This document shows, in pieces, positions 1-64,000 of a stretch of 64,000 nt of DNA. Position 1 is the first letter of the stretch. Each line of letters begins with the position of its first letter. The translations under genes were made by a program, and so were the position numbers. The notes under the pieces were generated by a model, which was given only the letters and a program-made list of their open reading frames with translations, was not told the origin of the DNA and did not search any database. This DNA comes from Noviherbaspirillum pedocola (GTDB lineage: Bacteria; Pseudomonadota; Gammaproteobacteria; Burkholderiales; Burkholderiaceae_D), in assembly GCF_016632335.1 (NCBI RefSeq), contig NZ_JAEPBG010000007.1:124001-188000 (forward strand). The letters run 5' to 3'.

Positions 1-4
1 CGCC

Positions 5-1453
5 TCAGGAAGACAAGCGCACGATCTGCCCGTCCATTCGTGGCAGCCACTTGCGCAGGATCTGATACACATCGCGATCAAAGCGCCGCCGGCCGCGCGC
101 AGTAAGAATCGTTGGATCATCGCGCGCATCGATCGTGCCGAGGTAAGCCCAGGCATCGATCACGTGCAGGCTCTCGCCTTCGCGGATACCGATTGCCCCC
201 GCATACGGCCAGGCCTGCAGGCGCATGTTCTCGAGCGCCGCGCGCACTCGGGCATTGTGTTCTTCCACCGGTTCGCGTCCGGCGCATACACCGAGGCATT
301 TCTTCACCTGGCTGGCGAAGCAGGCCTTGCCCGCGCGTCGCTTTTCCAGGCCCAATTCCTGATGGCATAGCGCATGCGCATCGGCGATGGCTTTCATCGC
401 CTCGGTCGCCTTGCGGCGGCTGGTGTAGAGCCCGTACAGCTCGGGATCGTGGCCAAAGAACAGGTCCTCGGTATCGGCCAGTGCCAGCTTCACACGACCG
501 TCGCGCTGCAGCAGCCGCCAGGAACAGATTTCTTCGTTCTGGCGCAGCTTGACGTTTTGCGCCGGCATCAGGCGCTTGACCAGGTCGGCCTCCTTCAACA
601 AGGCGCCCAGCTCGCCAGCCGCATGGATCCACTCGATGCGCTCGACCTGCTGCGACAGCGCCTGCTCCTTCGACGACGAATGGTCGGTGCTGAAGTGCGC
701 CAGCACGCGGCGCCGCAGATTGTTTGCCTTGCCGATGTACAGCGGCAGATCGTTTTCGCCATAGAACAGATAAACGCCATGACTGGAGGGCAGCGCGTCG
801 ATCTGCAGCGCATCGAGTCGCGACGGCGCGGTCGGACGGCTCAGCAGCCGGTCCACCGCATCCTGGATCACTTCGGCACTGTGCTCGTCACCGAGCTTTT
901 GCCAGAACTGCCAGATCAGTTGCGCGTCGCCGAGCGCGCGATGGCGCTGGCTTACCTGCAGCCGGTGCCGCTCCACCAACGTATCCAGGTTGTGCCGCGC
1001 AAAGCCGGGAAACAGCTTGCGCGACAGCCTTACCGTGCACAACACCGCCGGGCGGAAGTCGTGTCCGGTGCGGCGGAATTCATTCTTCAGGAAACCATGG
1101 TCGAAGCGCGCATTGTGCGCAATGAAGATGCGGTCGGCGAGGCGTTCATGGACCTGCTCGGCCAGTTCGGCAAAAGTCGGCGCGTCGGCGACCATCTCAT
1201 TGGTAATGCCGGTCAGCGACTGGATGAATGGCGGTATCGGCATCTCGGGATTGACCAGGCTGCTCCATTCGCGCACGCCGGCTTCATCGACCTCGATGAT
1301 GCCGATCTCGGTAATGCGATCGCTAGTGGCGGTGCCGCCGGTGGTCTCGAGGTCGACGAAAGCCAGGCGGGAAAGAGAGGACTTGGGCAAGGCGGGTACC
1401 GGAAAAAATGGCGGGCGGATGACGAACTGTATGCCCACACAGTATGCGGGCAT
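5..1453 (-). CDS. DnaQ-type 3'-5' exonuclease fused to a GIY-YIG (UvrC/Cho-like) nuclease domain
   Basis: A 482-residue two-domain nuclease. Residues about 30-195 form a DEDDh exonuclease domain: ExoI FVDLETTG at 32-39, HNARFD at 113-118 and HRALGD at 171-176. Residues about 220-310 form a GIY-YIG domain, with HGVYLF at 225-230 and LYIGK followed by an Arg-rich helix at 238-250, as in UvrC and Cho. A UvrC-like Cys-containing tail follows. The family is usually annotated as a DNA polymerase III epsilon-like exonuclease and probably acts in DNA repair. I chose ATG 1453; a TTG at 1486 would add 11 residues. It is monocistronic on the minus strand, and its 3' end lies at the window edge. Confidence 0.85.
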   Translation of the reverse strand: MPAYCVGIQFVIRPPFFPVPALPKSSLSRLAFVDLETTGGTATSDRITEIGIIEVDEAGVREWSSLVNPEMPIPPFIQSLTGITNEMVADAPTFAELAEQVHERLADRIFIAHNARFDHGFLKNEFRRTGHDFRPAVLCTVRLSRKLFPGFARHNLDTLVERHRLQVSQRHRALGDAQLIWQFWQKLGDEHSAEVIQDAVDRLLSRPTAPSRLDALQIDALPSSHGVYLFYGENDLPLYIGKANNLRRRVLAHFSTDHSSSKEQALSQQVERIEWIHAAGELGALLKEADLVKRLMPAQNVKLRQNEEICSWRLLQRDGRVKLALADTEDLFFGHDPELYGLYTSRRKATEAMKAIADAHALCHQELGLEKRRAGKACFASQVKKCLGVCAGREPVEEHNARVRAALENMRLQAWPYAGAIGIREGESLHVIDAWAYLGTIDARDDPTILTARGRRRFDRDVYQILRKWLPRMDGQIVRLSS

Positions 1454-1504
1454 GCCCCCGGTTTCACAAGACTGTGCAAATGACAAGCTGCGACGTTGCA
1501 GGTT

Positions 1505-2644
1505 TCATGTGCCGCGCCGATGCCGGGCGAAGAAATCCCACATCATCGCGCTGGCATCGGGCCCGATGCCAGAATGGTATTTGACATGAGCATCGCCGCC
1601 GCTCCACGCATGCTCGAGGCCGTGGATCTCGCATACCCGCAGCAGCAGCTTGCGGCCGCGCCAGCCATCCTGCAACCGATACGCATGCGCGGCGCGCTGG
1701 CCGCCGCGCGCGGCCTTTTCACTGAGTCGCATAGCGTCGGGTTCGATCGCGTTCAACACGCGGAACTGCGCGGCGAGCTGTTCCAGGTTGACATGGCGTA
1801 CCACCCTGTCCTCTCGGCCATGAATCAGAATGGCAGGCATGCCGGGAAAGCCGGGCTTGCGCTGCAGGAGTTCCGCGATCGCCGCCTGAGCCTCGCGCGC
1901 GCCGCCGAACTGCATGACGCCCATGGCCGCGGCGCGGTTGCGGCTGGCCCCGAATACCGCGCCGGAATGCAGGCCGACCGCCGCAAACAATTCCGGATGA
2001 TTCAGCGCGACGATCTGCGCCATGCCGGCCCCCGCGGACAGGCCGGCGATATAGATGCGGCTGCGATCAATGGCATAGGAAGCGCAAGCGCGCGTGACGA
2101 TGCCAACGATACGCTCGGCGTCCTCGGCCCCTTCCTGGGTATGGCGTTCATACCAATGCCAGCAGCGCTGCGGATGGCCACGCGGCGTCTGCTGCGGATA
2201 CAGCACGGCAAAGCCTTCGCGTTCGGCCAGCCAGTTCATGCGCGTGCCTTGTGCGAAGCCGGGTGCGGTCTGCTCGCAGCCGTGCAGCATCACCACCAGC
2301 GGCAATGGCGGGCCGGCTGCGCTTTTCGGCAGATAGAGCCAGTAAGGCATGCGCCGCAACGGCGCGCGTGGCGAGGACAGCGCGTAGGTGTAGGCCATCC
2401 ACTTGCCGGGCAGGCGACTCGCCTCATCGACCGGGAAAGCCGGTCCCGGCGCCGGTTTAGCCGCAGTTCTTGCGGATTTAGCCGCCACGCCTGACACGCT
2501 CGCCGTTTTGGCAGCCTTGCGTCGCGGCGTTGCCGGCTTCGGCGCCTGCGGCAGCAGACTGTCGAGGAGCCGCTTCTGCGTCTGGCGCTGTGCCTTTGCG
2601 GCCACCTTGAAGCTGGCCAGCCAGAGCTTGGTGAAATTCTTCAT
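1505..2644 (-). CDS. PHB-depolymerase-family esterase (LpqC-like)
   Basis: A 379-residue alpha/beta hydrolase of the esterase PHB depolymerase family. The oxyanion segment MLHGCEQ lies near 119-125, the nucleophile elbow GLSAG at 201-205 has Ser203, and a C-terminal HAWSGG motif supplies the catalytic His. Residues 10-70 are rich in Lys, Ala and Pro and precede the catalytic domain. Similar proteins act on polyhydroxybutyrate oligomers or other esters, and the substrate here is unknown. No convincing signal peptide is seen, so an intracellular role is more likely. It is separated from the upstream glycine-zipper gene by about 35 bases. Confidence 0.85.
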   Translation of the reverse strand: MKNFTKLWLASFKVAAKAQRQTQKRLLDSLLPQAPKPATPRRKAAKTASVSGVAAKSARTAAKPAPGPAFPVDEASRLPGKWMAYTYALSSPRAPLRRMPYWLYLPKSAAGPPLPLVVMLHGCEQTAPGFAQGTRMNWLAEREGFAVLYPQQTPRGHPQRCWHWYERHTQEGAEDAERIVGIVTRACASYAIDRSRIYIAGLSAGAGMAQIVALNHPELFAAVGLHSGAVFGASRNRAAAMGVMQFGGAREAQAAIAELLQRKPGFPGMPAILIHGREDRVVRHVNLEQLAAQFRVLNAIEPDAMRLSEKAARGGQRAAHAYRLQDGWRGRKLLLRVCEIHGLEHAWSGGDAHVKYHSGIGPDASAMMWDFFARHRRGT

Positions 2645-2679
2645 GATGCCGGCAAGCGGGAGGACGCGGCGCTCTGGCC

Positions 2680-3300
2680 TCAGTAGGCCGGCGTCACCGA
2701 CACATTGACGCGCAACGTCGAGCCCGGATCCTGCTGCATCACGGTGGAATAGCTGCGACCGTTGTACTGGTAAGCCACGTCATAGCCGGCGGCGCGCTCG
2801 ACGGTGCGCTCCACCGTGTGGCAGCGGCGCACCTGACGTTCGATCGGGCCCGGCGGCATCGGCGGATTGGCATTGTTGGCCACACTGTCGCCGACCAGCG
2901 CACCGCCGACGGCACCGATTGCGGTAGCGGCCGCGCGGCCATTGCCGCCGCCGACCTGGTTGCCGAGTATGCCGCCGGCCACGCCGCCGATGAGCACGCC
3001 CGCCAGATTGCGCTGCTGCGGCGCGGGGGCCGCCTGCACTTGCTCGACTTCCATCCGGCATTCCTCCTGTGGCGTTCTGACCTGCTCATACCTCGGCGTG
3101 ACCCGTGTCACGCGCGCGGTGTCCTGATAGACCGCTGGCGGCGCATATCCGCCCTGCGGCGCCGCCGGTGCGGGCATGCGCTCATCCTGCCCATAGCGGT
3201 AATCCTGCCCATAGCGATAGTCCTGCGCGTCGGCCTGGCTGCAGGCCAAGGCAAAAGAAACGGCAGCGCTGGCGAGCGCGATGACGGTAGCTGATTTCAT
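2680..3300 (-). CDS. Glycine-zipper 2TM-domain outer-membrane/periplasmic protein
   Basis: A 206-residue protein from ATG 3300, chosen because it opens with a signal peptide (MKSATVIALASAAVSFALAC, then SQADA). Two DYRYGQ copies follow, and the middle carries a glycine zipper (GVLIGGVAGGILGNQVGGG ... AIGAVGGALVGD) typical of the Rickettsia 17-kDa/SlyB-like 2TM family. The C-terminal half has conserved Cys residues and aromatic strands. These proteins sit in or on the outer membrane, and no enzymatic role is known. Monocistronic. Confidence 0.8.
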   Translation of the reverse strand: MKSATVIALASAAVSFALACSQADAQDYRYGQDYRYGQDERMPAPAAPQGGYAPPAVYQDTARVTRVTPRYEQVRTPQEECRMEVEQVQAAPAPQQRNLAGVLIGGVAGGILGNQVGGGNGRAAATAIGAVGGALVGDSVANNANPPMPPGPIERQVRRCHTVERTVERAAGYDVAYQYNGRSYSTVMQQDPGSTLRVNVSVTPAY

Positions 3301-3682
3301 GAATGTCCTTTGCGTGCGAAATGAAAAGTCTGTTGCCCGGAAAACATAACTTGGTTCCCGGAAAAACTTTCCGGCTTTTACAAACGCATACAGATCACTG
3401 ATGCATACAAGCTGCCTACGGGACCCTTCATCAACGGATGAAGTTCCGCACTGCACAAAAGAAGGGGAAACCCTCTTCCCGTTTAATCTTGCATGCCAAA
3501 AATGATGAAAAAAATACAGGTAAGTTGTGCAAACTCCACATCGCAACAGATGGTCTCCGCTACGCTGCATTCATTGTTTCTATATCAATATCAACTTCTT
3601 AGCTGCCATGCCCTTGTCTGGCATGCCACTTGCAGTGCGGAAGGAAATATCAACAAATACGAGCACGCAGGAAGGAGCGATC
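3301..3682. other. 382-bp gene-free divergent intergenic region
   Basis: This stretch lies between the minus-strand glycine-zipper gene and the plus-strand DUF883 operon. It is noticeably more AT-rich than its surroundings. A sigma-54-type promoter at its right end is listed separately. Two related TTTTCCGGGAAC/TTTTCCGGGCAAC stretches (minus sense) lie near 3335-3375. I see no coding potential. Confidence 0.6.
3619..3634 (+). promoter_or_regulatory. Sigma-54 (-24/-12) promoter of the DUF883 operon
   Basis: The sequence TGGCATGCCACTTGCA matches the RpoN consensus TGGCACGN4TTGCW at almost every fixed position. The invariant GG (3620-3621) and GC (3632-3633) are exactly ten bases apart. Transcription would start near 3645, about 38 bases before the DUF883 start codon at 3683. 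Confidence 0.7.
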
Positions 3683-4042
3683 ATGGAAACCAGTTATCCG
3701 GCAGATCTGTCATCGAGCGTTGAATCCGAAGCCGAAGACGCGGCGAATTCCGGCAACGAGGCGCAATATCTGCGCAGCGAACTTGCCGACCTGAAAAAAG
3801 ATCTGAATGCGCTGCTGGCAAAAGCCAGCGCCCTCGCGGACCGCGAGATTCGCAATGCCTGGAGCCAGCTCAATGGCCAGTTCGGCAATGTGCAGGGCAC
3901 AGCGCGCGACATGGCGGGGCAAGCGGGAGATCAACTTTCGCGCGGCATCGACTTCACCAGCGACTACGTGCGCGACAAGCCGATGCAATCGCTGGCCATC
4001 GCCGCCGGCGTTGGCCTTTTAATCGGCATGCTGCGCCGCTGA
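3683..4042 (+). CDS. DUF883 family (YqjD/ElaB-like) membrane-anchored protein
   Basis: A 119-residue protein. An acidic N-terminus leads into a long amphipathic helical stretch (about 25-90), and a C-terminal transmembrane segment (SLAIAAGVGLLIGMLRR) ends in Arg-Arg, the standard DUF883 layout. In E. coli, YqjD and ElaB are inner-membrane, stationary-phase proteins that can tether ribosomes. The ATG at 3683 has a strong ribosome binding site (AGGAAGGAG). It begins a three-gene unit like E. coli yqjD-yqjE-yqjK. Confidence 0.88.
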   Translation: METSYPADLSSSVESEAEDAANSGNEAQYLRSELADLKKDLNALLAKASALADREIRNAWSQLNGQFGNVQGTARDMAGQAGDQLSRGIDFTSDYVRDKPMQSLAIAAGVGLLIGMLRR

Positions 4043-4074
4043 ATGCGGACCGACGAATCCACGCGGAGCCTTAT

Positions 4075-4443
4075 GTGTTCGAGAAGCTGAAAAAATCCAA
4101 GCAACTGTCCCTGATGATGTTCGAGCGGGCCAGCGATTACCTCTCGCTGGTCGGCATCGAAGCCAAGATCCAGGGCACGCTCCTGATCAAGCAAGTCGTC
4201 GGTTATGCAATCGCCGCCCTGTTCGGCCTGATCTCGCTATTGTTCCTTGGCGCGGCGGTCATCATCACATTCTGGGAGACGGATTACCGCATCCTCGTGG
4301 CCTGGCTGGTGTTCGCGGTCTTTCTGATCGTGGCCGGCATAGGCGTATTCATCGCGCGCAAGCATGTATCGCCGCAAGCGCCGTTCAACGCGGTGCGTAA
4401 TGAGCTGCAACGCGATATCGACCTGGTCAAGGAAAGTCTATGA
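4075..4443 (+). CDS. YqjE/phage-holin-superfamily small membrane protein
   Basis: A 122-residue protein starting at GTG (the ATG two bases upstream is out of frame). Two hydrophobic segments (about 43-65 and 75-95) are separated by a short loop, with charged ends. This matches the holin-X/YqjE family, which accompanies DUF883 genes in proteobacteria and is not phage-derived in that setting. The product sits in the inner membrane and its exact role is unknown. The last four bases overlap the next gene (ATGA), implying translational coupling. Confidence 0.82.
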   Translation: MFEKLKKSKQLSLMMFERASDYLSLVGIEAKIQGTLLIKQVVGYAIAALFGLISLLFLGAAVIITFWETDYRILVAWLVFAVFLIVAGIGVFIARKHVSPQAPFNAVRNELQRDIDLVKESL

Positions 4444-4856
4444 AGGAAGCAAAGGCGCCGCAGGACATGTCTCTGGAAGAGCAACGCGATGCGCTGCTCA
4501 TGCGCATCCATGCCAGCAGGGAGGAATACCGGCAGCAGATGCATGCGGTGGACGCCGGCCGGCCAACGCCGACCATGAAGGAAATGATGCATCAGCCACA
4601 GCAGCATCCGTTTCCGCAGAGCCAGACCATGCGCTGGGTGCTGGCCCATCCGGGGCTGGTCGTGGGCGCGCTGGCGGTGATGGTGCTGATCGGTCCGCGC
4701 CGCGCCATCAATGGCTTGGCGCGCACCGGACCGCTGATCAGCAGCGCCACCGCGGGCCTGACGATGCTGTTGCAGGACCCGGCCAAGATGCGCATGGCCG
4801 GACGCGGCATCGCGGCCATGCGCGAAGTCATGCGTGGGCGGCAGCCGTTCGTCTGA
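4440..4856 (+). CDS. Conserved hypothetical third gene of the yqjD-yqjE-type operon
   Basis: A 138-residue protein. The N-terminal half is charged and helical. A hydrophobic segment near residues 68-85 (GLVVGALAVMVLIGPRR) is followed by a second weakly hydrophobic stretch. The position and ATGA overlap with the YqjE-like gene make it the YqjK-position partner, probably an inner-membrane stress protein. No catalytic motif is visible. Confidence 0.75.
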   Translation: MKEAKAPQDMSLEEQRDALLMRIHASREEYRQQMHAVDAGRPTPTMKEMMHQPQQHPFPQSQTMRWVLAHPGLVVGALAVMVLIGPRRAINGLARTGPLISSATAGLTMLLQDPAKMRMAGRGIAAMREVMRGRQPFV

Positions 4857-4971
4857 GCGACTGCTGCAAGGCATGCCGCGGCTTTCCTGGCGGCGAAGAT
4901 CACACAGGAAAGGCGTTCGGAGCATTCCGGCGCTGCAGCGACCGCATTGGCCAAGGCGCTCCGTGAGCTGA

Positions 4972-4987
4972 GGGCCGTGCGTTTGCG
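4972..4987 (+). promoter_or_regulatory. Possible sigma-54 promoter of the entericidin-like gene
   Basis: GGGCCGTGCGTTTGCG keeps GG and GC ten bases apart and the TTTGC core, but the -24 box is less perfect than the other sigma-54 sites in this window. Initiation near 4998 would leave a leader of about 25 bases before the ATG at 5024. Confidence 0.4.
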
Positions 4988-5023
4988 CTCAACTTTATTT
5001 ACATACTAGAAAGGGGAAACATC

Positions 5024-5164
5024 ATGAAAAAACTGTACGCGACCTTCGGCATGCTGATGGTGATCGGTCTGGCTGGCTGCAACACGATGAAGGGCATGGG
5101 CCAGGACGTGGAACGCGGCGGCGAGAAGGTTCAGGACGCGGCCCAGAAGCAGCAGAACAAGTAA
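5024..5164 (+). CDS. Entericidin A/B-like small lipoprotein
   Basis: A 46-residue protein with a short signal peptide ending in the lipobox LAGC (Cys19), followed by NTMKGMGQDVERGGEKVQDA, the characteristic entericidin tail. In E. coli the ecnA/ecnB pair encodes stationary-phase envelope lipoproteins implicated in bacteriolysis; here only one copy is seen. A strong ribosome binding site (AAGGGGAAAC) precedes ATG 5024. Confidence 0.9.
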   Translation: MKKLYATFGMLMVIGLAGCNTMKGMGQDVERGGEKVQDAAQKQQNK

Positions 5165-5190
5165 GTCGCTTCGGCCTGTTTCCGCAAGCG

Positions 5191-5240
5191 GATCAGGCTG
5201 GATCAAGCCGGGTCAAGCCGGATCAAGCCATATCGAAGCC
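5191..5240. repeat. Five tandem copies of a degenerate 10-bp unit
   Basis: Consecutive 10-mers GATCAGGCTG, GATCAAGCCG, GGTCAAGCCG, GATCAAGCCA and TATCGAAGCC sit directly downstream of the entericidin-like gene. Their function is unknown. They may be replication slippage products or a degenerate terminator region. Confidence 0.7.
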
Positions 5241-5370
5241 CGGGGCACGGGTCGTTCGATTGTCTTGATCCGGAAGCAGCCCGGCAATCGTCACACCGGA
5301 TTCCAATACCTACCGCATTGCCTCGTGTGATATCCGCGCAAGCCGCCCTGCATGCAAGACAGATGCGAAT

Positions 5371-5859
5371 TCATTTGCCGGTCTTCTCGCCGGCACTTCC
5401 CTCACCTGAGTTTCCGGCGTCATTGCCGCCGCCATTGCCGTTGTTTGCAGTCGGCCAGACAAACACGGCGCGCCCTGCCTCTTTCCCGCCCGCGGCAACC
5501 GAGCGGGTCAGCGTCTTGCCATGGTAGTCCGCCTTGACCTTGTAGCTTCCTTTGCCGGACACGTTCACCAGCATCATCGGGCCGTCGCAATCGGTTTGCA
5601 GCACTGATTTGCCATGGGCGTCATTGATCTCCACATGCACGCCCGCCAGGTAGCTGCCGTCGCGCGCGGCGAAGGTCAGCAGCAGGCCGCCCTTGGCCGC
5701 TTCCTGCTTCAGATAATTCGATTCATCGAGGCCGACGCCGCCGCACAGATAGCTCACGCCGTTCTCGGTCTTCGGTTGCAGCGGCTGGGCCAGCGCCGTG
5801 GCGCTCGCGAGCAGCAGGGCCAGTGGCACGATGCGTCCTCGCAGTCCTGTCCGTGTCAT
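5371..5859 (-). CDS. Secreted protein with a carboxypeptidase-regulatory-like fold (hypothetical)
   Basis: A 162-residue protein with a clear signal peptide (LALLLASATALAQP). The core (about 30-135) has the beta-sandwich style of carboxypeptidase regulatory-like domains: GGLLLTFAARDGSYLAGVHV, then a strand-rich stretch. A Gly/Asn-rich tail ends it. A good GGAGATAG ribosome binding site precedes ATG 5859. No enzymatic residues are seen, and a periplasmic location is inferred. Confidence 0.65.
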   Translation of the reverse strand: MTRTGLRGRIVPLALLLASATALAQPLQPKTENGVSYLCGGVGLDESNYLKQEAAKGGLLLTFAARDGSYLAGVHVEINDAHGKSVLQTDCDGPMMLVNVSGKGSYKVKADYHGKTLTRSVAAGGKEAGRAVFVWPTANNGNGGGNDAGNSGEGSAGEKTGK

Positions 5860-5919
5860 CGCTCTATCTCCTTCATGCTTTTACCCTTATGCGGCGCGGC
5901 TGAAAATGCTGCGCGCGCT

Positions 5920-6195
5920 TCAGGTACGAATTACAAGCCGCGGCGCCTCATCGGCCTTGTCAACTCCCTCTCCTTCGACGAAGAACGCGCGCTGGCGCGA
6001 ATCTGACTGATAGATCGCATGCATCAGCTTCGCGCCTCCAGCGGCTTCGGCATGCGGCCTTGGCGGCTGCGGCGCCACGGGATTGTCCATGGATTTGCTG
6101 CAGGCGCTCACTGCGCCGGCGACAAGCGCCGCAATCGCCATGGTGCGCAGCAAGGCGCGCGGGCTCAGCAAATCGTCCTCTTCAGTGTCCGGCAT
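5920..6195 (-). CDS. Small hypothetical lipoprotein or membrane protein
   Basis: A 91-residue protein from ATG 6195, which is preceded by CAGGAG. An acidic N-terminus leads to a hydrophobic stretch ending VAGAVSACSKS, which resembles a lipobox with an unusually long n-region. A Pro-rich linker and a short soluble tail follow. No family was recognised. It is adjacent to other small envelope genes. Confidence 0.6.
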   Translation of the reverse strand: MPDTEEDDLLSPRALLRTMAIAALVAGAVSACSKSMDNPVAPQPPRPHAEAAGGAKLMHAIYQSDSRQRAFFVEGEGVDKADEAPRLVIRT

Positions 6196-6350
6196 CGAAA
6201 CTCCTGGTATCGGTGTAGCGGGACAAGGTAGCGCCTGTCCCGGCATGGATGATCAATATTCCCTGACCCATGCAAAGCGCATGCCGAGCCTTGCACCGAC
6301 GTTCAATCGGGCGATTCACCAGGCCTGCATCGACCAGCGCCTCTCAACAA

Positions 6351-6662
6351 TCACAATTCAAGAGCGGCCTCGGTCGTATTGCCCTGCTTCTTCGCGCGCC
6401 TTTCCTCGCTGCGCTTGTTGCGCCGATAGATCAGCTGGCCCGTGATGGCCACCAGCAGCATGAAGCCGTTTGTAGCGACGAATACCCAGTTATCTACGAG
6501 AAAGCTGTACAGCACGAAACCGGCGGAAGCGGCGAGCTGCCCGATGAACAGCCATTTCGACACGCCGGCCGTGCTGCGCGTCTTCCATTGGGTATAGACC
6601 TGGCGCGAAATCGTCAGGATCAGAATCAGCGCGCTGATCCAGCCGGTGAGATCAGTCAGCAT
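6351..6662 (-). CDS. SemiSWEET/PQ-loop family transporter
   Basis: A 103-residue protein with three transmembrane helices (about 5-22, 37-58 and 64-83). The segment between the first two (QVYTQWKTRSTAGVSKWLF) is the PQ-loop region with the family's Ser-x-x-Gly-x-S pattern. Bacterial SemiSWEETs are about 85-100 residues and dimerise to carry sugars. The substrate here is unknown. It lies 30 bases downstream of the antiporter gene and may be cotranscribed. Confidence 0.8.
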   Translation of the reverse strand: MLTDLTGWISALILILTISRQVYTQWKTRSTAGVSKWLFIGQLAASAGFVLYSFLVDNWVFVATNGFMLLVAITGQLIYRRNKRSEERRAKKQGNTTEAALEL

Positions 6663-6691
6663 GACGCAACTCCTTCATCAATTCTCCTCAT

Positions 6692-8161
6692 TCATGTGGG
6701 CCTGCGCCCGAAGCGACTGCGCTTGGCATACAGCTCCATCAAGGGCGTAGCGGAAATGCCGTGGATGACGATGGACATCGCGATCACCGTCAGCACGATG
6801 GATGTGAAGCGTTCATTCAGATCCGGCAGCCATGGAAACTGCAGCGCATACAGCAGGTAGTACAACGAGCCGATGCCACGTATGCCGAACCAGGCCATCA
6901 GGCCGTTCTGCAGCCGTGTACACCCGATGCCATAAAGTGCAGGTAGCACCGACAGGGGTCGCACCACCACGAAGATCAGCGCGGCCAGCGCGGCGCCCTC
7001 GGCCGACAGTCCGGTGCCCGACAGCAGCACGCCGATGATCAGCACCATCGCGAATTCCGCCAGGTGTTCGAGCTGCTGATTGAAACCGAGCACCACCTCG
7101 GTCATGTAGGCCGGCGCCTTCTTCGGATCGACCGCGACCTCCTCGCGCTGGCTGACCTGTATTGCGCCCAGCACTTCGTCCGGTTTTTCCGGCCCACTCG
7201 TCTGCGATTCCACATTGCGTACCGCAACCCCCGCGGCAAACACCGCGACGAAGCCGATGCCATGCACCAGGTGCGCAAGCCCATAGGACACCGCGATCAA
7301 CCCCAGGGTCAGAAACTCTTCCATGCCGACCGCGAAGCGGCGCTTGCGGCGCAATTCGATGACGACCTTCGCCGTGATCCACCCGGCCAGGCCACCGATG
7401 GCCAGGCCGGCCGCAAAGCCCCACATCGCATCGAGCAGACCGCGCAGGCTGGCGTAATCGACGGCCTGGTCCACGCCGCACAATGCCAGGCCCAGCATCA
7501 CGAACGGATAGGTCGTACCGTCGTTCATGCCGCCTTCGCCGGACAGGCCAAAGCGGATGCGGTCGCGGTCGCCTACGTCATGGATCTGCACGTCCGACGC
7601 AAGAATCGGATCGGTAGGCGCGAGGATCGCTGCCAACAGCACCGATGCGCCCAGCGGCAGGCCGAGCAGATAATGCGCAGCCAGCGCAATGAGCAGAATC
7701 GTGATCAGCATTGCCGCGATGCCAAGCCGCAGCGGCAACAGCCACAGCTTGTCGGCAAGCGGCACCCGCAGCTTCAGGCCGACAGTGAACAGCGAAACGA
7801 GCAGGGCCACTTCGGTGATCGTGGTCAGGAACGTCGCGTGCCGCACCGGATCCAGGCGCAGCAGACCAAAGCCGGAAGGACCAATTGCATAGCCGATAGG
7901 AAGGTAGAACATCGCCGGGCTGACCGGCCAGCGCCGCAGCACCGATTCGATCAGTCCCATGGAAATCAGCAGCGCGCCGATGAGCAGGTACCAGATAACG
8001 GTGGTATCGATAAAGACTCCGTGGAGGTGTTCCTGTGTGATTGAAATGCGTGCCGCCTCATCCGATGTCGACGCGCCGTCCGCCGACGGCCGACGGATCG
8101 GGCATGGCGAAGGAGATTTCGAGTACGCCATCGCGCATTGCCGCTTCGGCGGTGTCGGCAT
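6692..8161 (-). CDS. CPA1-family cation:proton antiporter (start uncertain)
   Basis: A Na+/H+-antiporter-type protein with about twelve transmembrane helices. The APTDPILASDVQ segment and GLSGEGGMNDGTTYPF are the signature half-helices of NhaP-like exchangers. The N-terminus is unresolved: in-frame ATGs exist only at 8161 and 8131, both inside the upstream Hsp20 gene in another frame, and the next at 7960 would remove most of helix 1. An ATC at 8011, five bases after a GGAG, is a possible non-canonical start. The residues encoded upstream of 8011 read like out-of-frame DNA rather than protein. The role is probably pH or ion homeostasis. Confidence 0.8.
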   Translation of the reverse strand: MPTPPKRQCAMAYSKSPSPCPIRRPSADGASTSDEAARISITQEHLHGVFIDTTVIWYLLIGALLISMGLIESVLRRWPVSPAMFYLPIGYAIGPSGFGLLRLDPVRHATFLTTITEVALLVSLFTVGLKLRVPLADKLWLLPLRLGIAAMLITILLIALAAHYLLGLPLGASVLLAAILAPTDPILASDVQIHDVGDRDRIRFGLSGEGGMNDGTTYPFVMLGLALCGVDQAVDYASLRGLLDAMWGFAAGLAIGGLAGWITAKVVIELRRKRRFAVGMEEFLTLGLIAVSYGLAHLVHGIGFVAVFAAGVAVRNVESQTSGPEKPDEVLGAIQVSQREEVAVDPKKAPAYMTEVVLGFNQQLEHLAEFAMVLIIGVLLSGTGLSAEGAALAALIFVVVRPLSVLPALYGIGCTRLQNGLMAWFGIRGIGSLYYLLYALQFPWLPDLNERFTSIVLTVIAMSIVIHGISATPLMELYAKRSRFGRRPT

Positions 8162-8999
8162 TCACGCCCTCGGGCAGAGGAATGCTGCGGTGAAACGGTC
8201 CATAGCTGCGCTCGGAGCGCCGAAAGCCGGGGACCTCGGGCCGCGCCGGGGGCTCGCGCCGTTCTCCTTCGACGGTGACCTTGTCGCGCTGTATCAGCAG
8301 CTGCACATCCTGGCGCGGTATGCCAGGCAGATCGATGCAGATCAGTAGCCGGTCGTCGCGCTGCGTAATCTCCACCGCCGGCATCCACTTGCCGGCGACA
8401 CCGCCTTCGCCGAAGCGCGCAGCGATCGGACGGCCAATGTAACGGCTGAACAGCCCGTCCATCTCCTCGGTCATCTTCTTCACCAGCGCCATCGGATCTT
8501 CCCAGCCGGCGAACTGGCTGCGCAGCCAGGCTTGCGCGCCGCTTCTGCTTTCGCTGCGCGCATGCGCCGAATCGCCCTGCGCCTCCTGTGCCGTATCGGA
8601 ACCGTTCTGCGCCTCCACCATCTGCCTGAAGCGCGCCAGGTCCTGCGCGATGCGCTGCGTCATTGCGCCTTCCTTGTCGATTGGAATCGCATCGAATTCC
8701 ATGTGCATGCGCAGGCGCGTCACGTTCGGCCGCAGCGGCTCGAACGCCAGGCTGCCGCGATGCCGGCCATCGATCTCACGCCAGCTGATGAGCTGATCCG
8801 GTATGCGTTCGATGAATTCGGTGTCCCACTCCACTTCCTGCTCATGCCGTTCGGCGCGCCAGTGCAGATGCGAGGCATCACGCTCCTGCACTTCGCGCAC
8901 GCCCTCCATGAAGCGTGGATAGTCCTCGAAGCGCAGCCATTGGTTGTATGCCGCATGCACCGGCACATTCACATCGATCGTCTGTTCCAGGGTAGCCAT
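8058..8999 (-). CDS. SRPBCC (START-like) domain fused to an Hsp20/alpha-crystallin domain
   Basis: A 313-residue fusion. Residues 1-130 look like a polyketide-cyclase/SRPBCC lipid-binding fold, with VNVPVHAAYNQWLRFEDYPRF at the start broken by aromatic strand motifs as in YtfP/CoxG-like proteins. Residues about 205-300 are an alpha-crystallin domain (LLICIDLPGI, VTVEGERR, RSIPLPEGV, DGVLEISF). A Ser/Gln-rich linker joins them. Small heat-shock proteins hold unfolded clients; the SRPBCC half could add hydrophobic ligand binding. It begins a minus-strand unit with the antiporter. A GGAGAGGAA ribosome binding site precedes ATG 8999. Confidence 0.82.
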   Translation of the reverse strand: MATLEQTIDVNVPVHAAYNQWLRFEDYPRFMEGVREVQERDASHLHWRAERHEQEVEWDTEFIERIPDQLISWREIDGRHRGSLAFEPLRPNVTRLRMHMEFDAIPIDKEGAMTQRIAQDLARFRQMVEAQNGSDTAQEAQGDSAHARSESRSGAQAWLRSQFAGWEDPMALVKKMTEEMDGLFSRYIGRPIAARFGEGGVAGKWMPAVEITQRDDRLLICIDLPGIPRQDVQLLIQRDKVTVEGERREPPARPEVPGFRRSERSYGPFHRSIPLPEGVNADTAEAAMRDGVLEISFAMPDPSAVGGRRVDIG

Positions 9000-9119
9000 G
9001 TTCCTCTCCCGCTAAGCTTGGCAGACCGCGCCGCATGCACGGTCAGAGCCGCATCGATGGCATCGGTTCCGCTCGACTAGCACGGCGGCAATCGCATTGC
9101 CGCAGCAGGCAGGGGCACG

Positions 9120-9461
9120 CTACACGCAGGTGAAGTACACCAGGCGCGACAGCGCCGAGTCGAAATACAGCGCATGCCAGGGAATGGCGATGAGCGCATT
9201 GCCCGGACGCGACAGCAGCATCACATAGCGCAAACGGCGGCTGCGGGTGTCGATCAGGATGGAGCGCACCGCGCCTATCCATTCGCCCGCGGCAGTCACC
9301 ACCGGGCAGCCCTGCAGCATCTCGGTGGCGCTGGCATCGCGGGCAAACAGGCTGGAGAACCGCGGTTTGCACGAGCGCGCCGGGTTGGCATCAGAACCGC
9401 CTTTCAGGATGCGCAGCATGCCGCGCGCTCGTTTCCTGTCCGTTTCCATGCTGCTTTCCAT
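9120..9461 (-). CDS. PRC-barrel domain protein
   Basis: A 113-residue protein from ATG 9461. Residues about 40-110 form a PRC-barrel: MLQGCPVVTAAGEWIGAVRS, then LRYVMLLSR and a final ALIAIPWHALYFDSA strand. The family includes photosynthetic reaction-centre H-subunit domains and RimM-like folds; stand-alone copies in betaproteobacteria are stress or envelope proteins of unknown mechanism. A sigma-54-type promoter sits 45 bases upstream. Confidence 0.75.
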   Translation of the reverse strand: MESSMETDRKRARGMLRILKGGSDANPARSCKPRFSSLFARDASATEMLQGCPVVTAAGEWIGAVRSILIDTRSRRLRYVMLLSRPGNALIAIPWHALYFDSALSRLVYFTCV

Positions 9462-9505
9462 GGGTAAGCTCTGCAGAAACCCGATTGCCTCGATACCCAC
9501 TCACA

Positions 9506-9521
9506 GGCAACAAACATGCCC
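9506..9521 (-). promoter_or_regulatory. Sigma-54 (-24/-12) promoter of the PRC-barrel gene
   Basis: In minus sense the site reads GGGCATGTTTGTTGCC. The GG and GC dinucleotides are ten bases apart, and the boxes differ from TGGCACG/TTGCW at only a few positions. It faces the PRC-barrel gene starting at 9461. Confidence 0.6.
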
Positions 9522-9684
9522 AGCGACAGCTCGGCCGGCTTGATGCATGGGCATGCGGCAAGCCGGTAAATTTTGCGCGCAATCGCGGTAAAGACTGCAG
9601 GTATGACAAGACTGTTTGTGCGAGCACCGGCTGCTCACGCCGACATCACCAGCAAACAAGCGTCGATATCATGCCTTGCGGCGC

Positions 9685-9700
9685 TGGCACGAAGCTTGCG
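9685..9700 (+). promoter_or_regulatory. Sigma-54 (-24/-12) promoter of the hemerythrin gene
   Basis: TGGCACGAAGCTTGCG is a perfect match to TGGCACGN4TTGC, with GG (9686-9687) and GC (9698-9699) ten bases apart. The predicted start near 9711 gives a 20-base leader carrying the AGGAGA ribosome binding site of the gene at 9732. Confidence 0.78.
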
Positions 9701-9731
9701 GGAATACTGGTTTTATCTTCAGGAGACAGGC

Positions 9732-10271
9732 ATGGCGCGACCGGCATCCGTGATCATCGACATGCTCAGCGAAGATCACGACCGGCTGCTTGTGCTATTC
9801 ACCGCGTTCCAGGGAATGCGGGAAAGCGCGAGCCCGGAATCCAAGCAAACCTTAGTGGAAATCACCTGCACCGAGCTTGTCATCCATGCGCAAATCGAGG
9901 AGGAGCATCTCTACCCGGCACTGGCGCAAGCACTCGATGATGACTTCCTGCTGGAACTGGCCGAAGTCGAGCACTCTCTGGTACGCCGGCTCGTGGGAGA
10001 ACTGGAAACCATGCAAGCGCAGGACAGGCTCTACGACGCCACCTTCACGGTGCTGTCGGAAACGATGCGCCGCCACATCGAAGAGGAACAGACACGCCTG
10101 TTTCCACGCATATTGCGCATGGATATGCCGATGGAAAGGCTGGCGCAGGAAATGGCTTTCCGGCGCACCGAACTGCGCAGTGAATTCGGCATGCTCGACC
10201 CAGAAGGCGATGATGAGGACGATGGCTTTCGCTTTCGCGTCAACCGCAGGAGCCAGTATCGGCATCACTGA
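9732..10271 (+). CDS. Hemerythrin HHE-domain protein
   Basis: A 179-residue helical protein with the di-iron ligand pattern: His16 (EDHDRLL), His52-x3-Glu56 (HAQIEEEHLYP), His81 (EVEHSL) and His115-x3-Glu119 (HIEEEQTRLFP). Bacterial HHE proteins bind O2 or NO and act in oxygen sensing, oxidative or nitrosative stress, or iron handling. The C-terminus is acidic then Arg-rich. ATG 9732 follows AGGAGACAGGC, and the perfect sigma-54 promoter just upstream supports this start. Confidence 0.88.
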   Translation: MARPASVIIDMLSEDHDRLLVLFTAFQGMRESASPESKQTLVEITCTELVIHAQIEEEHLYPALAQALDDDFLLELAEVEHSLVRRLVGELETMQAQDRLYDATFTVLSETMRRHIEEEQTRLFPRILRMDMPMERLAQEMAFRRTELRSEFGMLDPEGDDEDDGFRFRVNRRSQYRHH

Positions 10272-10465
10272 TTGCACCGCTGATTACGCCGCCAATCGCA
10301 TCGCAGAGCGCACTTCCGCGCTTCTCAATACGTGTGCATCGCTTGCGCGCCATAGGAAGCCGATTCGGGAAATGCCCGCATGACAGGCTAGGCGCAGACG
10401 ATAGCAGTGCGCACAGTCTGCACCAGGTCTGGCGCGGCCCGCTTGGCCGCGCCAGGTTGAAGTGC

Positions 10466-10951
10466 TTAGTGGCCGGTTCCGCCGCTCGAACCCGACGTGC
10501 CGCCGGTCGTGCTGCTGCCGGTTGCGCCCGAGGTGCTGGAGCTGCCCGAAGTGCCGCCGGCGCCGGTGCTGCCCGTGGTGCCGGTATCGCCGCTGGTGCC
10601 GCCCGCACCGGTGGTGCCCGGCGCCGCGGCGCCACCCGAAGCGCCTGCGCCCGGTCCGGCTCCAGTGCCTGCGCCGGCATCGCTGCTGGTGCTGCCGGTC
10701 GCGCCCGTGCCGCTGGTGCTACCCGTGCTGGCGCCGCCGGTCGCCCCCGCGCCGCCAGCCGTGCCGGTACCTGTTCCGCCCGCGGACGAACCGCCGGAGG
10801 TGCCGCCGGTCGAGCTGGAACTGGTTGACGCAGCCGGGCCGGTGCCGCTGCCGGCGCCGGTATCAGAGGATTTCTTCTCACAGCCTGCGACAAGAACGGT
10901 CAGCGCGGCGGCTGCCAGCATGACCTTGGACACTTCGGAGAACGATCGCAT
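10466..10951 (-). CDS. Low-complexity Gly/Ser/Thr/Ala-rich lipoprotein
   Basis: A 161-residue protein from ATG 10951, preceded by AGAGGTGAG. The signal peptide ends in the lipobox VLVAGC, then EKKSSDTG. The remaining 130 or so residues are almost entirely Gly, Ser, Thr, Ala and Pro in short imperfect repeats such as TGGTSG, GATGST and GAGGTSG. No folded domain is visible; it is probably a flexible, surface-tethered chain. The repeats make the length likely to vary between strains. Confidence 0.7.
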   Translation of the reverse strand: MRSFSEVSKVMLAAAALTVLVAGCEKKSSDTGAGSGTGPAASTSSSSTGGTSGGSSAGGTGTGTAGGAGATGGASTGSTSGTGATGSTSSDAGAGTGAGPGAGASGGAAAPGTTGAGGTSGDTGTTGSTGAGGTSGSSSTSGATGSSTTGGTSGSSGGTGH

Positions 10952-11259
10952 TTTTCTCACCTCTCAAAAAGTTTTCAGAAACGACATCGTTGACTGCCTG
11001 CTGCCATAGAAGTTTCTCAAGCAGATCGCCGCGACCGGTACGGTCATGACCAGCTCGCCGGCATGGCGACCCGGACGCGGCGAGCGCTCCGACATATGCA
11101 TGGAAGATGGCGCACGGCCACGCTCCATGGCTGCCAGCAAGGCAGGTTTCATGCCAAGTGTGAAATCAAGCCCGAAATTCGGATTTGCAAACTATTGAGG
11201 GTTTTGTCGCGGGGAGATGCAGCCGCCGGGGTAAAACTTACCGGCAGCGCAGGCAGTGC
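10952..11259. other. 308-bp gene-free region between dusA and the lipoprotein gene
   Basis: Contains the 3' flank of dusA and the 5' flank of the Gly/Ser-rich lipoprotein gene, both on the minus strand. A 62-codon minus-strand frame is present but has no ribosome binding site or recognisable content. No strong promoter or terminator was identified. Confidence 0.5.
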
Positions 11260-12327
11260 TTACACTGCCGCGGCCGGCAACGCCGCCAGGGCTTCGAGCA
11301 GCAGATCGGGATCATTCGCGGCAAGCCGACGCGGGTCGGAGAGCCTCTGTCGGAACAGCCGCGCGCCGGGCATGCCGGCGGTCAAACCGAGCATATGCCG
11401 GGTAATGCTGTTCAGGCGCAGGCCCTGGGCGCGGCCATTGCTGCCATCGCCGCCATGACGCGCGAGCTGAGCAGCACAGTAATCGCGCATGGCTGCGATC
11501 ACTTCTTCGCGATTCGTTTCGCGTGTGGCGTCGCCGTAGTAGCGCGCATCGAATGGCGCCATCAGCCAGGGGTTGTGATAAGCCTCGCGCCCGAGCATGA
11601 CGCCATCGACTTCACGCAGATGGGCATCGATCTCTTCGAGCGTGCGCACGCCGCCGTTGATGATGATTTCGAGATCCGGGAAATCGCGCTTCAGGCGATA
11701 CGCATATTCGTAGCGCAGCGGCGGTATCTCACGGTTTTCCTTGGGCGACAGGCCCTTGAGGATGGCATTGCGCGCATGGACGATAAAGGTACGGCACCCC
11801 GCATCGGCAATGGTGCCGACGAAATCGCGCACGAAGTCATAGGCTTCCTGCTGATCGATGCCGATGCGGTGCTTGACCGTGACATCGATATCGACCGCGT
11901 CGCGCATGGCCTTCACGCAATCGGCCACCAGCCGTGGTTCGGCCATCAGACAGGCGCCAAAGGCGCCGCGCTGGACCCGCTCCGACGGACAGCCGCAATT
12001 CAGATTGACTTCGTCATAACCCCATTTCTGTGCCAGGCGCGCGCACTGCGCAAGGTCTTCCGGCTCGCTGCCGCCGAGCTGCAGAGCGACCGGATGCTCT
12101 TCTTCATTGAAGTCGAGATGGCGCGCGACATCGCCATGGATCAGCGCGCCGGTGGTCACCATCTCGGTGTAGAGCCAGGTATGGCGCGTGATCTGGCGGT
12201 GGAACATGCGGCAATGACGGTCAGTCCAGTCCATCATCGGCGCGACCGACACGCGCCTGCCGCTGTTGATTGTGCTCACCTTGCTGACCACGTCGCCCTG
12301 AGCCGCTTGCTGTATCGTTGATTGCAT
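11260..12327 (-). CDS. dusA: tRNA-dihydrouridine(20/20a) synthase DusA
   Basis: A 355-residue FMN-dependent TIM-barrel enzyme that reduces uridine 20/20a in the tRNA D-loop using NADPH. Diagnostic motifs are VAPMMDWTDRHCR (29-40), NLNCGCPSERVQRGAFGA (109-125, with the catalytic Cys region), VKHRIGID and INGGVRTLEEI, followed by DGVMLGREAYHNPW. The motif set and length fit DusA rather than DusB or DusC. Monocistronic. Confidence 0.95.
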   Translation of the reverse strand: MQSTIQQAAQGDVVSKVSTINSGRRVSVAPMMDWTDRHCRMFHRQITRHTWLYTEMVTTGALIHGDVARHLDFNEEEHPVALQLGGSEPEDLAQCARLAQKWGYDEVNLNCGCPSERVQRGAFGACLMAEPRLVADCVKAMRDAVDIDVTVKHRIGIDQQEAYDFVRDFVGTIADAGCRTFIVHARNAILKGLSPKENREIPPLRYEYAYRLKRDFPDLEIIINGGVRTLEEIDAHLREVDGVMLGREAYHNPWLMAPFDARYYGDATRETNREEVIAAMRDYCAAQLARHGGDGSNGRAQGLRLNSITRHMLGLTAGMPGARLFRQRLSDPRRLAANDPDLLLEALAALPAAAV

Positions 12328-12714
12328 CTATCTTGTTCGCCTGCGCGGTCCCCGCTGCGTGACGCGCGAAGACAGCGCAGGCCTGTCCCTGAAAAACATG
12401 AGAACCGTCGGCACACTGCCGCTTGCGGCCGCGAGGCCGGCGTATCGATCACAGGAAACATGCCGGGATGCCGCGGGTTGCGGCCGGAGATGCGGGGGAG
12501 TCGACGACGGATGAAAGCCGAATTCTATAACGGCGCGCCGTGTGCGGCACTTTGCACGCCATGTCGGGAGATGCAGGAGTCCCCTACTTCCTACATCGGA
12601 TTAAGCGTTTCTCTGACTAACAGCGCCTGCGCGAGCGAGTAAGCTCCAGTTGTGTCGCGAGCCGGATGCAGCATACCGGCGACGGCCGACGACATTATGT
12701 AACAGGAGACCACC

Positions 12715-12909
12715 ATGCTGACAGTGCGGGTATCGCCGACGGAAGTCCAGATCGATGCGATGGTCTATACCTTTGCAGACGCCGATACCGCCGATCGCTT
12801 CTTCATGGCGGATACGCGGGGCGGCGCGCAGGCGATCCTCTATGAATTGCGCGCGATTCGATCCCGGCCGATCGATTGCGACCATGAACTCGGCCGCTTT
12901 CCGGAATGA
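12715..12909 (+). CDS. Small hypothetical protein
   Basis: A 64-residue soluble protein. Its start is well supported by an AACAGGAGACCACC ribosome binding site before ATG 12715. It contains TADRFFMADTRGGAQAILYE, probably an alpha/beta fold. No family was recognised, and there is no transmembrane segment or signal peptide. Confidence 0.6.
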   Translation: MLTVRVSPTEVQIDAMVYTFADADTADRFFMADTRGGAQAILYELRAIRSRPIDCDHELGRFPE

Positions 12910-12999
12910 GCGACAAGGGCGCCCGGTGAGCTTGAAACGGCGCCACGGCGCCCTGCCCTGCAACACGATCCATTTCGCTTGTTTATCTGGATGGAAGCA

Positions 13000-13212
13000 A
13001 TGAATCTGAATGAACTCGAATCTGCGGTAGCAACCGCCTTCCCCATCTTCAAGAAGTATTCGCCGAACCCGGCTGTCACGCTGTCTTCCGGACCGGCGCC
13101 GATCTGCCTGCAAGACTTCCTGTTCACCGCGATGTCCGAAAGCGATCGAAATACACTCAAGGCCGCCGGCTGGCGAACCAATGGCTACGTCGCCTGGTAT
13201 TACCAGCCATAG
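13000..13212 (+). CDS. Small hypothetical protein
   Basis: A 70-residue soluble protein from ATG 13000; in-frame starts at 12991 or 12979 are possible. A helical N-terminus is followed by SPNPAVTLSSGPAPICLQDF and a C-terminus ending WRTNGYVAWYYQP. No family was recognised. It follows the previous small gene by 90 bases on the same strand and may be cotranscribed. Confidence 0.55.
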   Translation: MNLNELESAVATAFPIFKKYSPNPAVTLSSGPAPICLQDFLFTAMSESDRNTLKAAGWRTNGYVAWYYQP

Positions 13213-13313
13213 CGCCTTTGCGCTGTCATAAGCAAATGTGAATCGCTTGTTTAACAACGCCGCTGCGACTGCCTAGAATCGACGCTCCTCGATCACCACA
13301 GGGAGCACGATGC

Positions 13314-14225
13314 ATGGACAGCGCGACAGATAGCCGACCCACCACAACAGCGCATACGACGCCGGCCTGGCTCAGCACCTCTTTTCAGCCGACGCCTTCA
13401 CTACTGCTCAGAAGCCGCTCGGCGCCTACGCTGCTCATACGCCACGATGCGGCAAGCCAGGCCCGTGCGCGGCTGCTCGCGCACCCTCTGGTGCGCGGCG
13501 TGGGCGGATCCGGTGAAACCTTTCATGCGTTGCGCGCGATGGCCGCTGGCCGAAAGGTCGTGCTACCGCTGTTCTGGGGTTTTCGCAAGCTCGACGACGC
13601 CAGGCCGGGACTGCATGGCGCCGAACGGCACACCATGCGCGCCTATATCGATCTGGTCGCGTCGCTGGGCCAGCAGTGCCAGAGCGTGCTGATCCTGGCC
13701 GATGAACATGCCAGGCACAACGGCATCGATGAAGCGACCTGGCGTCCGTATTACGCGGCGGTGGCCGAGCATGCGGCGTCGCTGGGGCTGCAGGTACGCT
13801 ATCTGTCGGACATCTTCAAGTCGCTCGGCATCTGCCGCGCCGGGCTCGAGGAAGCCGGCCGACTCCTGGTGGAGCGGCCCAGGGGAGAGAAGAGAGAGGG
13901 CGCGATCCGGCTTACCGGCGGCGAATGGTCGCAATTGAAGCGGCACGCAGAGCACCTGTGCAAGCGCTTCCCCGAGCAGTTTCCGCCACCGCGGGGCGAG
14001 TCGAAGAAGCGCGCGCTCTACGATCCGCGCGCACTGGCCTATGCGCGGTTCCGTGCGGCCGAGGGGCAAATTCTGCTGCCGCGACTGACGAGAGCATTTG
14101 ATGGCGCTGCGGTGCTCCCGGTACACGTGACCGGCCCGGAAAGCGAGCGCATCGGCGTGCGGGGCCTGGCGATCATGGCGAAGGATGAACACGGCGCCAA
14201 CACCGTGCATATTCCATGGAAATGA
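13314..14225 (+). CDS. Unrecognised 303-residue protein, faintly PvcA/DIT1-like
   Basis: A soluble alpha/beta protein with no transmembrane segment. The middle (about 78-165) carries GRKVVLPLFWGFRK, then a helix beginning GLHGAERHTMRAYIDL, a strand VLILADEHARHNG and YYAAVAEHAASLGLQVRYLS. This order loosely recalls isocyanide synthases (PvcA/DIT1), where a VLPAFP-type strand, an Ala-Glu helix and a strand ending SDGR line the active site. The match is by eye and weak, so I assign no function. ATG 13314 follows GGGAGCACGATGC. No partner oxygenase or transporter gene is adjacent. Confidence 0.6.
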   Translation: MDSATDSRPTTTAHTTPAWLSTSFQPTPSLLLRSRSAPTLLIRHDAASQARARLLAHPLVRGVGGSGETFHALRAMAAGRKVVLPLFWGFRKLDDARPGLHGAERHTMRAYIDLVASLGQQCQSVLILADEHARHNGIDEATWRPYYAAVAEHAASLGLQVRYLSDIFKSLGICRAGLEEAGRLLVERPRGEKREGAIRLTGGEWSQLKRHAEHLCKRFPEQFPPPRGESKKRALYDPRALAYARFRAAEGQILLPRLTRAFDGAAVLPVHVTGPESERIGVRGLAIMAKDEHGANTVHIPWK

Positions 14226-14350
14226 GATGGCGGCCCGGCACATCGGCATCGGACCGCCATCTCAAGGTATCGAACTGCGCGAGGCGAAGACATCGATGAT
14301 GTCCGCGCGACGCGCTGGATGCAGCCCGGGTTGCAGCAGGCTTAAGGGCT

Positions 14351-14785
14351 TCAACGGCCGCGGGAAAACTTCTGCGCCAGCTGGTTCAGCTTTTCCATGC
14401 TCTGCTTCTTCACTTCCTCGGCGCGCTCGGCCTCGCGCTGGGCGCGGCGCTGTTCGGCTTCGCGCTTGAAGCGCTCGCGCAGCGTTTCGGCCGCATGGTT
14501 GCGATGGGTTTCACTGACCTCGCCTTCCGGGCTGCCATCGAGATTGAAGCGCTCCTTGGCCTTCTCCAGCGATTTCAGGTAGCGCAGCGAATTCGTGTGT
14601 ATGCCGAGCGCAATGCGCAACACCTTGCGGTCCGTGCCCGGCAGGCGGGACAAGAGCTGCTTGTCGATGCCTATCGACAGCGGCAGCGCCTGCTTGAACA
14701 CAGGGAAGTTCGCCTGCAGTTCCTTCAGCAAAGCGCGGGCCGACTGGGCCGGGGTGGGAGCGGGATTCGGTGCGTTCATGGACAT
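14351..14785 (-). CDS. proQ: ProQ/FinO-family RNA chaperone
   Basis: A 144-residue protein with an N-terminal FinO fold (about 15-105): LLKELQANFPVFKQALPLSIG, interrupted motif LRIALGIHTNSLRYLKSL, then RFNLDG. The C-terminal third is a highly charged Arg/Glu helix. ProQ proteins bind structured RNAs and sRNA-mRNA pairs. Its size matches the minimal betaproteobacterial form. Monocistronic. Confidence 0.88.
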   Translation of the reverse strand: MSMNAPNPAPTPAQSARALLKELQANFPVFKQALPLSIGIDKQLLSRLPGTDRKVLRIALGIHTNSLRYLKSLEKAKERFNLDGSPEGEVSETHRNHAAETLRERFKREAEQRRAQREAERAEEVKKQSMEKLNQLAQKFSRGR

Positions 14786-14820
14786 CCGGGCAGAGTGGAA
14801 AATTGCGGGAGCATAGCACG

Positions 14821-14885
14821 TTGGAGCTTATGCACCCTGGCCAGCCTCACGGTGCCGGGCGCAGTGCCGCCGGCACTGCGTTGCG
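14821..14885. repeat. Half copy of the 164-bp MITE-like element
   Basis: These 65 bases align without gaps to one end of the element at 29496-29659 (in its minus sense), with about 56 identities. The shared core includes CCAGCCTCAC and CGGCACTGCGTTGCG. The similarity stops abruptly at 14885, so this is a truncated, diverged relic next to proQ. Confidence 0.7.
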
Positions 14886-14969
14886 CCCCTGCGGGGAGGG
14901 CAAAGGCTTGCGTGCCCGGGCCGGCGACGATCGTCAACGGCACAGCGGCATGGCAGCGATGCGACCGAC

Positions 14970-15575
14970 TCAGGAAAACAGTTCTACGTCGCCGCCTATC
15001 CTGCCGCCGGACAGCGTGCTTGCATAATCCTGCTCGCGATTGACCAGCGTATTGTTGTTGAGTTCACGCAGCTTCTTCACCAGCACGCGGCCGGTGCGCG
15101 GGAAGTAATACACCTTGCGCGGATGGATGTCGTTCAGGTCTTCGGCGAGGATGGGAATGTTTTCCGCGCGCAGATACTGCCGCACGAAGCTTGCATTGCG
15201 CTCGCCGACATTGAGCGCGGTCAGGCCGCGCAGCACATTGCCGCCGCCGAACACCTTCGCTTCCAGGTTCTCGCGCCGCGCGCCGGTTTTCAGCAACTCG
15301 TTGATCAGCACTTCCATCGCATAGGTGCCGTAGCGGGCGGACGCGGACACAGGACCGTCTTCATTGTTCTCCGGCAGCATGAAGTGGTTCATGCCGCCGA
15401 TGCCGGACACCCGATCACGGATGCAGGCCGCCACGCAGGAGCCAAGCACGGTGACGATCATCATGTCCTTCATCGTGCAGTAGAACTCGCCGGGCAGGAT
15501 CTTGGCGGCATCGCAGTCGAAGCTGCGGTCATAGTAGACATTGGTGGCGAAATGCTCGCGAGCGGTCTTGTTCAT
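14970..15575 (-). CDS. cheD: Chemoreceptor glutamine deamidase CheD
   Basis: A 201-residue protein. The catalytic Cys47 lies in [13 protein letters not shown] and His64 in [10 protein letters not shown], as in CheD, which converts receptor glutamines to glutamates. A downstream [11 protein letters not shown] motif is also typical. It follows cheR by 22 bases on the same strand, so the two adaptation enzymes form one unit. The receptors and cheA/cheW are outside this window. Confidence 0.93.
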
Positions 15576-15597
15576 GAATTCTCGAATGCTCGGATGC

Positions 15598-16446
15598 TCA
15601 GGGGCGGTTCGCGGCGAGCTGGTAGACGGTCTTGGCGCGCAGTTTGAACGCGTTGGTCACGTACAGGAAGTTTTCGGAATGCCCCGCGAACAGCAGGCCA
15701 TCGCTCTTCATCAGCGGCGCAAAACGCTCCAGGATGCGACCCTGCGTCGGCTTGTCGAAATAGATCATCACGTTGCGGCAGAAAATGACATCAAACGCGG
15801 ATGATACCTGCCACGAGGCGTCAAGCAGGTTGAGCTGACGAAAGGTGATGAGTTTTCTCAGCTCCGGGCGCACCCGAACCAGGCCTTCCTTGGCGCCGGT
15901 GCCCTTCAGGAAGAAGCGTTTCAGCCGCTCGGGAGACAGCCGCTCGACGCGCTCCATCGGATACACGCCCGCCTCGGCGGTGGCCAGCACATTGGTATCG
16001 ATGTCGGTGGCGAGAATCTGCGCCGGCGGCGTCAGGGTGCCGAAGGCTTCGCACAACGTCATCGCGATCGAATACGGTTCCTCTCCGGTGGAGCTGGCGC
16101 AGCACCAGATCTGCACCGCATCGCGCTGGCGCACATGGTCGGCCAGCACCGGGAAGTGATGCTCTTCGCGGAAAAAGGATGTCAGGTTCGTGGTCAGCGA
16201 ATTGGTGAAGGCTTCCCATTCGGCGTCGTCGCCATTGCGCTCGAGCGCGTCGAGATAGCCTTCGAACGAGTTCATGCCCACCGCGCGCAACCGGCGCGCC
16301 AGGCGGCTGTACACCATTTCCTGCTTGCCCGCGGCAAGCGCAATGCCCGCGCGCCGGTAAATCAGCGCGCGCACCCGCTCGAAATCGCGCGGCGTGAAGT
16401 CGAATTCCTTTAGTCCATCAGGGCGCGTCTGGCGACCGGGTTTCAT
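15598..16446 (-). CDS. cheR: Chemotaxis protein methyltransferase CheR
   Basis: A 282-residue SAM-dependent methyltransferase that methylates chemoreceptor glutamates. An N-terminal helical CheR domain ([17 protein letters not shown]) precedes the SAM-binding half, with [33 protein letters not shown] and [16 protein letters not shown] 16446 was chosen because of an AAAAGGACT ribosome binding site; upstream in-frame codons read as non-coding. A near-consensus FliA promoter lies 90 bases upstream. Confidence 0.94.
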
Positions 16447-16535
16447 GCGTAGTCCTTTTGGCAGCGTGGTGAAGGAAGCGAAGCGCAAGCCGGTCCGGAG
16501 TCGGCTCGATGCGCCCGCGATGCTGCGATGGCCCT

Positions 16536-16562
16536 TTAACGGCAGCGCCGGCGGCGACTTTA
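16536..16562 (-). promoter_or_regulatory. FliA (sigma-28) flagellar promoter for cheR-cheD
   Basis: In minus sense the site reads TAAAGTCG, 11 bases, then GCCGTTAA. The E. coli sigma-28 consensus is TAAAGTTT-N11-GCCGATAA, giving 6/8 and 7/8 matches with exact spacing. It places cheR-cheD in the late flagellar regulon. Confidence 0.72.
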
Positions 16563-16750
16563 ATCGGCTCGCCGCCACGCCGCATCCGAGCCTGCGAGCA
16601 ACATCGGTTGCGAATTGTCACATCGCAGTGCGCGTGGGGCGTAACAGCTTCAGGTTTTGGGGCAAAAATGGTATCGTGCGGCAATCGAAAAATCCTTACG
16701 GAAATTTTTTCCCAGGAAACTCTGCCGAGAGCATATCGAAGAACAAATCC

Positions 16751-17902
16751 ATGAAACATGGCTCAGTAAGCGGCGAGATCAGGCGTTCAATGCATGCAAC
16801 AGACAGCGTGCCCAAGCCGCAGCGCAGGCCGACGGCGACTGCAGCGCCTGGCGCCAGCCCGGATGCGCCGGGATTGGTCTACCGTTTCCTGCTGCGCGAT
16901 GACGGCAGCCAGGCTTTTCCCCATCTTTCCCGCGGCTGCCAGGCCCTGCTCGGCGTGTCGCCGCAATGGCTGCGCCGTCAGCCGGAAGGCCTCGCCGCAT
17001 TGATCGTCGAGGAAGACCGCGCCTCCTTTGCTGCCGGCATGCGCGAATCGGCGCGTCGGCTCTCCATCTGGAACTGGGAGGGCCGCATCCGCATCGAGTC
17101 CTGGCACGACATCAAGTGGATCAATCTGCGCGCCGCACCGCGCCGGCTCGCCGGCGTCGGCGTGCAGTGGGAAGGGCTGATGACCAACATCACCCACGGC
17201 AAGCTGGCCGAGCAGGAGATTCTGCAATCGCGCCGGCAGCTGGCCGAGCTGAGCGCGCATGTCGACCAGGTCAAGGAAGAGGAAAGAAAGCGCATCGCGC
17301 AGGAAATCCATGACGACCTCGGCGGCAACCTGACCGCCATCAAGATGGCCGTGGCCCAGCTTCGCCGCCGCCTCGCGCAGGGCGCGCCGGAACTGACCGA
17401 ACGCCTGGACTATGTCGACGCGCTGGTGGACCGCAGCATCGAGGCAGCGCACCGCATTTCCCGCGATCTGCGGCCCGGCATCCTGGACCTGGGCATCGTC
17501 GAGGCGATCGCCTGGCAGGCGCGGGAGTTCGAGAAGCAGTCGGGCATCCGCTGCGAACTGCATCTGCCGAGCGGCGATGTGCCGCTGCCCTCTTCCCGCG
17601 CCACGGCGCTGTTTCGCATTTTCCAGGAAGCGCTGACCAACATCGGCAAGCATGCTGGCGCCAGCGCGGTGCAGGTGCGGCTGGATGCGGCGCAGGACCG
17701 TCTGCATCTGAGCATCGCCGATGACGGTCGCGGCCTGGCCGAAGGCGAGCGGCGCCGTCCGGACGCTTTCGGCATACGCGGCATGCGCGAGCGCGCCCAT
17801 GCGCTCGGCGGCGAATTCGACATCGGCAACGGCGAACGCGGCGGCTGCGTACTCTCGGTACTCCTGCCCAGGAATGACGCGCGCCTTGCTGCGCGGGATT
17901 GA
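16751..17902 (+). CDS. PAS-containing NarX/UhpB-type sensor histidine kinase
   Basis: A 383-residue cytoplasmic kinase with no transmembrane segment. A PAS-like fold spans about 41-150, followed by a coiled coil and a HisKA_3 dimerisation domain with phospho-acceptor His187 in RIAQEIHDDLGG. The HATPase domain has FRIFQEALTNIGKHA (N-box), DDGRGL and GIRGMRERAHALGG. It is paired with the LuxR-type regulator 14 bases downstream. The true start is uncertain: ATG 16751 or 16790. The signal is unknown. Confidence 0.88.
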   Translation: MKHGSVSGEIRRSMHATDSVPKPQRRPTATAAPGASPDAPGLVYRFLLRDDGSQAFPHLSRGCQALLGVSPQWLRRQPEGLAALIVEEDRASFAAGMRESARRLSIWNWEGRIRIESWHDIKWINLRAAPRRLAGVGVQWEGLMTNITHGKLAEQEILQSRRQLAELSAHVDQVKEEERKRIAQEIHDDLGGNLTAIKMAVAQLRRRLAQGAPELTERLDYVDALVDRSIEAAHRISRDLRPGILDLGIVEAIAWQAREFEKQSGIRCELHLPSGDVPLPSSRATALFRIFQEALTNIGKHAGASAVQVRLDAAQDRLHLSIADDGRGLAEGERRRPDAFGIRGMRERAHALGGEFDIGNGERGGCVLSVLLPRNDARLAARD

Positions 17903-17916
17903 ACGGAAATGGCGGC

Positions 17917-18564
17917 ATGAAAGAAAAAGAACATATCCGGGTATTGATCGCCGACGACCACGCGATCGTGCGCGAAGGCCTGAAGCAGATACTGGCCGAC
18001 ACGCCGAACATCGTTGTCACCGGCGAAGCGGAACACGGCGCGGCCGCGGTGCAGCTGGCGCGCCATGCGCAGGCCGAGGTGCTGCTGCTGGACATCTCGA
18101 TGCCGGACCGCAACGGCATCGACGTGCTCAAGCAATTGCGCAAGGAAACCCCGGCGCTGGCGGTGCTGATGCTGTCGATGCACCGCGAGGACCAGTACGC
18201 GGTGCGCGCCCTGAAGGCCGGCGCGGCCGGCTACCTGAACAAGCAGAGCGCGCCGGCGGAACTGGTTGACGCGATCCGGCAGGTGGCATCGGGCCGCAAG
18301 TATGTGAGCCCGGAAGTGGCGCAGGAACTCGCGAACCAGGTCAGCGATGACCGCGACGCGCTGCTGCATGAAACTCTGTCCGACCGCGAATTCCAGACGC
18401 TGCGCATGATCGCCTCGGGCATGGCGGTCAGCGAAATCGCCGCCGAGCTGATGCTGTCGGTGAAGACGGTGTCGATGTACCGTTCGCGCCTCCTGGCAAA
18501 GATGAAGCTGCGGCACAACGCGGAACTGACGCATTACGCGATCAAGCACCGGCTGGTGGAGTGA
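17917..18564 (+). CDS. NarL/FixJ-family response regulator
   Basis: A 215-residue two-domain regulator. In the receiver domain (about 6-122), Asp11/Asp12-type acidic residues sit in LIADDHAIV and the phosphorylated Asp59 in LLLDISMPDRNG. The LuxR-type HTH (about 148-210) includes LSDREFQTLRMIASG and VSEIAAELMLSVKTVSMYRS. It is the cognate partner of the upstream kinase; the target genes are unknown. ATG 17917 is preferred to the in-frame TTG at 17899. Confidence 0.9.
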   Translation: MKEKEHIRVLIADDHAIVREGLKQILADTPNIVVTGEAEHGAAAVQLARHAQAEVLLLDISMPDRNGIDVLKQLRKETPALAVLMLSMHREDQYAVRALKAGAAGYLNKQSAPAELVDAIRQVASGRKYVSPEVAQELANQVSDDRDALLHETLSDREFQTLRMIASGMAVSEIAAELMLSVKTVSMYRSRLLAKMKLRHNAELTHYAIKHRLVE

Positions 18565-18565
18565 A

Positions 18566-18651
18566 TGCGTAGGTTGGGCTGACGAAGGAAGCCCAACGGA
18601 AGTCCGCACGGGATCGAGCTTCATGTTGGGCTTGCCAGCCCAACCTACGCA
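18566..18651. repeat. Interspersed inverted-repeat element (GTAGGTTGGGC type)
   Basis: Perfect 16-bp outer arms, TGCGTAGGTTGGGCTG at 18566-18581 and its complement at 18636-18651, enclose a nested GCCCAAC/GTTGGGC pair. It starts two bases after the response-regulator stop and could stabilise or terminate that transcript. A 21-bp piece of the right half recurs with two changes at 25825-25845. Confidence 0.7.
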
Positions 18652-18732
18652 AAAGCGATCATTTCCCAAAAGAAATTCCTCCAGTTTCCACCCGTTTTTC
18701 GCTCGCACCGAATAAACCCCTTTTCCTCCCTC

Positions 18733-18759
18733 TAAATTCCCGATTGAAGCTGCCGTTAT
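18733..18759 (+). promoter_or_regulatory. Possible FliA promoter of fliT-fliK-flhB-like-ycgR
   Basis: TAAATTCC, 11 bases, then GCCGTTAT. The spacing is exact and the -10 is close to that of the cheR promoter, while the -35 is weaker. It lies 135 bases upstream of fliT. Confidence 0.42.
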
Positions 18760-18893
18760 CCATCTACAGTGACGACTTCGCGAAAGGCGGCGACAAACCG
18801 CGGCCGGCGGCTCAGGACAAGGAGAAATCAGATGTTGCAATCGAGGCACGACAGCGCCAGGGGAAGGCGCGGACGATGCGGGAGTGCCTTTCG

Positions 18894-19217
18894 ATGACCT
18901 GCGATGATGTGATTTCCCTGTACGAAAACCTGTCGCTGCTGACCCGGCAGATGCTGGAAGCCGCCCGCGGGCGAAACTGGGATCGGTTGCGCGAGTTAGA
19001 GGAGGCTTGCGCAGCCGAGATCGGTCGCCTGCACGACGATGCGCCGTTGCCGCCCCTGTCGGGCGAGCTGCGCGCGCGCAAGGTGCGCATATTGCAGCGC
19101 ATCCTTGCCGACGATCGCGAAATCCGCACTATCACCGAGCCCTGGATGGAGCAACTCTCGCTGCTCCTGAACAGCGGCTCGGCGCGGACCTCTTCCACCT
19201 GCCGGCGCTCCGGCTGA
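18894..19217 (+). CDS. fliT: Flagellar export chaperone FliT (probable)
   Basis: A 107-residue helical protein from ATG 18894, preceded by GGGAGTGCC. The pattern SLYENLSLLTRQMLEAARG, then WDRLRELEE and a later RILQRILADDREIR, matches FliT, which binds FliD and, in enterics, FlhD4C2. The length fits (100-120). A longer in-frame reading upstream lacks a start signal. fliD and fliS, its usual neighbours, are absent from the window. Confidence 0.75.
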   Translation: MTCDDVISLYENLSLLTRQMLEAARGRNWDRLRELEEACAAEIGRLHDDAPLPPLSGELRARKVRILQRILADDREIRTITEPWMEQLSLLLNSGSARTSSTCRRSG

Positions 19218-19224
19218 AAACCGC

Positions 19225-20280
19225 ATGGCAGGCGGCATCTCCAACCCGAGTCCCATTCTTGGCCAGGTCTCGCAGATCGCGCCGGCGCGCGCCGTTGCCG
19301 CGCTCGGCGACACCGGCGGCGAAAGCCTGCGCCGGCTCATGGGGCTGGAAGTCGGCAAAGCCTTTGCCGCGCAGGTGCTGTCGCGCCTGCCGGGCGGTGA
19401 ATACCTGGTCGGCATCGCCGGCACCGTCGCGAAAATGGCCTTGCCGCAGGGCGCAGCCGTCGGCGACGCCCTGTCCCTGACCCTGATCGGCCGCGAGCCG
19501 CGACCGGTCTTCCTGCTGCCGAACGATGCCGCCCCTGCTGCCGGCGCCACGTTCAGTCCGGCCGCGCAACTGATCGACAGCCTCATGCGCCAGGAACGCG
19601 GTGATGCCGTCATCGCCCGCAGCCCGCTGCTTGCCGACACCGCTGCCGCGCAGGAAGCGGCGCCGCCGCTGGCCGACGCGCTGCGCACGGCGCTGGAACA
19701 CAGCGGCCTGTTCTATGAATCGCATGTCGCGCAATGGGCCGCCGGACAGCGGACTATGGAAGCGCTGCTGCGCGAGCCGCAGATGCAGATGCAGTCGGCT
19801 ATATCCAACGCGGCTGCCAACGCCGCTGCCGGCGTCGGCGCGCTCGTCGACCCGAGCTCCGCCGATAGCGCGCTGGCGAACGCGAGCATCGCGTCCCAGG
19901 CAGCGCCCGATGCCGCGATGCTGGCCGCCATGCAGCTCGACACCCTCGACAGCCACCGCGTCGCCTGGCAGGGCGAACTGTTTCCCGGCCAGCCGCTGCA
20001 CTGGGAAGTGCGCGCCGAGGACGAAGGCACGTCCGCCCGCCAGGAAAGCGGCGGCACGCCAGAGCGCGCCTGGCACAGCGCAATACGCATCGATCTACCC
20101 GAACTCGGCGCGGTCGAAGCCCGGCTGGCGCTGCGCGGCAACCGGCTGCAGCTGCAGGTCGACGCCGCCGATATCGACGCCGCCGACACGATGCGTCGCG
20201 CCGGCGCGTCGCTGGCAACGGCGCTGGAAGCGGCCGGCATCACGGTCGAAGGCCTGACGGTGCGGCATGGACAGGCCTGA
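19225..20280 (+). CDS. fliK: Flagellar hook-length control protein FliK
   Basis: A 351-residue Ala-rich protein. The C-terminal part (about 235-345) has the FliK_C pattern: LDSHRVAWQGELFPGQPLHWEV broken by short loops, IRIDLPELGAVEARLALRG and an amphipathic end ASLATALEAAGITVEGLTV. FliK measures the hook and switches export specificity through FlhB. The N-terminal two thirds are low in conservation, as usual. It overlaps the FlhB-like gene by 14 bases. Confidence 0.78.
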   Translation: MAGGISNPSPILGQVSQIAPARAVAALGDTGGESLRRLMGLEVGKAFAAQVLSRLPGGEYLVGIAGTVAKMALPQGAAVGDALSLTLIGREPRPVFLLPNDAAPAAGATFSPAAQLIDSLMRQERGDAVIARSPLLADTAAAQEAAPPLADALRTALEHSGLFYESHVAQWAAGQRTMEALLREPQMQMQSAISNAAANAAAGVGALVDPSSADSALANASIASQAAPDAAMLAAMQLDTLDSHRVAWQGELFPGQPLHWEVRAEDEGTSARQESGGTPERAWHSAIRIDLPELGAVEARLALRGNRLQLQVDAADIDAADTMRRAGASLATALEAAGITVEGLTVRHGQA

Positions 20281-20560
20281 TCCGCGCAAACGCGCCGCCG
20301 CGCTGGCCTATGCCAAGGGCGATGCCGCGCCGCGCGTGGTCGCCAAGGGCTATGGCCTGGTGGCAGAACAAATCATTGCGCGCGCCCGTGAGCATGGCGT
20401 GGCGCTGCACGAATCCAAGGAAATGGCCGCGCTACTCATGGGCGTAGACCTGGATCGGGAAATTCCGCCCGCGCTGTACCGCGCGGTCGCGGAGCTGCTG
20501 GTCTGGCTCTATCGCATGGAAAAGGCGCGGTCGAAGATAGAAAAACAAATCGGAAAGTAA
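20267..20560 (+). CDS. Stand-alone FlhB C-terminal-domain homologue (FlhB-like/FhlB)
   Basis: A 97-residue protein equivalent to the cytoplasmic FlhB/YscU tail: AALAYAKGDAAPRVVAKGYG, then AEQIIARAREHGVALHESKE and GVDLDREIPPALYRAVAELL. The NPTH autocleavage loop is replaced by GDAAP, so no self-cleavage is expected. Such proteins accompany fliK and can partly substitute for the FlhB C-terminal domain. It overlaps fliK and is followed by ycgR 7 bases later. Confidence 0.85.
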   Translation: MDRPDPRKRAAALAYAKGDAAPRVVAKGYGLVAEQIIARAREHGVALHESKEMAALLMGVDLDREIPPALYRAVAELLVWLYRMEKARSKIEKQIGK

Positions 20561-20566
20561 CCCCCC

Positions 20567-21310
20567 ATGAGCACCCAATTCGATATCGGTGTCGACGACG
20601 TCGGCCCGTACCAGATCCATGGCCGCCGCGAGATCATCGCGCTGCTGCGGCGGCTGATAGAGCAGCGCCAGCTGGTGCGCATGATCTTCTCCGAAGGCGG
20701 CGAAGCCATCGCCACGACGGTGCTGGCCGCCAACGAGGATGGCGTGATCATCGACACCGTGCGCGATGCCGCGCAGGTCGATCGCATCCTGAAGAGTCGC
20801 TCGGTGTCCTTCGATACCACGCTGGACCGGATCCGCATCGCCTTCTTCGCCGCGAAGCTGCAAACCGCTTCCTGGGAAGGCACGCCGGCACTGTCCATGA
20901 CACTGCCGGACAGCATGATCCGGCTGCAGCGTCGCGAGAATTACCGTGTGCTCACGCCGCGCTGCACGATACAGATGCCGGCCGAAGGCAATGACGATGC
21001 GCGCCGCCTGGCCTTCCCGGTGCAGAACCTGTCCGCCGGCGGCGTGGCGCTGATCGACGACAAGCTCAAGATCAATGCAACGCGCGGCCATCAGTACGAG
21101 GAGTGCGAACTGCAGCTGCCGGGCACGCAAAGCTTTCACGCCAGCCTGCGCGTGATGAACAGCCAGGACATCACACTGTACGACGGCAGAGTGGCGCGTC
21201 GCATCGGCTGCGAATTCGTCAATCTCGGCGGCGCGACGCTGGCGCTGGTGCAGCGCTATGTCAGCAAGGTACAGCGGGATCAGAACGCGAAGATGAACGG
21301 CATGGCCTGA
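20567..21310 (+). CDS. ycgR: Flagellar brake protein YcgR (PilZ, cyclic-di-GMP receptor)
   Basis: A 247-residue protein with an N-terminal YcgR domain (about 10-115) and a PilZ domain. The cyclic-di-GMP motifs are intact: RRENYRV (RxxxR type, about 125-131) and NLSAGG (D/NxSxxG, about 155-160). When bound to cyclic-di-GMP, YcgR slows the motor. Here it ends a flagellar gene cluster and is a natural output for the GGDEF/EAL proteins encoded at 30-33 kb. Confidence 0.9.
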   Translation: MSTQFDIGVDDVGPYQIHGRREIIALLRRLIEQRQLVRMIFSEGGEAIATTVLAANEDGVIIDTVRDAAQVDRILKSRSVSFDTTLDRIRIAFFAAKLQTASWEGTPALSMTLPDSMIRLQRRENYRVLTPRCTIQMPAEGNDDARRLAFPVQNLSAGGVALIDDKLKINATRGHQYEECELQLPGTQSFHASLRVMNSQDITLYDGRVARRIGCEFVNLGGATLALVQRYVSKVQRDQNAKMNGMA

Positions 21311-21358
21311 ACGGGGGCCGGCGTTCCAGGGCCTGCAGACAACTTCAGCTCGCAGCGC

Positions 21359-21685
21359 TCAATGCGCCACGGCCCACAAGGCCACCACGATCGCCACGCC
21401 AGCCACCGCCAGCGCAATCGCGCTCAGACGCTGCTGGCGCTCCAGCCGCTGTTCCAGCTCGGTCAGCGCCGCCTCGCTGCGCTCGGCCAGTTCGCGCAGC
21501 GCCGCGGCCTGCGCGGTCACGGCCTGCTGCAGTTCCGCAATCTGCAGCGCCTGCACGCGTTCATGCTCGACCGGCGTTTCCTCCTGCGCCGGGCGCGACG
21601 CGGTAAACAGCGGCAAAACGCCCTTGGCAAGATCGAGCAGATGCGGCGCGAGAGCGCGCATGGCGGCGGAAGTGAAGATCGACAT
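21359..21685 (-). CDS. Hypothetical coiled-coil protein with C-terminal membrane anchor
   Basis: A 108-residue protein from ATG 21685. A long coiled coil (about 42-88: ALQIAELQQAVTAQAAALRE, then Glu/Arg-rich heptads) is followed by a single C-terminal transmembrane helix (LSAIALAVAGVAIVVALWAV). The layout resembles tail-anchored membrane proteins, and the function is unknown. Convergent with ycgR. Confidence 0.65.
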   Translation of the reverse strand: MSIFTSAAMRALAPHLLDLAKGVLPLFTASRPAQEETPVEHERVQALQIAELQQAVTAQAAALRELAERSEAALTELEQRLERQQRLSAIALAVAGVAIVVALWAVAH

Positions 21686-22055
21686 GTATGGACCCGTGAT
21701 TGCAAAAGCGTCAAGCATACGCGATCGCAGCGGGCGGCGCCCCACCGTCGCAGCGCGGATACAGGAGCGCGCAAGCCCGTTTCCCGGCCTGAAACATCGT
21801 TCAAAAAAGCATCGCTCGATGCTATGATCGCCCACCTTGCCCGCCGGGCCAGCAAGTGGACGAACACAAGTTGGTTGAAGGACAAAGGAGCGGAAATCGC
21901 GTCGCAAGAGGAAGGAAGCGCAGCAAAGGCGCTTCCGAATGCGGGCATGGTTCCCGCGCTTCTGCCCGTCCCGGGCGCGATTTTCACCACTCCTGCCTTC
22001 GCCGACCTGCAGCTCGAAACACTCGCCTTACCGCTTTCCTTGCGCTTCGAAGTCC
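21686..22055. other. 370-bp region upstream of the thioesterase gene
   Basis: No supportable gene. It holds a sigma-70-like promoter at 21800-21828 and a GCATCG/CGATGC inverted repeat inside that promoter's spacer. Open frames run through, but none has a ribosome binding site plus a recognisable product. Confidence 0.5.
21800..21828 (+). promoter_or_regulatory. Candidate sigma-70 promoter upstream of the thioesterase
   Basis: TTCAAA, a 17-bp spacer, then TATGAT (4/6 and 5/6 to consensus). The spacer carries a 6-bp inverted repeat (GCATCG CT CGATGC), a possible operator. The distance to the start codon at 22056 is long. Confidence 0.4.
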
Positions 22056-22493
22056 ATGCCAGCCAGCCATGCCACGCCTGCAGCGTTTCCCGATGTCCCC
22101 GACGGTTTCGAGCCGCTACAGCGCGGCGGACCGTGGTTCGGCCAACTTGGCCCGGTGTACGCCAGGCCGGCCGGCGAGACTGCGATCATCATCGGACTGC
22201 GCCTGGACGAACGCCATCTGAATGTGCGCGGCGTTGCGCATGGCGGCATGCTGATGACGCTGGCCGACAGCGCGCTCGGCATCGCGGTTCATCAGGCTGT
22301 AGCGCTCAAGGGCCTGGCCACGGTCAGCATGTCCTGCGACTTCCTCGAGCCCGCCGGCCCTGGCGCCTGGATGGAAGCGCATGTCGAACTCGGCCGCATC
22401 GGCGCGCGCATGGCCTTTGCCAGCTGTCATCTGGTCGTCAACGGCCGGCGCATTCTGCGCGCCAGCGGCGTATTCGCGCTGATGCGCAAATAA
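22056..22493 (+). CDS. PaaI-family hotdog-fold thioesterase
   Basis: A 145-residue hotdog protein with the motif VRGVAHGGMLMTLADSALGI (HGG plus catalytic acidic region) and SMSCDFLEPAGPG, as in PaaI/YbgC-type acyl-CoA thioesterases. Candidate substrates are aryl- or acyl-CoAs. No operon partner identifies the pathway. Confidence 0.82.
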   Translation: MPASHATPAAFPDVPDGFEPLQRGGPWFGQLGPVYARPAGETAIIIGLRLDERHLNVRGVAHGGMLMTLADSALGIAVHQAVALKGLATVSMSCDFLEPAGPGAWMEAHVELGRIGARMAFASCHLVVNGRRILRASGVFALMRK

Positions 22494-22601
22494 GCCGGCT
22501 GCAACGCGCATGCATACCGCCTGCGATCACGCAACACACAGCCGCGCCCTCCTCCACGTTCTCACCGGTCGGCGACATGTCGCCCGCTTCATGGATGCGA
22601 A

Positions 22602-24788
22602 ATGAAATTCGACGACGATTCCGGCGCACCGGCGCTCGATGAGGTCCTCATCACCACCGAGCTGGCGCGCCGGCCGCAACGCGCGCACGACCATGCGGCG
22701 GAAAACCGCGCTCTCACCATGCTGGCCCACGAACTGGCCAGCCATCCGCACCGGATGCTGCAGACTTTGTCCGACCTGGTCCTCGCGCTGTGCGGCGCCG
22801 AGTCGGCCGGCATCAGCATCCTGGAGGCGGGCGATGGCGCGCACGTACTGCGCTGGCATGCGACCTCGGGCGCTTTTGCCTCCTACGTCAATGACGTGAT
22901 GCCGCTGGAAGCAAGTCCTTGCGGCGTGGTCATCGAGCGCAACAGCATGCTGCTCTTCGACGACGCCGAGCGGATGTTTCCCGCGATGCGCGGGCTCGAA
23001 CCGAAGTCGCGCGAATGCCTGCTTGCGCCCTGGGCCGTTGACGGCGTCGTGACCGGCACCGTCTGGGCCGTCACGCACGATCCGGACCGGCACTTCGATG
23101 CCGAGGACGCGCGCCTGCTGCAGAGCCTGGCCGCCTTCGCCGCTTCGGGTTACAAGACCATGCAGTCGCTGGCCGAAGCCGAGTCGGCCCGCTCCGATCT
23201 CGAGCGCCGGGTGCAGGAGCGCACTGAGCTGCTTGCGCGCAGCAATCGCGACCTGGAACACGAGATCGCGCAGCGGCGCCAGGCCGAGGCCGCGCTGCTC
23301 GCCAGCCAGGAAGAACGCTATCGTCGCCTGTTCTCGATGATGGACCAGGGTTGCTGCGTGCTCGATCGCCTGCCGCGCGCGCCGGGACAGCCGGTCGACT
23401 TCCGCTATCTCGAAGCCAACGAAGCGATGACGCGGCACACCGGATTGCGCGACGTGATCGGCAAGACCATCCTCGAACTCGTGCCCAATGCCGATCCGGC
23501 GATCATGGCGATCTATGACCGGGTCGCATCGACCGGTGAGTCGCAGCGCTTCGAAAGCTATCTGAAAACACTGGACCTGTGGATCGATGCGCAAGTCTAT
23601 CCGGCCGAGGCGCCGGGACAGGTCGCGGTATTGTTCAGCAATATCTCCGAGCGCAAGCGCGTCGAGCAGGCCCTGAAGGATGCCGACCAGCGCAAGGACG
23701 AGTTCCTCGCCACGCTCGCGCATGAACTGCGCAACCCGCTGGCGCCGATCAGCAACGCGGTGCAGATCCTGCAGCGGCCGGACGGCCGGCGCAAGGCGGA
23801 CCGCATGATCGAAATGATCGGTCGCCAGGTGCAGCAGATCATCAAGCTGGTGGACGATCTGCTGGAAATCTCGCGCATCACGCGCGGCAAGATCGCGCTG
23901 CAGCGCGAGCCGATCCGTCTGGAAGACGTTGTCGCCAACGCAATCGAAACCAGCCGCCCGCAGATCGACGCCGGCCATCACCAGTTATACGTGAGCCTGC
24001 CCGAAGAAACGATCGTCCTCGATGCCGATGCGGTGCGGCTCACGCAGGTGCTGTCGAACCTGCTCAACAATGCCGCCAGGTACACCAATCCGCATGGCCG
24101 CATCGAGCTCTGCGCGCGCATCGAAGACGGCCAGGCGCGCATCGCGGTGCGCGACAACGGCATAGGCATACCTTCAGCGCAGCTGCCGCATCTCTTCGAA
24201 ATGTTCACGCAGGTGCACCGGGGCCACGCCTCCAGCCAGAGCGGCCTGGGCATCGGCCTGGCCATGGTGCGCAAGCTGGTCGAGCTGCATGGCGGCGTGG
24301 TGACGGCGCACAGCGATGGTCCGGGCCGGGGCAGCGAATTCATCGTGTGCCTGCCGCTGGCCGCAGCGGCGCATGCCGACGACGCGCCGGTCCCAATCGC
24401 TGCGGCAAGATCACCGCTGAGCGGCGAACGCATCCTCGTCGTCGACGACAACCGCGATGCCGCCGATTCGCTGGCCATGCTGCTTGAAGCCGCCGGTGCT
24501 GAAGTCAGTACGGTCTACGACGGCGAATCCGCGCTGGCCGCGCTCGCGGCGAGTCAGCCGCGGCTGTTACTGCTCGACCTAGGCATGCCCGGCATGGATG
24601 GCTATGCGGTCGCGTGCGCGGTGCGCGCCGATGCGCGTCTTCGTGAACTGCGCATCGTGGCGCTGACCGGCTGGGGTCAGGAGAGCGAACGCGTGCGCAC
24701 GCGGGAATCGGGCTTCGACCATCACTTGACCAAGCCGCTGGATCTGCAGGCATTGGAAGCCTGGCTGGCAGGTATGCGCAAGGATTGA
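22602..24788 (+). CDS. Hybrid histidine kinase (GAF-PAS-HisKA-HATPase-REC)
   Basis: A 728-residue soluble hybrid kinase. A GAF domain (about 36-185) is followed by a coiled coil (190-235), a PAS domain (236-350), HisKA with phospho-acceptor His374 in FLATLAHELRNPLAP, HATPase_c (about 475-590; DNGIGIPSAQLPHLFEMF, GLGIGLAMVRKLVELHGG) and a C-terminal receiver with Asp near 659 (LLLDLGMPGMDGY). No transmembrane segment is seen, so the signal is cytoplasmic. The receiver probably supports a phosphorelay or intramolecular control. No dedicated regulator is adjacent. Confidence 0.92.
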   Translation: MKFDDDSGAPALDEVLITTELARRPQRAHDHAAENRALTMLAHELASHPHRMLQTLSDLVLALCGAESAGISILEAGDGAHVLRWHATSGAFASYVNDVMPLEASPCGVVIERNSMLLFDDAERMFPAMRGLEPKSRECLLAPWAVDGVVTGTVWAVTHDPDRHFDAEDARLLQSLAAFAASGYKTMQSLAEAESARSDLERRVQERTELLARSNRDLEHEIAQRRQAEAALLASQEERYRRLFSMMDQGCCVLDRLPRAPGQPVDFRYLEANEAMTRHTGLRDVIGKTILELVPNADPAIMAIYDRVASTGESQRFESYLKTLDLWIDAQVYPAEAPGQVAVLFSNISERKRVEQALKDADQRKDEFLATLAHELRNPLAPISNAVQILQRPDGRRKADRMIEMIGRQVQQIIKLVDDLLEISRITRGKIALQREPIRLEDVVANAIETSRPQIDAGHHQLYVSLPEETIVLDADAVRLTQVLSNLLNNAARYTNPHGRIELCARIEDGQARIAVRDNGIGIPSAQLPHLFEMFTQVHRGHASSQSGLGIGLAMVRKLVELHGGVVTAHSDGPGRGSEFIVCLPLAAAAHADDAPVPIAAARSPLSGERILVVDDNRDAADSLAMLLEAAGAEVSTVYDGESALAALAASQPRLLLLDLGMPGMDGYAVACAVRADARLRELRIVALTGWGQESERVRTRESGFDHHLTKPLDLQALEAWLAGMRKD

Positions 24789-24934
24789 TGCAGCAGCCGC
24801 TCGCGCAACCCAGACTCCGGCAGCGCGCAACGTGCAGCCAGCTACGCGGTGCCGCCCTTGTGCTTCCGGGGCTTTTACCCCGAGCGCAAAATTCGAACGC
24901 CCCCTGACGCGCCGGTCGCCAACGAGCGCGTGCT

Positions 24935-25237
24935 GTTGCAGTTGCAGTTGCAGTTGCAGTTGCAGCTGGTTTTGGCTTTTGTCGTTGTCGTTGCCGTTGC
25001 CGTTGCAGTTGCTTTTAATCCCGTTGATCGCGCCGTGTCGCCGGGCCCTGAAGCGGATAAGGTGCGGCGTCTGTCTGAGCGAAGCGCAGCGTAGCGAGTT
25101 TAGCCGCGCCCCGCTTCAGGGCCCGGCGACACGGGAACCCCGCGCAGCGGGGCGCGATCTCCGGGTCGCCTTTTCTTGGTTACTTCTTTTGGCGAATGCA
25201 AAAGAAGTGACCCGGCTGCCGGGCCGGGACCCGGCTT
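24935..25237. repeat. Left arm of a large imperfect inverted repeat
   Basis: It starts with five GTTGCA hexamers (24935-24964), then GTTGCC/GTTGTC units, then a 22-bp perfect hairpin arm pair (25035-25056 with 25111-25132) and a small ACTTCTTTT/AAAAGAAGT hairpin (25182-25208). The whole arm is collinear with the reverse complement of 25401-25742. No protein-coding content is recognised between 24789 and 25856. Confidence 0.85.
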
Positions 25238-25400
25238 GTTCGCCAAGCGCGATGGCCGTTTCGGGTCACCGGGCCTAGAAACTTCGATCGGGCGGGCCTT
25301 TCAATCCAAACCTCAATCAACGCGACGACGACCAAGGCAAGAGCCTGCCCCCTCAACGACATCACTCCGGTGATGCAAAACGTTCAGCGCCCCCTCGACC

Positions 25401-25742
25401 TAGCCGGGTCCCGGCCCGGCAGCCGGCCTACTTCTTTTGCGCGCCAAAAGAAGTAGGCAAGAAAAGGCGCCCCGGAGATTGCGCCCCGCTGCGCGGGGTC
25501 CCCGTGCCGTCGATGCCCGAAGCGGGGCGCGGCTAAACTCGCTACGCTGCGCTGCGCTCAAACAGACGCCGCACCTTTTCCCGCTCCGGGCATCGCCGTC
25601 ACGGCGCAATCAACGGGGGTTAAAAGCAACGGCAACGGCAACGACAGAGGCAACGGCAACGGCAACGGCAACGGCAACTGCAACTGCAACTGCAACTGCA
25701 ACTGCAACTGCAACTGCAACTGCAACTGCAACTGCAACTGCA
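25401..25742. repeat. Right arm of the large imperfect inverted repeat
   Basis: The reverse complement follows the left arm module by module: the ACTTCTTTT hairpin (here an 11-bp perfect stem, 25428-25438 with 25446-25456), the long hairpin (25503-25526 with 25580-25603), then GGCAAC units and 11 CAACTG hexamers (25675-25740). The long hairpin keeps its pairing although its stem sequence differs from that of the left arm. A 163-bp spacer lies between the arms. Confidence 0.85.
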
Positions 25743-25856
25743 CCGTACCCTTATCTCGCCCAGCCAACCTTATCTCGAACTACCGACGGCCTGAACGACA
25801 ACTTGACGCCACCTTGAAAGGGCTGGCTTGCCGGCCCAACCTGCGTCACCGCCGCC

Positions 25857-26504
25857 TCACCCCTGCGCCGCAATCTGCCGCAGCGCCTGCGCAAACACCT
25901 GCGCCGGCTGTCCGCCCTGGATCAGGTGCCTGTCGTTGACGATCACCGCGGGCACCGAGTGAATGCCGGCATCGAGATAGAAGCGTTCACGCTCGCGCAC
26001 CGCGTCCGCATAATCGCCGCTCTCCAGCACCTGCCGCGCACGCTCGGCAGGCAGGCCGGCACGCTCGGCGGCGGCCACCAGCACCGCCTGGTCGGACGGA
26101 TTTTCGCCGCGGGTGAAATAGGCGTCGAACAGCGCATGCTTGAGCTCGCGCTGCCGGCCCTCTTCCTCGGCCCAGTGCAGCAGGCGGTGCGCATCGAAGG
26201 TGTTGTAGATGCGCCGGCGCGCATCCATGCTGAAAGTGAAGCCGACTTCCGCGCCGCGCTGCCGTATCGTTTCCTGGGTGCGCGCGGTCTGCTCGGGCGA
26301 GGCGCCGTACTTGCGGCCGATGTGCTCGAGGATGTCTTCCCCTTCCGCCTCCATTTGCGGATTGAGCTCAAAAGGCTGGAAATGCATCTCGGCGCGGATT
26401 TCCGGCGCCACTTCGGCCAGCGCCTGCTCCAGGGCGTTCAGGCCGATGGCGCACCACGGGCAGGAGATGTCGGAAACAAAATCGATTTTCATGTTGGCGC
26501 TCAT
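25857..26504 (-). CDS. DsbA-family oxidoreductase (FrnE-like)
   Basis: A 215-residue thioredoxin-fold protein with the redox motif SCPWC (Cys15, Cys18) right after the first strand (KIDFVSDI), a helical insertion, and the cis-Pro region HSVPAVIVNDRHLIQGGQP. There is no signal peptide, so it acts in the cytoplasm like FrnE, unlike periplasmic DsbA. ATG 26504 is chosen, with 26492 possible. Confidence 0.9.
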   Translation of the reverse strand: MSANMKIDFVSDISCPWCAIGLNALEQALAEVAPEIRAEMHFQPFELNPQMEAEGEDILEHIGRKYGASPEQTARTQETIRQRGAEVGFTFSMDARRRIYNTFDAHRLLHWAEEEGRQRELKHALFDAYFTRGENPSDQAVLVAAAERAGLPAERARQVLESGDYADAVRERERFYLDAGIHSVPAVIVNDRHLIQGGQPAQVFAQALRQIAAQG

Positions 26505-26643
26505 TGCGGCGTCGCTCCACGGATGATGGAAAACATGCATATGCCTGCGCTTGCCGGATATTCAATGACGCGGTGATTTCACGCAATCGCATTGGCGTCG
26601 AATCACCGCAGAATTGTTTCAGCAAACAGGCAGACAACCCGAC

Positions 26644-28422
26644 ATGGATTTCACAAACGGCGCTACGGCGCTCCCCTCCTTCGATACGCAAACCGTCCCG
26701 TCCAGCGACAAGCGCTACCGCGCCGCGCGGCCCACGGGCGCGAAAAAGCCAGGCAATCTCGATACGCTGCTGCGCAATACCTTCGGCCTGCGCCGCCTGC
26801 GTCCCGGCCAGCGCGAAGTCATCTCCAGTGTGCTCGGCGGCACCGATACCTTCGCCATGATGCCCACCGGCGGCGGCAAGTCGCTGTGCTATCAGCTGCC
26901 CGCCTTGTGCCTGTCGGGAATGGTGATCGTGGTGTCGCCGCTGATTTCCCTGATGCGCGACCAGCATGCGAAGCTCGTGGAACTCGGCATTGCCGCGGTG
27001 CAGTTGAACAGCGCGATTCCACGCGAGGAAGAGGAGGCAGGCCTGGCGGCGATTGCGTCAGGCCGCTGCCGCATCGCTTTCGCCACGCCGGAGCGCCTGA
27101 CCCATCCCGAGTTTCTCGACGTGCTGCGCAGCCAGACCATCGCGCTGTTCGTGGTCGACGAGGCACATTGCGTGTCGCAATGGGGCCATGACTTCCGCCC
27201 GGCCTATCTGGAACTCTCCGCGGCGATCGAAGCGCTGGGTCATCCGCCGGTGCTGGCGCTGACCGCCACCGCGACCGAGGAAGCGGCGCAGGACATCGTC
27301 AGGCAGCTCGGCATGCGCCGGCCGCGCATCGTCGACACCGGCATTTATCGCGACAACCTGGTCTACGAAGTCGTGCAGGTCACCAGCGAGGACGAAAGGC
27401 TGGCCGAACTGCTGCGTGCGGTGGACGCGCAAGGCGGGTCCGGCATCGTGTATTGCGCTACCGTGGCCGCGGTCGAGGCGGTGCATGCGGCGCTGGCCGA
27501 GCGCGGTGCGAGTGTGTCGCTGTACCACGGCCGCTTGTCGGCCAAGGACAGGCAGCAGAACCAGGATCGCTTCATGGAAGGTGCAACCCGGGTGATGGTC
27601 GCCACCAATGCCTTCGGCATGGGCATCGACAAGGCCGACATCCGCTTCATCATCCATTTCCAGATGCCGGGCACGCTGGAAGCGTATTACCAGGAATCCG
27701 GACGCGCCGGACGCGACGGTGAAGACGCCTGCTGCATCCTGCTGTTCCATTACAAGGACAAGCGGCTGCAGCAGTTCTTCCTGGTGCGCGACTATCCGGG
27801 CGGCGCCGATGTGCGCACCGTGTATGCGGCAGCACTTGATCTGGTGCGTGAAGGGCCGATTGCGCTGGCCACGCTGTGTGACGCGCTGCCCGAGCTGCAT
27901 GAATCGCGGGTGCGGGTGACGGTGAAGCTGCTGAAGAGCGCCGGGCTGCTGGCGCAGGACAAGCGCCTGCGCGTCCGTGCCGGGAAGAAGGCGGCCGCGA
28001 CCGAGGGTTTTGATGCGCTGGCCGCGGCCTATGCCGACAAGTCCGAGCACGACCGCGAAGCGCTGGAGCAGATCGTTGCCTATTCGCAGAGCGGTTATTG
28101 CCGCTGGCGACTGCTGCTGGACTACTTCGGCGCGAACGAGGATGAAATTCGCGACTGCGGCCGCTGCGACAATTGCCGCCGGCTGCAGGCCGGCGACCTG
28201 CCGCCGGCGCCGATCGAAGTTGCGGAGCCGGCGCCGGCGGCCAGCGAGCCGGTTGCGCCGCTGTTTGCCGTCGGCAGCCGGGTGCGGGTGCCGCAGCACG
28301 AGGAAGGCGAAGTCATCGCGATTGCCGGCGACAAGGTGACGATCGCTTTCGCCGATGGCGAACCCAGGATCTTTCTAGCCAGTTATGTGCAGCCGAGCGA
28401 TAGCCCGGCGAGCCTGGCCTGA
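26644..28422 (+). CDS. recQ: ATP-dependent DNA helicase RecQ without HRDC
   Basis: A 592-residue superfamily 2 3'-5' helicase. Walker A is PTGGGKS (74-80), the DEAH box is VVDEAHCVSQWGHDFRP, and motif VI is QESGRAGRDG. A RecQ zinc site follows: CRWRLLLDYFG, then CGRCDNC. After the RQC region the usual HRDC domain is missing. Instead a roughly 45-residue beta module (VGSRVRVPQHEEGEVIAIAG) resembling DUF3553 ends the protein. The role is recombination and replication repair. ATG 26644 is used. Confidence 0.92.
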   Translation: MDFTNGATALPSFDTQTVPSSDKRYRAARPTGAKKPGNLDTLLRNTFGLRRLRPGQREVISSVLGGTDTFAMMPTGGGKSLCYQLPALCLSGMVIVVSPLISLMRDQHAKLVELGIAAVQLNSAIPREEEEAGLAAIASGRCRIAFATPERLTHPEFLDVLRSQTIALFVVDEAHCVSQWGHDFRPAYLELSAAIEALGHPPVLALTATATEEAAQDIVRQLGMRRPRIVDTGIYRDNLVYEVVQVTSEDERLAELLRAVDAQGGSGIVYCATVAAVEAVHAALAERGASVSLYHGRLSAKDRQQNQDRFMEGATRVMVATNAFGMGIDKADIRFIIHFQMPGTLEAYYQESGRAGRDGEDACCILLFHYKDKRLQQFFLVRDYPGGADVRTVYAAALDLVREGPIALATLCDALPELHESRVRVTVKLLKSAGLLAQDKRLRVRAGKKAAATEGFDALAAAYADKSEHDREALEQIVAYSQSGYCRWRLLLDYFGANEDEIRDCGRCDNCRRLQAGDLPPAPIEVAEPAPAASEPVAPLFAVGSRVRVPQHEEGEVIAIAGDKVTIAFADGEPRIFLASYVQPSDSPASLA

Positions 28423-28447
28423 CATGCAATCGCAAGGAATGACGACC

Positions 28448-28684
28448 ATGAATGAAACGCAAGCCTGTTCCGAAGAGGACGATGTCTCGATGTGGCTCAT
28501 CTTCGAGGAGCCGCCGGCCTTTCCGAACCAGTATGTGGCGCGGCGCTATTGCAGCTGCATGGAAACCGGCGAATTCGTTGTCGGCGACACGCTGGCAGAC
28601 GTGCGCGCGAAGCTGCCGCCGGGCCTGATGCGGCTCGAGCGCAGCAGCCACGACGAACCGAGCCTGCGCGAATCCTGGCTATGA
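28448..28684 (+). CDS. Small conserved-looking hypothetical protein
   Basis: A 78-residue acidic protein. ATG 28448 is placed well behind AAGGAATG. It contains SMWLIFEEPPAFPNQYVARR and a C-terminal half ending PSLRESWL. No family was recognised. It lies between recQ and pncC with short gaps on the same strand, so it is probably part of that transcript. Confidence 0.65.
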   Translation: MNETQACSEEDDVSMWLIFEEPPAFPNQYVARRYCSCMETGEFVVGDTLADVRAKLPPGLMRLERSSHDEPSLRESWL

Positions 28685-28703
28685 GGCTTTTTCGGAGAGT
28701 TGC

Positions 28704-29207
28704 ATGAATCAGGGCTTGCAAAGCGTGCTGCGCTATCTGCAGGACAACAGCTTGAAACTCGTCACCGCCGAATCCTGCACCGCCGGGCTGATCGCATCGA
28801 TGCTCGCCGACGAGCCGGGCAGCGGCAGCTGGCTGGAATGCGCGTTCGTCACTTATTCGCCACAGGCCAAGATCGCGCTTCTCGGCGTGCGCAAGGAAAC
28901 GATAGACCGCTACAACCTGACCAGCGAGGAAGTGGCGCGGGAGATGGCTGAAGGTGCGCTCAAGGCATCGCGTGCCAATGTCGCCATCGCCGACACCGGC
29001 GTAGCCGGCCCGGGCGATGGCGAAGGCGGCATCCCCGCCGGCACGATTTGCTTTGCCTGGGCATTCGAGCGTGACGGCGGCGTGCAGGTGTTTTCCGAAA
29101 CACGCAAATTTGACGGCGACCGCAACGCGATCCGCCAGGCCGGCGCCGAATACGCGATCGGGCGCATCTGGCAGCACCACAACGAGGCGGTGCGGGACGA
29201 GCAGTAG
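28704..29207 (+). CDS. pncC: Nicotinamide-nucleotide amidase (CinA C-terminal family)
   Basis: A 167-residue stand-alone CinA C-terminal domain. The motif LVTAESCTAGLIASMLAD holds the catalytic Ser and Cys region, and VAIADTGVAGPGDGEGG with PAGTICFAW completes the site. PncC deamidates nicotinamide mononucleotide to NaMN in the pyridine nucleotide cycle. It begins 19 bases after the preceding small gene. Confidence 0.92.
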   Translation: MNQGLQSVLRYLQDNSLKLVTAESCTAGLIASMLADEPGSGSWLECAFVTYSPQAKIALLGVRKETIDRYNLTSEEVAREMAEGALKASRANVAIADTGVAGPGDGEGGIPAGTICFAWAFERDGGVQVFSETRKFDGDRNAIRQAGAEYAIGRIWQHHNEAVRDEQ

Positions 29208-29266
29208 CCAGCCCGGCAATCGGCCAGGCATCGACCGCGAAGCGCGCCGCGCCTGGTCAACAGAAT

Positions 29267-29494
29267 TCAGCGCTTCTGTTCGATGCGCTGAAATTCCTCG
29301 CTCGTATCGACCACACCTTCACTCATCTGCTGCAGCGCCCGCGCATCGTCCAGGGCCTCGGCGCCTGGCTCGGCCCGGGCTTCGCGCTCGCGCGCGGCGC
29401 GTTCCGCTTCTTCCCGTTCTTCCCGTTCTTCCCTATTGCGACGCTCGGCCGCGCTTTCCGATGGCTTTTCCATGATCGTCTCCACGATGGTCAT
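29267..29494 (-). CDS. Small charged hypothetical protein
   Basis: A 75-residue protein (ATG 29494, or 29473 if shorter), extremely rich in Arg, Glu and Ala, with NREEREEREEAERAAREREA forming a single charged helix. No domain was recognised. Low complexity makes it less certain as a gene, but codon content looks real. Its start abuts the MITE-like element at 29496. Confidence 0.5.
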   Translation of the reverse strand: MTIVETIMEKPSESAAERRNREEREEREEAERAAREREARAEPGAEALDDARALQQMSEGVVDTSEEFQRIEQKR

Positions 29495-29495
29495 C

Positions 29496-29659
29496 CTAGA
29501 GCGTATTCGCCCTGACTGGACTCAACGAGGCCGAGGTGCATTGTCGTCGGAACAAGGCGCGACGACGAGCCGTACCGGAAGTACGGCGAGGAGCCGCAAC
29601 GCAGTGCCGGCGGCAATGCGGCCGGCGTCGTGAGGCTGGTCAGGGTGAATACGCTCTAG
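29496..29659. mobile_element. MITE-like 164-bp element with terminal inverted repeats
   Basis: The ends are CTAGAGCGTATTC plus GCCCTGAC and its complement. The 24-bp terminal repeats (29496-29519 and 29636-29659) match at 21 positions, 20 of the outer 21. The interior is GC-rich with a CCGTAC/GTACGG hairpin and no coding capacity. A truncated relative lies at 14821-14885, which shows the family is dispersed. No target duplication is obvious. The element sits between a minus-strand gene and the PYP-like operon and may shape expression of either. Confidence 0.75.
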
Positions 29660-29808
29660 GCGCATGCTGTTTTCGACCATAACAACGAACGACGATTCCC
29701 AAACACAGTAATCACGGCATTGCATGACGGAAATACGTTATGATGAGCCAAAATATTGCCGTTTGAAAACTTTTTATAACAAAGTAGCGATAACCGTCGG
29801 TTACTCCC

Positions 29809-30201
29809 ATGCAAACTCTTGCTCTACCTTATTTCGAACAGGCCGATTTGCTGAGCGCATTGGCCGACTGCACCCAGGACCAACTCGATGCGCTGGGGTT
29901 CGGCGTGATTGGCTTCGACGCCGCAGGCGTGGTGCGGCGATACAACCGTTTCGAGTCGGTCGCTTCCGGACTGTCGCCGCAGCGCGTGCTGAACGCTGAA
30001 CTGTTTTCTACGGTGGCGCCGTGCATGAACAACTTCATGGTGGCGCAGCGCTTCGAGGATGCTGCGGCAACCGGCGCGGCGCTCGACGACACCATCGCCT
30101 ATGTGCTGACGCTGCGCATGCGGCCCACGCGCGTGAAGCTGCGTCTTCTGGCCGATCCCGCGCAGGAGATGCGCTATGTACTGGTTGAGCGTGCAGTCTG
30201 A
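29809..30201 (+). CDS. Photoactive-yellow-protein-like photosensor
   Basis: A 130-residue PAS-fold protein aligning along its length with Halorhodospira PYP (125 residues). Tyr45, Glu49 and Cys72 match PYP Tyr42, Glu46 and Cys69 at a constant offset: RYNRFE and TVAPC correspond to QYNAAE and DVAPC. Cys69 holds the p-coumaroyl chromophore by thioester, and Tyr42/Glu46 hydrogen-bond its phenolate. Thr50 and Arg52 are Ser53 and Leu55 here, so spectral tuning should differ. Chromophore genes (tyrosine ammonia lyase, coumaroyl ligase) are not in the window. It begins the GGDEF/LOV operon. Confidence 0.85.
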   Translation: MQTLALPYFEQADLLSALADCTQDQLDALGFGVIGFDAAGVVRRYNRFESVASGLSPQRVLNAELFSTVAPCMNNFMVAQRFEDAAATGAALDDTIAYVLTLRMRPTRVKLRLLADPAQEMRYVLVERAV

Positions 30202-30204
30202 GCC

Positions 30205-31524
30205 ATGAACCACGCCAACGGCATCGAAGCGGAATACGAGGCGCTACTGCAATTTCTCTATCTGGCGCCGGTCGGTCTGGTACAGATGACGCCGGACGGC
30301 GGCGTCACGATCATGAACCCCCTGGCGGCGCAGCTGTTGATGCCGCTGTCGCGCGACGGCGGCCTGGACAATCTGTTCCGCGTGCTCGAGCCGGTTGCGC
30401 CGGAGTTGCGCAACCTGGCCGAATCCTTTACCGCTGACAGCGGCACCATCTGCGACTCGCTGCGGGTGCAGCTCACCGCCGGCATTCCGGGTCGCGTCGA
30501 TCCGCGCATGCTGTCGGTGTCGCTGCTGCGCCTGGATGCGGCGCGGACCATGGCGGTGCTCACCGACATCACCGTGGCCGTCAAGCGCGAGCGCCAGCTG
30601 CGGCAGAGCGAAGCCTGGTTCAATGCGGTGCTCAACGACGTGACCGACTATGCGCTCATGGCGCTGGATACGGCCGGCCGCATCGAAATCTGGAACCCCG
30701 GCATCGCGCGGCTGACCGGCTATGACGCCGCCCGCGTGACCGGGCAAAGCCTGGCGCTGTTCCATGCGCCGGGCGCGATCACGCCGGAGCGTATCGCCGA
30801 CCGGCTGCATGAAGCCGATTGCAATGGCTGGAGCCTGGACGAAGGCTGGTGCGTGCGCGCTGATGGCAGCCGCTTCTGGGCCAGCACGATGATCGCTCCG
30901 CTCACCGGCATCGACGATGAACCGAATGGTCAAACGGAAGAGGCCCGCGGCTATGCGCTGATCATTCGGGACATCAGCGACCGGCGTGACAACGCCGAGC
31001 GGCTGCTGCGCGAAAGCGAATGCGATCACCTGACCGGCATCGCCAACCGCCGCAAATTCTTCCAGGTGGCGGAGCTCGAGCTGCAGCGCTGGAATCGCGC
31101 GCCGCGGCCGCTGGCGCTGTTGGTGATCGACGCAGACCATTTCAAGCGCATCAACGACACCTGGGGCCATGCGGCCGGCGACGCCGTGCTGCGCAATCTG
31201 GCGCGCACGCTCACGTCCTCGCTGCGCGATATCGATGCGGTCGCGCGCATCGGCGGCGAGGAATTCGCCGCGCTGTTGCCGTCGACCGATTTGGCCGACG
31301 CAATGAACCTGGCGCAGCGCCTGTGCGATGCGGTTGCGGCGCAGCGCGTGGACATCGGCGACAGCAGCATCGGCTATACCGTCAGCATCGGCGTGGCGGT
31401 GATGCACAAGGGCATCGCCGGCCTGGATTTGTTGCTGCGCGAAGCCGATGCCGGGCTGTATAGCGCCAAGCGCGCCGGCCGCAATCGCATCGCCCATGCG
31501 GCGCCCACCCTGGAGAACGCGTGA
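30205..31524 (+). CDS. PAS-PAS-GGDEF diguanylate cyclase
   Basis: A 439-residue soluble protein. A first PAS-like domain spans about 12-125, a second about 137-262 (YALMALDTAGRIEIWNPGIA), and a GGDEF domain about 272-435. The active site GGEEF (350-354) is intact, as are DADHFKRIND and the product-inhibition site RDID (341-344, RxxD five residues before GGEEF). It should make cyclic-di-GMP. It starts three bases after the PYP-like stop codon, so the two are almost certainly co-translated; PYP could be its light-sensing partner. Confidence 0.9.
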   Translation: MNHANGIEAEYEALLQFLYLAPVGLVQMTPDGGVTIMNPLAAQLLMPLSRDGGLDNLFRVLEPVAPELRNLAESFTADSGTICDSLRVQLTAGIPGRVDPRMLSVSLLRLDAARTMAVLTDITVAVKRERQLRQSEAWFNAVLNDVTDYALMALDTAGRIEIWNPGIARLTGYDAARVTGQSLALFHAPGAITPERIADRLHEADCNGWSLDEGWCVRADGSRFWASTMIAPLTGIDDEPNGQTEEARGYALIIRDISDRRDNAERLLRESECDHLTGIANRRKFFQVAELELQRWNRAPRPLALLVIDADHFKRINDTWGHAAGDAVLRNLARTLTSSLRDIDAVARIGGEEFAALLPSTDLADAMNLAQRLCDAVAAQRVDIGDSSIGYTVSIGVAVMHKGIAGLDLLLREADAGLYSAKRAGRNRIAHAAPTLENA

Positions 31525-31540
31525 AATCCGGCGCGCGAGC

Positions 31541-33295
31541 ATGAGCGAGAACACCATGCCGCACAACGATGCCGATGCTGCGCGCCAGGCGCGGCTGATC
31601 AGCCTCGGCCTGTACGAACGCTCGGTAGAAGCCAGCGCCAACGCCATGATGATCACCAGCGCCGAAGCGCCGGAGTATGCGATCGAATATGTGAATCCCG
31701 CCTTCGAGCGCATCACCGGCTATAGCGCGGGGGAAGTCATCGGCCGCAACTGCCGCTTCCTGCAGGGCGATGACCAGGATCAGCCGGGACTGCAGGAAAT
31801 CCGCAGGGCGCTCGCCGAGCAGCGTGCCACCAACGTGGTGCTGCGCAATTACCGCAAGGACGGCACGCTGTTCTGGAATCACCTGTACGTGGCGCCGGTG
31901 GAGGATACGGATGGCGCCGTGACCCACTTCGTGGCCTCACAGTACGACATCACCGAGATCAAGAGCTACGAGATGACGCTGCGCCACCTGGCCACGCATG
32001 ACGAGCTCACTGGCCTAGCCAACCGCAGCCTGCTCAATGACCACTTGCGCGGCGCCATGGCGCGGGCCGAGCGCAGCGGCAGCCAGATCTGGGTCGTGTT
32101 TCTCGACCTCGACCGTTTCAAGGTATTCAACGACAGCCTCGGCCACATGGCCGGCGATGTGTTCCTGATGACGATCGCGCAGCGGCTGCAGGCCTCGCTG
32201 CGCGCCACCGACCTGGTCGCGCGCCTGTCCAGCGACGAATTTGCGCTGGTGCTGTGCGAACAGCCGGGTCACCGCCTGAATTTTCTGCTGCTCGAGCGCA
32301 TCGCCAATGCGGTGCAGCAGGCGCTGCAATTCGACCGCAAGGATTTCTTCCTGACCTGCAGCATGGGCGTGGCGATTTATCCGGCCGATGGCGTGGATGC
32401 CGAACAATTGATCGAGCGCGCCGACATGGCGATGTTCCAGGCCAAGGAACGCGGCCGCAACAACTACCAGTTCTATACCGACGCGATCAACCAGCGCGCC
32501 CTGGAGCGCATGCAGATCGGCAGCGCGCTGCGCGCCGCCATCGAGCGCGAGGAATTCGTGCTGCATTACCAGCCGCAGCTCGATCTCGACAGCGGCCGCG
32601 TGATCGGCACGGAGGCGCTGATCCGCTGGCGGCATCCGGAAATGGGCCTGGTCTATCCGGACCGCTTCATCGGCATTGCCGAGGAAACCGGGCTGATCGT
32701 GGCCATTGGCGACTGGGTGCTGCGAACCGCGTGCCAGGAAACGAAACGCTTGCAGGGCTTGGGGCATCCGGACTTGCGGGTTGCGGTGAATCTGTCGGCG
32801 CGCCAGTTCGCGCGCAGCGATCTGGCGCATGGCATCGAAGCCGCGCTGCAGGATTCCGGGCTCGAACCCTGCTGCCTGGAAATCGAAATCACCGAGAGCC
32901 TGATGATGCATGACGTCGATGGCGCGATCGGCTCGCTCCGGGCATTGAAGGATTTGGGCGTGCGCCTGTCGATCGATGACTTCGGCACCGGCTATTCGTC
33001 GCTGGCTTATCTGAAGCGCTTCCCGATCGACAATCTGAAGATCGATCGCTCCTTTGTTTCGGACATCGTTTCAGGGCACGAGGAAGCGGCGATCGTGTCA
33101 TCGATCATCTCGCTTGCGCACAACCTGAGATTGCAGGTCACGGCCGAGGGTGTGGAGACCGAGGAACAGCTTGCCTATCTGCGCAATCGCCGCTGCAACA
33201 AGATGCAGGGTTATCTGTTCAGCAAGCCTGTGCCGGCCGAGATGCTGCCGGCCCTGCTGGGCGCGTGTTTGCCTGCGCCGGCAACCGCGCTCTGA
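31541..33295 (+). CDS. LOV-GGDEF-EAL blue-light-type cyclic-di-GMP phosphodiesterase
   Basis: A 584-residue soluble protein. The LOV domain (about 28-140) has the full flavin signature: GRNCRFLQG with photoactive Cys71, Asn103 (RNYRKDG), Asn113 (FWN) and Gln134 (SQYDIT). The GGDEF domain (about 148-315) is degenerate, SSDEF at 230-234, although RATD at the inhibitory site remains. The EAL domain (about 330-575) is intact: TEALIRW (357-363), EIEITES, DDFGTGYSSL and AEGVE. It should degrade cyclic-di-GMP, with light acting through LOV. ATG 31541 starts 16 bases after the upstream gene. Confidence 0.93.
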   Translation: MSENTMPHNDADAARQARLISLGLYERSVEASANAMMITSAEAPEYAIEYVNPAFERITGYSAGEVIGRNCRFLQGDDQDQPGLQEIRRALAEQRATNVVLRNYRKDGTLFWNHLYVAPVEDTDGAVTHFVASQYDITEIKSYEMTLRHLATHDELTGLANRSLLNDHLRGAMARAERSGSQIWVVFLDLDRFKVFNDSLGHMAGDVFLMTIAQRLQASLRATDLVARLSSDEFALVLCEQPGHRLNFLLLERIANAVQQALQFDRKDFFLTCSMGVAIYPADGVDAEQLIERADMAMFQAKERGRNNYQFYTDAINQRALERMQIGSALRAAIEREEFVLHYQPQLDLDSGRVIGTEALIRWRHPEMGLVYPDRFIGIAEETGLIVAIGDWVLRTACQETKRLQGLGHPDLRVAVNLSARQFARSDLAHGIEAALQDSGLEPCCLEIEITESLMMHDVDGAIGSLRALKDLGVRLSIDDFGTGYSSLAYLKRFPIDNLKIDRSFVSDIVSGHEEAAIVSSIISLAHNLRLQVTAEGVETEEQLAYLRNRRCNKMQGYLFSKPVPAEMLPALLGACLPAPATAL

Positions 33296-33318
33296 CGGTT
33301 ACCGACGCAGCGATACGA

Positions 33319-33606
33319 TTACCGATTCGTAGCTGGCGCGGTCGAGGTATTGGCCGCGCCGTTCTGGCCGACATTCTGCGTTTGCTGCGCATTCGCATTG
33401 GCCTGCTCGGCTTTCTTCTTGGCGTGATGATGACCGATCGCGCAGCCAGCCGCCGCGCCGACCATGCCATGCTTGCCGGCAACATGGCCGGCCGCGCCGC
33501 CCACAGCCGCGCCAGTCAGACAGCCTTTGGCCGAAGCCGCGCCTGACGCGCCGGCAATCGCGGTAAACAGGCAAAGCGCCAGCACACGGGTTTTGAGGGT
33601 GTTCAT
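33319..33606 (-). CDS. Small secreted glycine-zipper protein
   Basis: A 95-residue protein from ATG 33606, preceded by AAGGAGATGCTC. A signal peptide (LALCLFTAIAGASGAASA) is followed by a glycine-rich zipper (CLTGAAVGGAAGHVAGKHG) and a His/Lys, then Gln/Asn/Ala-rich tail. It is related in style to the larger glycine-zipper protein at 2680-3300. Its role in the envelope is unknown. Convergent with the LOV gene. Confidence 0.75.
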   Translation of the reverse strand: MNTLKTRVLALCLFTAIAGASGAASAKGCLTGAAVGGAAGHVAGKHGMVGAAAGCAIGHHHAKKKAEQANANAQQTQNVGQNGAANTSTAPATNR

Positions 33607-33794
33607 GAGCATCTCCTTCTTTCTCTGAGTGAAAACATTGCGCCGCAGCCTGCCGGTATGCCCTGACTGCGGCAGCGAATGCGGGATCTGGTTACCGTAA
33701 GGCTGATGATGCACGGTTGGTAAGGAAGAGGCTGTGCGCTGGCGAACACTCGGTGCAAGATGGATGAATCGGCAAATGCCATGCCAAAAGCTCG

Positions 33795-33830
33795 CAGGGC
33801 CTGCGGTGCATCCCTGCACCGCAGGCCCTG
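33795..33830 (-). terminator. Strong hairpin downstream of the HTH gene
   Basis: A perfect 16-bp stem (33795-33810 with 33815-33830) around a 4-base loop, 46 bases past the 33876-34226 gene's stop. There is no U-tract on either side, so it may be a processing/stability hairpin or a Rho-assisted terminator rather than a classical intrinsic one. Confidence 0.5.
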
Positions 33831-33875
33831 CGTATTGCCGGCGCAGCGCTGCCGGCAAGCGTAGCAGCGTCAGAC

Positions 33876-34226
33876 TTAGTCTTGCGATTTGGCCTTGGCC
33901 TGCGCATCGGCGGGCTTCGGTTTGCCCTGGGCATCGCTCAGGCGATACTTGGTACGACGATCGCCCATCAATTCACGCAATTCCCGGATGTCCATGTTCG
34001 ACACTTCATGCATGCGTATCAGCATCGACGCGCCGACCGGCAGACGGCGGTGACGGATCTTGCTGATGACTGGCGGCGCGACTTCAAGCGCACGCGACAG
34101 GGCCGCATCATTCTTGAGATTCAGGCGCTCGATCAACGAATCCAGCAGATTGTCCGGGTTGTAGGTGACCTGGGATGTGAGTTCATGCGATTGCTGCGGG
34201 TCTTGCGATTGCGGTTGCTGTTCCAT
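33876..34226 (-). CDS. Helix-turn-helix DNA-binding protein (hypothetical regulator)
   Basis: A 116-residue protein. The centre (about 25-85) has a Cro/cI-like HTH: LLDSLIERLNLKNDAALSRA, then VAPPVISKIRHRRLPVGASM. Both tails are Gln/Lys-rich and disordered. Similar small XRE-type proteins are common in Oxalobacteraceae, with unknown targets. An inverted repeat upstream at 34301-34324 may be its own operator. Confidence 0.7.
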   Translation of the reverse strand: MEQQPQSQDPQQSHELTSQVTYNPDNLLDSLIERLNLKNDAALSRALEVAPPVISKIRHRRLPVGASMLIRMHEVSNMDIRELRELMGDRRTKYRLSDAQGKPKPADAQAKAKSQD

Positions 34227-34300
34227 GACTTCTCCATCAATTCATGAGTTGATCACTTGCGCACAGGATTGCCGCAGTGCATGACAACTATCCTCAGAAA

Positions 34301-34324
34301 AAAGTGCACCAAGAATAGCACTTT
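34301..34324. promoter_or_regulatory. Inverted repeat upstream of the HTH gene (possible operator)
   Basis: AAAGTGC and GCACTTT are separated by 10 bases, in an AT-rich segment about 75 bases upstream of the HTH start codon. The spacing suits a dimeric XRE-type repressor, so autoregulation is inferred. Confidence 0.35.
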
Positions 34325-34376
34325 GGCAACGCTTAAACAAAATTTTCATAAGATTTTGCCAACTTCTTGCGCCAGC

Positions 34377-36917
34377 TCAGCGGATTTCATCCGATGTGGC
34401 TGCCGGCACTTCTTCGGCATCGCCGGATGAGACACTGCCTGCGCCGGATGAGCCTGACATTCGATTGGACTGGGGCGGGTTGGTTTCCACCGCCTGCCGC
34501 GCGGCGAGCCGCGCACCGGTCACCGGGTCGCGCCCCATGCCGGCAAGCAACTGCGACACCTGCTCATCATTCAGCGGCGGCTTGTCACGCGGGCCTGCCG
34601 GCATGCCATGCGTGGCCGTCGTGATGCGAACATCGTCCGCTTCGTCTGTTATTCCGGAGGCAGATTCGACTGTCGTCGCGCCCGCCTCCGGCGTTTCGGC
34701 GGTGATGAGTATGCCGGGGTGCTCATCCGGTTCCCCGGCCTGAGGCAATGCGGCGATGACCGGCTGGCGCGGCAGTTGCGGGAAGCTGGCGCCGACGTCG
34801 ACGAGTCCGGCCTTGGCCGCGGCCTGGAAGAAGTCGCCGGCCAAGAGCAGCGCATTGTGGCCGCCCTGCCCCCAGTAGGCGCTGCGCATCGTGACACGGG
34901 CATCGTTGAAGCCGACCCAGCTGCCAACGACGAGCTGCGGATGCATCAGCATGAACCAGCCGTCGGTATTGTTCTGCGTAGTGCCGGTCTTGCCGGCGAC
35001 GTCGGCGCCGGTGGCGAAGCGCTTCTTCAACAGCGTGCCGGTGCCGCGCCGGATCACGTCGCGCATCATGTCGATCAATTGCACATCGGTGCCTTCGGAG
35101 AGCACCCGCGTCGGCGGCGCATCGAATTGCGCGATGACCGTGCCATTGCGGTCGGTGATGCGACTGACGACGATCGGCTCGCGATAAACGCCGCCGCGCG
35201 CGATGGTCGCATATGCGCCAGCCATTTCGAGCAGCGTCACCGGGCTGGTGCCCAGTGCCAGCGAGGGCACCGGATCGAGGCGGCTGCGCCGGATGCCGGC
35301 GCGGCGGGCGAGATCGGCGATATCCGGCACGCCGACATCGCGCATCACCTGCGCGGTAATGCTGTTGCGCGAGAAGACCAGACCGTCGCGCAGGGTCATG
35401 ATGCGGCCGGTCGGACCGCCCATGTCGGTCGGGCGCCAGATCTTGCCGTCCGGCAGGCGGATTTCAATCGCCGCATCGGTGTACGGGCGCTCCGGCGCGA
35501 AGCCGCGCTCCAGCGCCGCGCCGTAGACGAAGGGCTTGAACGTCGATCCCGGCTGGCGCGCGGCCTGGGCCACATGGTCGTACTGATCGGTGGCGAAGTC
35601 ACGGCTGCCGACCCAGGCCTTCACTTCGCTGCTGGCAGGGTCGATGGCCACGAAGCCGGCTTCGAGCCGCGTCTTGGCCGCGCGCACCTGTGCCAGCAGG
35701 CGCTTGTCATGGCGTACCGCGCGCAGCGCGGCGGCTTCGCCAGATGTCTTCGCTTCCCTGCGGAATTCCGGCGTCTCCTTCAGGAAGCTGTCTTCCAGCG
35801 CCGGGTTGTCGCGCCAGAAGTTGCGGAAGGGTTCCACCTTCGACGCCATGCTCAGATACGGGCCGATCTCTTCGGACAGCGGCCGGTCGGTCGGCCGCGC
35901 CCATTCCACGCCGGCCACTGCCTGCAGCACGGCGGTCTGCCGCTCGACCGATTTCACCGCCAGCGCCTGCAGTTTCGGATCGAGCGTGGTCTGGATCACC
36001 AGGCCTTCGGCGCCGAGGTCATGGCCGTTGCGCTCGGCCCAGTCCGAGGCGAAGCGGCGCACGTATTCAACGAAATGGCTGGCATTGCCGGCATCGTCCA
36101 CGGGCCGCTGAAAGCGCACCCCAAGCTCCTGCGCACACAGGTCCTGGTAAACGCCTTGCGCGAGATAGCCATGGCGCAGCATCTGCCCCAGCACCACGTT
36201 GCGCCGCGTCTTCGCGCGCGCCGGATTGACGATGGGATTGTAGTAGTGCGTGCCCTTCAACATGCCGACCAGGGTTGCGGCTTCGCGCGGTCCGAGCTCG
36301 GCCGCGGATTTGCCGAAATAGGTGCGCGCAGCCATCTCGATGCCGTACACGTTGTACAGAAAGGGCACGGTATTCAGATAGGTTTCCAGGATCGCGTCCT
36401 TGCCGTAGCGCTCTTCAACGCGCAGCGCGGTGACCATTTCCTTGAGCTTGCGCGTGACGGTGCGCTGCCGGCCGACTTCCTGCGGATACAGGTTGCGCAC
36501 CAGCTGCTGCGTGATGGTCGAGCCGCCCTGGGTCTCGCCGCCGGCGGTATGCAGGACGGCGGAAACGGTGCGGGCAAAGTCGACGCCATGATGCTGGTAG
36601 AAGCGCTGGTCTTCGGTGGAAATCAGCGCATGGATCACGTCCGGCGACACCCGCGACAGCGGCACCCATTCGCGTTGCAGGCTGCGCAGCACGGCGAGTT
36701 CGCTGCCGTCGGCAGCGCGGATGACGCTGGGCTTAATGGCCCGCACCTCGGGCAGACGGTCGGTAAAAGGCATGTCCCGGATCATCGTCCAGGCCAGGAC
36801 GGCAAGTATCAGCGCGCTGGCGAAACCGGCTACGGCAATGACTTTGACGGCATGAAACAGCGCGCCGGCCGCCGCAGGCAGCCAGCCGCGCCGACGGGGA
36901 GGCTTCTTGTTCTCCAC
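34377..36917 (-). CDS. mrcA: Bifunctional class A penicillin-binding protein (PBP1A)
   Basis: An 846-residue inner-membrane peptidoglycan synthase. After an Arg-rich start and a transmembrane helix (about 25-48), the GT51 glycosyltransferase has STEDQRFYQHHGVDF, GGSTITQQLVRNLY and RKLKEM. The transpeptidase has PGSTFKPF (SxxK), SRNS (SxN) and GKTGTTQNN. The C-terminus extends past 750 with a Pro/Ala/Ser-rich tail. Monocistronic on the minus strand. Confidence 0.92.
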   Translation of the reverse strand: MENKKPPRRRGWLPAAAGALFHAVKVIAVAGFASALILAVLAWTMIRDMPFTDRLPEVRAIKPSVIRAADGSELAVLRSLQREWVPLSRVSPDVIHALISTEDQRFYQHHGVDFARTVSAVLHTAGGETQGGSTITQQLVRNLYPQEVGRQRTVTRKLKEMVTALRVEERYGKDAILETYLNTVPFLYNVYGIEMAARTYFGKSAAELGPREAATLVGMLKGTHYYNPIVNPARAKTRRNVVLGQMLRHGYLAQGVYQDLCAQELGVRFQRPVDDAGNASHFVEYVRRFASDWAERNGHDLGAEGLVIQTTLDPKLQALAVKSVERQTAVLQAVAGVEWARPTDRPLSEEIGPYLSMASKVEPFRNFWRDNPALEDSFLKETPEFRREAKTSGEAAALRAVRHDKRLLAQVRAAKTRLEAGFVAIDPASSEVKAWVGSRDFATDQYDHVAQAARQPGSTFKPFVYGAALERGFAPERPYTDAAIEIRLPDGKIWRPTDMGGPTGRIMTLRDGLVFSRNSITAQVMRDVGVPDIADLARRAGIRRSRLDPVPSLALGTSPVTLLEMAGAYATIARGGVYREPIVVSRITDRNGTVIAQFDAPPTRVLSEGTDVQLIDMMRDVIRRGTGTLLKKRFATGADVAGKTGTTQNNTDGWFMLMHPQLVVGSWVGFNDARVTMRSAYWGQGGHNALLLAGDFFQAAAKAGLVDVGASFPQLPRQPVIAALPQAGEPDEHPGILITAETPEAGATTVESASGITDEADDVRITTATHGMPAGPRDKPPLNDEQVSQLLAGMGRDPVTGARLAARQAVETNPPQSNRMSGSSGAGSVSSGDAEEVPAATSDEIR

Positions 36918-37084
36918 GATCTTCCTCGGCGGCAGTTCGAGGCGTCAGTCTGCCGCGTCAGCGAATGGCGGGTATTGCGGATTTCGTTGTGGGGAGGGGC
37001 TGGAATGGCGCCGGCTTGCGCGTTGTCGAAGGAATTGCGGATCGCGGCGCGACGGTTTGGACGGAAAGATGCCGGGAGGAATGG

Positions 37085-37148
37085 GTAGGGTGGGCGCAGC
37101 CCACGCGGTTCGTTGATCGCATCACCGCGTGGACTGCGCCCACCCTAC
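37085..37148. repeat. Inverted repeat of the GTAGGGTGGGC family
   Basis: Arms 37085-37109 and 37124-37148 pair at 24 of 25 positions around a 14-base loop. GTAGGGTGGGC/GCCCACCCTAC arms are a common interspersed proteobacterial palindrome. It sits just downstream of the indolepyruvate oxidoreductase gene and may cap that transcript. Confidence 0.75.
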
Positions 37149-37165
37149 GCTACGACACAAGCAGC

Positions 37166-40100
37166 TTACGCCGCTTGCTTTTCCCCTGCCCCGGCGCGCA
37201 ACTGCGCCAGCAGCGCCGCTTCCTTCGCCTGCGCCGCCTGCAGATGCCGCGCCTTCACATGGCCGTAGCCGCGGATGTCGTCGGGAATCGACGCCAGTTG
37301 CACCATCTGCGCCAGATTGCCCGTCGACAGCGCCGGCAGCAGCGCCGACAGATTGTCCCGATAGCGAGCGATCAGCGCGCGCTCGGTCCTGCGTTCTTCG
37401 GTATGGCCGAACGGATCGAACAGCGTGCCGCGCAGGCTGCGCAGCCTGGCCAGGATGCCGAAGGCCGAGCGCATCCACGGACCGTACTCGCGCTTGACCA
37501 GCCGGCCCTGGCTGTCGCGTTTTGCCAGGATCGGCGGCGCCAGGTGGAATTTCAGCTTGTAATCGCCCTCGAACATGCCGGCCACCTTCGCCGCGAACGC
37601 CGGGTCGGTATGCAGCCGCGCCACCTCGTACTCATCCTTGTAGGCCATCAGCTTGAACAGGTTGCGCGCGACCGCCTCGGTCAGCCGCAGCGGCGCGCCG
37701 TCGGCGACCCCGGTCTCGGCAGCGCGCACCTGCGCGACGAAGTCGCTGTACTGCCGCGCATAGCCGGCATTCTGGTAGGCGGTAAGGAAGGCGACGCGGC
37801 GCGCGATCACATTGTCCAGCGACGGCGCGCGCTTGAATTCCACCACCTGCGCCGGCGCCGCCGCCCGCGCCAGCGCTTCCACCGTCGCCGGGCTGTGCGC
37901 CGCGATGCGTCCCCAGACGAAGGCCTGCTGGTTGAAGTCCACCGACACGCCGTTGAGCACGATTGCCCGCGCGATCGACGCTTCCGACAGCGGCACCCAG
38001 CCCTTCTGCCAGGCATAACCGAGCAGGAACAGGTTGGTGGCGATGGTGTCGCCCATCAGCGCGGTGGCAATGCGGCCGGCATCGATCACATCGACCCGGT
38101 CCGCGCCGCAGGCCCGGCGGATTTCGCCTTCGGCGGCGCCGGCCGGATATTGCCAGTCCGGATTGCGCACGAAGGCAGCGGTCGGCGAACCGGTGGCATT
38201 CACCACCGCATGCGTGCGACCTTCGGCCATGCGCGACAGCGCGTCGCCGCCGGCAGTGACGATTTCATCGCAGCCGATCACGAGATCGGCGCCGCCCGCG
38301 CCGACGCGGGTCGAGAACAATTGTTCCTGCCGGTCGGCCAGGCGCACATGCGACAGCACCGGCCCGCCCTTCTGCGCCAGGCCGCTCATGTCGAGCACGG
38401 TGCAACCCTTGCCTTCGATATGCGCGGCCATCGCCAGGATCTGGCCGACCGTGATCACGCCGGTGCCGCCGACGCCGGTGACCAGCACGCCGTAAGGCTC
38501 GGCCGTGGTCGGCAGCGCCGGATGCGGTAAGTCGGCCGCAGTCGGCACCGGCTTGTCGCTGGTCGCCGTCGCCTTCTTCGGCTTCTTCAGCTGCCCGCCT
38601 TCGACGGTGACAAAGCTCGGGCAGAAGCCGTTGACGCAGGAATAGTCCTTGTTGCAGGACGACTGGTTGATGGTGCGCTTGCGGCCGAACTCGGTTTCCA
38701 GCGGCTCGACCGACAGGCAGTTCGATTGCACGCTGCAGTCGCCGCAGCCTTCGCATACTGCCTCGTTGATCACGACGCGCTTGGCCGGGTCCGGAAATTC
38801 CTTGCGCTTGCGGCGGCGGCGCTTCTCGGAGGCGCAGGTCTGGTCGTAGATCAGCGCCGACACGCCAGGACACTCGCGCAATTCGCGCTGCACGTCGTCG
38901 AGTTCGCTGCGGTGGCGGATGGTGACGCCCGGCGCCCAGTTGGTGACCGGCGGATATTTTTCCGGGTCGTCGGTGACAACGATGATCGGCTTCACGCCCT
39001 CGGCGGCGATCTGGCGCGAAATCATGGCCGGGTCGAGCGGGCCGTCGACATGCTGGCCGCCGGTCATCGCCACGGCGTCGTTGTACAGGATCTTGTAGGT
39101 GATGTTGACCTTGGCGGATACCGCGGCGCGGATGGCCAGGATGCCGGAATGGAAATAGGTGCCGTCGCCGAGGTTGGCGAACACATGCTTTTCGCTGGTG
39201 AACGGCGCGCAGCCGAGCCAGGTCACGCCCTCGCCGCCCATGTGGGTGAAGGTGGCGGTTTCGCGGTCCATCCACAGCGCCATGTAGTGGCAGCCGATGC
39301 CGGCCAGCGCGCGGCTGCCTTCGGGCACCTTGGTCGAGGTGTTGTGCGGGCAGCCCGAGCAGAAATGCGGCATGCGGTCGCGGCTCGGATCGGGCGCGGT
39401 CACCTTCAGCGCCGCCTCGCGCGCTTCGAGATAGGCGATGCGTTCGCGCACCCGCGCTTCGATCGGATGGCCGGCGAAATAACGGGAAATACGGCTGGCG
39501 ATGGCTCGGGCGATCAGCGCCGGGTTCAATTCATAGGTTGCCGGCAGCAGCCAGTGGCCGTGGCCTTCGCGATGCGCATTGCTCCATTCGCCGGTGTCGT
39601 CGAACTTGCCGACCACGCGCGGACGCACATCGTCGCGCCAGTTGTACAGCTCTTCCTTGAGCTGGTATTCGAGGATCTGGCGCTTTTCCTCGACCACCAG
39701 GATTTCCTCCAGCCCCTGCGCGAATTCGCGCACGCCCTCGGCTTCCAGCGGCCAGGTCATGCCGACCTTGTACAGGCGGATGCCGATGTCGCGCGCCACC
39801 TCTTCATCGATGCCGAGGTCGGCCAGCGCTTCGCGGGTGTCGAGATAGGATTTGCCGGCGGTGATGATGCCGATGCGCGCGCGCGGGCTGTCCCAGACGA
39901 TGCGGTTCAGGCGGTTCGCGCGCGCATAGGCCAGCGCCGCGTACCACTTGTAATTGTTCATCCGCGCTTCCTGCGCCAGCACCGCGTCCGGCCAGCGGAT
40001 GTTGAGGCCGTCGGGCGGCAATTCGAAGTCCTGCGGAATCGTGATCTGCACGCGGTTCGGATCGAGGTCGACCGAGGCGCCGGATTCGACCAGGTCGGTC

Positions 40101-40735
40101 ACGCATTTCATCGCTACCCACAGGCCGGTGTAGCGGCTCATGGCCCAGCCGTGCAGGCCATAGTCCAGGTATTCCTGCACCGAGGACGGATACAGCACCG
40201 GGATGCCGCAGGCCTTCAGGATGTGTTCGCTCTGGTGTGCGGTGGTCGAAGATTTGGCCGCGTGGTCGTCGCCAGCCAGCACCAGCACGCCGCCGTGCGG
40301 GCTGGTGCCGGCCATGTTCGCATGCTTGAACACATCGCCGCAGCGGTCCACGCCGGGCCCCTTGCCGTACCACATGCCGAATACGCCGTCGTATTGCGCG
40401 CCCGGGAACAGGTTCACCTGCTGCGTGCCCCAGATGCTGGTAGCGGCCAGGTCTTCGTTCAGGCCGGGATGAAAACGGATGTGCTGCGCTTCGAGATATT
40501 TCTTCGCCTTGAGCGCGGTCAGGTCGATGTTGCCCATCGGGGAACCGCGATAGCCGCTGACGTAGCCGGCGGTATTGAGCCCGGCGCGCGCATCGCGCAT
40601 GCGCTGCGCCATCGGTAGTCGGACCAGCGCCTGGGTGCCGGTCAGGAAGGCGCGCCCGGTCTCCAGGGTGAATTTGTCATCGAGGGAAATATCGGCGGAT
40701 GGCGGCTGCCGGTCTACGGGAAGCGGGGCGTTCAT
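37166..40735 (-). CDS. Fused indolepyruvate ferredoxin oxidoreductase
   Basis: A 1189-residue enzyme with alpha and gamma parts in one chain; it converts aryl pyruvates to aryl-acetyl-CoA. The N-terminal pyrimidine-binding half includes GYVSGYRGSPMGNID. The TPP-binding region follows (HFCSGCPHNTSTKVPEGS, MGGEGVTW, DAVAMTGGQ). A ferredoxin-like Cys cluster (CEGCGDCSVQSNC, then CNKDYSCVNGFCP) and the C-terminal gamma domain (GVGGTGVITVGQILA) complete it. ATG 40735 follows CAGGAGA; the upstream in-frame stretch is non-coding. phhA nearby fits aromatic amino-acid catabolism. Confidence 0.9.
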   Translation of the reverse strand: MNAPLPVDRQPPSADISLDDKFTLETGRAFLTGTQALVRLPMAQRMRDARAGLNTAGYVSGYRGSPMGNIDLTALKAKKYLEAQHIRFHPGLNEDLAATSIWGTQQVNLFPGAQYDGVFGMWYGKGPGVDRCGDVFKHANMAGTSPHGGVLVLAGDDHAAKSSTTAHQSEHILKACGIPVLYPSSVQEYLDYGLHGWAMSRYTGLWVAMKCVTDLVESGASVDLDPNRVQITIPQDFELPPDGLNIRWPDAVLAQEARMNNYKWYAALAYARANRLNRIVWDSPRARIGIITAGKSYLDTREALADLGIDEEVARDIGIRLYKVGMTWPLEAEGVREFAQGLEEILVVEEKRQILEYQLKEELYNWRDDVRPRVVGKFDDTGEWSNAHREGHGHWLLPATYELNPALIARAIASRISRYFAGHPIEARVRERIAYLEAREAALKVTAPDPSRDRMPHFCSGCPHNTSTKVPEGSRALAGIGCHYMALWMDRETATFTHMGGEGVTWLGCAPFTSEKHVFANLGDGTYFHSGILAIRAAVSAKVNITYKILYNDAVAMTGGQHVDGPLDPAMISRQIAAEGVKPIIVVTDDPEKYPPVTNWAPGVTIRHRSELDDVQRELRECPGVSALIYDQTCASEKRRRRKRKEFPDPAKRVVINEAVCEGCGDCSVQSNCLSVEPLETEFGRKRTINQSSCNKDYSCVNGFCPSFVTVEGGQLKKPKKATATSDKPVPTAADLPHPALPTTAEPYGVLVTGVGGTGVITVGQILAMAAHIEGKGCTVLDMSGLAQKGGPVLSHVRLADRQEQLFSTRVGAGGADLVIGCDEIVTAGGDALSRMAEGRTHAVVNATGSPTAAFVRNPDWQYPAGAAEGEIRRACGADRVDVIDAGRIATALMGDTIATNLFLLGYAWQKGWVPLSEASIARAIVLNGVSVDFNQQAFVWGRIAAHSPATVEALARAAAPAQVVEFKRAPSLDNVIARRVAFLTAYQNAGYARQYSDFVAQVRAAETGVADGAPLRLTEAVARNLFKLMAYKDEYEVARLHTDPAFAAKVAGMFEGDYKLKFHLAPPILAKRDSQGRLVKREYGPWMRSAFGILARLRSLRGTLFDPFGHTEERRTERALIARYRDNLSALLPALSTGNLAQMVQLASIPDDIRGYGHVKARHLQAAQAKEAALLAQLRAGAGEKQAA

Positions 40736-40957
40736 GCTGTCTCCTGTCCAAAAATCGTGTCTTTGGTTGCGAGGTATTCTCGGCCAACGACCCACCTTGT
40801 GGGCGGGCCGTCTCGGGCGACCAGTGTACCGCAAACAGTAGCGCGTTTTTCTGCGGCCGGACTTGACGGTTCCGGCCGTCATGTTGTCCTCGCGCGCTTG
40901 TGTTTGCAAAGCGACGGTTGTGACGACACGATGCATCACGCTCCGTCGCGCAGGCCC

Positions 40958-41878
40958 TCATGCGCGGTCCTGCGCCTGATGCGCAGCGCTTTTCTCTGCC
41001 GGCAGATTGGTTTCACCGGGCAGGAGCGTATCGGCGGGAAGCGGCGGCAATTGCGCCAGCCGCGCATAGATCGGGGTGAAATCCGGCGTCGTATCTTCGA
41101 ACAGTTGCTCGAAGCTGCGGATGACGAAGTAGGTGTCCTGGTAATCGTCGATGCGGTACAGCGTGCGCATGACGCGCTCGAGCTCGAAGGGGATGCGGCG
41201 CGGCTTGTCACTGGACAGGCAATGGACGATTTCGCCGCCCGAGGACAGGATGCCGGCGCCGTAAGCGCGCAAGCCGTCGCTGTCCTGAATCAGGCCGAAT
41301 TCGATGGTGTACCAGTACAGCCGGGCCAGGTAAGGCAGGCCGTCCAGGCCCATCGCCTTCAGGCCGCCGCGGCCATAGGCTTGCAGATGGTCGGCGAAGG
41401 TGGGGTTCGACAGCAGCGGCACATGGCCGAAGAAATCATGGAACAGGTCCGGCTCGACGATGTAGTCGAATTCTTCCGGCTTGCGCAGCCATACCGTCAC
41501 CGGAAAGCGCCGCTCGGCCAGATGTCCGAAGAACACCGCGTCCGGCACCAGGCCCGGCACCGCGACCAGGCGCCAGCCGGTGGCGCGCTGCAGGATTTCC
41601 GAGATCTGGTCGAAGCGCGGTATGCGTTCGCGGGCATCGAGCCGGGCCAGGCTGTCGATGAATACGCGCGCCGCCCGTCCCGGCAACAGCCTTTCCTGGC
41701 GTTGGTACAGCCGGCGCCAGAGCGCGTGCTGCGCCTCCGTGTAGCTGTCCCAATCCTGTTCGACCACGTACTGCGCATCGGCGCGGCTGTAGTCGCCGCG
41801 CAGCTCGCCGCCCGCTGATTTCTCTTTCAGGGATTGCAGGAAGGCTTCCTGCTGCGCCGGATAGGAAGACGTTGTCAT
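40958..41878 (-). CDS. phhA: Phenylalanine 4-monooxygenase
   Basis: A 306-residue pterin-dependent iron hydroxylase (bacterial PAH is about 260-300) that turns phenylalanine into tyrosine. The iron ligands lie in EPDLFHDFFGHVPLL (two His), followed by the Glu of YWYTIEFGLI. Upstream is GLVPDAVFFGHLAERRFPVT. ATG 41878 is preferred to an in-frame TTG at 41902. The phhB dehydratase is not adjacent. It is near the indolepyruvate oxidoreductase gene on the same strand. Confidence 0.93.
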   Translation of the reverse strand: MTTSSYPAQQEAFLQSLKEKSAGGELRGDYSRADAQYVVEQDWDSYTEAQHALWRRLYQRQERLLPGRAARVFIDSLARLDARERIPRFDQISEILQRATGWRLVAVPGLVPDAVFFGHLAERRFPVTVWLRKPEEFDYIVEPDLFHDFFGHVPLLSNPTFADHLQAYGRGGLKAMGLDGLPYLARLYWYTIEFGLIQDSDGLRAYGAGILSSGGEIVHCLSSDKPRRIPFELERVMRTLYRIDDYQDTYFVIRSFEQLFEDTTPDFTPIYARLAQLPPLPADTLLPGETNLPAEKSAAHQAQDRA

Positions 41879-42041
41879 GCGGGCCAGTATCCCACTTTTC
41901 AAAGGCGGATGCCGGCGGTTTGGTCGTTATTCGCACGGGCCGTGCAAACCATCGGGAGGGGAAGTGGTGCCTGGCGCTTGCGATGCGTCAGGAAGAGCGG
42001 GCGCGGGGTCCGGCAGCGGTTGCGCCCGCTCCTTGCTGGTA

Positions 42042-42728
42042 TCAGCGCTGATGCGTCTTTGACAGGCTGGCCAGCCACTTGCTGGCTGCGCGCGCATTGG
42101 CTTTCAGGGTGTAGTCGAACACTGCGACCTGTTCCTGCATTGCTTCCTGCAGCACGCTGGCCGCATCCGGCGGCGTGAGCTTCAGGTAGGCGTCGGCTTC
42201 GCCATAGGAACGTTCGATCTTCATGCCGGACTTCTTCGCGATATGCATCATGACCCGGTTCGACGCCAGGCAATGCATGTACAGCGTATCGACGTCCGCA
42301 TTGCGGCAATGGATGGCGGCGCGTTCGAACAGCCGGCTGCCCACGCCCATGCCACGCGCTTCCGGCAGCACCGACACGCCGAATTCGGCGACCCGCTCCT
42401 TCGTGGTGGCATCGCGCACCGCCGGCAGCGCTTCGCGCGGCGCAAAAGCCAGATGACCGACGCCGACAAGACGAAAGTTGGTGTCATAGACGCCGAAGAT
42501 GCTGTCGCGCGCAAAATTCAGTTTCTGCACATAGCGGGTGATCAGCTCATCGGGCAGCACCGAGCCGAAACGCAGAAGCCGGTCCGAATCGGGAAGCGCA
42601 AGGAAATGATTCAGCAGCCGGCGGCGGTCGCGTTCGGCCAGTTCCTTGACGCGAACCGGGAATTTTTCCGTCCCCTTTTCCGGCTCGCGTGCGGTCCAGC
42701 GGGAAAAAGCATTGGTGATCAGATTCAT
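42042..42728 (-). CDS. GNAT-family N-acetyltransferase
   Basis: A 228-residue protein with the GNAT acetyl-CoA loop EARGMGVGSRLFERAAIHCR and the strand VGVGHLAF preceding it. The C-terminal part (IAKKSGMKIERSYGEADAYL) resembles GNAT substrate regions. The substrate is unknown. ATG 42728 follows CAGGAGTC. Confidence 0.85.
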   Translation of the reverse strand: MNLITNAFSRWTAREPEKGTEKFPVRVKELAERDRRRLLNHFLALPDSDRLLRFGSVLPDELITRYVQKLNFARDSIFGVYDTNFRLVGVGHLAFAPREALPAVRDATTKERVAEFGVSVLPEARGMGVGSRLFERAAIHCRNADVDTLYMHCLASNRVMMHIAKKSGMKIERSYGEADAYLKLTPPDAASVLQEAMQEQVAVFDYTLKANARAASKWLASLSKTHQR

Positions 42729-42919
42729 AGTGACTCCTGGGCGCGCATGGTGCAGCGCACAAACCATTCTAGGACAATTGCATAGATGGGGCTTGAACAC
42801 CCTGTCTAAAGCGATAGGGGTTGATGACTATCAAGCAGAAAGGCCGCCGCGAAACCGGGATTTTCGAGCACTTGGACAGGAAATGCGATGGAGGAAATGC
42901 AAGCGGGAAAAATTTTGGC

Positions 42920-44113
42920 TCATGCGGAGAAATGCATTAACGCATTTGCAACTGCAGCAATTCGCGCCTCGCGTACGGCTTGCGGTATGCGTAGCGGTTC
43001 GCTTGGCCAACGTTCCCTGGTTTCGCCGGCAATCGCACCAGCGTCCACGCTGCGTGCTGCGTCAAGTGCGATGTGCAAGCGCTGTGCTTGTGGGAAAGAA
43101 GACAGCTCGCTGGTGGACGCCAATTGCGCACAGCGCGCCGCTTCCAGGCATTCCAGGAAACGTTCGGGCTTGCGGAAGGCGTCGCAACGCTCCAGCAGGG
43201 TGACCAGTTCAGCCGGCGTCGCGCCTGAAGAACCCGTGATTTGGCCGAATTCGCGCGCGGTCATCACTGCGAGGTCACGGCATTCATTCGGCGCCTTCAG
43301 GCGGCGGTTGACCGAGTCGACGGCCTTTGCGCCTTCCGGCAACGCGCCCAGCGCCTGCAGCATCGCGGCGTAGCGCACAGGCAGGGGCTCGGACAGCTGC
43401 GCCGCGACATCGACCACGCGCAGCATCTGCTCGCCGGCGCTGCCCGCTTCCTGGTCCGCATTCGAAGCGGGAAGCTGCCATAAGGATTCCACTTCCGGCA
43501 GCAGGCGAGCCAGCGCGCCGCAGCCGCGCAGCACCGCGAACATGCGCGAGGGTTGTTGCTCCATCAACCCGCGCGCCACTTCCTGCCACACCCGTTCCGG
43601 CACCAGCGCATCGACTTCGCCGGCCTCGACCATCGCGCGCATCAAGGCATTCGTTTCCGGGGCGACCAAGAAATCGGTGAAACGCGCCGCAAAACGCGCC
43701 AGGCGCAGGATGCGCACCGGGTCTTCGGCGAAGGCGTCGGACACATGGCGAAACAGGCGCGCCTGCAAATCGCGCTGGCCGCCGTGCGGATCGATGAGAA
43801 CACCGTTCTCGTCCTCGGCAATGGCATTGATGGTCAGGTCACGCCGCACCAGGTCCTGCTCCAGCGTCACGTCCGCCGCGGTATGGAACACGAAACCCTT
43901 GTAGCCGGGCGCGGTCTTGCGCTCGGTGCGCGCCAGCGCATATTCCTCACTGGTTTGCGGATGTAGAAAGACCGGGAAATCCTTGCCGACCGGACGAAAG
44001 CCGGCGCGGATCATGTCTTCCGGCGTGGCGCCGACGACTACATGGTCGCGATCCTGCACCGGCAAGCCCAGCAGGCGGTCGCGCACCGCGCCGCCGACCA
44101 CGTAGGTCTTCAT
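42920..44113 (-). CDS. cca: CCA tRNA nucleotidyltransferase with degenerate HD domain
   Basis: A 397-residue class II CCA-adding enzyme. The nucleotidyltransferase head is YVVGGAVRDRLLGLPVQDRD with the downstream ARTERKT and RRDLTINAIA. The tail corresponds to the HD phosphohydrolase domain of E. coli Cca, but the HDLGK motif reads QALGA and the earlier HT is EQ. Metal-dependent phosphodiesterase activity is therefore probably lost, while CCA addition should persist. It ends a minus-strand run slt / NDUFA9-like / GST / cca. Confidence 0.9.
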   Translation of the reverse strand: MKTYVVGGAVRDRLLGLPVQDRDHVVVGATPEDMIRAGFRPVGKDFPVFLHPQTSEEYALARTERKTAPGYKGFVFHTAADVTLEQDLVRRDLTINAIAEDENGVLIDPHGGQRDLQARLFRHVSDAFAEDPVRILRLARFAARFTDFLVAPETNALMRAMVEAGEVDALVPERVWQEVARGLMEQQPSRMFAVLRGCGALARLLPEVESLWQLPASNADQEAGSAGEQMLRVVDVAAQLSEPLPVRYAAMLQALGALPEGAKAVDSVNRRLKAPNECRDLAVMTAREFGQITGSSGATPAELVTLLERCDAFRKPERFLECLEAARCAQLASTSELSSFPQAQRLHIALDAARSVDAGAIAGETRERWPSEPLRIPQAVREARIAAVANALMHFSA

Positions 44114-44120
44114 TCCGGCT

Positions 44121-44834
44121 TCACTCCATGTCGAGTTCGAAACGCTCGATCACCTCGGTTTCAGCTTCGGCTTCGCGTATCCACTGGTCCACCGCCGGAT
44201 GATTCAGCAGGCGGTCGACATAGGCGCGCAGCGCCGGCGCGAGGAAGACGTCGTAGGTGATGAAACGGGTCGCGACCGGCGCGAAATAGGCGTCGGCAAT
44301 CGAAAAATCGCCGAATAGGAAATCGTAATGGCCGAAGTTCGCCAGGCAGGATTCCCAGATTTCACAGACCCGGCCGATGTCGCCCTGGGCTTCCGGCGTG
44401 CGTCCGCGCCCGGGCAGGCGCGCGCGGATATTCATCGTCATCGCGCTGCGCAAGCCCGGGAAACCCGAGTGCATCTCGGCGCAGATACTGCGCGCCAGCG
44501 CGCGGCCGACCATGTCCTGTGGCCACATATTCTTTTCCGGGAATTGCTCGGCCAGGTATTCGCAGATCGCCAACGAATCCCAGATGCTGGTTTCCCGCGT
44601 CACCAGCACCGGCACCCGGCCTGACGAAGAATAGATGGCGATCTTGTTGCCGGTGTCCGGCTGGTCCAGCGGAATGCGGATTTCCTGGAACGGGATACCA
44701 AAGGCCGTCATCGTGACCCAGGCGCGCATCGACCAGGACGAATAATTCTTGTTGGCGATCACCAGCTTGTAAGCGGAATTCTCGGCGGCAGAAAGTGTGG
44801 CGGTCAGGGTCGGATCGAGTACGGTGGATTGCAT
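44121..44834 (-). CDS. Glutathione S-transferase-like protein
   Basis: A 237-residue two-domain protein. The thioredoxin-fold N-terminus has NKNYSSWSMRAWV (catalytic Ser/Tyr region) and GRVPVLV with the cis-Pro, then ETSIWDSLAICEYLAE (glutathione gamma-Glu contact). The all-helical C-domain ends with FGDFSIADAYFAPV. The function is likely detoxification. Located 7 bases upstream of cca. Confidence 0.88.
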   Translation of the reverse strand: MQSTVLDPTLTATLSAAENSAYKLVIANKNYSSWSMRAWVTMTAFGIPFQEIRIPLDQPDTGNKIAIYSSSGRVPVLVTRETSIWDSLAICEYLAEQFPEKNMWPQDMVGRALARSICAEMHSGFPGLRSAMTMNIRARLPGRGRTPEAQGDIGRVCEIWESCLANFGHYDFLFGDFSIADAYFAPVATRFITYDVFLAPALRAYVDRLLNHPAVDQWIREAEAETEVIERFELDME

Positions 44835-44870
44835 GGCAGGGTCGAGGCTGGAGAAAATCGGTGCGGCGCC

Positions 44871-45830
44871 TCAGGCGTGGTGCCTGGTGTGCTCGTAGCC
44901 GGTCGGGGAAACTTGCGGGCCGATATAGAAAGGGGCGACATCTTCGATGGCGGTCGGCATGGTCACGGTGCCGGGCGCGGCGACATTGTCCACGCGCATC
45001 GAATCGAGATTGTCACGGCTCATCACCGGGCCGCCCGGCGCATGCTCGAGGAACCAGGCCTGCAAGCGCGCCAGTCCGTTCGGCAGCCCGATCACCGGCC
45101 GCGAATGGCCGCTGTACTGCCCGGCCAGGCGCACCAGTTCGCGCAGCGTGTAGACCTTGGGCCCGACCAGCTCGATCACGCGGCCATAGCTGTCATGGTC
45201 TTCCAGCGCCTCGACAAAGGCGCCGACCACATCCTCGACATACACCGGCTGGAATTTCGCATCGGCGCCGCCCAGCGGGATGAAAGGGAAACGGCCCTGC
45301 AGCTGCGCGAACATGTTGAGAAAACTGTCGCCCTCGCCGAACACCACCGACGGCCGGAAGATCGTCGTGCGCAGCATCGGATCGGACAGGGCGGCCAGTT
45401 CGCCGGCCGCCTTGGAACGCAGGTACATCGACGGTCCGTTATCCGACGCGCCCAGCGCGCTCATGTGCAGATAGCGCCGCACGCCGGCCGCGCGGCAGGC
45501 GGCTACCACCTTGCGCGGCAATTCCACGTGCGCGCGCGCGAAGTCGGGGCCGTAAGGATGGCCGCGCCGCGAATGCAGCACGCCGACCAGGTTGATCACT
45601 GCATCGCAGCCCGCGGCCAGCCGCGCCAGCGTCGCCTCATCGTGAATATCCGCCTGCAGCGCTTCCACGCCCGGCAGCATGATCAGATGCCGCGCATGGG
45701 TTTCGCGCCGCGTCGGCAGCAGCACGCGCCGCCCGTCGTCCACCAGGCGCGCCACCAGGCGGCTACCGATGAAGCCGGTGCCGCCCAGCACCAGCAACTT
45801 GTCGCAACGGGAAGCGGTGAGCAGTCGCAT
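44871..45830 (-). CDS. NDUFA9-like NAD(P)-binding atypical SDR protein
   Basis: A 319-residue Rossmann-fold protein: LLVLGGTGFIGSRLVARLVD at the N-terminus, then INLVGVL and HMSALGA, with YLRSKAAGE in the position of the SDR YxxxK. This matches the complex I NDUFA9-like family of extended/atypical SDRs. Its ATG overlaps the lytic transglycosylase stop by one base (ATGA), so the two are coupled. Confidence 0.85.
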   Translation of the reverse strand: MRLLTASRCDKLLVLGGTGFIGSRLVARLVDDGRRVLLPTRRETHARHLIMLPGVEALQADIHDEATLARLAAGCDAVINLVGVLHSRRGHPYGPDFARAHVELPRKVVAACRAAGVRRYLHMSALGASDNGPSMYLRSKAAGELAALSDPMLRTTIFRPSVVFGEGDSFLNMFAQLQGRFPFIPLGGADAKFQPVYVEDVVGAFVEALEDHDSYGRVIELVGPKVYTLRELVRLAGQYSGHSRPVIGLPNGLARLQAWFLEHAPGGPVMSRDNLDSMRVDNVAAPGTVTMPTAIEDVAPFYIGPQVSPTGYEHTRHHA

Positions 45831-47794
45831 CAGAAGGCGTCTCCGTTATTGCCGCCGTCATAGCCCTTCGGCGCGACTGTTCCCAGCCTGGCCTTCAGCG
45901 ATTGCGGCTTGTTGTCGAACAGTGCGGCGTAGTAGGTGGCGTTGGACATCACGTTCTTCACATAGCCGCGGGTTTCATCGAAAGGGATGGTTTCGGCAAA
46001 GATTGCGCCTTCCACCGGCCGGGTCAGCGTCGCGCGCCAGGCTTTCGGACGTTTCGGACCGGCATTGTAGGCCGCAGTCGCTAGCGGCTGCGAACCATCC
46101 AGCGATTGCAGCACGAAATTCAGGTAGTTCGTCCCCAGCAGGATGTTGGTGTTGACGTCATTGATCTGCCCGGCGCTGAAGCCAGCCAGGCCGATCTTGC
46201 GCGCCACTTCCCTGGCGGTGCCGGGCATGATCTGCATCAGGCCGGAGGCGCCGACATGCGAACGCGCCGCCATCACGAAACGCGATTCCTGGCGGATCAG
46301 GCCATACACCCAGGCTCGGTCCAGGCCGAGCATTTGCGTGTTGCTATGCATGATGTCGTTGAACGGCGCCGGGAAGCGCTGCGTGAAGTCCACCTCGATC
46401 TTGGTGCGGTCAGAGGTATTGACCATGCGGTCGAGCAGATTGTTCTGCCGCGCGAATTCGGCCGCGGCCAGATGCTGGCGCTCGTTCATCCGGCGCAATT
46501 CCCAGTTCCATTCGCGATAGCCTTCGAAGCGCATGTTCATGTCGAAAAACTGCATCGCGCGCCGGAATCCGGCGTTCTGCGCCATCACGGCGACTTCCTC
46601 GTCGGTAGGCGCCACCGCGCGCGGCGGGATCGTGATCTTCTGGCCGAGTTCTTCCAGCGCGAGCTGGCCGTAGAAATTGGTCTGCTTGGCGATGCTCTGG
46701 AATTTTTCCTCGGCGCCGGTCTTGTCGCCTTGTGCCTTGAGGGCGCGGCCGAGCCAGTAGGTCCATGCCGGATCTTTCTTCAATGCGGCCGGCATCGCCT
46801 CGATGCCGGTGCGCACCATCGTCCAATCACCGGCGCGCAGCGCACTGCGCACCCACCATTGATAGCCTTCCGGCGACAGCGGCGCGCCGGCCGCCTTTTT
46901 CCAGTATTCGAGCGCCACCGGCTGCAGCGACTTGGCCGATTGCAGCGCGATTGCCGACCAGCCGATTGCCACTTCCTGCGGTGACAGGTACGACGAGCCG
47001 CCGAGCAGCGCCGCGCCGGCCGCGTCGATATCGTTGCGCGCAACCCGGCCGACCGCGAGCAGGAAGGCTTCATGCACGGCGCGTGGACCGCTTGCGCTGC
47101 GCGCGAAAATCGCCGCCGGCTTGTCCAGCGCCTGCGCGACCAAGCCTTCCGGCGCATCGGTGGCCAGCGACAGCTTGCGCGCCGCGCCGAGCTGATTCGA
47201 TTCCGCCGCCAATCGCACCTGGTACCAGGCATCGTCGGCGCTGAACTGGCCGCGCTCGACCAGCGCCAGCACCAGTGCCGGGCAGGCGTCGCCGTACTGA
47301 TTCGGCGAGACCAGCAGCGCGCGCGCCTCGGCGGAGACATTCTGGCCGCGGTCGAGCTTGGACATCAGCGCGTAGCATTTGACCTGGGTGTCGTCATCGA
47401 GCGCGAATTGCGGATACTGCTCGTCGAAGGTTTCCCAGTCGCCCACGCGACCGAGTTCGAGTAGCCAGTCATTACGCAGCCGGTCGGCGATCGCAGTGCC
47501 GTCGTAGCGCTTGAGGAAATCGCGGATGGCGGCCGTCGGCAGCGGCGTGAGCTTCAGCTGCGGCTTCAGGCGGTAGTACTCGATATACGAAGGAATGGAG
47601 AAATTGGACAGGCGCGACGCCAGGTCCAGCGCCTTGGTCGCATCGTCGCGGCGGGCGGCGTCGCGCAGCGCGCCGAACATATCCTCGTCACTGGCATAGA
47701 GCTCGGCCTTGCGCGGCGGCTGCGCCTGCGCGGCGGGAATCGAGGCGAAAGCACAAGCGGCCAGGAATGCGGCGCTCCATTTGCGGGGGAACAT
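45830..47794 (-). CDS. slt: Soluble lytic murein transglycosylase (Slt70-like)
   Basis: A 654-residue periplasmic enzyme. It has a signal peptide (SAAFLAACAFASIPAAQA), a long helical superhelix (about 40-480) and a C-terminal lysozyme-like domain with the catalytic Glu in YGLIRQESRFVMAARS, GLMQIMPGTA and ATAAYNAGP. It cleaves peptidoglycan to anhydromuropeptides. First gene of the slt / NDUFA9-like / GST / cca run. Confidence 0.93.
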   Translation of the reverse strand: MFPRKWSAAFLAACAFASIPAAQAQPPRKAELYASDEDMFGALRDAARRDDATKALDLASRLSNFSIPSYIEYYRLKPQLKLTPLPTAAIRDFLKRYDGTAIADRLRNDWLLELGRVGDWETFDEQYPQFALDDDTQVKCYALMSKLDRGQNVSAEARALLVSPNQYGDACPALVLALVERGQFSADDAWYQVRLAAESNQLGAARKLSLATDAPEGLVAQALDKPAAIFARSASGPRAVHEAFLLAVGRVARNDIDAAGAALLGGSSYLSPQEVAIGWSAIALQSAKSLQPVALEYWKKAAGAPLSPEGYQWWVRSALRAGDWTMVRTGIEAMPAALKKDPAWTYWLGRALKAQGDKTGAEEKFQSIAKQTNFYGQLALEELGQKITIPPRAVAPTDEEVAVMAQNAGFRRAMQFFDMNMRFEGYREWNWELRRMNERQHLAAAEFARQNNLLDRMVNTSDRTKIEVDFTQRFPAPFNDIMHSNTQMLGLDRAWVYGLIRQESRFVMAARSHVGASGLMQIMPGTAREVARKIGLAGFSAGQINDVNTNILLGTNYLNFVLQSLDGSQPLATAAYNAGPKRPKAWRATLTRPVEGAIFAETIPFDETRGYVKNVMSNATYYAALFDNKPQSLKARLGTVAPKGYDGGNNGDAF

Positions 47795-47897
47795 CGGTTT
47801 TTGCCTTCTTTTTCAACGAACTTCGGGGCCGACTAGAATAGCATGCCGCCATGCATGAAAAACCGCGGTTGTTGCACCCAGGCACAGGAAAAATCGG

Positions 47898-48446
47898 ATG
47901 TTGTCAAAAGCGGAATTAAGGAAATTTTTACTGGATGCGCGCATGCGCTTAAGCATGGAAGAGCGCACGGAAAAGGACTTTGCGATCGGTCAGCGGCTGC
48001 TGGCTTTGCTAGAGGCGAATCCGGTGAGCAGTCTGGGCATTTACTGGCCGATCATGGCCGAGCCGGACTTGCGGCCGGCTTACGAGGCTTTAACGGCGCG
48101 TGGCGTGGAACTGGCCTTGCCGGTGGTGAAGGAGAAAAATGCGCCGCTGCTGTTTTGTGCATGGAGGCCGGGGGATGCGCTGGAACGGGATGCGCACAAA
48201 ATTCCGGTGCCGGCGAATCAAAGTCGTTTGGTAGAACCTGGAATGCTGCTGCTTCCCTGTGTCGGCTTTAATGCGCGACGCTTCAGGCTGGGTTATGGCG
48301 CGGGGTATTACGATCGGACGCTGGCTTCTTTGTTAAACCCGCCTCGCACGGCGGGGATCGCTTATGCGCTGTGCGAGGCGGGGTTTGTGGAGGATGCGCA
48401 TGATGTGGCGATGGATTGGGTGATTACCGAAGATGGTCTCGAATAG
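47898..48446 (+). CDS. 5-formyltetrahydrofolate cyclo-ligase
   Basis: A 182-residue enzyme of folate metabolism that converts 5-formyl-THF to 5,10-methenyl-THF using ATP. Typical motifs are an N-terminal KAELRKFLLDAR helix and the ATP-binding loop FNARRFRLGYGAGYYDRTL. Convergent with the type III chaperone gene, 23 bases away. Confidence 0.92.
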   Translation: MLSKAELRKFLLDARMRLSMEERTEKDFAIGQRLLALLEANPVSSLGIYWPIMAEPDLRPAYEALTARGVELALPVVKEKNAPLLFCAWRPGDALERDAHKIPVPANQSRLVEPGMLLLPCVGFNARRFRLGYGAGYYDRTLASLLNPPRTAGIAYALCEAGFVEDAHDVAMDWVITEDGLE

Positions 48447-48469
48447 ATTGAGCATCGATAAAATCCGCT

Positions 48470-48940
48470 TCAACCAGGCAATAGTCCATTTGCAAGAACT
48501 GACAGACGGTTCTCTGCAAAACCGTCGGAGGAACGGCTTAGTCCATCGAGTTCTTCGCGAATTTTTTCCACCGCTGCAGCCATTCTCTCAACGTGCGTCA
48601 CAAGTCTTTGTCCGTTCAAGGTTTCCAGTTCCAGTCGCGCACACGCCATGAACTCTCCAGTTCCGCTGTCAAGTGCAAATGCCGTACCCAAACTCCGGTC
48701 TTGAAAGAGATTTGCCTCCAGCAATAATCGCAAAGCAGTCTCTCCACCGGCAAAGGGAGCTGGCCCAATCGAAGAATAAAGGTGAAGAACATTTTGATTA
48801 GGGTCGTGCTCGAAGTCGATCAGCATCGCGCCATCAAGTTGAAGACGGGCCATGCCTCGTTCATCCAGAGCGAAATTTGGCAAATTGGCTAAAGCGGCGA
48901 AATCAGAAATCACATCCATGGCATTCACCTTTTTCTTCAT
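48470..48940 (-). CDS. CesT-family type III secretion chaperone
   Basis: A 156-residue acidic protein. The pattern is that of class I chaperones: an N-terminal helix (FAALANLPNFALDE), antiparallel strands (ARLQLDGAMLIDFEHD, VLHLYSSIG), then LRLLLEANLFQ and a strand GTAFALDSGTGEFMACARLE, closing in a long helix. Its ATG follows the stop codon of the 757-residue gene with no gap, so the two are one unit. A start at 48919 is also possible. Class I chaperones normally bind one neighbouring effector. Confidence 0.82.
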   Translation of the reverse strand: MKKKVNAMDVISDFAALANLPNFALDERGMARLQLDGAMLIDFEHDPNQNVLHLYSSIGPAPFAGGETALRLLLEANLFQDRSLGTAFALDSGTGEFMACARLELETLNGQRLVTHVERMAAAVEKIREELDGLSRSSDGFAENRLSVLANGLLPG

Positions 48941-51214
48941 TTAATCTTCTATTGTTTGGACCTGTTTTATCGGCCCCTTATTTTTTTCGCTTGCATTACG
49001 CAAACGGTGATATCCACCGACTTCGGGCTCACGCTCAGTTATATGCCCCGAAAACTCATATTCCCCCAATATAGGCGCACTTACATTACCACTTTCATCC
49101 ACCAGGAATTCCGCCTCGAGAAAGAAGGATGAAGTATTTTTATCCAAGTTGAATATCCCCCCACCTATGACTTCAAGCGCCTGACTCAATTCCTCGTTAC
49201 ACATTGCAAATTTCACCGAAACCTGTCCATTTTCAAGGCGGGAAAGGTTAAAAACAAAATCCGACTTCGTCGGCACCAAGCTAGATTCATCCGGTGATGC
49301 GACACTCATCGATTCCGGCTTCTTCAATTTATCAGAAGACAATTTGAGGAGCGGCTCGCGTATAAACACCTCTTGTATTGAATTGCTGGGGGCTTGATTC
49401 AAAATCATCATCAACGATCCAGCCTGATCGTAATTATTTTTGGTGATATTCAATATTTTCTTGTGTGCGCGACTTATCATGGCTTCACGACTGTAACCGC
49501 TGGAACCCAAGAATGGTTTCCCATCAAAAAATATACTGAGATCCCGAGGCACATCTTGAGCAAACGCTTTATGCGTATCCTCCACTTTCCTGGCATCAAG
49601 CGGAGCGCTTTTTATCGCTCCGACTCTTTGTTGAATGGATGCAGACCAAGACTTCCCAAAATCGTCCAGGTTAACTCCATCATCGCCACTGTCTTTTGTT
49701 TTTAGTTGCTTCCCGCTCAAAAACTTAAAAACTCTCTCGGCTTTTCTAAACGCCATCGGAGAAATTTGTTCTTGCGCAGACGTACTTTCAATATCAACCT
49801 CAAACACCTCGAACAAGCAATTCAACAACTTGACGAATTCATTACTATGTCCCCCTCCCTCTTTCAGCAACGCAGCACGAAGAGTAATCAGACGCCGAAC
49901 ACAGCCATCTGACGTCAAATTTATCTTTTCAATAGGGTCAAAACCATCAAATAATTTCTTAAGAATTTCGGATGGGCTGGACTGCGGGAACATTAATTGT
50001 TGTTTTCCGACGTAGCTCTTCAATTTGAAAATTCCTTCATACATACGCATAAAACTATTCTCAGAGCAACTGAATAGCAGCGCATTTCTCACTGCATGGT
50101 CAGGCATGAAAGGTTTTTTTATCGCATGTATTGGACTTCTTTTTTTATATTCGTCAGCTAGTTTTTTGGTGAACGGGGATTTTGGGTAAGCATCTTTGCC
50201 GAGCTTCATCAGTTCCGTCAGCTCATCATCGTAAAGGCGCTCGGGGAGCTTGCATTTGGCATTGAAATCAGCTTCACGCTGCTTCTGGCGCATTTTTAGC
50301 TTTTCAGTAAGATTTCGCGAAAGATCCAGCTTGATCTGTTGACTGGCCTCTTCCCACCAATTTTTCTTACTCGGATTCATCCCAAGAGTACTAGCCAACA
50401 TAGATTCACATTTACCAAAAACAGTATCATTCCCAATGCTAGCTTCAAGCAAAGCAAACTTTGCTTTTACGCTTGCTTGACTCCAAAGTATATCGAACTG
50501 CTGTTTGATTTCAGAGGAGATATCAAACCCACCATGGACCTTAAGCTCCATAACGACATCTTGTAAAAGATCGCCATTCACATCTCCATTCGATGCAGCA
50601 CTAAAAAGATATTCCAACGGTTTTCGCATGGATTGAGCAACACAGCTTTTCACTGCATTTTCAAGGTGATCTACGACGCCATGACTTCTACAGAAAAGCT
50701 CATTGTCCTTTTTTATCTTCGTGAGCGCATTCCGGACGTTTAACTCCTGCTCCGCACTCAGACCAGAAAAATGTTTGGCCAATATTTCAGGAAACAATTT
50801 TGCTTTTTCACTTGTATAGCCGCACAAAGCTGATGCCGCCTCAAAACTGTGCTGCAGCTTTTTCCAAAGCCGTGCATCCTTTTTTGGATCAAACTTTCCC
50901 TGCTTCTCCATCAAGAATCGGATCACTTCCCCAATGTCACGGGACAGGTCCGCTATTGCATGTCTCTCATGCATGGAGCGACGCGCTTCGGTACGCAAGG
51001 TCGTCAGATTTTCGAAATGTCTTTCAAAAAAGCTGCGGATATAGGACAAGCGACTCGGCCTGAAAATCGCTCTGGGTTGCGGCGCGGATTGCTGAACGAG
51101 CGTTCGCGTTCCAATAAATCCAAGCCTCTCTTCATTGTTCAATGCAGGCGCAATGGAATCGGCGAAGGATTGCGCAGGAATTTGGCTTCTTGCTTGTATA
51201 ACGGATGAGCTCAT
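48941..51214 (-). CDS. Candidate type III effector of unknown family
   Basis: A 757-residue soluble protein that I do not recognise. The N-terminus (about 1-40) is Ser/Gln/Ala-rich and lacks a signal peptide, like a type III secretion signal. Residues about 60-400 are helical and Lys-rich, a Ser/Lys middle follows, and residues about 680-740 are strand-rich (FFLEAEFLVDESGNVSAPIL). No catalytic motif is obvious. The DNA is AT-rich (22 G+C of 60 bases at 49201-49260, against 45 of 60 at 53281-53340), which suggests horizontal transfer. A CesT chaperone gene follows immediately. Effector status is inferred. Confidence 0.72.
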   Translation of the reverse strand: MSSSVIQARSQIPAQSFADSIAPALNNEERLGFIGTRTLVQQSAPQPRAIFRPSRLSYIRSFFERHFENLTTLRTEARRSMHERHAIADLSRDIGEVIRFLMEKQGKFDPKKDARLWKKLQHSFEAASALCGYTSEKAKLFPEILAKHFSGLSAEQELNVRNALTKIKKDNELFCRSHGVVDHLENAVKSCVAQSMRKPLEYLFSAASNGDVNGDLLQDVVMELKVHGGFDISSEIKQQFDILWSQASVKAKFALLEASIGNDTVFGKCESMLASTLGMNPSKKNWWEEASQQIKLDLSRNLTEKLKMRQKQREADFNAKCKLPERLYDDELTELMKLGKDAYPKSPFTKKLADEYKKRSPIHAIKKPFMPDHAVRNALLFSCSENSFMRMYEGIFKLKSYVGKQQLMFPQSSPSEILKKLFDGFDPIEKINLTSDGCVRRLITLRAALLKEGGGHSNEFVKLLNCLFEVFEVDIESTSAQEQISPMAFRKAERVFKFLSGKQLKTKDSGDDGVNLDDFGKSWSASIQQRVGAIKSAPLDARKVEDTHKAFAQDVPRDLSIFFDGKPFLGSSGYSREAMISRAHKKILNITKNNYDQAGSLMMILNQAPSNSIQEVFIREPLLKLSSDKLKKPESMSVASPDESSLVPTKSDFVFNLSRLENGQVSVKFAMCNEELSQALEVIGGGIFNLDKNTSSFFLEAEFLVDESGNVSAPILGEYEFSGHITEREPEVGGYHRLRNASEKNKGPIKQVQTIED

Positions 51215-51349
51215 GATGGGAAGCGGACTTGGTCCTGAGAAGAGTGCTTCCTTGAGTATCAGCGTCGAAAAAATGGTTCGCGATTTCGCAATCGCTCGGA
51301 CCTGAAGGCTGGCCGGATAAAAAAACCGGACTTAGGCAGGAAATGGAAG

Positions 51350-51380
51350 GGATCGCGACATCCGGCAGATATCGCGATCC
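51350..51380 (-). terminator. Hairpin terminator candidate downstream of metF
   Basis: In minus sense a 13-base arm GGATCGCGATATC pairs with GATGTCGCGATCC around a short loop, 17 bases after the metF stop, followed by a T/C-rich stretch (TTCCATTTCC). One mismatch lies in the stem. Confidence 0.55.
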
Positions 51381-51396
51381 TTGATGAAGAGGAGAA

Positions 51397-52245
51397 TCAG
51401 CCGCTCAAACCCAGCCGCTGCCAGATCTCGGTCGTCGGACCGGCCTGGTTCAAAGTATAGAAATGCAGGCCCGGCGCGCCGCCCGCCAGGAGGCGTTCGC
51501 ACAACTGCGTCACCACATCCAGCCCAAACGCCTTCAGCGACTCGACATCGTCGCCAAAACTCGCCAGCTTCAGCCGGATCCAGCGTGGAATCTCGGCGCC
51601 GCACATGTCGGAGAAGCGCACCAGCTGCGCGTAATTCGTGATCGGCATGATGCCGGCCACGATGGGCACGTCCACGCCCTGCTTTCTCGCATCGTCGACG
51701 AAACGGAAATACGCGTCGGCGTTGTAGAAGTACTGGGTGATCGCCGCATCCGCGCCGGCACGCACCTTGCTGACGAAATGGCGCAGGTCATCCTCCGGCG
51801 ATTTCGCCTGCGGATGGCTTTCCGGATAGGCCGCGGCTTCGATGTGGAACCAGTCGCCGGTTTCCTGGCGAATGAAGGCGATCAGCTGTTCCGCATACAC
51901 AAATTCGCCGGACGACGCCTCCAGCCGGCCGTAGCCGCTCGGCAGATCGCCGCGCAACGCCACCACCCGCCGCACATCGTGCGCCTTGTACTCGGCCAGC
52001 ATCGCGCGCAATTCATCGCGGTCGCGGCCGATGCAGGACAGGTGCGGCGCGGCGTCGTGGCCTTCGGCCTTGATCTCGAACACGGTGTCACGGGTGCCGG
52101 CCTGGGTAGATCCGCCGGCGCCGAAGGTCACCGAGAAATAGCGCGGCTGCAGTTCCGCCAGCTTGGCGCGAGTGGCGCGCAGCTTTTGCGCGCCTTCCGG
52201 CGTCTTCGGCGGAAAAAGTTCGATGCTGTAAATCTTGTCGGACAT
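51397..52245 (-). CDS. metF: Methylenetetrahydrofolate reductase
   Basis: A 282-residue FAD TIM-barrel enzyme. The N-terminal YSIELFPPKTPEG, FSVTFGAGGST and HLSCIGRD are typical of MetF, as are RVVALRGDLP and AITQYFYNADAYFRF. It makes 5-methyl-THF for methionine synthesis and sits downstream of ahcY in the methyl cycle. ATG 52245 is two bases from the preceding YvlD-like gene stop. Confidence 0.95.
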   Translation of the reverse strand: MSDKIYSIELFPPKTPEGAQKLRATRAKLAELQPRYFSVTFGAGGSTQAGTRDTVFEIKAEGHDAAPHLSCIGRDRDELRAMLAEYKAHDVRRVVALRGDLPSGYGRLEASSGEFVYAEQLIAFIRQETGDWFHIEAAAYPESHPQAKSPEDDLRHFVSKVRAGADAAITQYFYNADAYFRFVDDARKQGVDVPIVAGIMPITNYAQLVRFSDMCGAEIPRWIRLKLASFGDDVESLKAFGLDVVTQLCERLLAGGAPGLHFYTLNQAGPTTEIWQRLGLSG

Positions 52246-52247
52246 GG

Positions 52248-52586
52248 TTATCTCAGCAACAGGGAAGACAGTCCCCAGGAGATGATGCTGTAAATCAGCG
52301 CGCCCAAGATCGCCGAACCAAAGCCGGCCACCGCGAATCCGCCCACCAGGTTCGCCACCAGCCAGAACATCAGGCCGTTGATGATGAAGATGAACAGGCC
52401 CAGCGTCAGTACGGTCACCGGCAGCGTCAGCACCACCAGGATCGGCCGGATCAGGGTGTTGACCAGCGCCAGGATAGCGGCGGCGACGAGCGCCGTTCCT
52501 ATGCTCTGGATGTACACCGAGCGCAGCAGGTAAGGCACCAGGAACAGGGCGATGGCATTGATGATCCAGGCGAGCAGCAGGCGCAT
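52248..52586 (-). CDS. YvlD/phage-holin-IV-type small membrane protein
   Basis: A 112-residue hydrophobic protein with four predicted transmembrane segments: ILALVNTLIRPILVVLTLPV and LTLGLFIFIINGLMFWLVA are the PF04020 signature. Despite the holin label this family is chromosomal. Found between ahcY and metF, as in other Burkholderiales. Cotranscription with metF is likely. Confidence 0.85.
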   Translation of the reverse strand: MRLLLAWIINAIALFLVPYLLRSVYIQSIGTALVAAAILALVNTLIRPILVVLTLPVTVLTLGLFIFIINGLMFWLVANLVGGFAVAGFGSAILGALIYSIISWGLSSLLLR

Positions 52587-52610
52587 GCATCCTCCTTGAG
52601 GGACGACGAA

Positions 52611-52640
52611 CAGGAAAACGGGGCGAATCTTCGCCCCGTG
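52611..52640 (-). terminator. Intrinsic terminator downstream of ahcY
   Basis: In minus sense ACGGGGCGAA and TTCGCCCCGT form a 10-bp stem, followed immediately by TTTTCCTG. It lies about 45 bases after the ahcY stop codon. Confidence 0.75.
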
Positions 52641-52681
52641 CCCAGGAGGCGGGCGATACGCCGCCCGGCCCCCTGCCCTAC

Positions 52682-54130
<1,449 letters not shown>

Positions 54131-54168
54131 GCCTCCTTTCCTTGAAAAATGAATTAAGAAAAAGTGAA

Positions 54169-54245
54169 CGTGAGCGCGGTTGAATCAGGAAGTTCCGTCA
54201 AGCCTGGCAGGATGGGGAATCCTGTCGCAACGCTCCTTGACGAAC
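54169..54245 (-). ncRNA. SAH riboswitch in the ahcY leader
   Basis: In minus sense the leader carries the three conserved blocks of the S-adenosylhomocysteine riboswitch in order: GGAGCGTTGCGAC, then CCAGGCTTGAC, then AACCGCGCTCACG. The first and last blocks pair to form the base stem. It is an ON switch in betaproteobacteria, raising ahcY when SAH accumulates. It begins at the predicted transcription start and ends about 38 bases before the start codon. Confidence 0.9.
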
Positions 54246-54250
54246 CGGGG

Positions 54251-54279
54251 ATTGTAAAGGAATTGGCGGGGAGTGTCAG
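54251..54279 (-). promoter_or_regulatory. Sigma-70 promoter of ahcY
   Basis: In minus sense CTGACA, a 17-bp spacer, then TACAAT (5/6 and 5/6). The start would fall near 54244, at the 5' edge of the riboswitch, so the two features support each other. Confidence 0.72.
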
Positions 54280-54340
54280 CGGGGATCGAAGGAAGCCCGG
54301 TTCGGTTGTGCTACTTTGTCGAACCGGCGGCGAAAGCAAA

Positions 54341-54943
54341 TCAACCTTTAAATTTCCTCATGGAAGCAAGGATTTCCGTGGCGATTTCGACGACCTCGTC
54401 GCAAAACATTGGCAGCGCATTCTTTCCATCCGCATCCTTTTGGATTGACTGTTGCAGCGCTGAGTAAAACCCGGTTTCTTTCTGGAGCTCACTGAGCAGC
54501 ACCGCTCTTTGCTGCAGGTCTCTTCCCTTGAAACCATCAGTGATGATTTGCTCGAGCATTTGCTCCCTGTCCGGCGCATCAACAATCAAGGCTTGAAAGC
54601 GCGCAAACGCTTTAACCGCCTTGGTGAAGTCCCTAGGCGCCTTGCCTAGCGGACCAGCTTCCTTGATGTGATTGAGCGCTTCCTTGAATGCTGCTGTGGC
54701 TCGCCATCGCACCAGTGTTCTCGGCATTGATGGTGTAAGGGATTGCGGCAAGCGAAACCGCAAGCTGAGCATGTTGAACCAGTTTCGGGAGGAGTGGTGG
54801 CTTGCTTTGGGCGCGGGAGCGGGAACAGCATTGGCTGCAAGCTGCCTATTGCCCAGCTTGCCTACCCTCTCATCCTGCTCGTGCCCCGGGGTGGAGAAAA
54901 AGCTTCTTACATTTTCGACAAAGTTGGCGGCGATGCGGTACAT
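54341..54943 (-). CDS. Unrecognised 200-residue helical protein, possibly effector-like
   Basis: From ATG 54943, which has a GGAGGTCAGG ribosome binding site. A short N-terminal region with MYRIAANFVENVRSFF and a Pro/Ala/Ser linker precede a helical part (about 80-200): FARFQALIVDAPDREQMLEQ, then ITDGFKGRDLQQRAVLLSEL. That part resembles, by eye, the helical segment of the 757-residue protein around residues 115-170. No signal peptide is seen. Its function is unknown, and it sits alone between the ahcY promoter and gatB. Confidence 0.6.
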   Translation of the reverse strand: MYRIAANFVENVRSFFSTPGHEQDERVGKLGNRQLAANAVPAPAPKASHHSSRNWFNMLSLRFRLPQSLTPSMPRTLVRWRATAAFKEALNHIKEAGPLGKAPRDFTKAVKAFARFQALIVDAPDREQMLEQIITDGFKGRDLQQRAVLLSELQKETGFYSALQQSIQKDADGKNALPMFCDEVVEIATEILASMRKFKG

Positions 54944-55025
54944 CCTGACCTCCATGCGTTAGGGAACGGCCCTTACGTAACCGCATGAAAGCCAGGGTTC
55001 GAGACGTTTTTTCCGCAGAATCGCC

Positions 55026-56489
55026 TTACGCCGTGGTCAGCTTCTGCTTCAGCAACTCCGTCAACTGCCCCGGATTCGCCTTGCCGCGCGAAGCCTTCAT
55101 CGCCTGGCCGATCAGCGCGTTCAGCGCCTTTTCCTTGCCGGCGCGGAATTCCTCCACCGATTTCGCGTTCGCGGCCAGCACCTCGTCGACGATCTTTTCC
55201 AGCGCGCCGGAATCCGAGATCTGCTTCAAGCCCTTGGCGTCGATGACTTCATCGGCCAGGTTTGCCGATGCAGACTTCGCTTCCCACATCGCGCCGAACA
55301 CTTCCTTGGCGATCTTGTTGGAAATCGTGCCGTCGGCGATGCGCTTCAACAGCAGCGCGAGCTGCTCTGCCGACACCGGCGCCTCGGCAATGTCTACGCC
55401 TTCGCGGTTCAGCGTCGAGGCGACGTCGCCCATGAGCCAGTTCGCGGCCGCCTTGGCCTGCTCGCGGCCGGCGGCGGCCACCGCGGCTTCAAAATACGCC
55501 GCCATCGCCTTCGACTGCGTCAGCACCATCGCGTCGTATTCGGGCAGACCGTAGTCGGCGACGAAGCGCTCGCGCATCGCGCCCGGCAGTTCCGGCATGT
55601 CGGCCTTTACGCGGTCGATCCAGGCTTGCGAAATCGCCAGCGGCGGCAGGTCCGGGTCCGGGAAATAGCGATAATCCTGTGCATCTTCCTTGCTGCGCAT
55701 CGAACGGGTTTCGCGGCGATCCGGGTCGTACAGCCGGGTTTCCTGCACCACGCGGCCGCCATCCTCAATCAGCTCGATCTGGCGGCGCACTTCGATGTTG
55801 ATCGCCTCTTCCAGGAAGCGGAACGAGTTCAGGTTCTTGATTTCGCAGCGGGTGCCGTATTCCTTCTGGCCGACCGGGCGCACCGAGACGTTCGCATCGC
55901 AGCGGAACGAACCTTCCTGCATGTTGCCGTCGCACACGCCCAGCCAGGTCACCAGCGCATGCAGCGCCTTCGCATAAGCCACCGCCTCGGCGGCGCTGCG
56001 CATATCCGGCTCGGTGACGATTTCCAAAAGCGGCGTGCCGGCGCGATTCAAATCGATGCCGGTCATGCCCTGGTAATCCTCGTGCAGCGACTTGCCGGCG
56101 TCTTCCTCGAGATGGGCGCGGGTCAGATGCACGGTGCGCATCTCGGGCTTGCCGTCGCGCTCGAGGATGAAGGAGAGCGTGCCGCCCTGCACTACCGGAA
56201 TCTCATACTGGCTGATCTGGTAACCCTTGGGCAGATCGGGGTAAAAGTAATTCTTGCGCGCGAACACCGAGCGCGGCGCAATCGTCGCGCCGATGGCCAG
56301 GCCAAATTGAATCGCACGCTCGACCGCGCCACGATTCAGCACCGGCAGCACGCCGGGCAGCGCCAGGTCCACCGGGCAAGCCTGCGTGTTCGGTTCGGCG
56401 CCGAAGCGCGTCGATGCGCCGGAAAAGATCTTCGATTGGGTCGTGAGCTGCGCATGCGTCTCCAGACCGATAACGACTTCCCACTGCAT
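55026..56489 (-). CDS. gatB: Asp/Glu-tRNA amidotransferase subunit B
   Basis: A 487-residue protein with the GatB kinase-like domain ([37 protein letters not shown]), the [13 protein letters not shown] segment, and a C-terminal YqeY-like tRNA-binding tail. GatCAB amidates Glu-tRNA(Gln) or Asp-tRNA(Asn). Last gene of gatC-gatA-gatB. Confidence 0.97.
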
Positions 56490-56504
56490 GTTTTCCTCGC
56501 TCTC

Positions 56505-57965
56505 TTACTGTTGCCCAGGCTGGCGCAAATGCCAGTCGGTCGCGCGCTGGTACTGGTGCGCGATGTTGAGCAGTTTCGCTTCGCCGAAATAATTGCCGAT
56601 CAATTGCAGGCCGACCGGGCGCTTGCCATTCTTTTCGCCCTGGCCGAAGCCGCAGGGAATCGACATGCCGGGCAAACCGGCCAGGCTGGCGCCGAGGGTG
56701 AAGATGTCGGCCAGGTAATTGGCGACCGGGTCGTCGGCCTTCGCGCCCAAATCCCAGGCCACGGTTGGTGCGACCGGCCCCATGATGACGTCGCATTGCG
56801 TGAACGCCTGCCGGAAATCGTCGGCGATCAGGCGGCGGATCTTCTGCGCCTGCAGGTAATAGGCGTCGTAATAGCCGTGCGACAGCACATAGGCGCCGAC
56901 CAGGATGCGGCGCTTGACTTCCTCGCCGAAGCCCTCGGAGCGGGTCTTGCGGTACATATCGGCCAGGTCGGTGTATTGCGCGGCGCGGTGGCCGTAGCGC
57001 ACGCCGTCGAAGCGCGACAGATTGGACGACGCCTCGGCCGGCGCGATCACGTAGTACACCGGAATCGACAGCTCGGTCTTTGGCAGCGAGATCTCGACCA
57101 GCGTTGCGCCGAGCTTTTCATACTCGGTAAGCGCCGCGCGAATTGCAGCTTCGACGTCGGCGGACAGGCCGGGACCGAAATATTCCTTGGGCACGCCTAT
57201 GCGCAGACCCTTCAAATCCTTTTCCAGATCGCGGGTGTAATCCTCGCGATCGCGCTCGACGCTGGTGGAATCGCGCGGATCGAAGCCGGCCATGGCGTTC
57301 AACAGCAGCGCGCAATCCTCGGCGGTGCGCGCTATCGGGCCGCCCTGGTCGAGCGACGAGGCGAAGGCGATCATGCCGTAGCGCGACACCCGGCCATACG
57401 TCGGCTTGATACCGGTCACGCCGCAGAACGCGGCCGGCTGACGAATCGAGCCGCCGGTATCGGTCGCAGTGGCTGCCGGCGCCAGGCCGGCGGCAATCGC
57501 CACCGCCGAGCCGCCGGAAGAGCCGCCGGGCACGGCGCTCGTATCCCACGGATTCTTCGCCGGGCCGAAATACGAATTCTCGTTGGACGAGCCCATCGCG
57601 AATTCATCGCAGTTGAGCTTGCCCAGCGTCACCATGCCGGCCGCCTGGAAAGCTTCGACGACGCTCGCGTCGAAGGGGCTGACATAGTTTTCCAGCATGC
57701 GCGAGCCGGCGGTCGAGCGCCAGCCGCGGGTGACGAAGATGTCCTTGTGCGCGATCGGAATGCCGGTGAGCGGGGCGGCATTGCCGGCGGCGAGCCTTTT
57801 ATCCGCCTCGGCAGCCTGCGCCAGTGTCAGTTCGGGTTGGATATCGATGTAGGCATTCAGGTCGCTCGCCTGGGCGCGCTCGAGATAGCCCTGCGCCAGC
57901 TCGGTTGCGGAAACTTCCCTGTCGCGCAGCAGCGCCGACAATTCCTTGATGGTCTTGGTATGCAT
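56505..57965 (-). CDS. gatA: Asp/Glu-tRNA amidotransferase subunit A
   Basis: A 486-residue amidase-signature enzyme that releases ammonia from glutamine. The Lys-Ser-Ser triad lies in [14 protein letters not shown], the GGSSGGSA loop and [13 protein letters not shown]. Spacing to gatB is 15 bases and to gatC 24 bases. Confidence 0.97.
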
Positions 57966-57989
57966 GAGTTCGGTATGGACGATGACGGC

Positions 57990-58292
57990 TTATTCGATGA
58001 CCTTGGGCACGAGGTACAGGCCGTCCTGCACTGCGGGTGCGGGAGCCTGGTAATCGTCGCGGCGATTCGGTTCGGAAACTTCATCGTTGCGCAAACGCAA
58101 CGAAAAATCCGCATCATAAGCGGTGATCGGTTGGGACAAAGGTTCGACGCCGGAGGTGTCCACCGCCTTCATCTGCTCCACCAAAGCGAAGATGCCGTTG
58201 AGTTTTTCCAGGGTGCTTTGCGCCTGGTTTTCATTCAGATCCAGCTGCGCGAGCTGCGCCAATCGTTTTACGTCGGACAGGGCTAGGGACAT
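57990..58292 (-). CDS. gatC: Asp/Glu-tRNA amidotransferase subunit C
   Basis: A 100-residue protein that clamps GatA to Gat[36 protein letters not shown], and a C-terminus with [15 protein letters not shown]. First gene of the unit and divergent from mreB. ATG 58292 is used. Confidence 0.95.
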
Positions 58293-58352
58293 GGTCAAAG
58301 CGCGCCGTCAGGGCGCGTTGGGGTGAGTTGACGGAATGATCAAGATGATTGA

Positions 58353-59579
<1,227 letters not shown>

Positions 59580-59588
59580 TTCGCTGTT

Positions 59589-59610
59589 GCGCGGCCGCCC
59601 CCGGCCGCGC
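59589..59610. other. Hairpin between mreB and mreC
   Basis: GCGCGGCCG and CGGCCGCGC form a 9-bp GC stem with a CCCC loop, 10 bases after the mreB stop. With no U-tract it is unlikely to terminate fully; it may attenuate readthrough or protect the mreB transcript. Confidence 0.5.
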
Positions 59611-59685
59611 CAGCCATGCGCACTGTCCATGGCTTCTCTACGATGTGAGTCCGGCCAATGTGGCCGGCACAGGTAACTCTCGGCA

Positions 59686-60852
59686 ATGGAATACAGTCCT
59701 CCGCCACTCTTCAAGCAGGGCGCATCGGCGCGCGCGAAGGTGATCATCTTCTCGCTGATTGCAATCAGCCTGCTGGTGGTCGACGCCCGCATGAATGCGC
59801 TGACCATGGTGCGCCGCGTGGTCGGCACCGCGCTGTATCCGCTGCAGGCGGCCGCGCTCGCGCCGCGCGATGCGCTGTTTGCCGTCGGCAGCTACTTCAC
59901 CACCATCGGTTCGCTGCAGCGGGAAAACGATGAGCTGCACCGGCGCGCTGTCGCCAATGCGCAGTCGCTGCAGGAAAACAGCTATCTGGCCAATGAAAAT
60001 GCGCATCTGCGCCGGCTGCTGTCGGCCGACGTCAGGGTGCCGGTGAAGTCGATCATGGCCGAGATGCTCTACGACACCCGCGACCCGTTCACCCGCAAGA
60101 TCGTCCTGAACCGCGGCTCGGCGCACGGCCTGGCGCTCGGCCAGCCCGTGATCGACGAAGCCGGCGTGGTCGGCCAGGTGACGCGGCTCTTCCCCTACAC
60201 CTCCGAAGTGACGCTGTTGACCGACAAGGACCAGGCGATCTCGGTGCAGGTGGTGCGCAGCGGGCTGCGCAGCGTGGCCTACGGCCGCGGCCAGTCCGGC
60301 GTGCTGGAACTGCGCTTCATCGCGGCCAATGCCGACATCAAGCCGGGCGATGCGCTGGTGACTTCCGGCATCGACGGCGTGTTTCCTGCCGGCCTCGCGG
60401 TGGCGGCGGTGACCACGGTCGAGCACAAGTCGGGCGACTCGTTCGCCCAGATCGTCTGCCAGCCGGCCGCCGGCATCAGCCGCAACAAGCAATTCCTGGT
60501 GCTCTTGAATGAATTGAAGCCGCCACCGCCAATGCCGCAGGAAGAGCCAAAAAAGGACAAGTCGAAGAAGAAGATGAAGGACCCGGGCAAGGAAGCGGCC
60601 AAGGATGCCGCGAAAGACGGCGCGAAGGCCGCACCGCCGGAAGGCGCACGCGACAGCGCCGGTGACGCCAAACCGGGCGCCGACAAGGATGCCGCAAAGA
60701 GCGCGGCCGCTGCCAAAGCCACTCCGCAAGCCGCTGTCAAAACCGCTGCCAGAGCGGATTCCGCGGCCCCACCTGCACGTTCAGGCGCCCCAGCGAATGC
60801 GACCGAAAAACGGGCCGCGCCAGCCCATGCCAGTGCGGGACCGAAGCCATGA
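59686..60852 (+). CDS. mreC: Rod-shape-determining protein MreC with long Lys/Ala/Pro tail
   Basis: A 388-residue protein. It has an N-terminal anchor (about 18-36), a coiled coil (ENDELHRRAVANAQSLQENS), then the beta domain with LNRGSAHGLALGQPVID and GDALVTSGIDGVFPAG. Residues about 283-388 form an unusual, low-complexity Lys/Ala/Pro/Asp-rich extension beyond the usual 280-300-residue core. It overlaps mreD by 4 bases. Confidence 0.95.
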   Translation: MEYSPPPLFKQGASARAKVIIFSLIAISLLVVDARMNALTMVRRVVGTALYPLQAAALAPRDALFAVGSYFTTIGSLQRENDELHRRAVANAQSLQENSYLANENAHLRRLLSADVRVPVKSIMAEMLYDTRDPFTRKIVLNRGSAHGLALGQPVIDEAGVVGQVTRLFPYTSEVTLLTDKDQAISVQVVRSGLRSVAYGRGQSGVLELRFIAANADIKPGDALVTSGIDGVFPAGLAVAAVTTVEHKSGDSFAQIVCQPAAGISRNKQFLVLLNELKPPPPMPQEEPKKDKSKKKMKDPGKEAAKDAAKDGAKAAPPEGARDSAGDAKPGADKDAAKSAAAAKATPQAAVKTAARADSAAPPARSGAPANATEKRAAPAHASAGPKP

Positions 60853-61364
60853 GCAGCCGCCCGCAATACATTCTGCTGCCGGTGAACCCGCTGTTCATCG
60901 CCGCCACGCTCATCCTCGCCTTCCTGCTCGACCTGCTGCCCTGGGGCGACATCATGGGCGTGCCGGACTTTCTCGCGCTGGTGCTGATCTTCTGGAGCGT
61001 GCATCAGCCGCGCCGGGTCGGCATCGGCCTGGCCTTCACGATGGGCATCCTGATGGATGTGCACGAAGCATCGCTGCTAGGCGAAAACGCGCTGGCGTAC
61101 ACGCTGCTGTCGTATTTCGCGATCATGATTCACCGCCGCCTGCTGTGGTTCCGTCCGGCGACGCAGGCGCTGCATGTGCTGCCGCTGCTGTTCCTGATGC
61201 AGACGGTGCAGATGCTGATCCAGGTGATGGTCAGCGGCAAATTCCCGAGCTGGTTCTATTTCCTGCAGAGCGTATCCAGCGCTGCGCTGTGGCCGCTGGT
61301 GACGTGGATGCTGCTCGCGCCGCAGCGGCGCGCGGTGGACCGCGATGACACCCGCCCGATCTGA
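60849..61364 (+). CDS. mreD: Rod-shape-determining protein MreD
   Basis: A 171-residue integral membrane protein with five to six helices, including FIAATLILAFLLDLLPWG and GIGLAFTMGILMDVHEASLLGEN, a segment typical of MreD. ATGA overlap with mreC indicates coupling. Part of the elongasome. Confidence 0.94.
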   Translation: MSSRPQYILLPVNPLFIAATLILAFLLDLLPWGDIMGVPDFLALVLIFWSVHQPRRVGIGLAFTMGILMDVHEASLLGENALAYTLLSYFAIMIHRRLLWFRPATQALHVLPLLFLMQTVQMLIQVMVSGKFPSWFYFLQSVSSAALWPLVTWMLLAPQRRAVDRDDTRPI

Positions 61365-61390
61365 AAGATGCCAGGCGCCGGGGCAAGTCC

Positions 61391-63394
61391 ATGACTGAAT
61401 TCAAGAATACCGAAAGGGAACTGCACCGCTTCCGGCTCAGGCTATCGGTGGCGGGCATGTTCGTGTTCATCTGCTTTGGCCTCCTGGCGGCGCGCTTCGT
61501 CTGGCTGCAGGCTTATCGCCACGACCATTACGCCGCCCAGGCCGAGGAAAACCGCATTTCGGTAGTGCCGGTGGTGCCAAACCGCGGCCTGATCGTCGAC
61601 CGCAAGGGCGTGGTGCTGGCGCGCAATTTCGCCGCGTACACGCTGGAAATCACGCCGTCGAAAATACGCGGCGACCTCGACAGCCTGATCGATGAGCTGT
61701 CCAAGGTAGTCGACATCCAGCTCAAGGATCGCCGGCGCTTTCGCCGCCAGCTCGAGGAATCGAAGAACTTCGAAAGCCTGCCGATCCGCACCCGCCTCTC
61801 CGACGAAGAAGTTGCGCACTTCACCGCGCAGCGCTTCCGCTTTCCGGGCGTGGACATCCAGGCGCGGCTGTTCCGCCAGTACCCGCTGGGCACGGTGGCC
61901 TCGCATGTGATCGGTTACATCGGCCGGGTCAGCCAGCGCGATGCCGAGCGCATCGATGAAATGGAAGACGCGGCCAACTACAACGGCACCACCTACATCG
62001 GCAAGGAAGGCCTGGAGAAGAGCTACGAGAAGCAGTTGCACGGCGTTACCGGCTACGAGGAAGTGGAAGTCTCGGCCAGCGGCCGCGCGGTGCGCACGCT
62101 GTCGCGCACGCCGGCCACGCCCGGCTCGAACCTGATCCTGTCCATCGACATCGAATTGCAGAAGGTGGTCGAGCAAGCCTTCGGCAACCAGCGCGGCGCG
62201 CTGATCGCGATCGAGCCTTCGACCGGCGACATCCTGGCCTATGTGTCGATGCCGAACTTCGACCCGAACCTGTTCGTCGAAGGCATCGACCAGCAGAGTT
62301 GGGACGAGCTGAACACCTCGCCGGACAAACCGCTGGTGAACCGGCCGCTTTCGGGCACCTATCCGCCCGGCTCGACCTACAAGCCCTTCATGGCGCTGGC
62401 CGCGCTTGAACTGGGCAAGCGCACGCCGAACCAGGCCATCGCCGACCCCGGCTACTTCAACTTCGGCAATCACAAGTTCCGCGACGACAAGGAAGGCGGC
62501 CACGGCACCGTCGACATGTTCCGCTCGATCGTGCAGTCCTGCGACACCTACTACTACATGCTGGCCAATGACATGGGCGTGGACACGATGCACGACTTCA
62601 TGCAGCCCTTCGGCTTCGGCCGCCTGACCGGCATCGACCTCGATCATGAGAAGGCGGGCGTGCTGCCATCCATGCAGTGGAAGCGCAATGCGTACAAGAA
62701 GCCGGCGCAGCAGAAGTGGTATGCCGGCGAAACGATTTCGCTGGGCATCGGCCAAGGTTACAACTCGTTCACGCCGCTGCAGCTCGCGCACGCGGTGGCT
62801 ACGCTGGCCAACAATGGCGTGGTGATGAAGCCGCACCTGGTGAAGATCGTCGAGGATGGCGGCACCCGCGCGCGCACGGCGACGGTGCCCAAGGAAAGCT
62901 TCCGCATCCCGCTGCAGCAGAAGAACATCGACGTGATCAAGAACGCCATGGTCGGCGTGACCCGCGAAGGCACGGCGGCCAAGGTCTTCGCCGGCGCGGC
63001 CTATCTGTCCGGCGGCAAGACCGGCACCGCGCAGGTGGTGTCGATCAAGAAGAACGAGAAATACAATGCCAACCGCATCGACGAACGCCATCGCGACCAT
63101 GCGCTGTACATCGCTTTCGCGCCGGCCGAGCAGCCGAAGATTGCGCTGGCGCTGATCGTGGAGAACGGCGGCTGGGGCGCCACCGCGGCCGCGCCGATCG
63201 CCCGCGCCGCGCTCGACTACTACCTGCTCGGCAAGCGCAATGCGCCGGCTGGCGACGCCCCCGCGGCCAAGGATGCGATCCTGGCCAGAGACGATGCCGA
63301 CGCCGACACCCATGCGGTGGCGGCGATGCGCGCCGAACAGGATTCCGAAGGCGGCCCCAAGGCTGGCGGCGAAAGCCAGGGCAATCAGGAATAA
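61391..63394 (+). CDS. mrdA: Penicillin-binding protein 2 (elongasome transpeptidase)
   Basis: A 667-residue class B PBP. A transmembrane anchor (about 20-40) is followed by the dimerisation domain with NRGLIVDRKGVVLARN. Transpeptidase motifs are PPGSTYKPF (SxxK), SCDTYYY (SxD) and GGKTGTAQVV. The C-terminus carries an Asp/Ala-rich tail of about 50 residues. It follows mreD by 26 bases. Confidence 0.95.
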   Translation: MTEFKNTERELHRFRLRLSVAGMFVFICFGLLAARFVWLQAYRHDHYAAQAEENRISVVPVVPNRGLIVDRKGVVLARNFAAYTLEITPSKIRGDLDSLIDELSKVVDIQLKDRRRFRRQLEESKNFESLPIRTRLSDEEVAHFTAQRFRFPGVDIQARLFRQYPLGTVASHVIGYIGRVSQRDAERIDEMEDAANYNGTTYIGKEGLEKSYEKQLHGVTGYEEVEVSASGRAVRTLSRTPATPGSNLILSIDIELQKVVEQAFGNQRGALIAIEPSTGDILAYVSMPNFDPNLFVEGIDQQSWDELNTSPDKPLVNRPLSGTYPPGSTYKPFMALAALELGKRTPNQAIADPGYFNFGNHKFRDDKEGGHGTVDMFRSIVQSCDTYYYMLANDMGVDTMHDFMQPFGFGRLTGIDLDHEKAGVLPSMQWKRNAYKKPAQQKWYAGETISLGIGQGYNSFTPLQLAHAVATLANNGVVMKPHLVKIVEDGGTRARTATVPKESFRIPLQQKNIDVIKNAMVGVTREGTAAKVFAGAAYLSGGKTGTAQVVSIKKNEKYNANRIDERHRDHALYIAFAPAEQPKIALALIVENGGWGATAAAPIARAALDYYLLGKRNAPAGDAPAAKDAILARDDADADTHAVAAMRAEQDSEGGPKAGGESQGNQE

Positions 63395-63402
63395 GACCCA
63401 CC

Positions 63403-64000
63403 ATGCGACTCACCGAAAAACGCTCCATCTGGCAAATCATCAAGCCGCATCTGCTGGTGTTCGATGCGCAACTGACCCTGATCGTGTTCCTGATCGTCTC
63501 CACGGGACTCATCACGCTGTACTCGGCGGGCATCGATTTCCCCGGCCGCGTCGAGGACCAGATGCGCAATGTGCTGGTGTCCTTCGCCATCATGTGGATC
63601 TTCGCGAATGTGCCACCGCAGACGCTGATGCGCTTCGCGGTGCCGATCTACACCGTGGGCGTGGCGCTGCTGGTGGCGGTGGCGGCCTTCGGCATGATCA
63701 AGAAGGGCGCGCGGCGCTGGCTCAATGTCGGCGTGGTGATCCAGCCGTCCGAGATCATGAAGATCGCCATGCCGCTGATGCTGGCCTGGTTCTTCCAGAA
63801 GCGCCAGGGCATGCTGCGCTGGAAGGAGTTCGCAGTTGCGGCGGTGCTGCTGCTAATTCCGGTGGGCCTGATCGCCAAGCAGCCGGATCTGGGCACCGCG
63901 ATCCTGGTCGGCGCGGCCGGCTTCTATGTCATCTTTTTGGCCGGCCTGTCGTGGAAGGTACTGGTTGGCCTGGCTGTGGCCGGCGGCGCGAGCCTGCCGG
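63403..64000 (+). CDS. rodA: Rod-shape SEDS polymerase RodA (cut by window end)
   Basis: The first 199 codons of a SEDS glycosyltransferase. The frame begins MRLTEKRSIW and runs through TLYSAGIDFPGRVEDQ, AFGMIKKGARRWLNVG and IQPSEIMKIAMPLMLAWFF to GLIAKQPDLGTAILV, all RodA signatures including the essential Asp region. It pairs with PBP2 as the elongasome synthase. The 3' part lies beyond 64000. Confidence 0.95.
   Translation, partial: MRLTEKRSIWQIIKPHLLVFDAQLTLIVFLIVSTGLITLYSAGIDFPGRVEDQMRNVLVSFAIMWIFANVPPQTLMRFAVPIYTVGVALLVAVAAFGMIKKGARRWLNVGVVIQPSEIMKIAMPLMLAWFFQKRQGMLRWKEFAVAAVLLLIPVGLIAKQPDLGTAILVGAAGFYVIFLAGLSWKVLVGLAVAGGASLP

Follow-up and report, generated by a model that had tools for sequence, protein, structure and literature searches.

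Homologues of the photoactive yellow protein (PYP) that are encoded next to cyclic-di-GMP enzymes have been described. In the text sections of their survey, Xing et al. 2022 report clade C PYPs of Burkholderiales and state that no clade C member has been characterised (PMC9664959). Of the 113 pyp operons predicted by Dohmen et al. 2025, 29 contain GGDEF/EAL genes and 17 contain kinase genes according to the main-text parts of that paper; two pyp operons, from Caballeronia, pair PYP with the flavin photoreceptor BLUF (PMC12826048). As these parts of both papers make clear, clade C PYPs beside GGDEF genes are an already published kind of arrangement (PMC9664959, PMC12826048). The PYP signal transduction chain is described there as an important knowledge gap (PMC12826048).

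Here, we analyse such a locus from a soil-type betaproteobacterium, Noviherbaspirillum pedocola, within a window of 64,000 nucleotides, i.e., the whole stretch of DNA under study. On balance, the locus probably belongs to a Burkholderiales clade C PYP system that is wired to cyclic-di-GMP via enzymes sharing a domain termed PAS1. The sequences show the gene of a PYP-fold protein, its chromophore triad intact, directly before that of a PAS1-PAS2-GGDEF diguanylate cyclase (DGC), to which relatives usually add a PAS1-GGDEF-EAL protein.

The three-gene locus

The locus has the following features:

29791..29803, no strand: 13-bp palindrome TAACCGTCGGTTA, a possible operator immediately 5' of the pyp start
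29809..30201, + strand: pyp-C, single-domain PYP homologue of 130 aa, based on ORF, profile, structure and alignment evidence
30205..31524, + strand: diguanylate cyclase PAS1-PAS2-GGDEF (P0002), 439 aa, with GGEEF and an RxxD I-site
30205..30579, + strand: PAS1 domain of the DGC, candidate PYP-docking domain, without significant Pfam match
31541..33295, + strand: LOV-GGDEF-EAL, 584 aa, with canonical LOV Cys motif, degenerate SSDEF and intact EAL

The sequence-only reading had described three consecutive genes with gaps of 3 and 16 bases, and the ORFs, starts and gaps (3 bp between pyp and the DGC gene, 16 bp between the DGC and LOV-GGDEF-EAL genes) bear this out. The mechanical call starts the third ORF at 31448; start 31541 was chosen, in agreement with the homologue at locus L039. 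A promoter and terminator scan, which gave no more terminator-like matches than shuffled controls, revealed none of these in either gap and no promoter-like sites at all. Across the pairs tested, dN/dS was 0.12–0.42, which indicates purifying selection.

The PYP identity of pyp-C is beyond chance. First, pyp-C matches TIGR02373 with E=3.6e-22 and 78.7 bits; this score lies below the equivalog cut-off of 143.05 bits, and the profile covers 20% of the PYP homologues recovered by BLAST, as given in the text sections of the survey (PMC9664959). Second, with E=4.8e-16, the PYP domain of Ppr is its best homologue of solved structure. Third, its AlphaFold model has a pLDDT of 93.3, the top 40 Foldseek matches of this model are all PYP or the PYP-derived FAST/nanoFAST, and pyp-C is, thus, predicted to have the PYP fold. 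By alignment, residues Y45, E49 and C72 correspond to Y42, E46 and C69 of H. halophila PYP, in line with the chromophore positions claimed earlier, and pyp-C falls within the PYP family as defined in PMC9664959, i.e., a homologue with Cys69 plus Tyr42 and Glu46. Residues S53, L55, I96, L100, M104 and Y123 are of clade C type, and pyp-C would belong to clade C by the published residue pattern rather than by a tree on the PMC9664959 sequences.

The second gene had been read as encoding an intact GGEEF cyclase, and P0002 has both hallmarks of a diguanylate cyclase, GG(D/E)EF and the I-site RxxD, in the form of an active-site GGEEF read from the sequence and RDID. The third protein contains GRNCRFLQ, SSDEF and RATD. 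Its alignment reveals the reactive Cys in GxNCRFLQ and the conserved N, N and Q, which we take to be the flavin-pocket motifs of LOV domains, and its EAL, N, E, DD, K, E and Q, presumably the catalytic positions of EAL domains, align with solved MorA. Instead of an intact GG(D/E)EF it has SSDEF, at a position where the L039 homologue carries GGDEF. The LOV signature, degenerate SSDEF and intact EAL noted before are thereby corroborated. We consider it most likely that LOV-GGDEF-EAL, which does not contain PAS1, is a phosphodiesterase under blue-light control that acts independently and is predicted to be encoded in the same operon.

The third slot among relatives

We compared 147 loci with a PYP match of at least 40% identity, leaving out loci with identical pyp DNA as well as L118, L137 and L138, which were fetched just for a second PYP. 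The named-genome search used the best 80 of 99 relatives, and in the first-look genome scans scores exist for part of the candidates only. In clade C loci, the third slot is normally occupied by a PAS1-GGDEF-EAL gene, and such a protein is found at 121 of the 127 loci having an EAL protein in the stretch. Thus, opposing enzymes exist without LOV. The PAS1-GGDEF-EAL gene of this genus is located away from the pyp locus, and a LOV gene comes third in two of four genus genomes and at one of the 147 compared clade C loci. What is new is that the LOV protein lies outside the conserved system and is a lineage-specific occupant of the third slot.

These counts bear on the proposal, made from the sequence alone, that the operon joins opposing enzymes each linked to its own photosensor. 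In a true dual-photoreceptor unit, PYP would act on the cyclase and LOV on the phosphodiesterase, jointly setting a cyclic-di-GMP light window. The close spacing, the LOV Cys motif and the intact EAL are consistent with such a unit, and genome G015 keeps the three-gene order at ~73% DNA identity with a dN/dS of 0.31 for LOV-GGDEF-EAL. However, in addition to the rarity of LOV as third gene, N. soli has no LOV gene after the DGC stop and in its place has 0.4 kb of unalignable DNA, even though both sides are 88–90% identical to G015. We regard the dual unit as unlikely. What stands of the proposal is the operon-like succession of PYP, DGC and a LOV-linked EAL; the pairing of PYP with LOV is not conserved, and within the three-gene order it is the PYP–DGC link that the comparison strengthens. 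Family relatives of the third protein are 53–62% identical among the matches listed.

In some relatives, the first enzyme has an altered GGDEF domain or none, so that its cyclase activity is dispensable; some automatic locus classes are imprecise in this respect, as L041 and L079 have GGDEF in another frame. The ORFs of the compared loci include zero PYP-GGDEF fusions, and a fusion was rejected as a candidate. Similarly, the palindrome at 29791..29803 is present in none of the 150-nt upstream stretches of the 147 relatives, and we rejected it as a shared operator.

At further loci, too, some of the automatic classes are imprecise. L105 has a PAS1 remnant of 200 aa, the third gene of L124 is cut by the contig end, L183 has an extra PAS1-GGDEF piece, the EAL of L218 is a separate ORF, and L158 and L202 have a PAS1 kinase in addition.

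Possible chromophore supply and the PAS1 domain

In the clade C reading, pyp-C would carry p-coumarate activated by a 4-coumarate-CoA ligase (pCL) encoded ~62 kb away. This pCL (P0004) passes TIGR02372 (354.2 versus 334.7 bits) and adjoins a second, canonical PYP, which exceeds the TIGR02373 cut-off. Among family genomes, pCL is present in 61 of 95 with PYP-C versus 2 of 297 others, and in 43 of the 77 without a second PYP; it was not detected in 34 of the 95 when the best four candidates at most were scored per genome. A second PYP match was found in 18 genomes at 26–35% identity, with key residues inspected in 5 of the 18. In four Methyloversatilis loci (L164, L167, L172 and L181), genes for an aromatic lyase, pCL, PYP, DGC and EAL are co-directional.

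Alternatively, PYP-C could have lost p-coumarate binding and function as a PAS adaptor with another ligand, light being sensed solely via LOV. The 34 genomes without detected pCL, the absence of F92, F96 and W119 from clade C, and an own genome without a clear tyrosine ammonia-lyase speak for this possibility. By contrast, pCL is strongly associated with PYP-C, lies at most 5 kb from pyp at 60 of 147 loci and is present in the own genome. Moreover, the Y42/E46/C69 triad is intact in 148 of 148 clade C sequences, a count biased towards conserved sites by named-genome loci found with patterns including PYP stretches, and also in 97 of 97 family loci, not found by such patterns, plus the window. 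A loss of the chromophore is, on this evidence, improbable.

The only aromatic-lyase match in the own genome is HutH-like, resembling histidine ammonia-lyase, and below the cut-off of all eight families matched; no convincing tyrosine ammonia-lyase was found in this genome. The lyases beside pyp at seven relatives' loci presumably have an unusual selectivity region compared to known lyases. BLUF had zero matches in the own genome.

The PAS1 domain of the window has no Pfam match near any cut-off, and PAS_7 is matched by PAS1 in 1 of 13 relatives (E=2.8e-4). PAS1 looks PAS-like in the DGC structure model (mean pLDDT 84), whose pTM of 0.46 means that only individual domains can be interpreted. 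At all 147 loci, a PAS1 protein is encoded by the first such gene downstream of pyp on the same strand; the distance from the pyp stop to its PAS1 is at most 60 nt at 135 loci and at most 200 nt at 146. PAS1 is also found on HisKA-HATPase histidine kinases in L158, L194 and L202; the one in L194 begins 1 nt after PYP and its PAS1 is 38% identical to that of the window. Across 392 family genomes, PAS1 is present in 95 of 95 with PYP-C versus 1 of 297 without, and in an order draw of 205 genomes, PYP-C and PAS1 occur in the same four genomes, two of them outside the family draw; physical linkage and shared ancestry inflate this co-occurrence. In a mirror-tree analysis of 111 sequences, PYP distances followed PAS1 (partial r 0.42) better than PAS2 (−0.04) or GGDEF (0.23), with bootstrap support of 90% for PAS1 over PAS2 and 81% for PAS1 over GGDEF; this weak signal is suggestive only, and PAS1 is the part of the DGC closest to pyp. 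We suggest that PAS1 is a candidate PYP-docking domain. What appears to be new is its predicted recurrence right after clade C pyp on GGDEF, GGDEF-EAL and histidine kinase proteins.

PAS domains often dimerise, and PAS1 is on both enzymes, but the idea that PAS1 merely pairs DGC and phosphodiesterase as heterodimers, with PYP co-regulated and not docked, is hardly likely because L194 has a PAS1 histidine kinase alone and other loci have just one PAS1 protein following PYP (within 4.5 kb, 14 with the DGC only and 14 with PAS1-GGDEF-EAL only, from 17 loci per class of which 3 each have a further piece), although a partner at another locus is possible for these.

With PAS1 as the PYP dock, blue-light excitation would alter the contact of PYP-C with PAS1, and the changed contact would alter the cyclase; the PAS1-GGDEF-EAL protein, whose gene this genus keeps at another site, may also be affected. 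The earlier reading extended the effect to motility through YcgR. The YcgR gene at 20567-21310 is genuine, with PilZN and PilZ domains; however, the genome has 88 GGDEF matches, no evidence connects YcgR in particular to the operon, and we rejected it as the target.

Relation to known systems

More generally, and tentatively, clade C PYPs could be soluble photoreceptors for which PAS1 is a dock on cyclases, phosphodiesterases and histidine kinases, and which can drive cyclase and phosphodiesterase oppositely where both carry PAS1; in this genus, the phosphodiesterase half lies elsewhere, and the usual slot is taken by an enzyme that would sense blue light itself. If so, a single light sensor can be connected to exchangeable outputs, and in this genus two chemically different blue-light signals converge on one messenger. 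PAS1, nearly confined to genomes with clade C PYP among those searched, directly downstream and on three kinds of output, offers a concrete candidate partner for PYP, and such a PYP, its PAS partner being separable, could be usable as a light switch.

The window shares with clade C as described in the text sections of PMC9664959 the conserved Tyr42, Glu46, Cys69 and Met100, the loss of F92, F96 and W119, and adjacent GGDEF genes. Those sections, as distinct from the supplementary tables, name neither a PAS1 domain nor a LOV neighbour, and the main text makes no mention of Massilia, Duganella, Oxalobacter or Janthinobacterium (PMC9664959). Likewise, the main-text parts of PMC12826048, supplementary tables aside, mention no pyp operon with a LOV gene and do not describe a PAS1 shared by these outputs. 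Our literature search found no paper naming both photoactive yellow protein and Massilia.

As far as the cited texts describe them, other systems resemble the locus in part. Idiomarina loihiensis has a PYP beside a GGDEF protein, with a proposed role in biofilms, but this PYP is of clade A, unlike that of the window (PMC9664959). Whereas the Caballeronia operons pair PYP with BLUF, the flavin sensor of the window is a LOV domain fused to GGDEF-EAL (PMC12826048). SL2 of Synechococcus elongatus is, like the third protein, a LOV-GGDEF-EAL protein, and blue light leads to cyclic-di-GMP hydrolysis by SL2 in vitro; in contrast to the window, no PYP operon is mentioned for it in that text (PMC8846402). 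Finally, the DgcO-PdeO operon of E. coli co-transcribes an opposing cyclase and phosphodiesterase, each with its own sensor; however, DgcO-PdeO senses oxygen, while the signal proposed for the window is light (PMC8846402).

Operon layout and products

The draft genome containing the window comprises 7.24 Mb, and the candidate operon consists of three genes.

29809-30201, + strand: PYP homologue (P0001)
30205-31524, + strand: cyclase (DGC) with the architecture PAS1-PAS2-GGDEF (P0002)
31541-33295, + strand: LOV-GGDEF-EAL protein (P0003)

ORF calls bear out the sequence-only reading that these genes follow each other in a row, i.e., all are codirectional and lie 3 and 16 bp apart, and a crude scan found no terminator-like site in either intergenic gap. 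Upstream of pyp, 20-base inverted termini with one mismatch (29497-29516 / 29639-29658) bound a stretch of ~160 bp that looks like a small repeat element.

The motifs ascribed to the three products are also present. First, the PYP homologue has Tyr42, Glu46, and Cys69 (H. halophila PYP numbering), as do 147/147 deduplicated relatives with identities down to ~44%. In a profile search it matches TIGR02373 with E=3.6e-22, yet scores under the strict cut-off; solved homologues also identify it as a PYP, and its predicted fold (pLDDT 93.3) has exclusively PYP or PYP-derived proteins as the top 40 Foldseek matches. Second, the DGC contains GGEEF and an RxxD site; its model, reliable at the domain level only, has two PAS-like folds and one GGDEF domain, and PAS1 has no significant Pfam match. 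Third, the LOV-GGDEF-EAL protein contains the LOV Cys motif, SSDEF in the GGDEF domain, and an EAL domain with the MorA catalytic positions, and its LOV domain closely resembles bacterial LOV proteins of solved structure (E=1e-34).

PYP and PAS1 across relatives

A PYP of this type, i.e., with the clade C residue pattern, is present in 95/392 genomes of the family draw. PAS1 (E<=1e-8) is found in 95/95 of these genomes and in one other, G072, in which no PYP match reaches E<=1e-5; these counts are inflated by linkage and common descent, and the events are not independent. In the order draw (205 genomes), PYP and PAS1 coincide in the same four genomes, of which two also belong to the family draw, and a fifth, G513, has PYP matches at 26-30% identity only. 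PAS1 also occurs where the 13 kb retrieved for the locus contain no PYP: as PAS1-PAS2-GGDEF at L243 (G072) and L242 (a second copy, in G096), and as an unlinked PAS1-GGDEF-EAL gene in 4/4 genomes of the window's genus.

The sequence-only reading had named conservation of the three-gene order as a check. PYP followed by DGC stood in most loci; DGC followed by LOV-GGDEF-EAL did not, occurring in 1/147.

Locus classes among 147 deduplicated loci (automatic calls, partly corrected on closer look)
DGC then PAS-GGDEF-EAL: 92/147
DGC without a called third gene: 17/147 (on closer look, a further piece behind in 3)
PYP directly before PAS-GGDEF-EAL, no DGC called: 17/147 (on closer look, another PAS1 ORF in 3); one additional locus with broken frames
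PAS-PAS without GGDEF, then PAS-GGDEF-EAL: 7/147; PAS-PAS alone: 1/147 (on closer look, GGDEF in another frame in two of the PAS-PAS loci)
Altered GGDEF motif in the first enzyme, PYP and PAS1 retained: 5/147 (L043, L045, L048, L057, L116)
PAS-PAS-GGDEF-EAL as a single protein: 3/147
Unclassified, with a PAS1 protein in all: 3/147

Altogether, these classes indicate that PYP and PAS1 are the constant part and the output the variable part. The distance from the pyp stop to the PAS1 start is <=60 nt in 135/147 loci and <=200 nt in 146/147, the lone exception being L217 (2.2 kb). The PAS domain of the usual third gene matches DGC residues 1 to 120-159 (PAS1 and linker) in 147/154 alignments, duplicate loci included, and the EAL protein bears PAS1 in 121/127 loci with an EAL protein in the stretch; the six exceptions are the LOV case (L039) and five further loci in which it is split, truncated, or of another kind. 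PAS1 as a domain for DGC-PDE heterodimers, rather than a dock for PYP, would place it on both enzymes. However, three loci have PAS1 on a histidine kinase (HisKA and HATPase) beside a clade C pyp.

L158:9242-10549: PAS1 histidine kinase, plus a PAS1-GGDEF-EAL protein
L202:9304-10518: PAS1 histidine kinase, plus a PAS1-GGDEF-EAL protein
L194:1255-2445: PAS1 histidine kinase, 1 nt after PYP, in a bin labelled Archangium; its PAS1 is 38% identical to that of the window

Because of these kinases, the heterodimer explanation has lost ground and is improbable, while PAS1 as a dedicated docking domain has become likelier, although still tentative. They also make slightly likelier the reading that we modestly favor, in which PYP signals via PAS1 to outputs that can be swapped, in this case cyclic-di-GMP enzymes, and the LOV enzyme is an independent blue-light input of this lineage. 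Sequence, gene order, distribution, and predicted fold are what the comparison shows directly; PYP would bind PAS1, and light would alter the output, with the direction of this effect likewise inferred.

The LOV gene and its surroundings

An orthologue of the LOV-GGDEF-EAL gene (68% identity) is present in just one of the remaining three genomes of the genus, G015, where GGDEF stands in place of SSDEF. G015 and N. soli, another genus mate, share 90% DNA identity as far as the DGC stop and 88% past it; between these parts, ~2.0 kb including the LOV gene in G015 correspond to ~0.4 kb of unaligned DNA in N. soli. The order of CinA, PYP, DGC, the XRE-position gene, and PBP1A is unchanged in 3/3 genus mates, and DsbA and RecQ were located in 2/3. 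Relatives of the entire LOV-GGDEF-EAL protein (E<=1e-175) are frequent, occurring in 204/392 family genomes with 53-62% identity among the matches listed, which points to a broadly distributed kind of enzyme and to its gain or loss in this lineage.

Elsewhere in the window, a 150-nt inverted repeat (88%; 25045-25194 / 25442-25591) lies between histidine kinase and DsbA-like genes, with GTTGCA/GCAACT-type hexamer repeats on either side (24935-25012 and 25626-25742). At 48470-51214, where GC falls to ~0.48-0.51, a CesT-family chaperone (PF05932) adjoins a 757-aa ORF; the two could form a secretion cargo pair of acquired origin. The genome is rich in cyclic-di-GMP and light-sensing genes, with 88 GGDEF and three phytochrome PHY matches in a genome search that gave no BLUF match.

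Possible chromophore supply and relation to known PYPs

A second, distinct PYP of the window genome lies outside the window, on the same contig ~62 kb upstream of the operon.

L118:6624-8300 (G000:C67): canonical PYP and, 3 bp downstream, 4-coumarate-CoA ligase, both above curated NCBIfam cut-offs

The ligase occurs in 61/95 genomes with the clade C PYP vs. 2/297 other family genomes, and each of the 18 genomes that show a second PYP match has the clade C PYP as well as the ligase. It lies <=5 kb from the clade C gene in 60/147 loci (43 divergent, 13 upstream on the same strand); seven loci additionally have an aromatic lyase, and in the four of them from Methyloversatilis the lyase, ligase, PYP, DGC, and EAL genes all point in one direction. 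Against such a supply count the 34/95 genomes with the clade C PYP in which no ligase was found and the HutH-like appearance of the window genome's sole lyase. A chromophore on the clade C PYP is something we infer.

The window PYP has Ser at residue 50 vs. Ala in most relatives, and Leu at residue 52; in this group M100 is retained and F92, F96, and W119 are substituted. The residue pattern of the window PYP and its relatives is that of clade C in PMC9664959, according to which none of the clade's members had been characterised.
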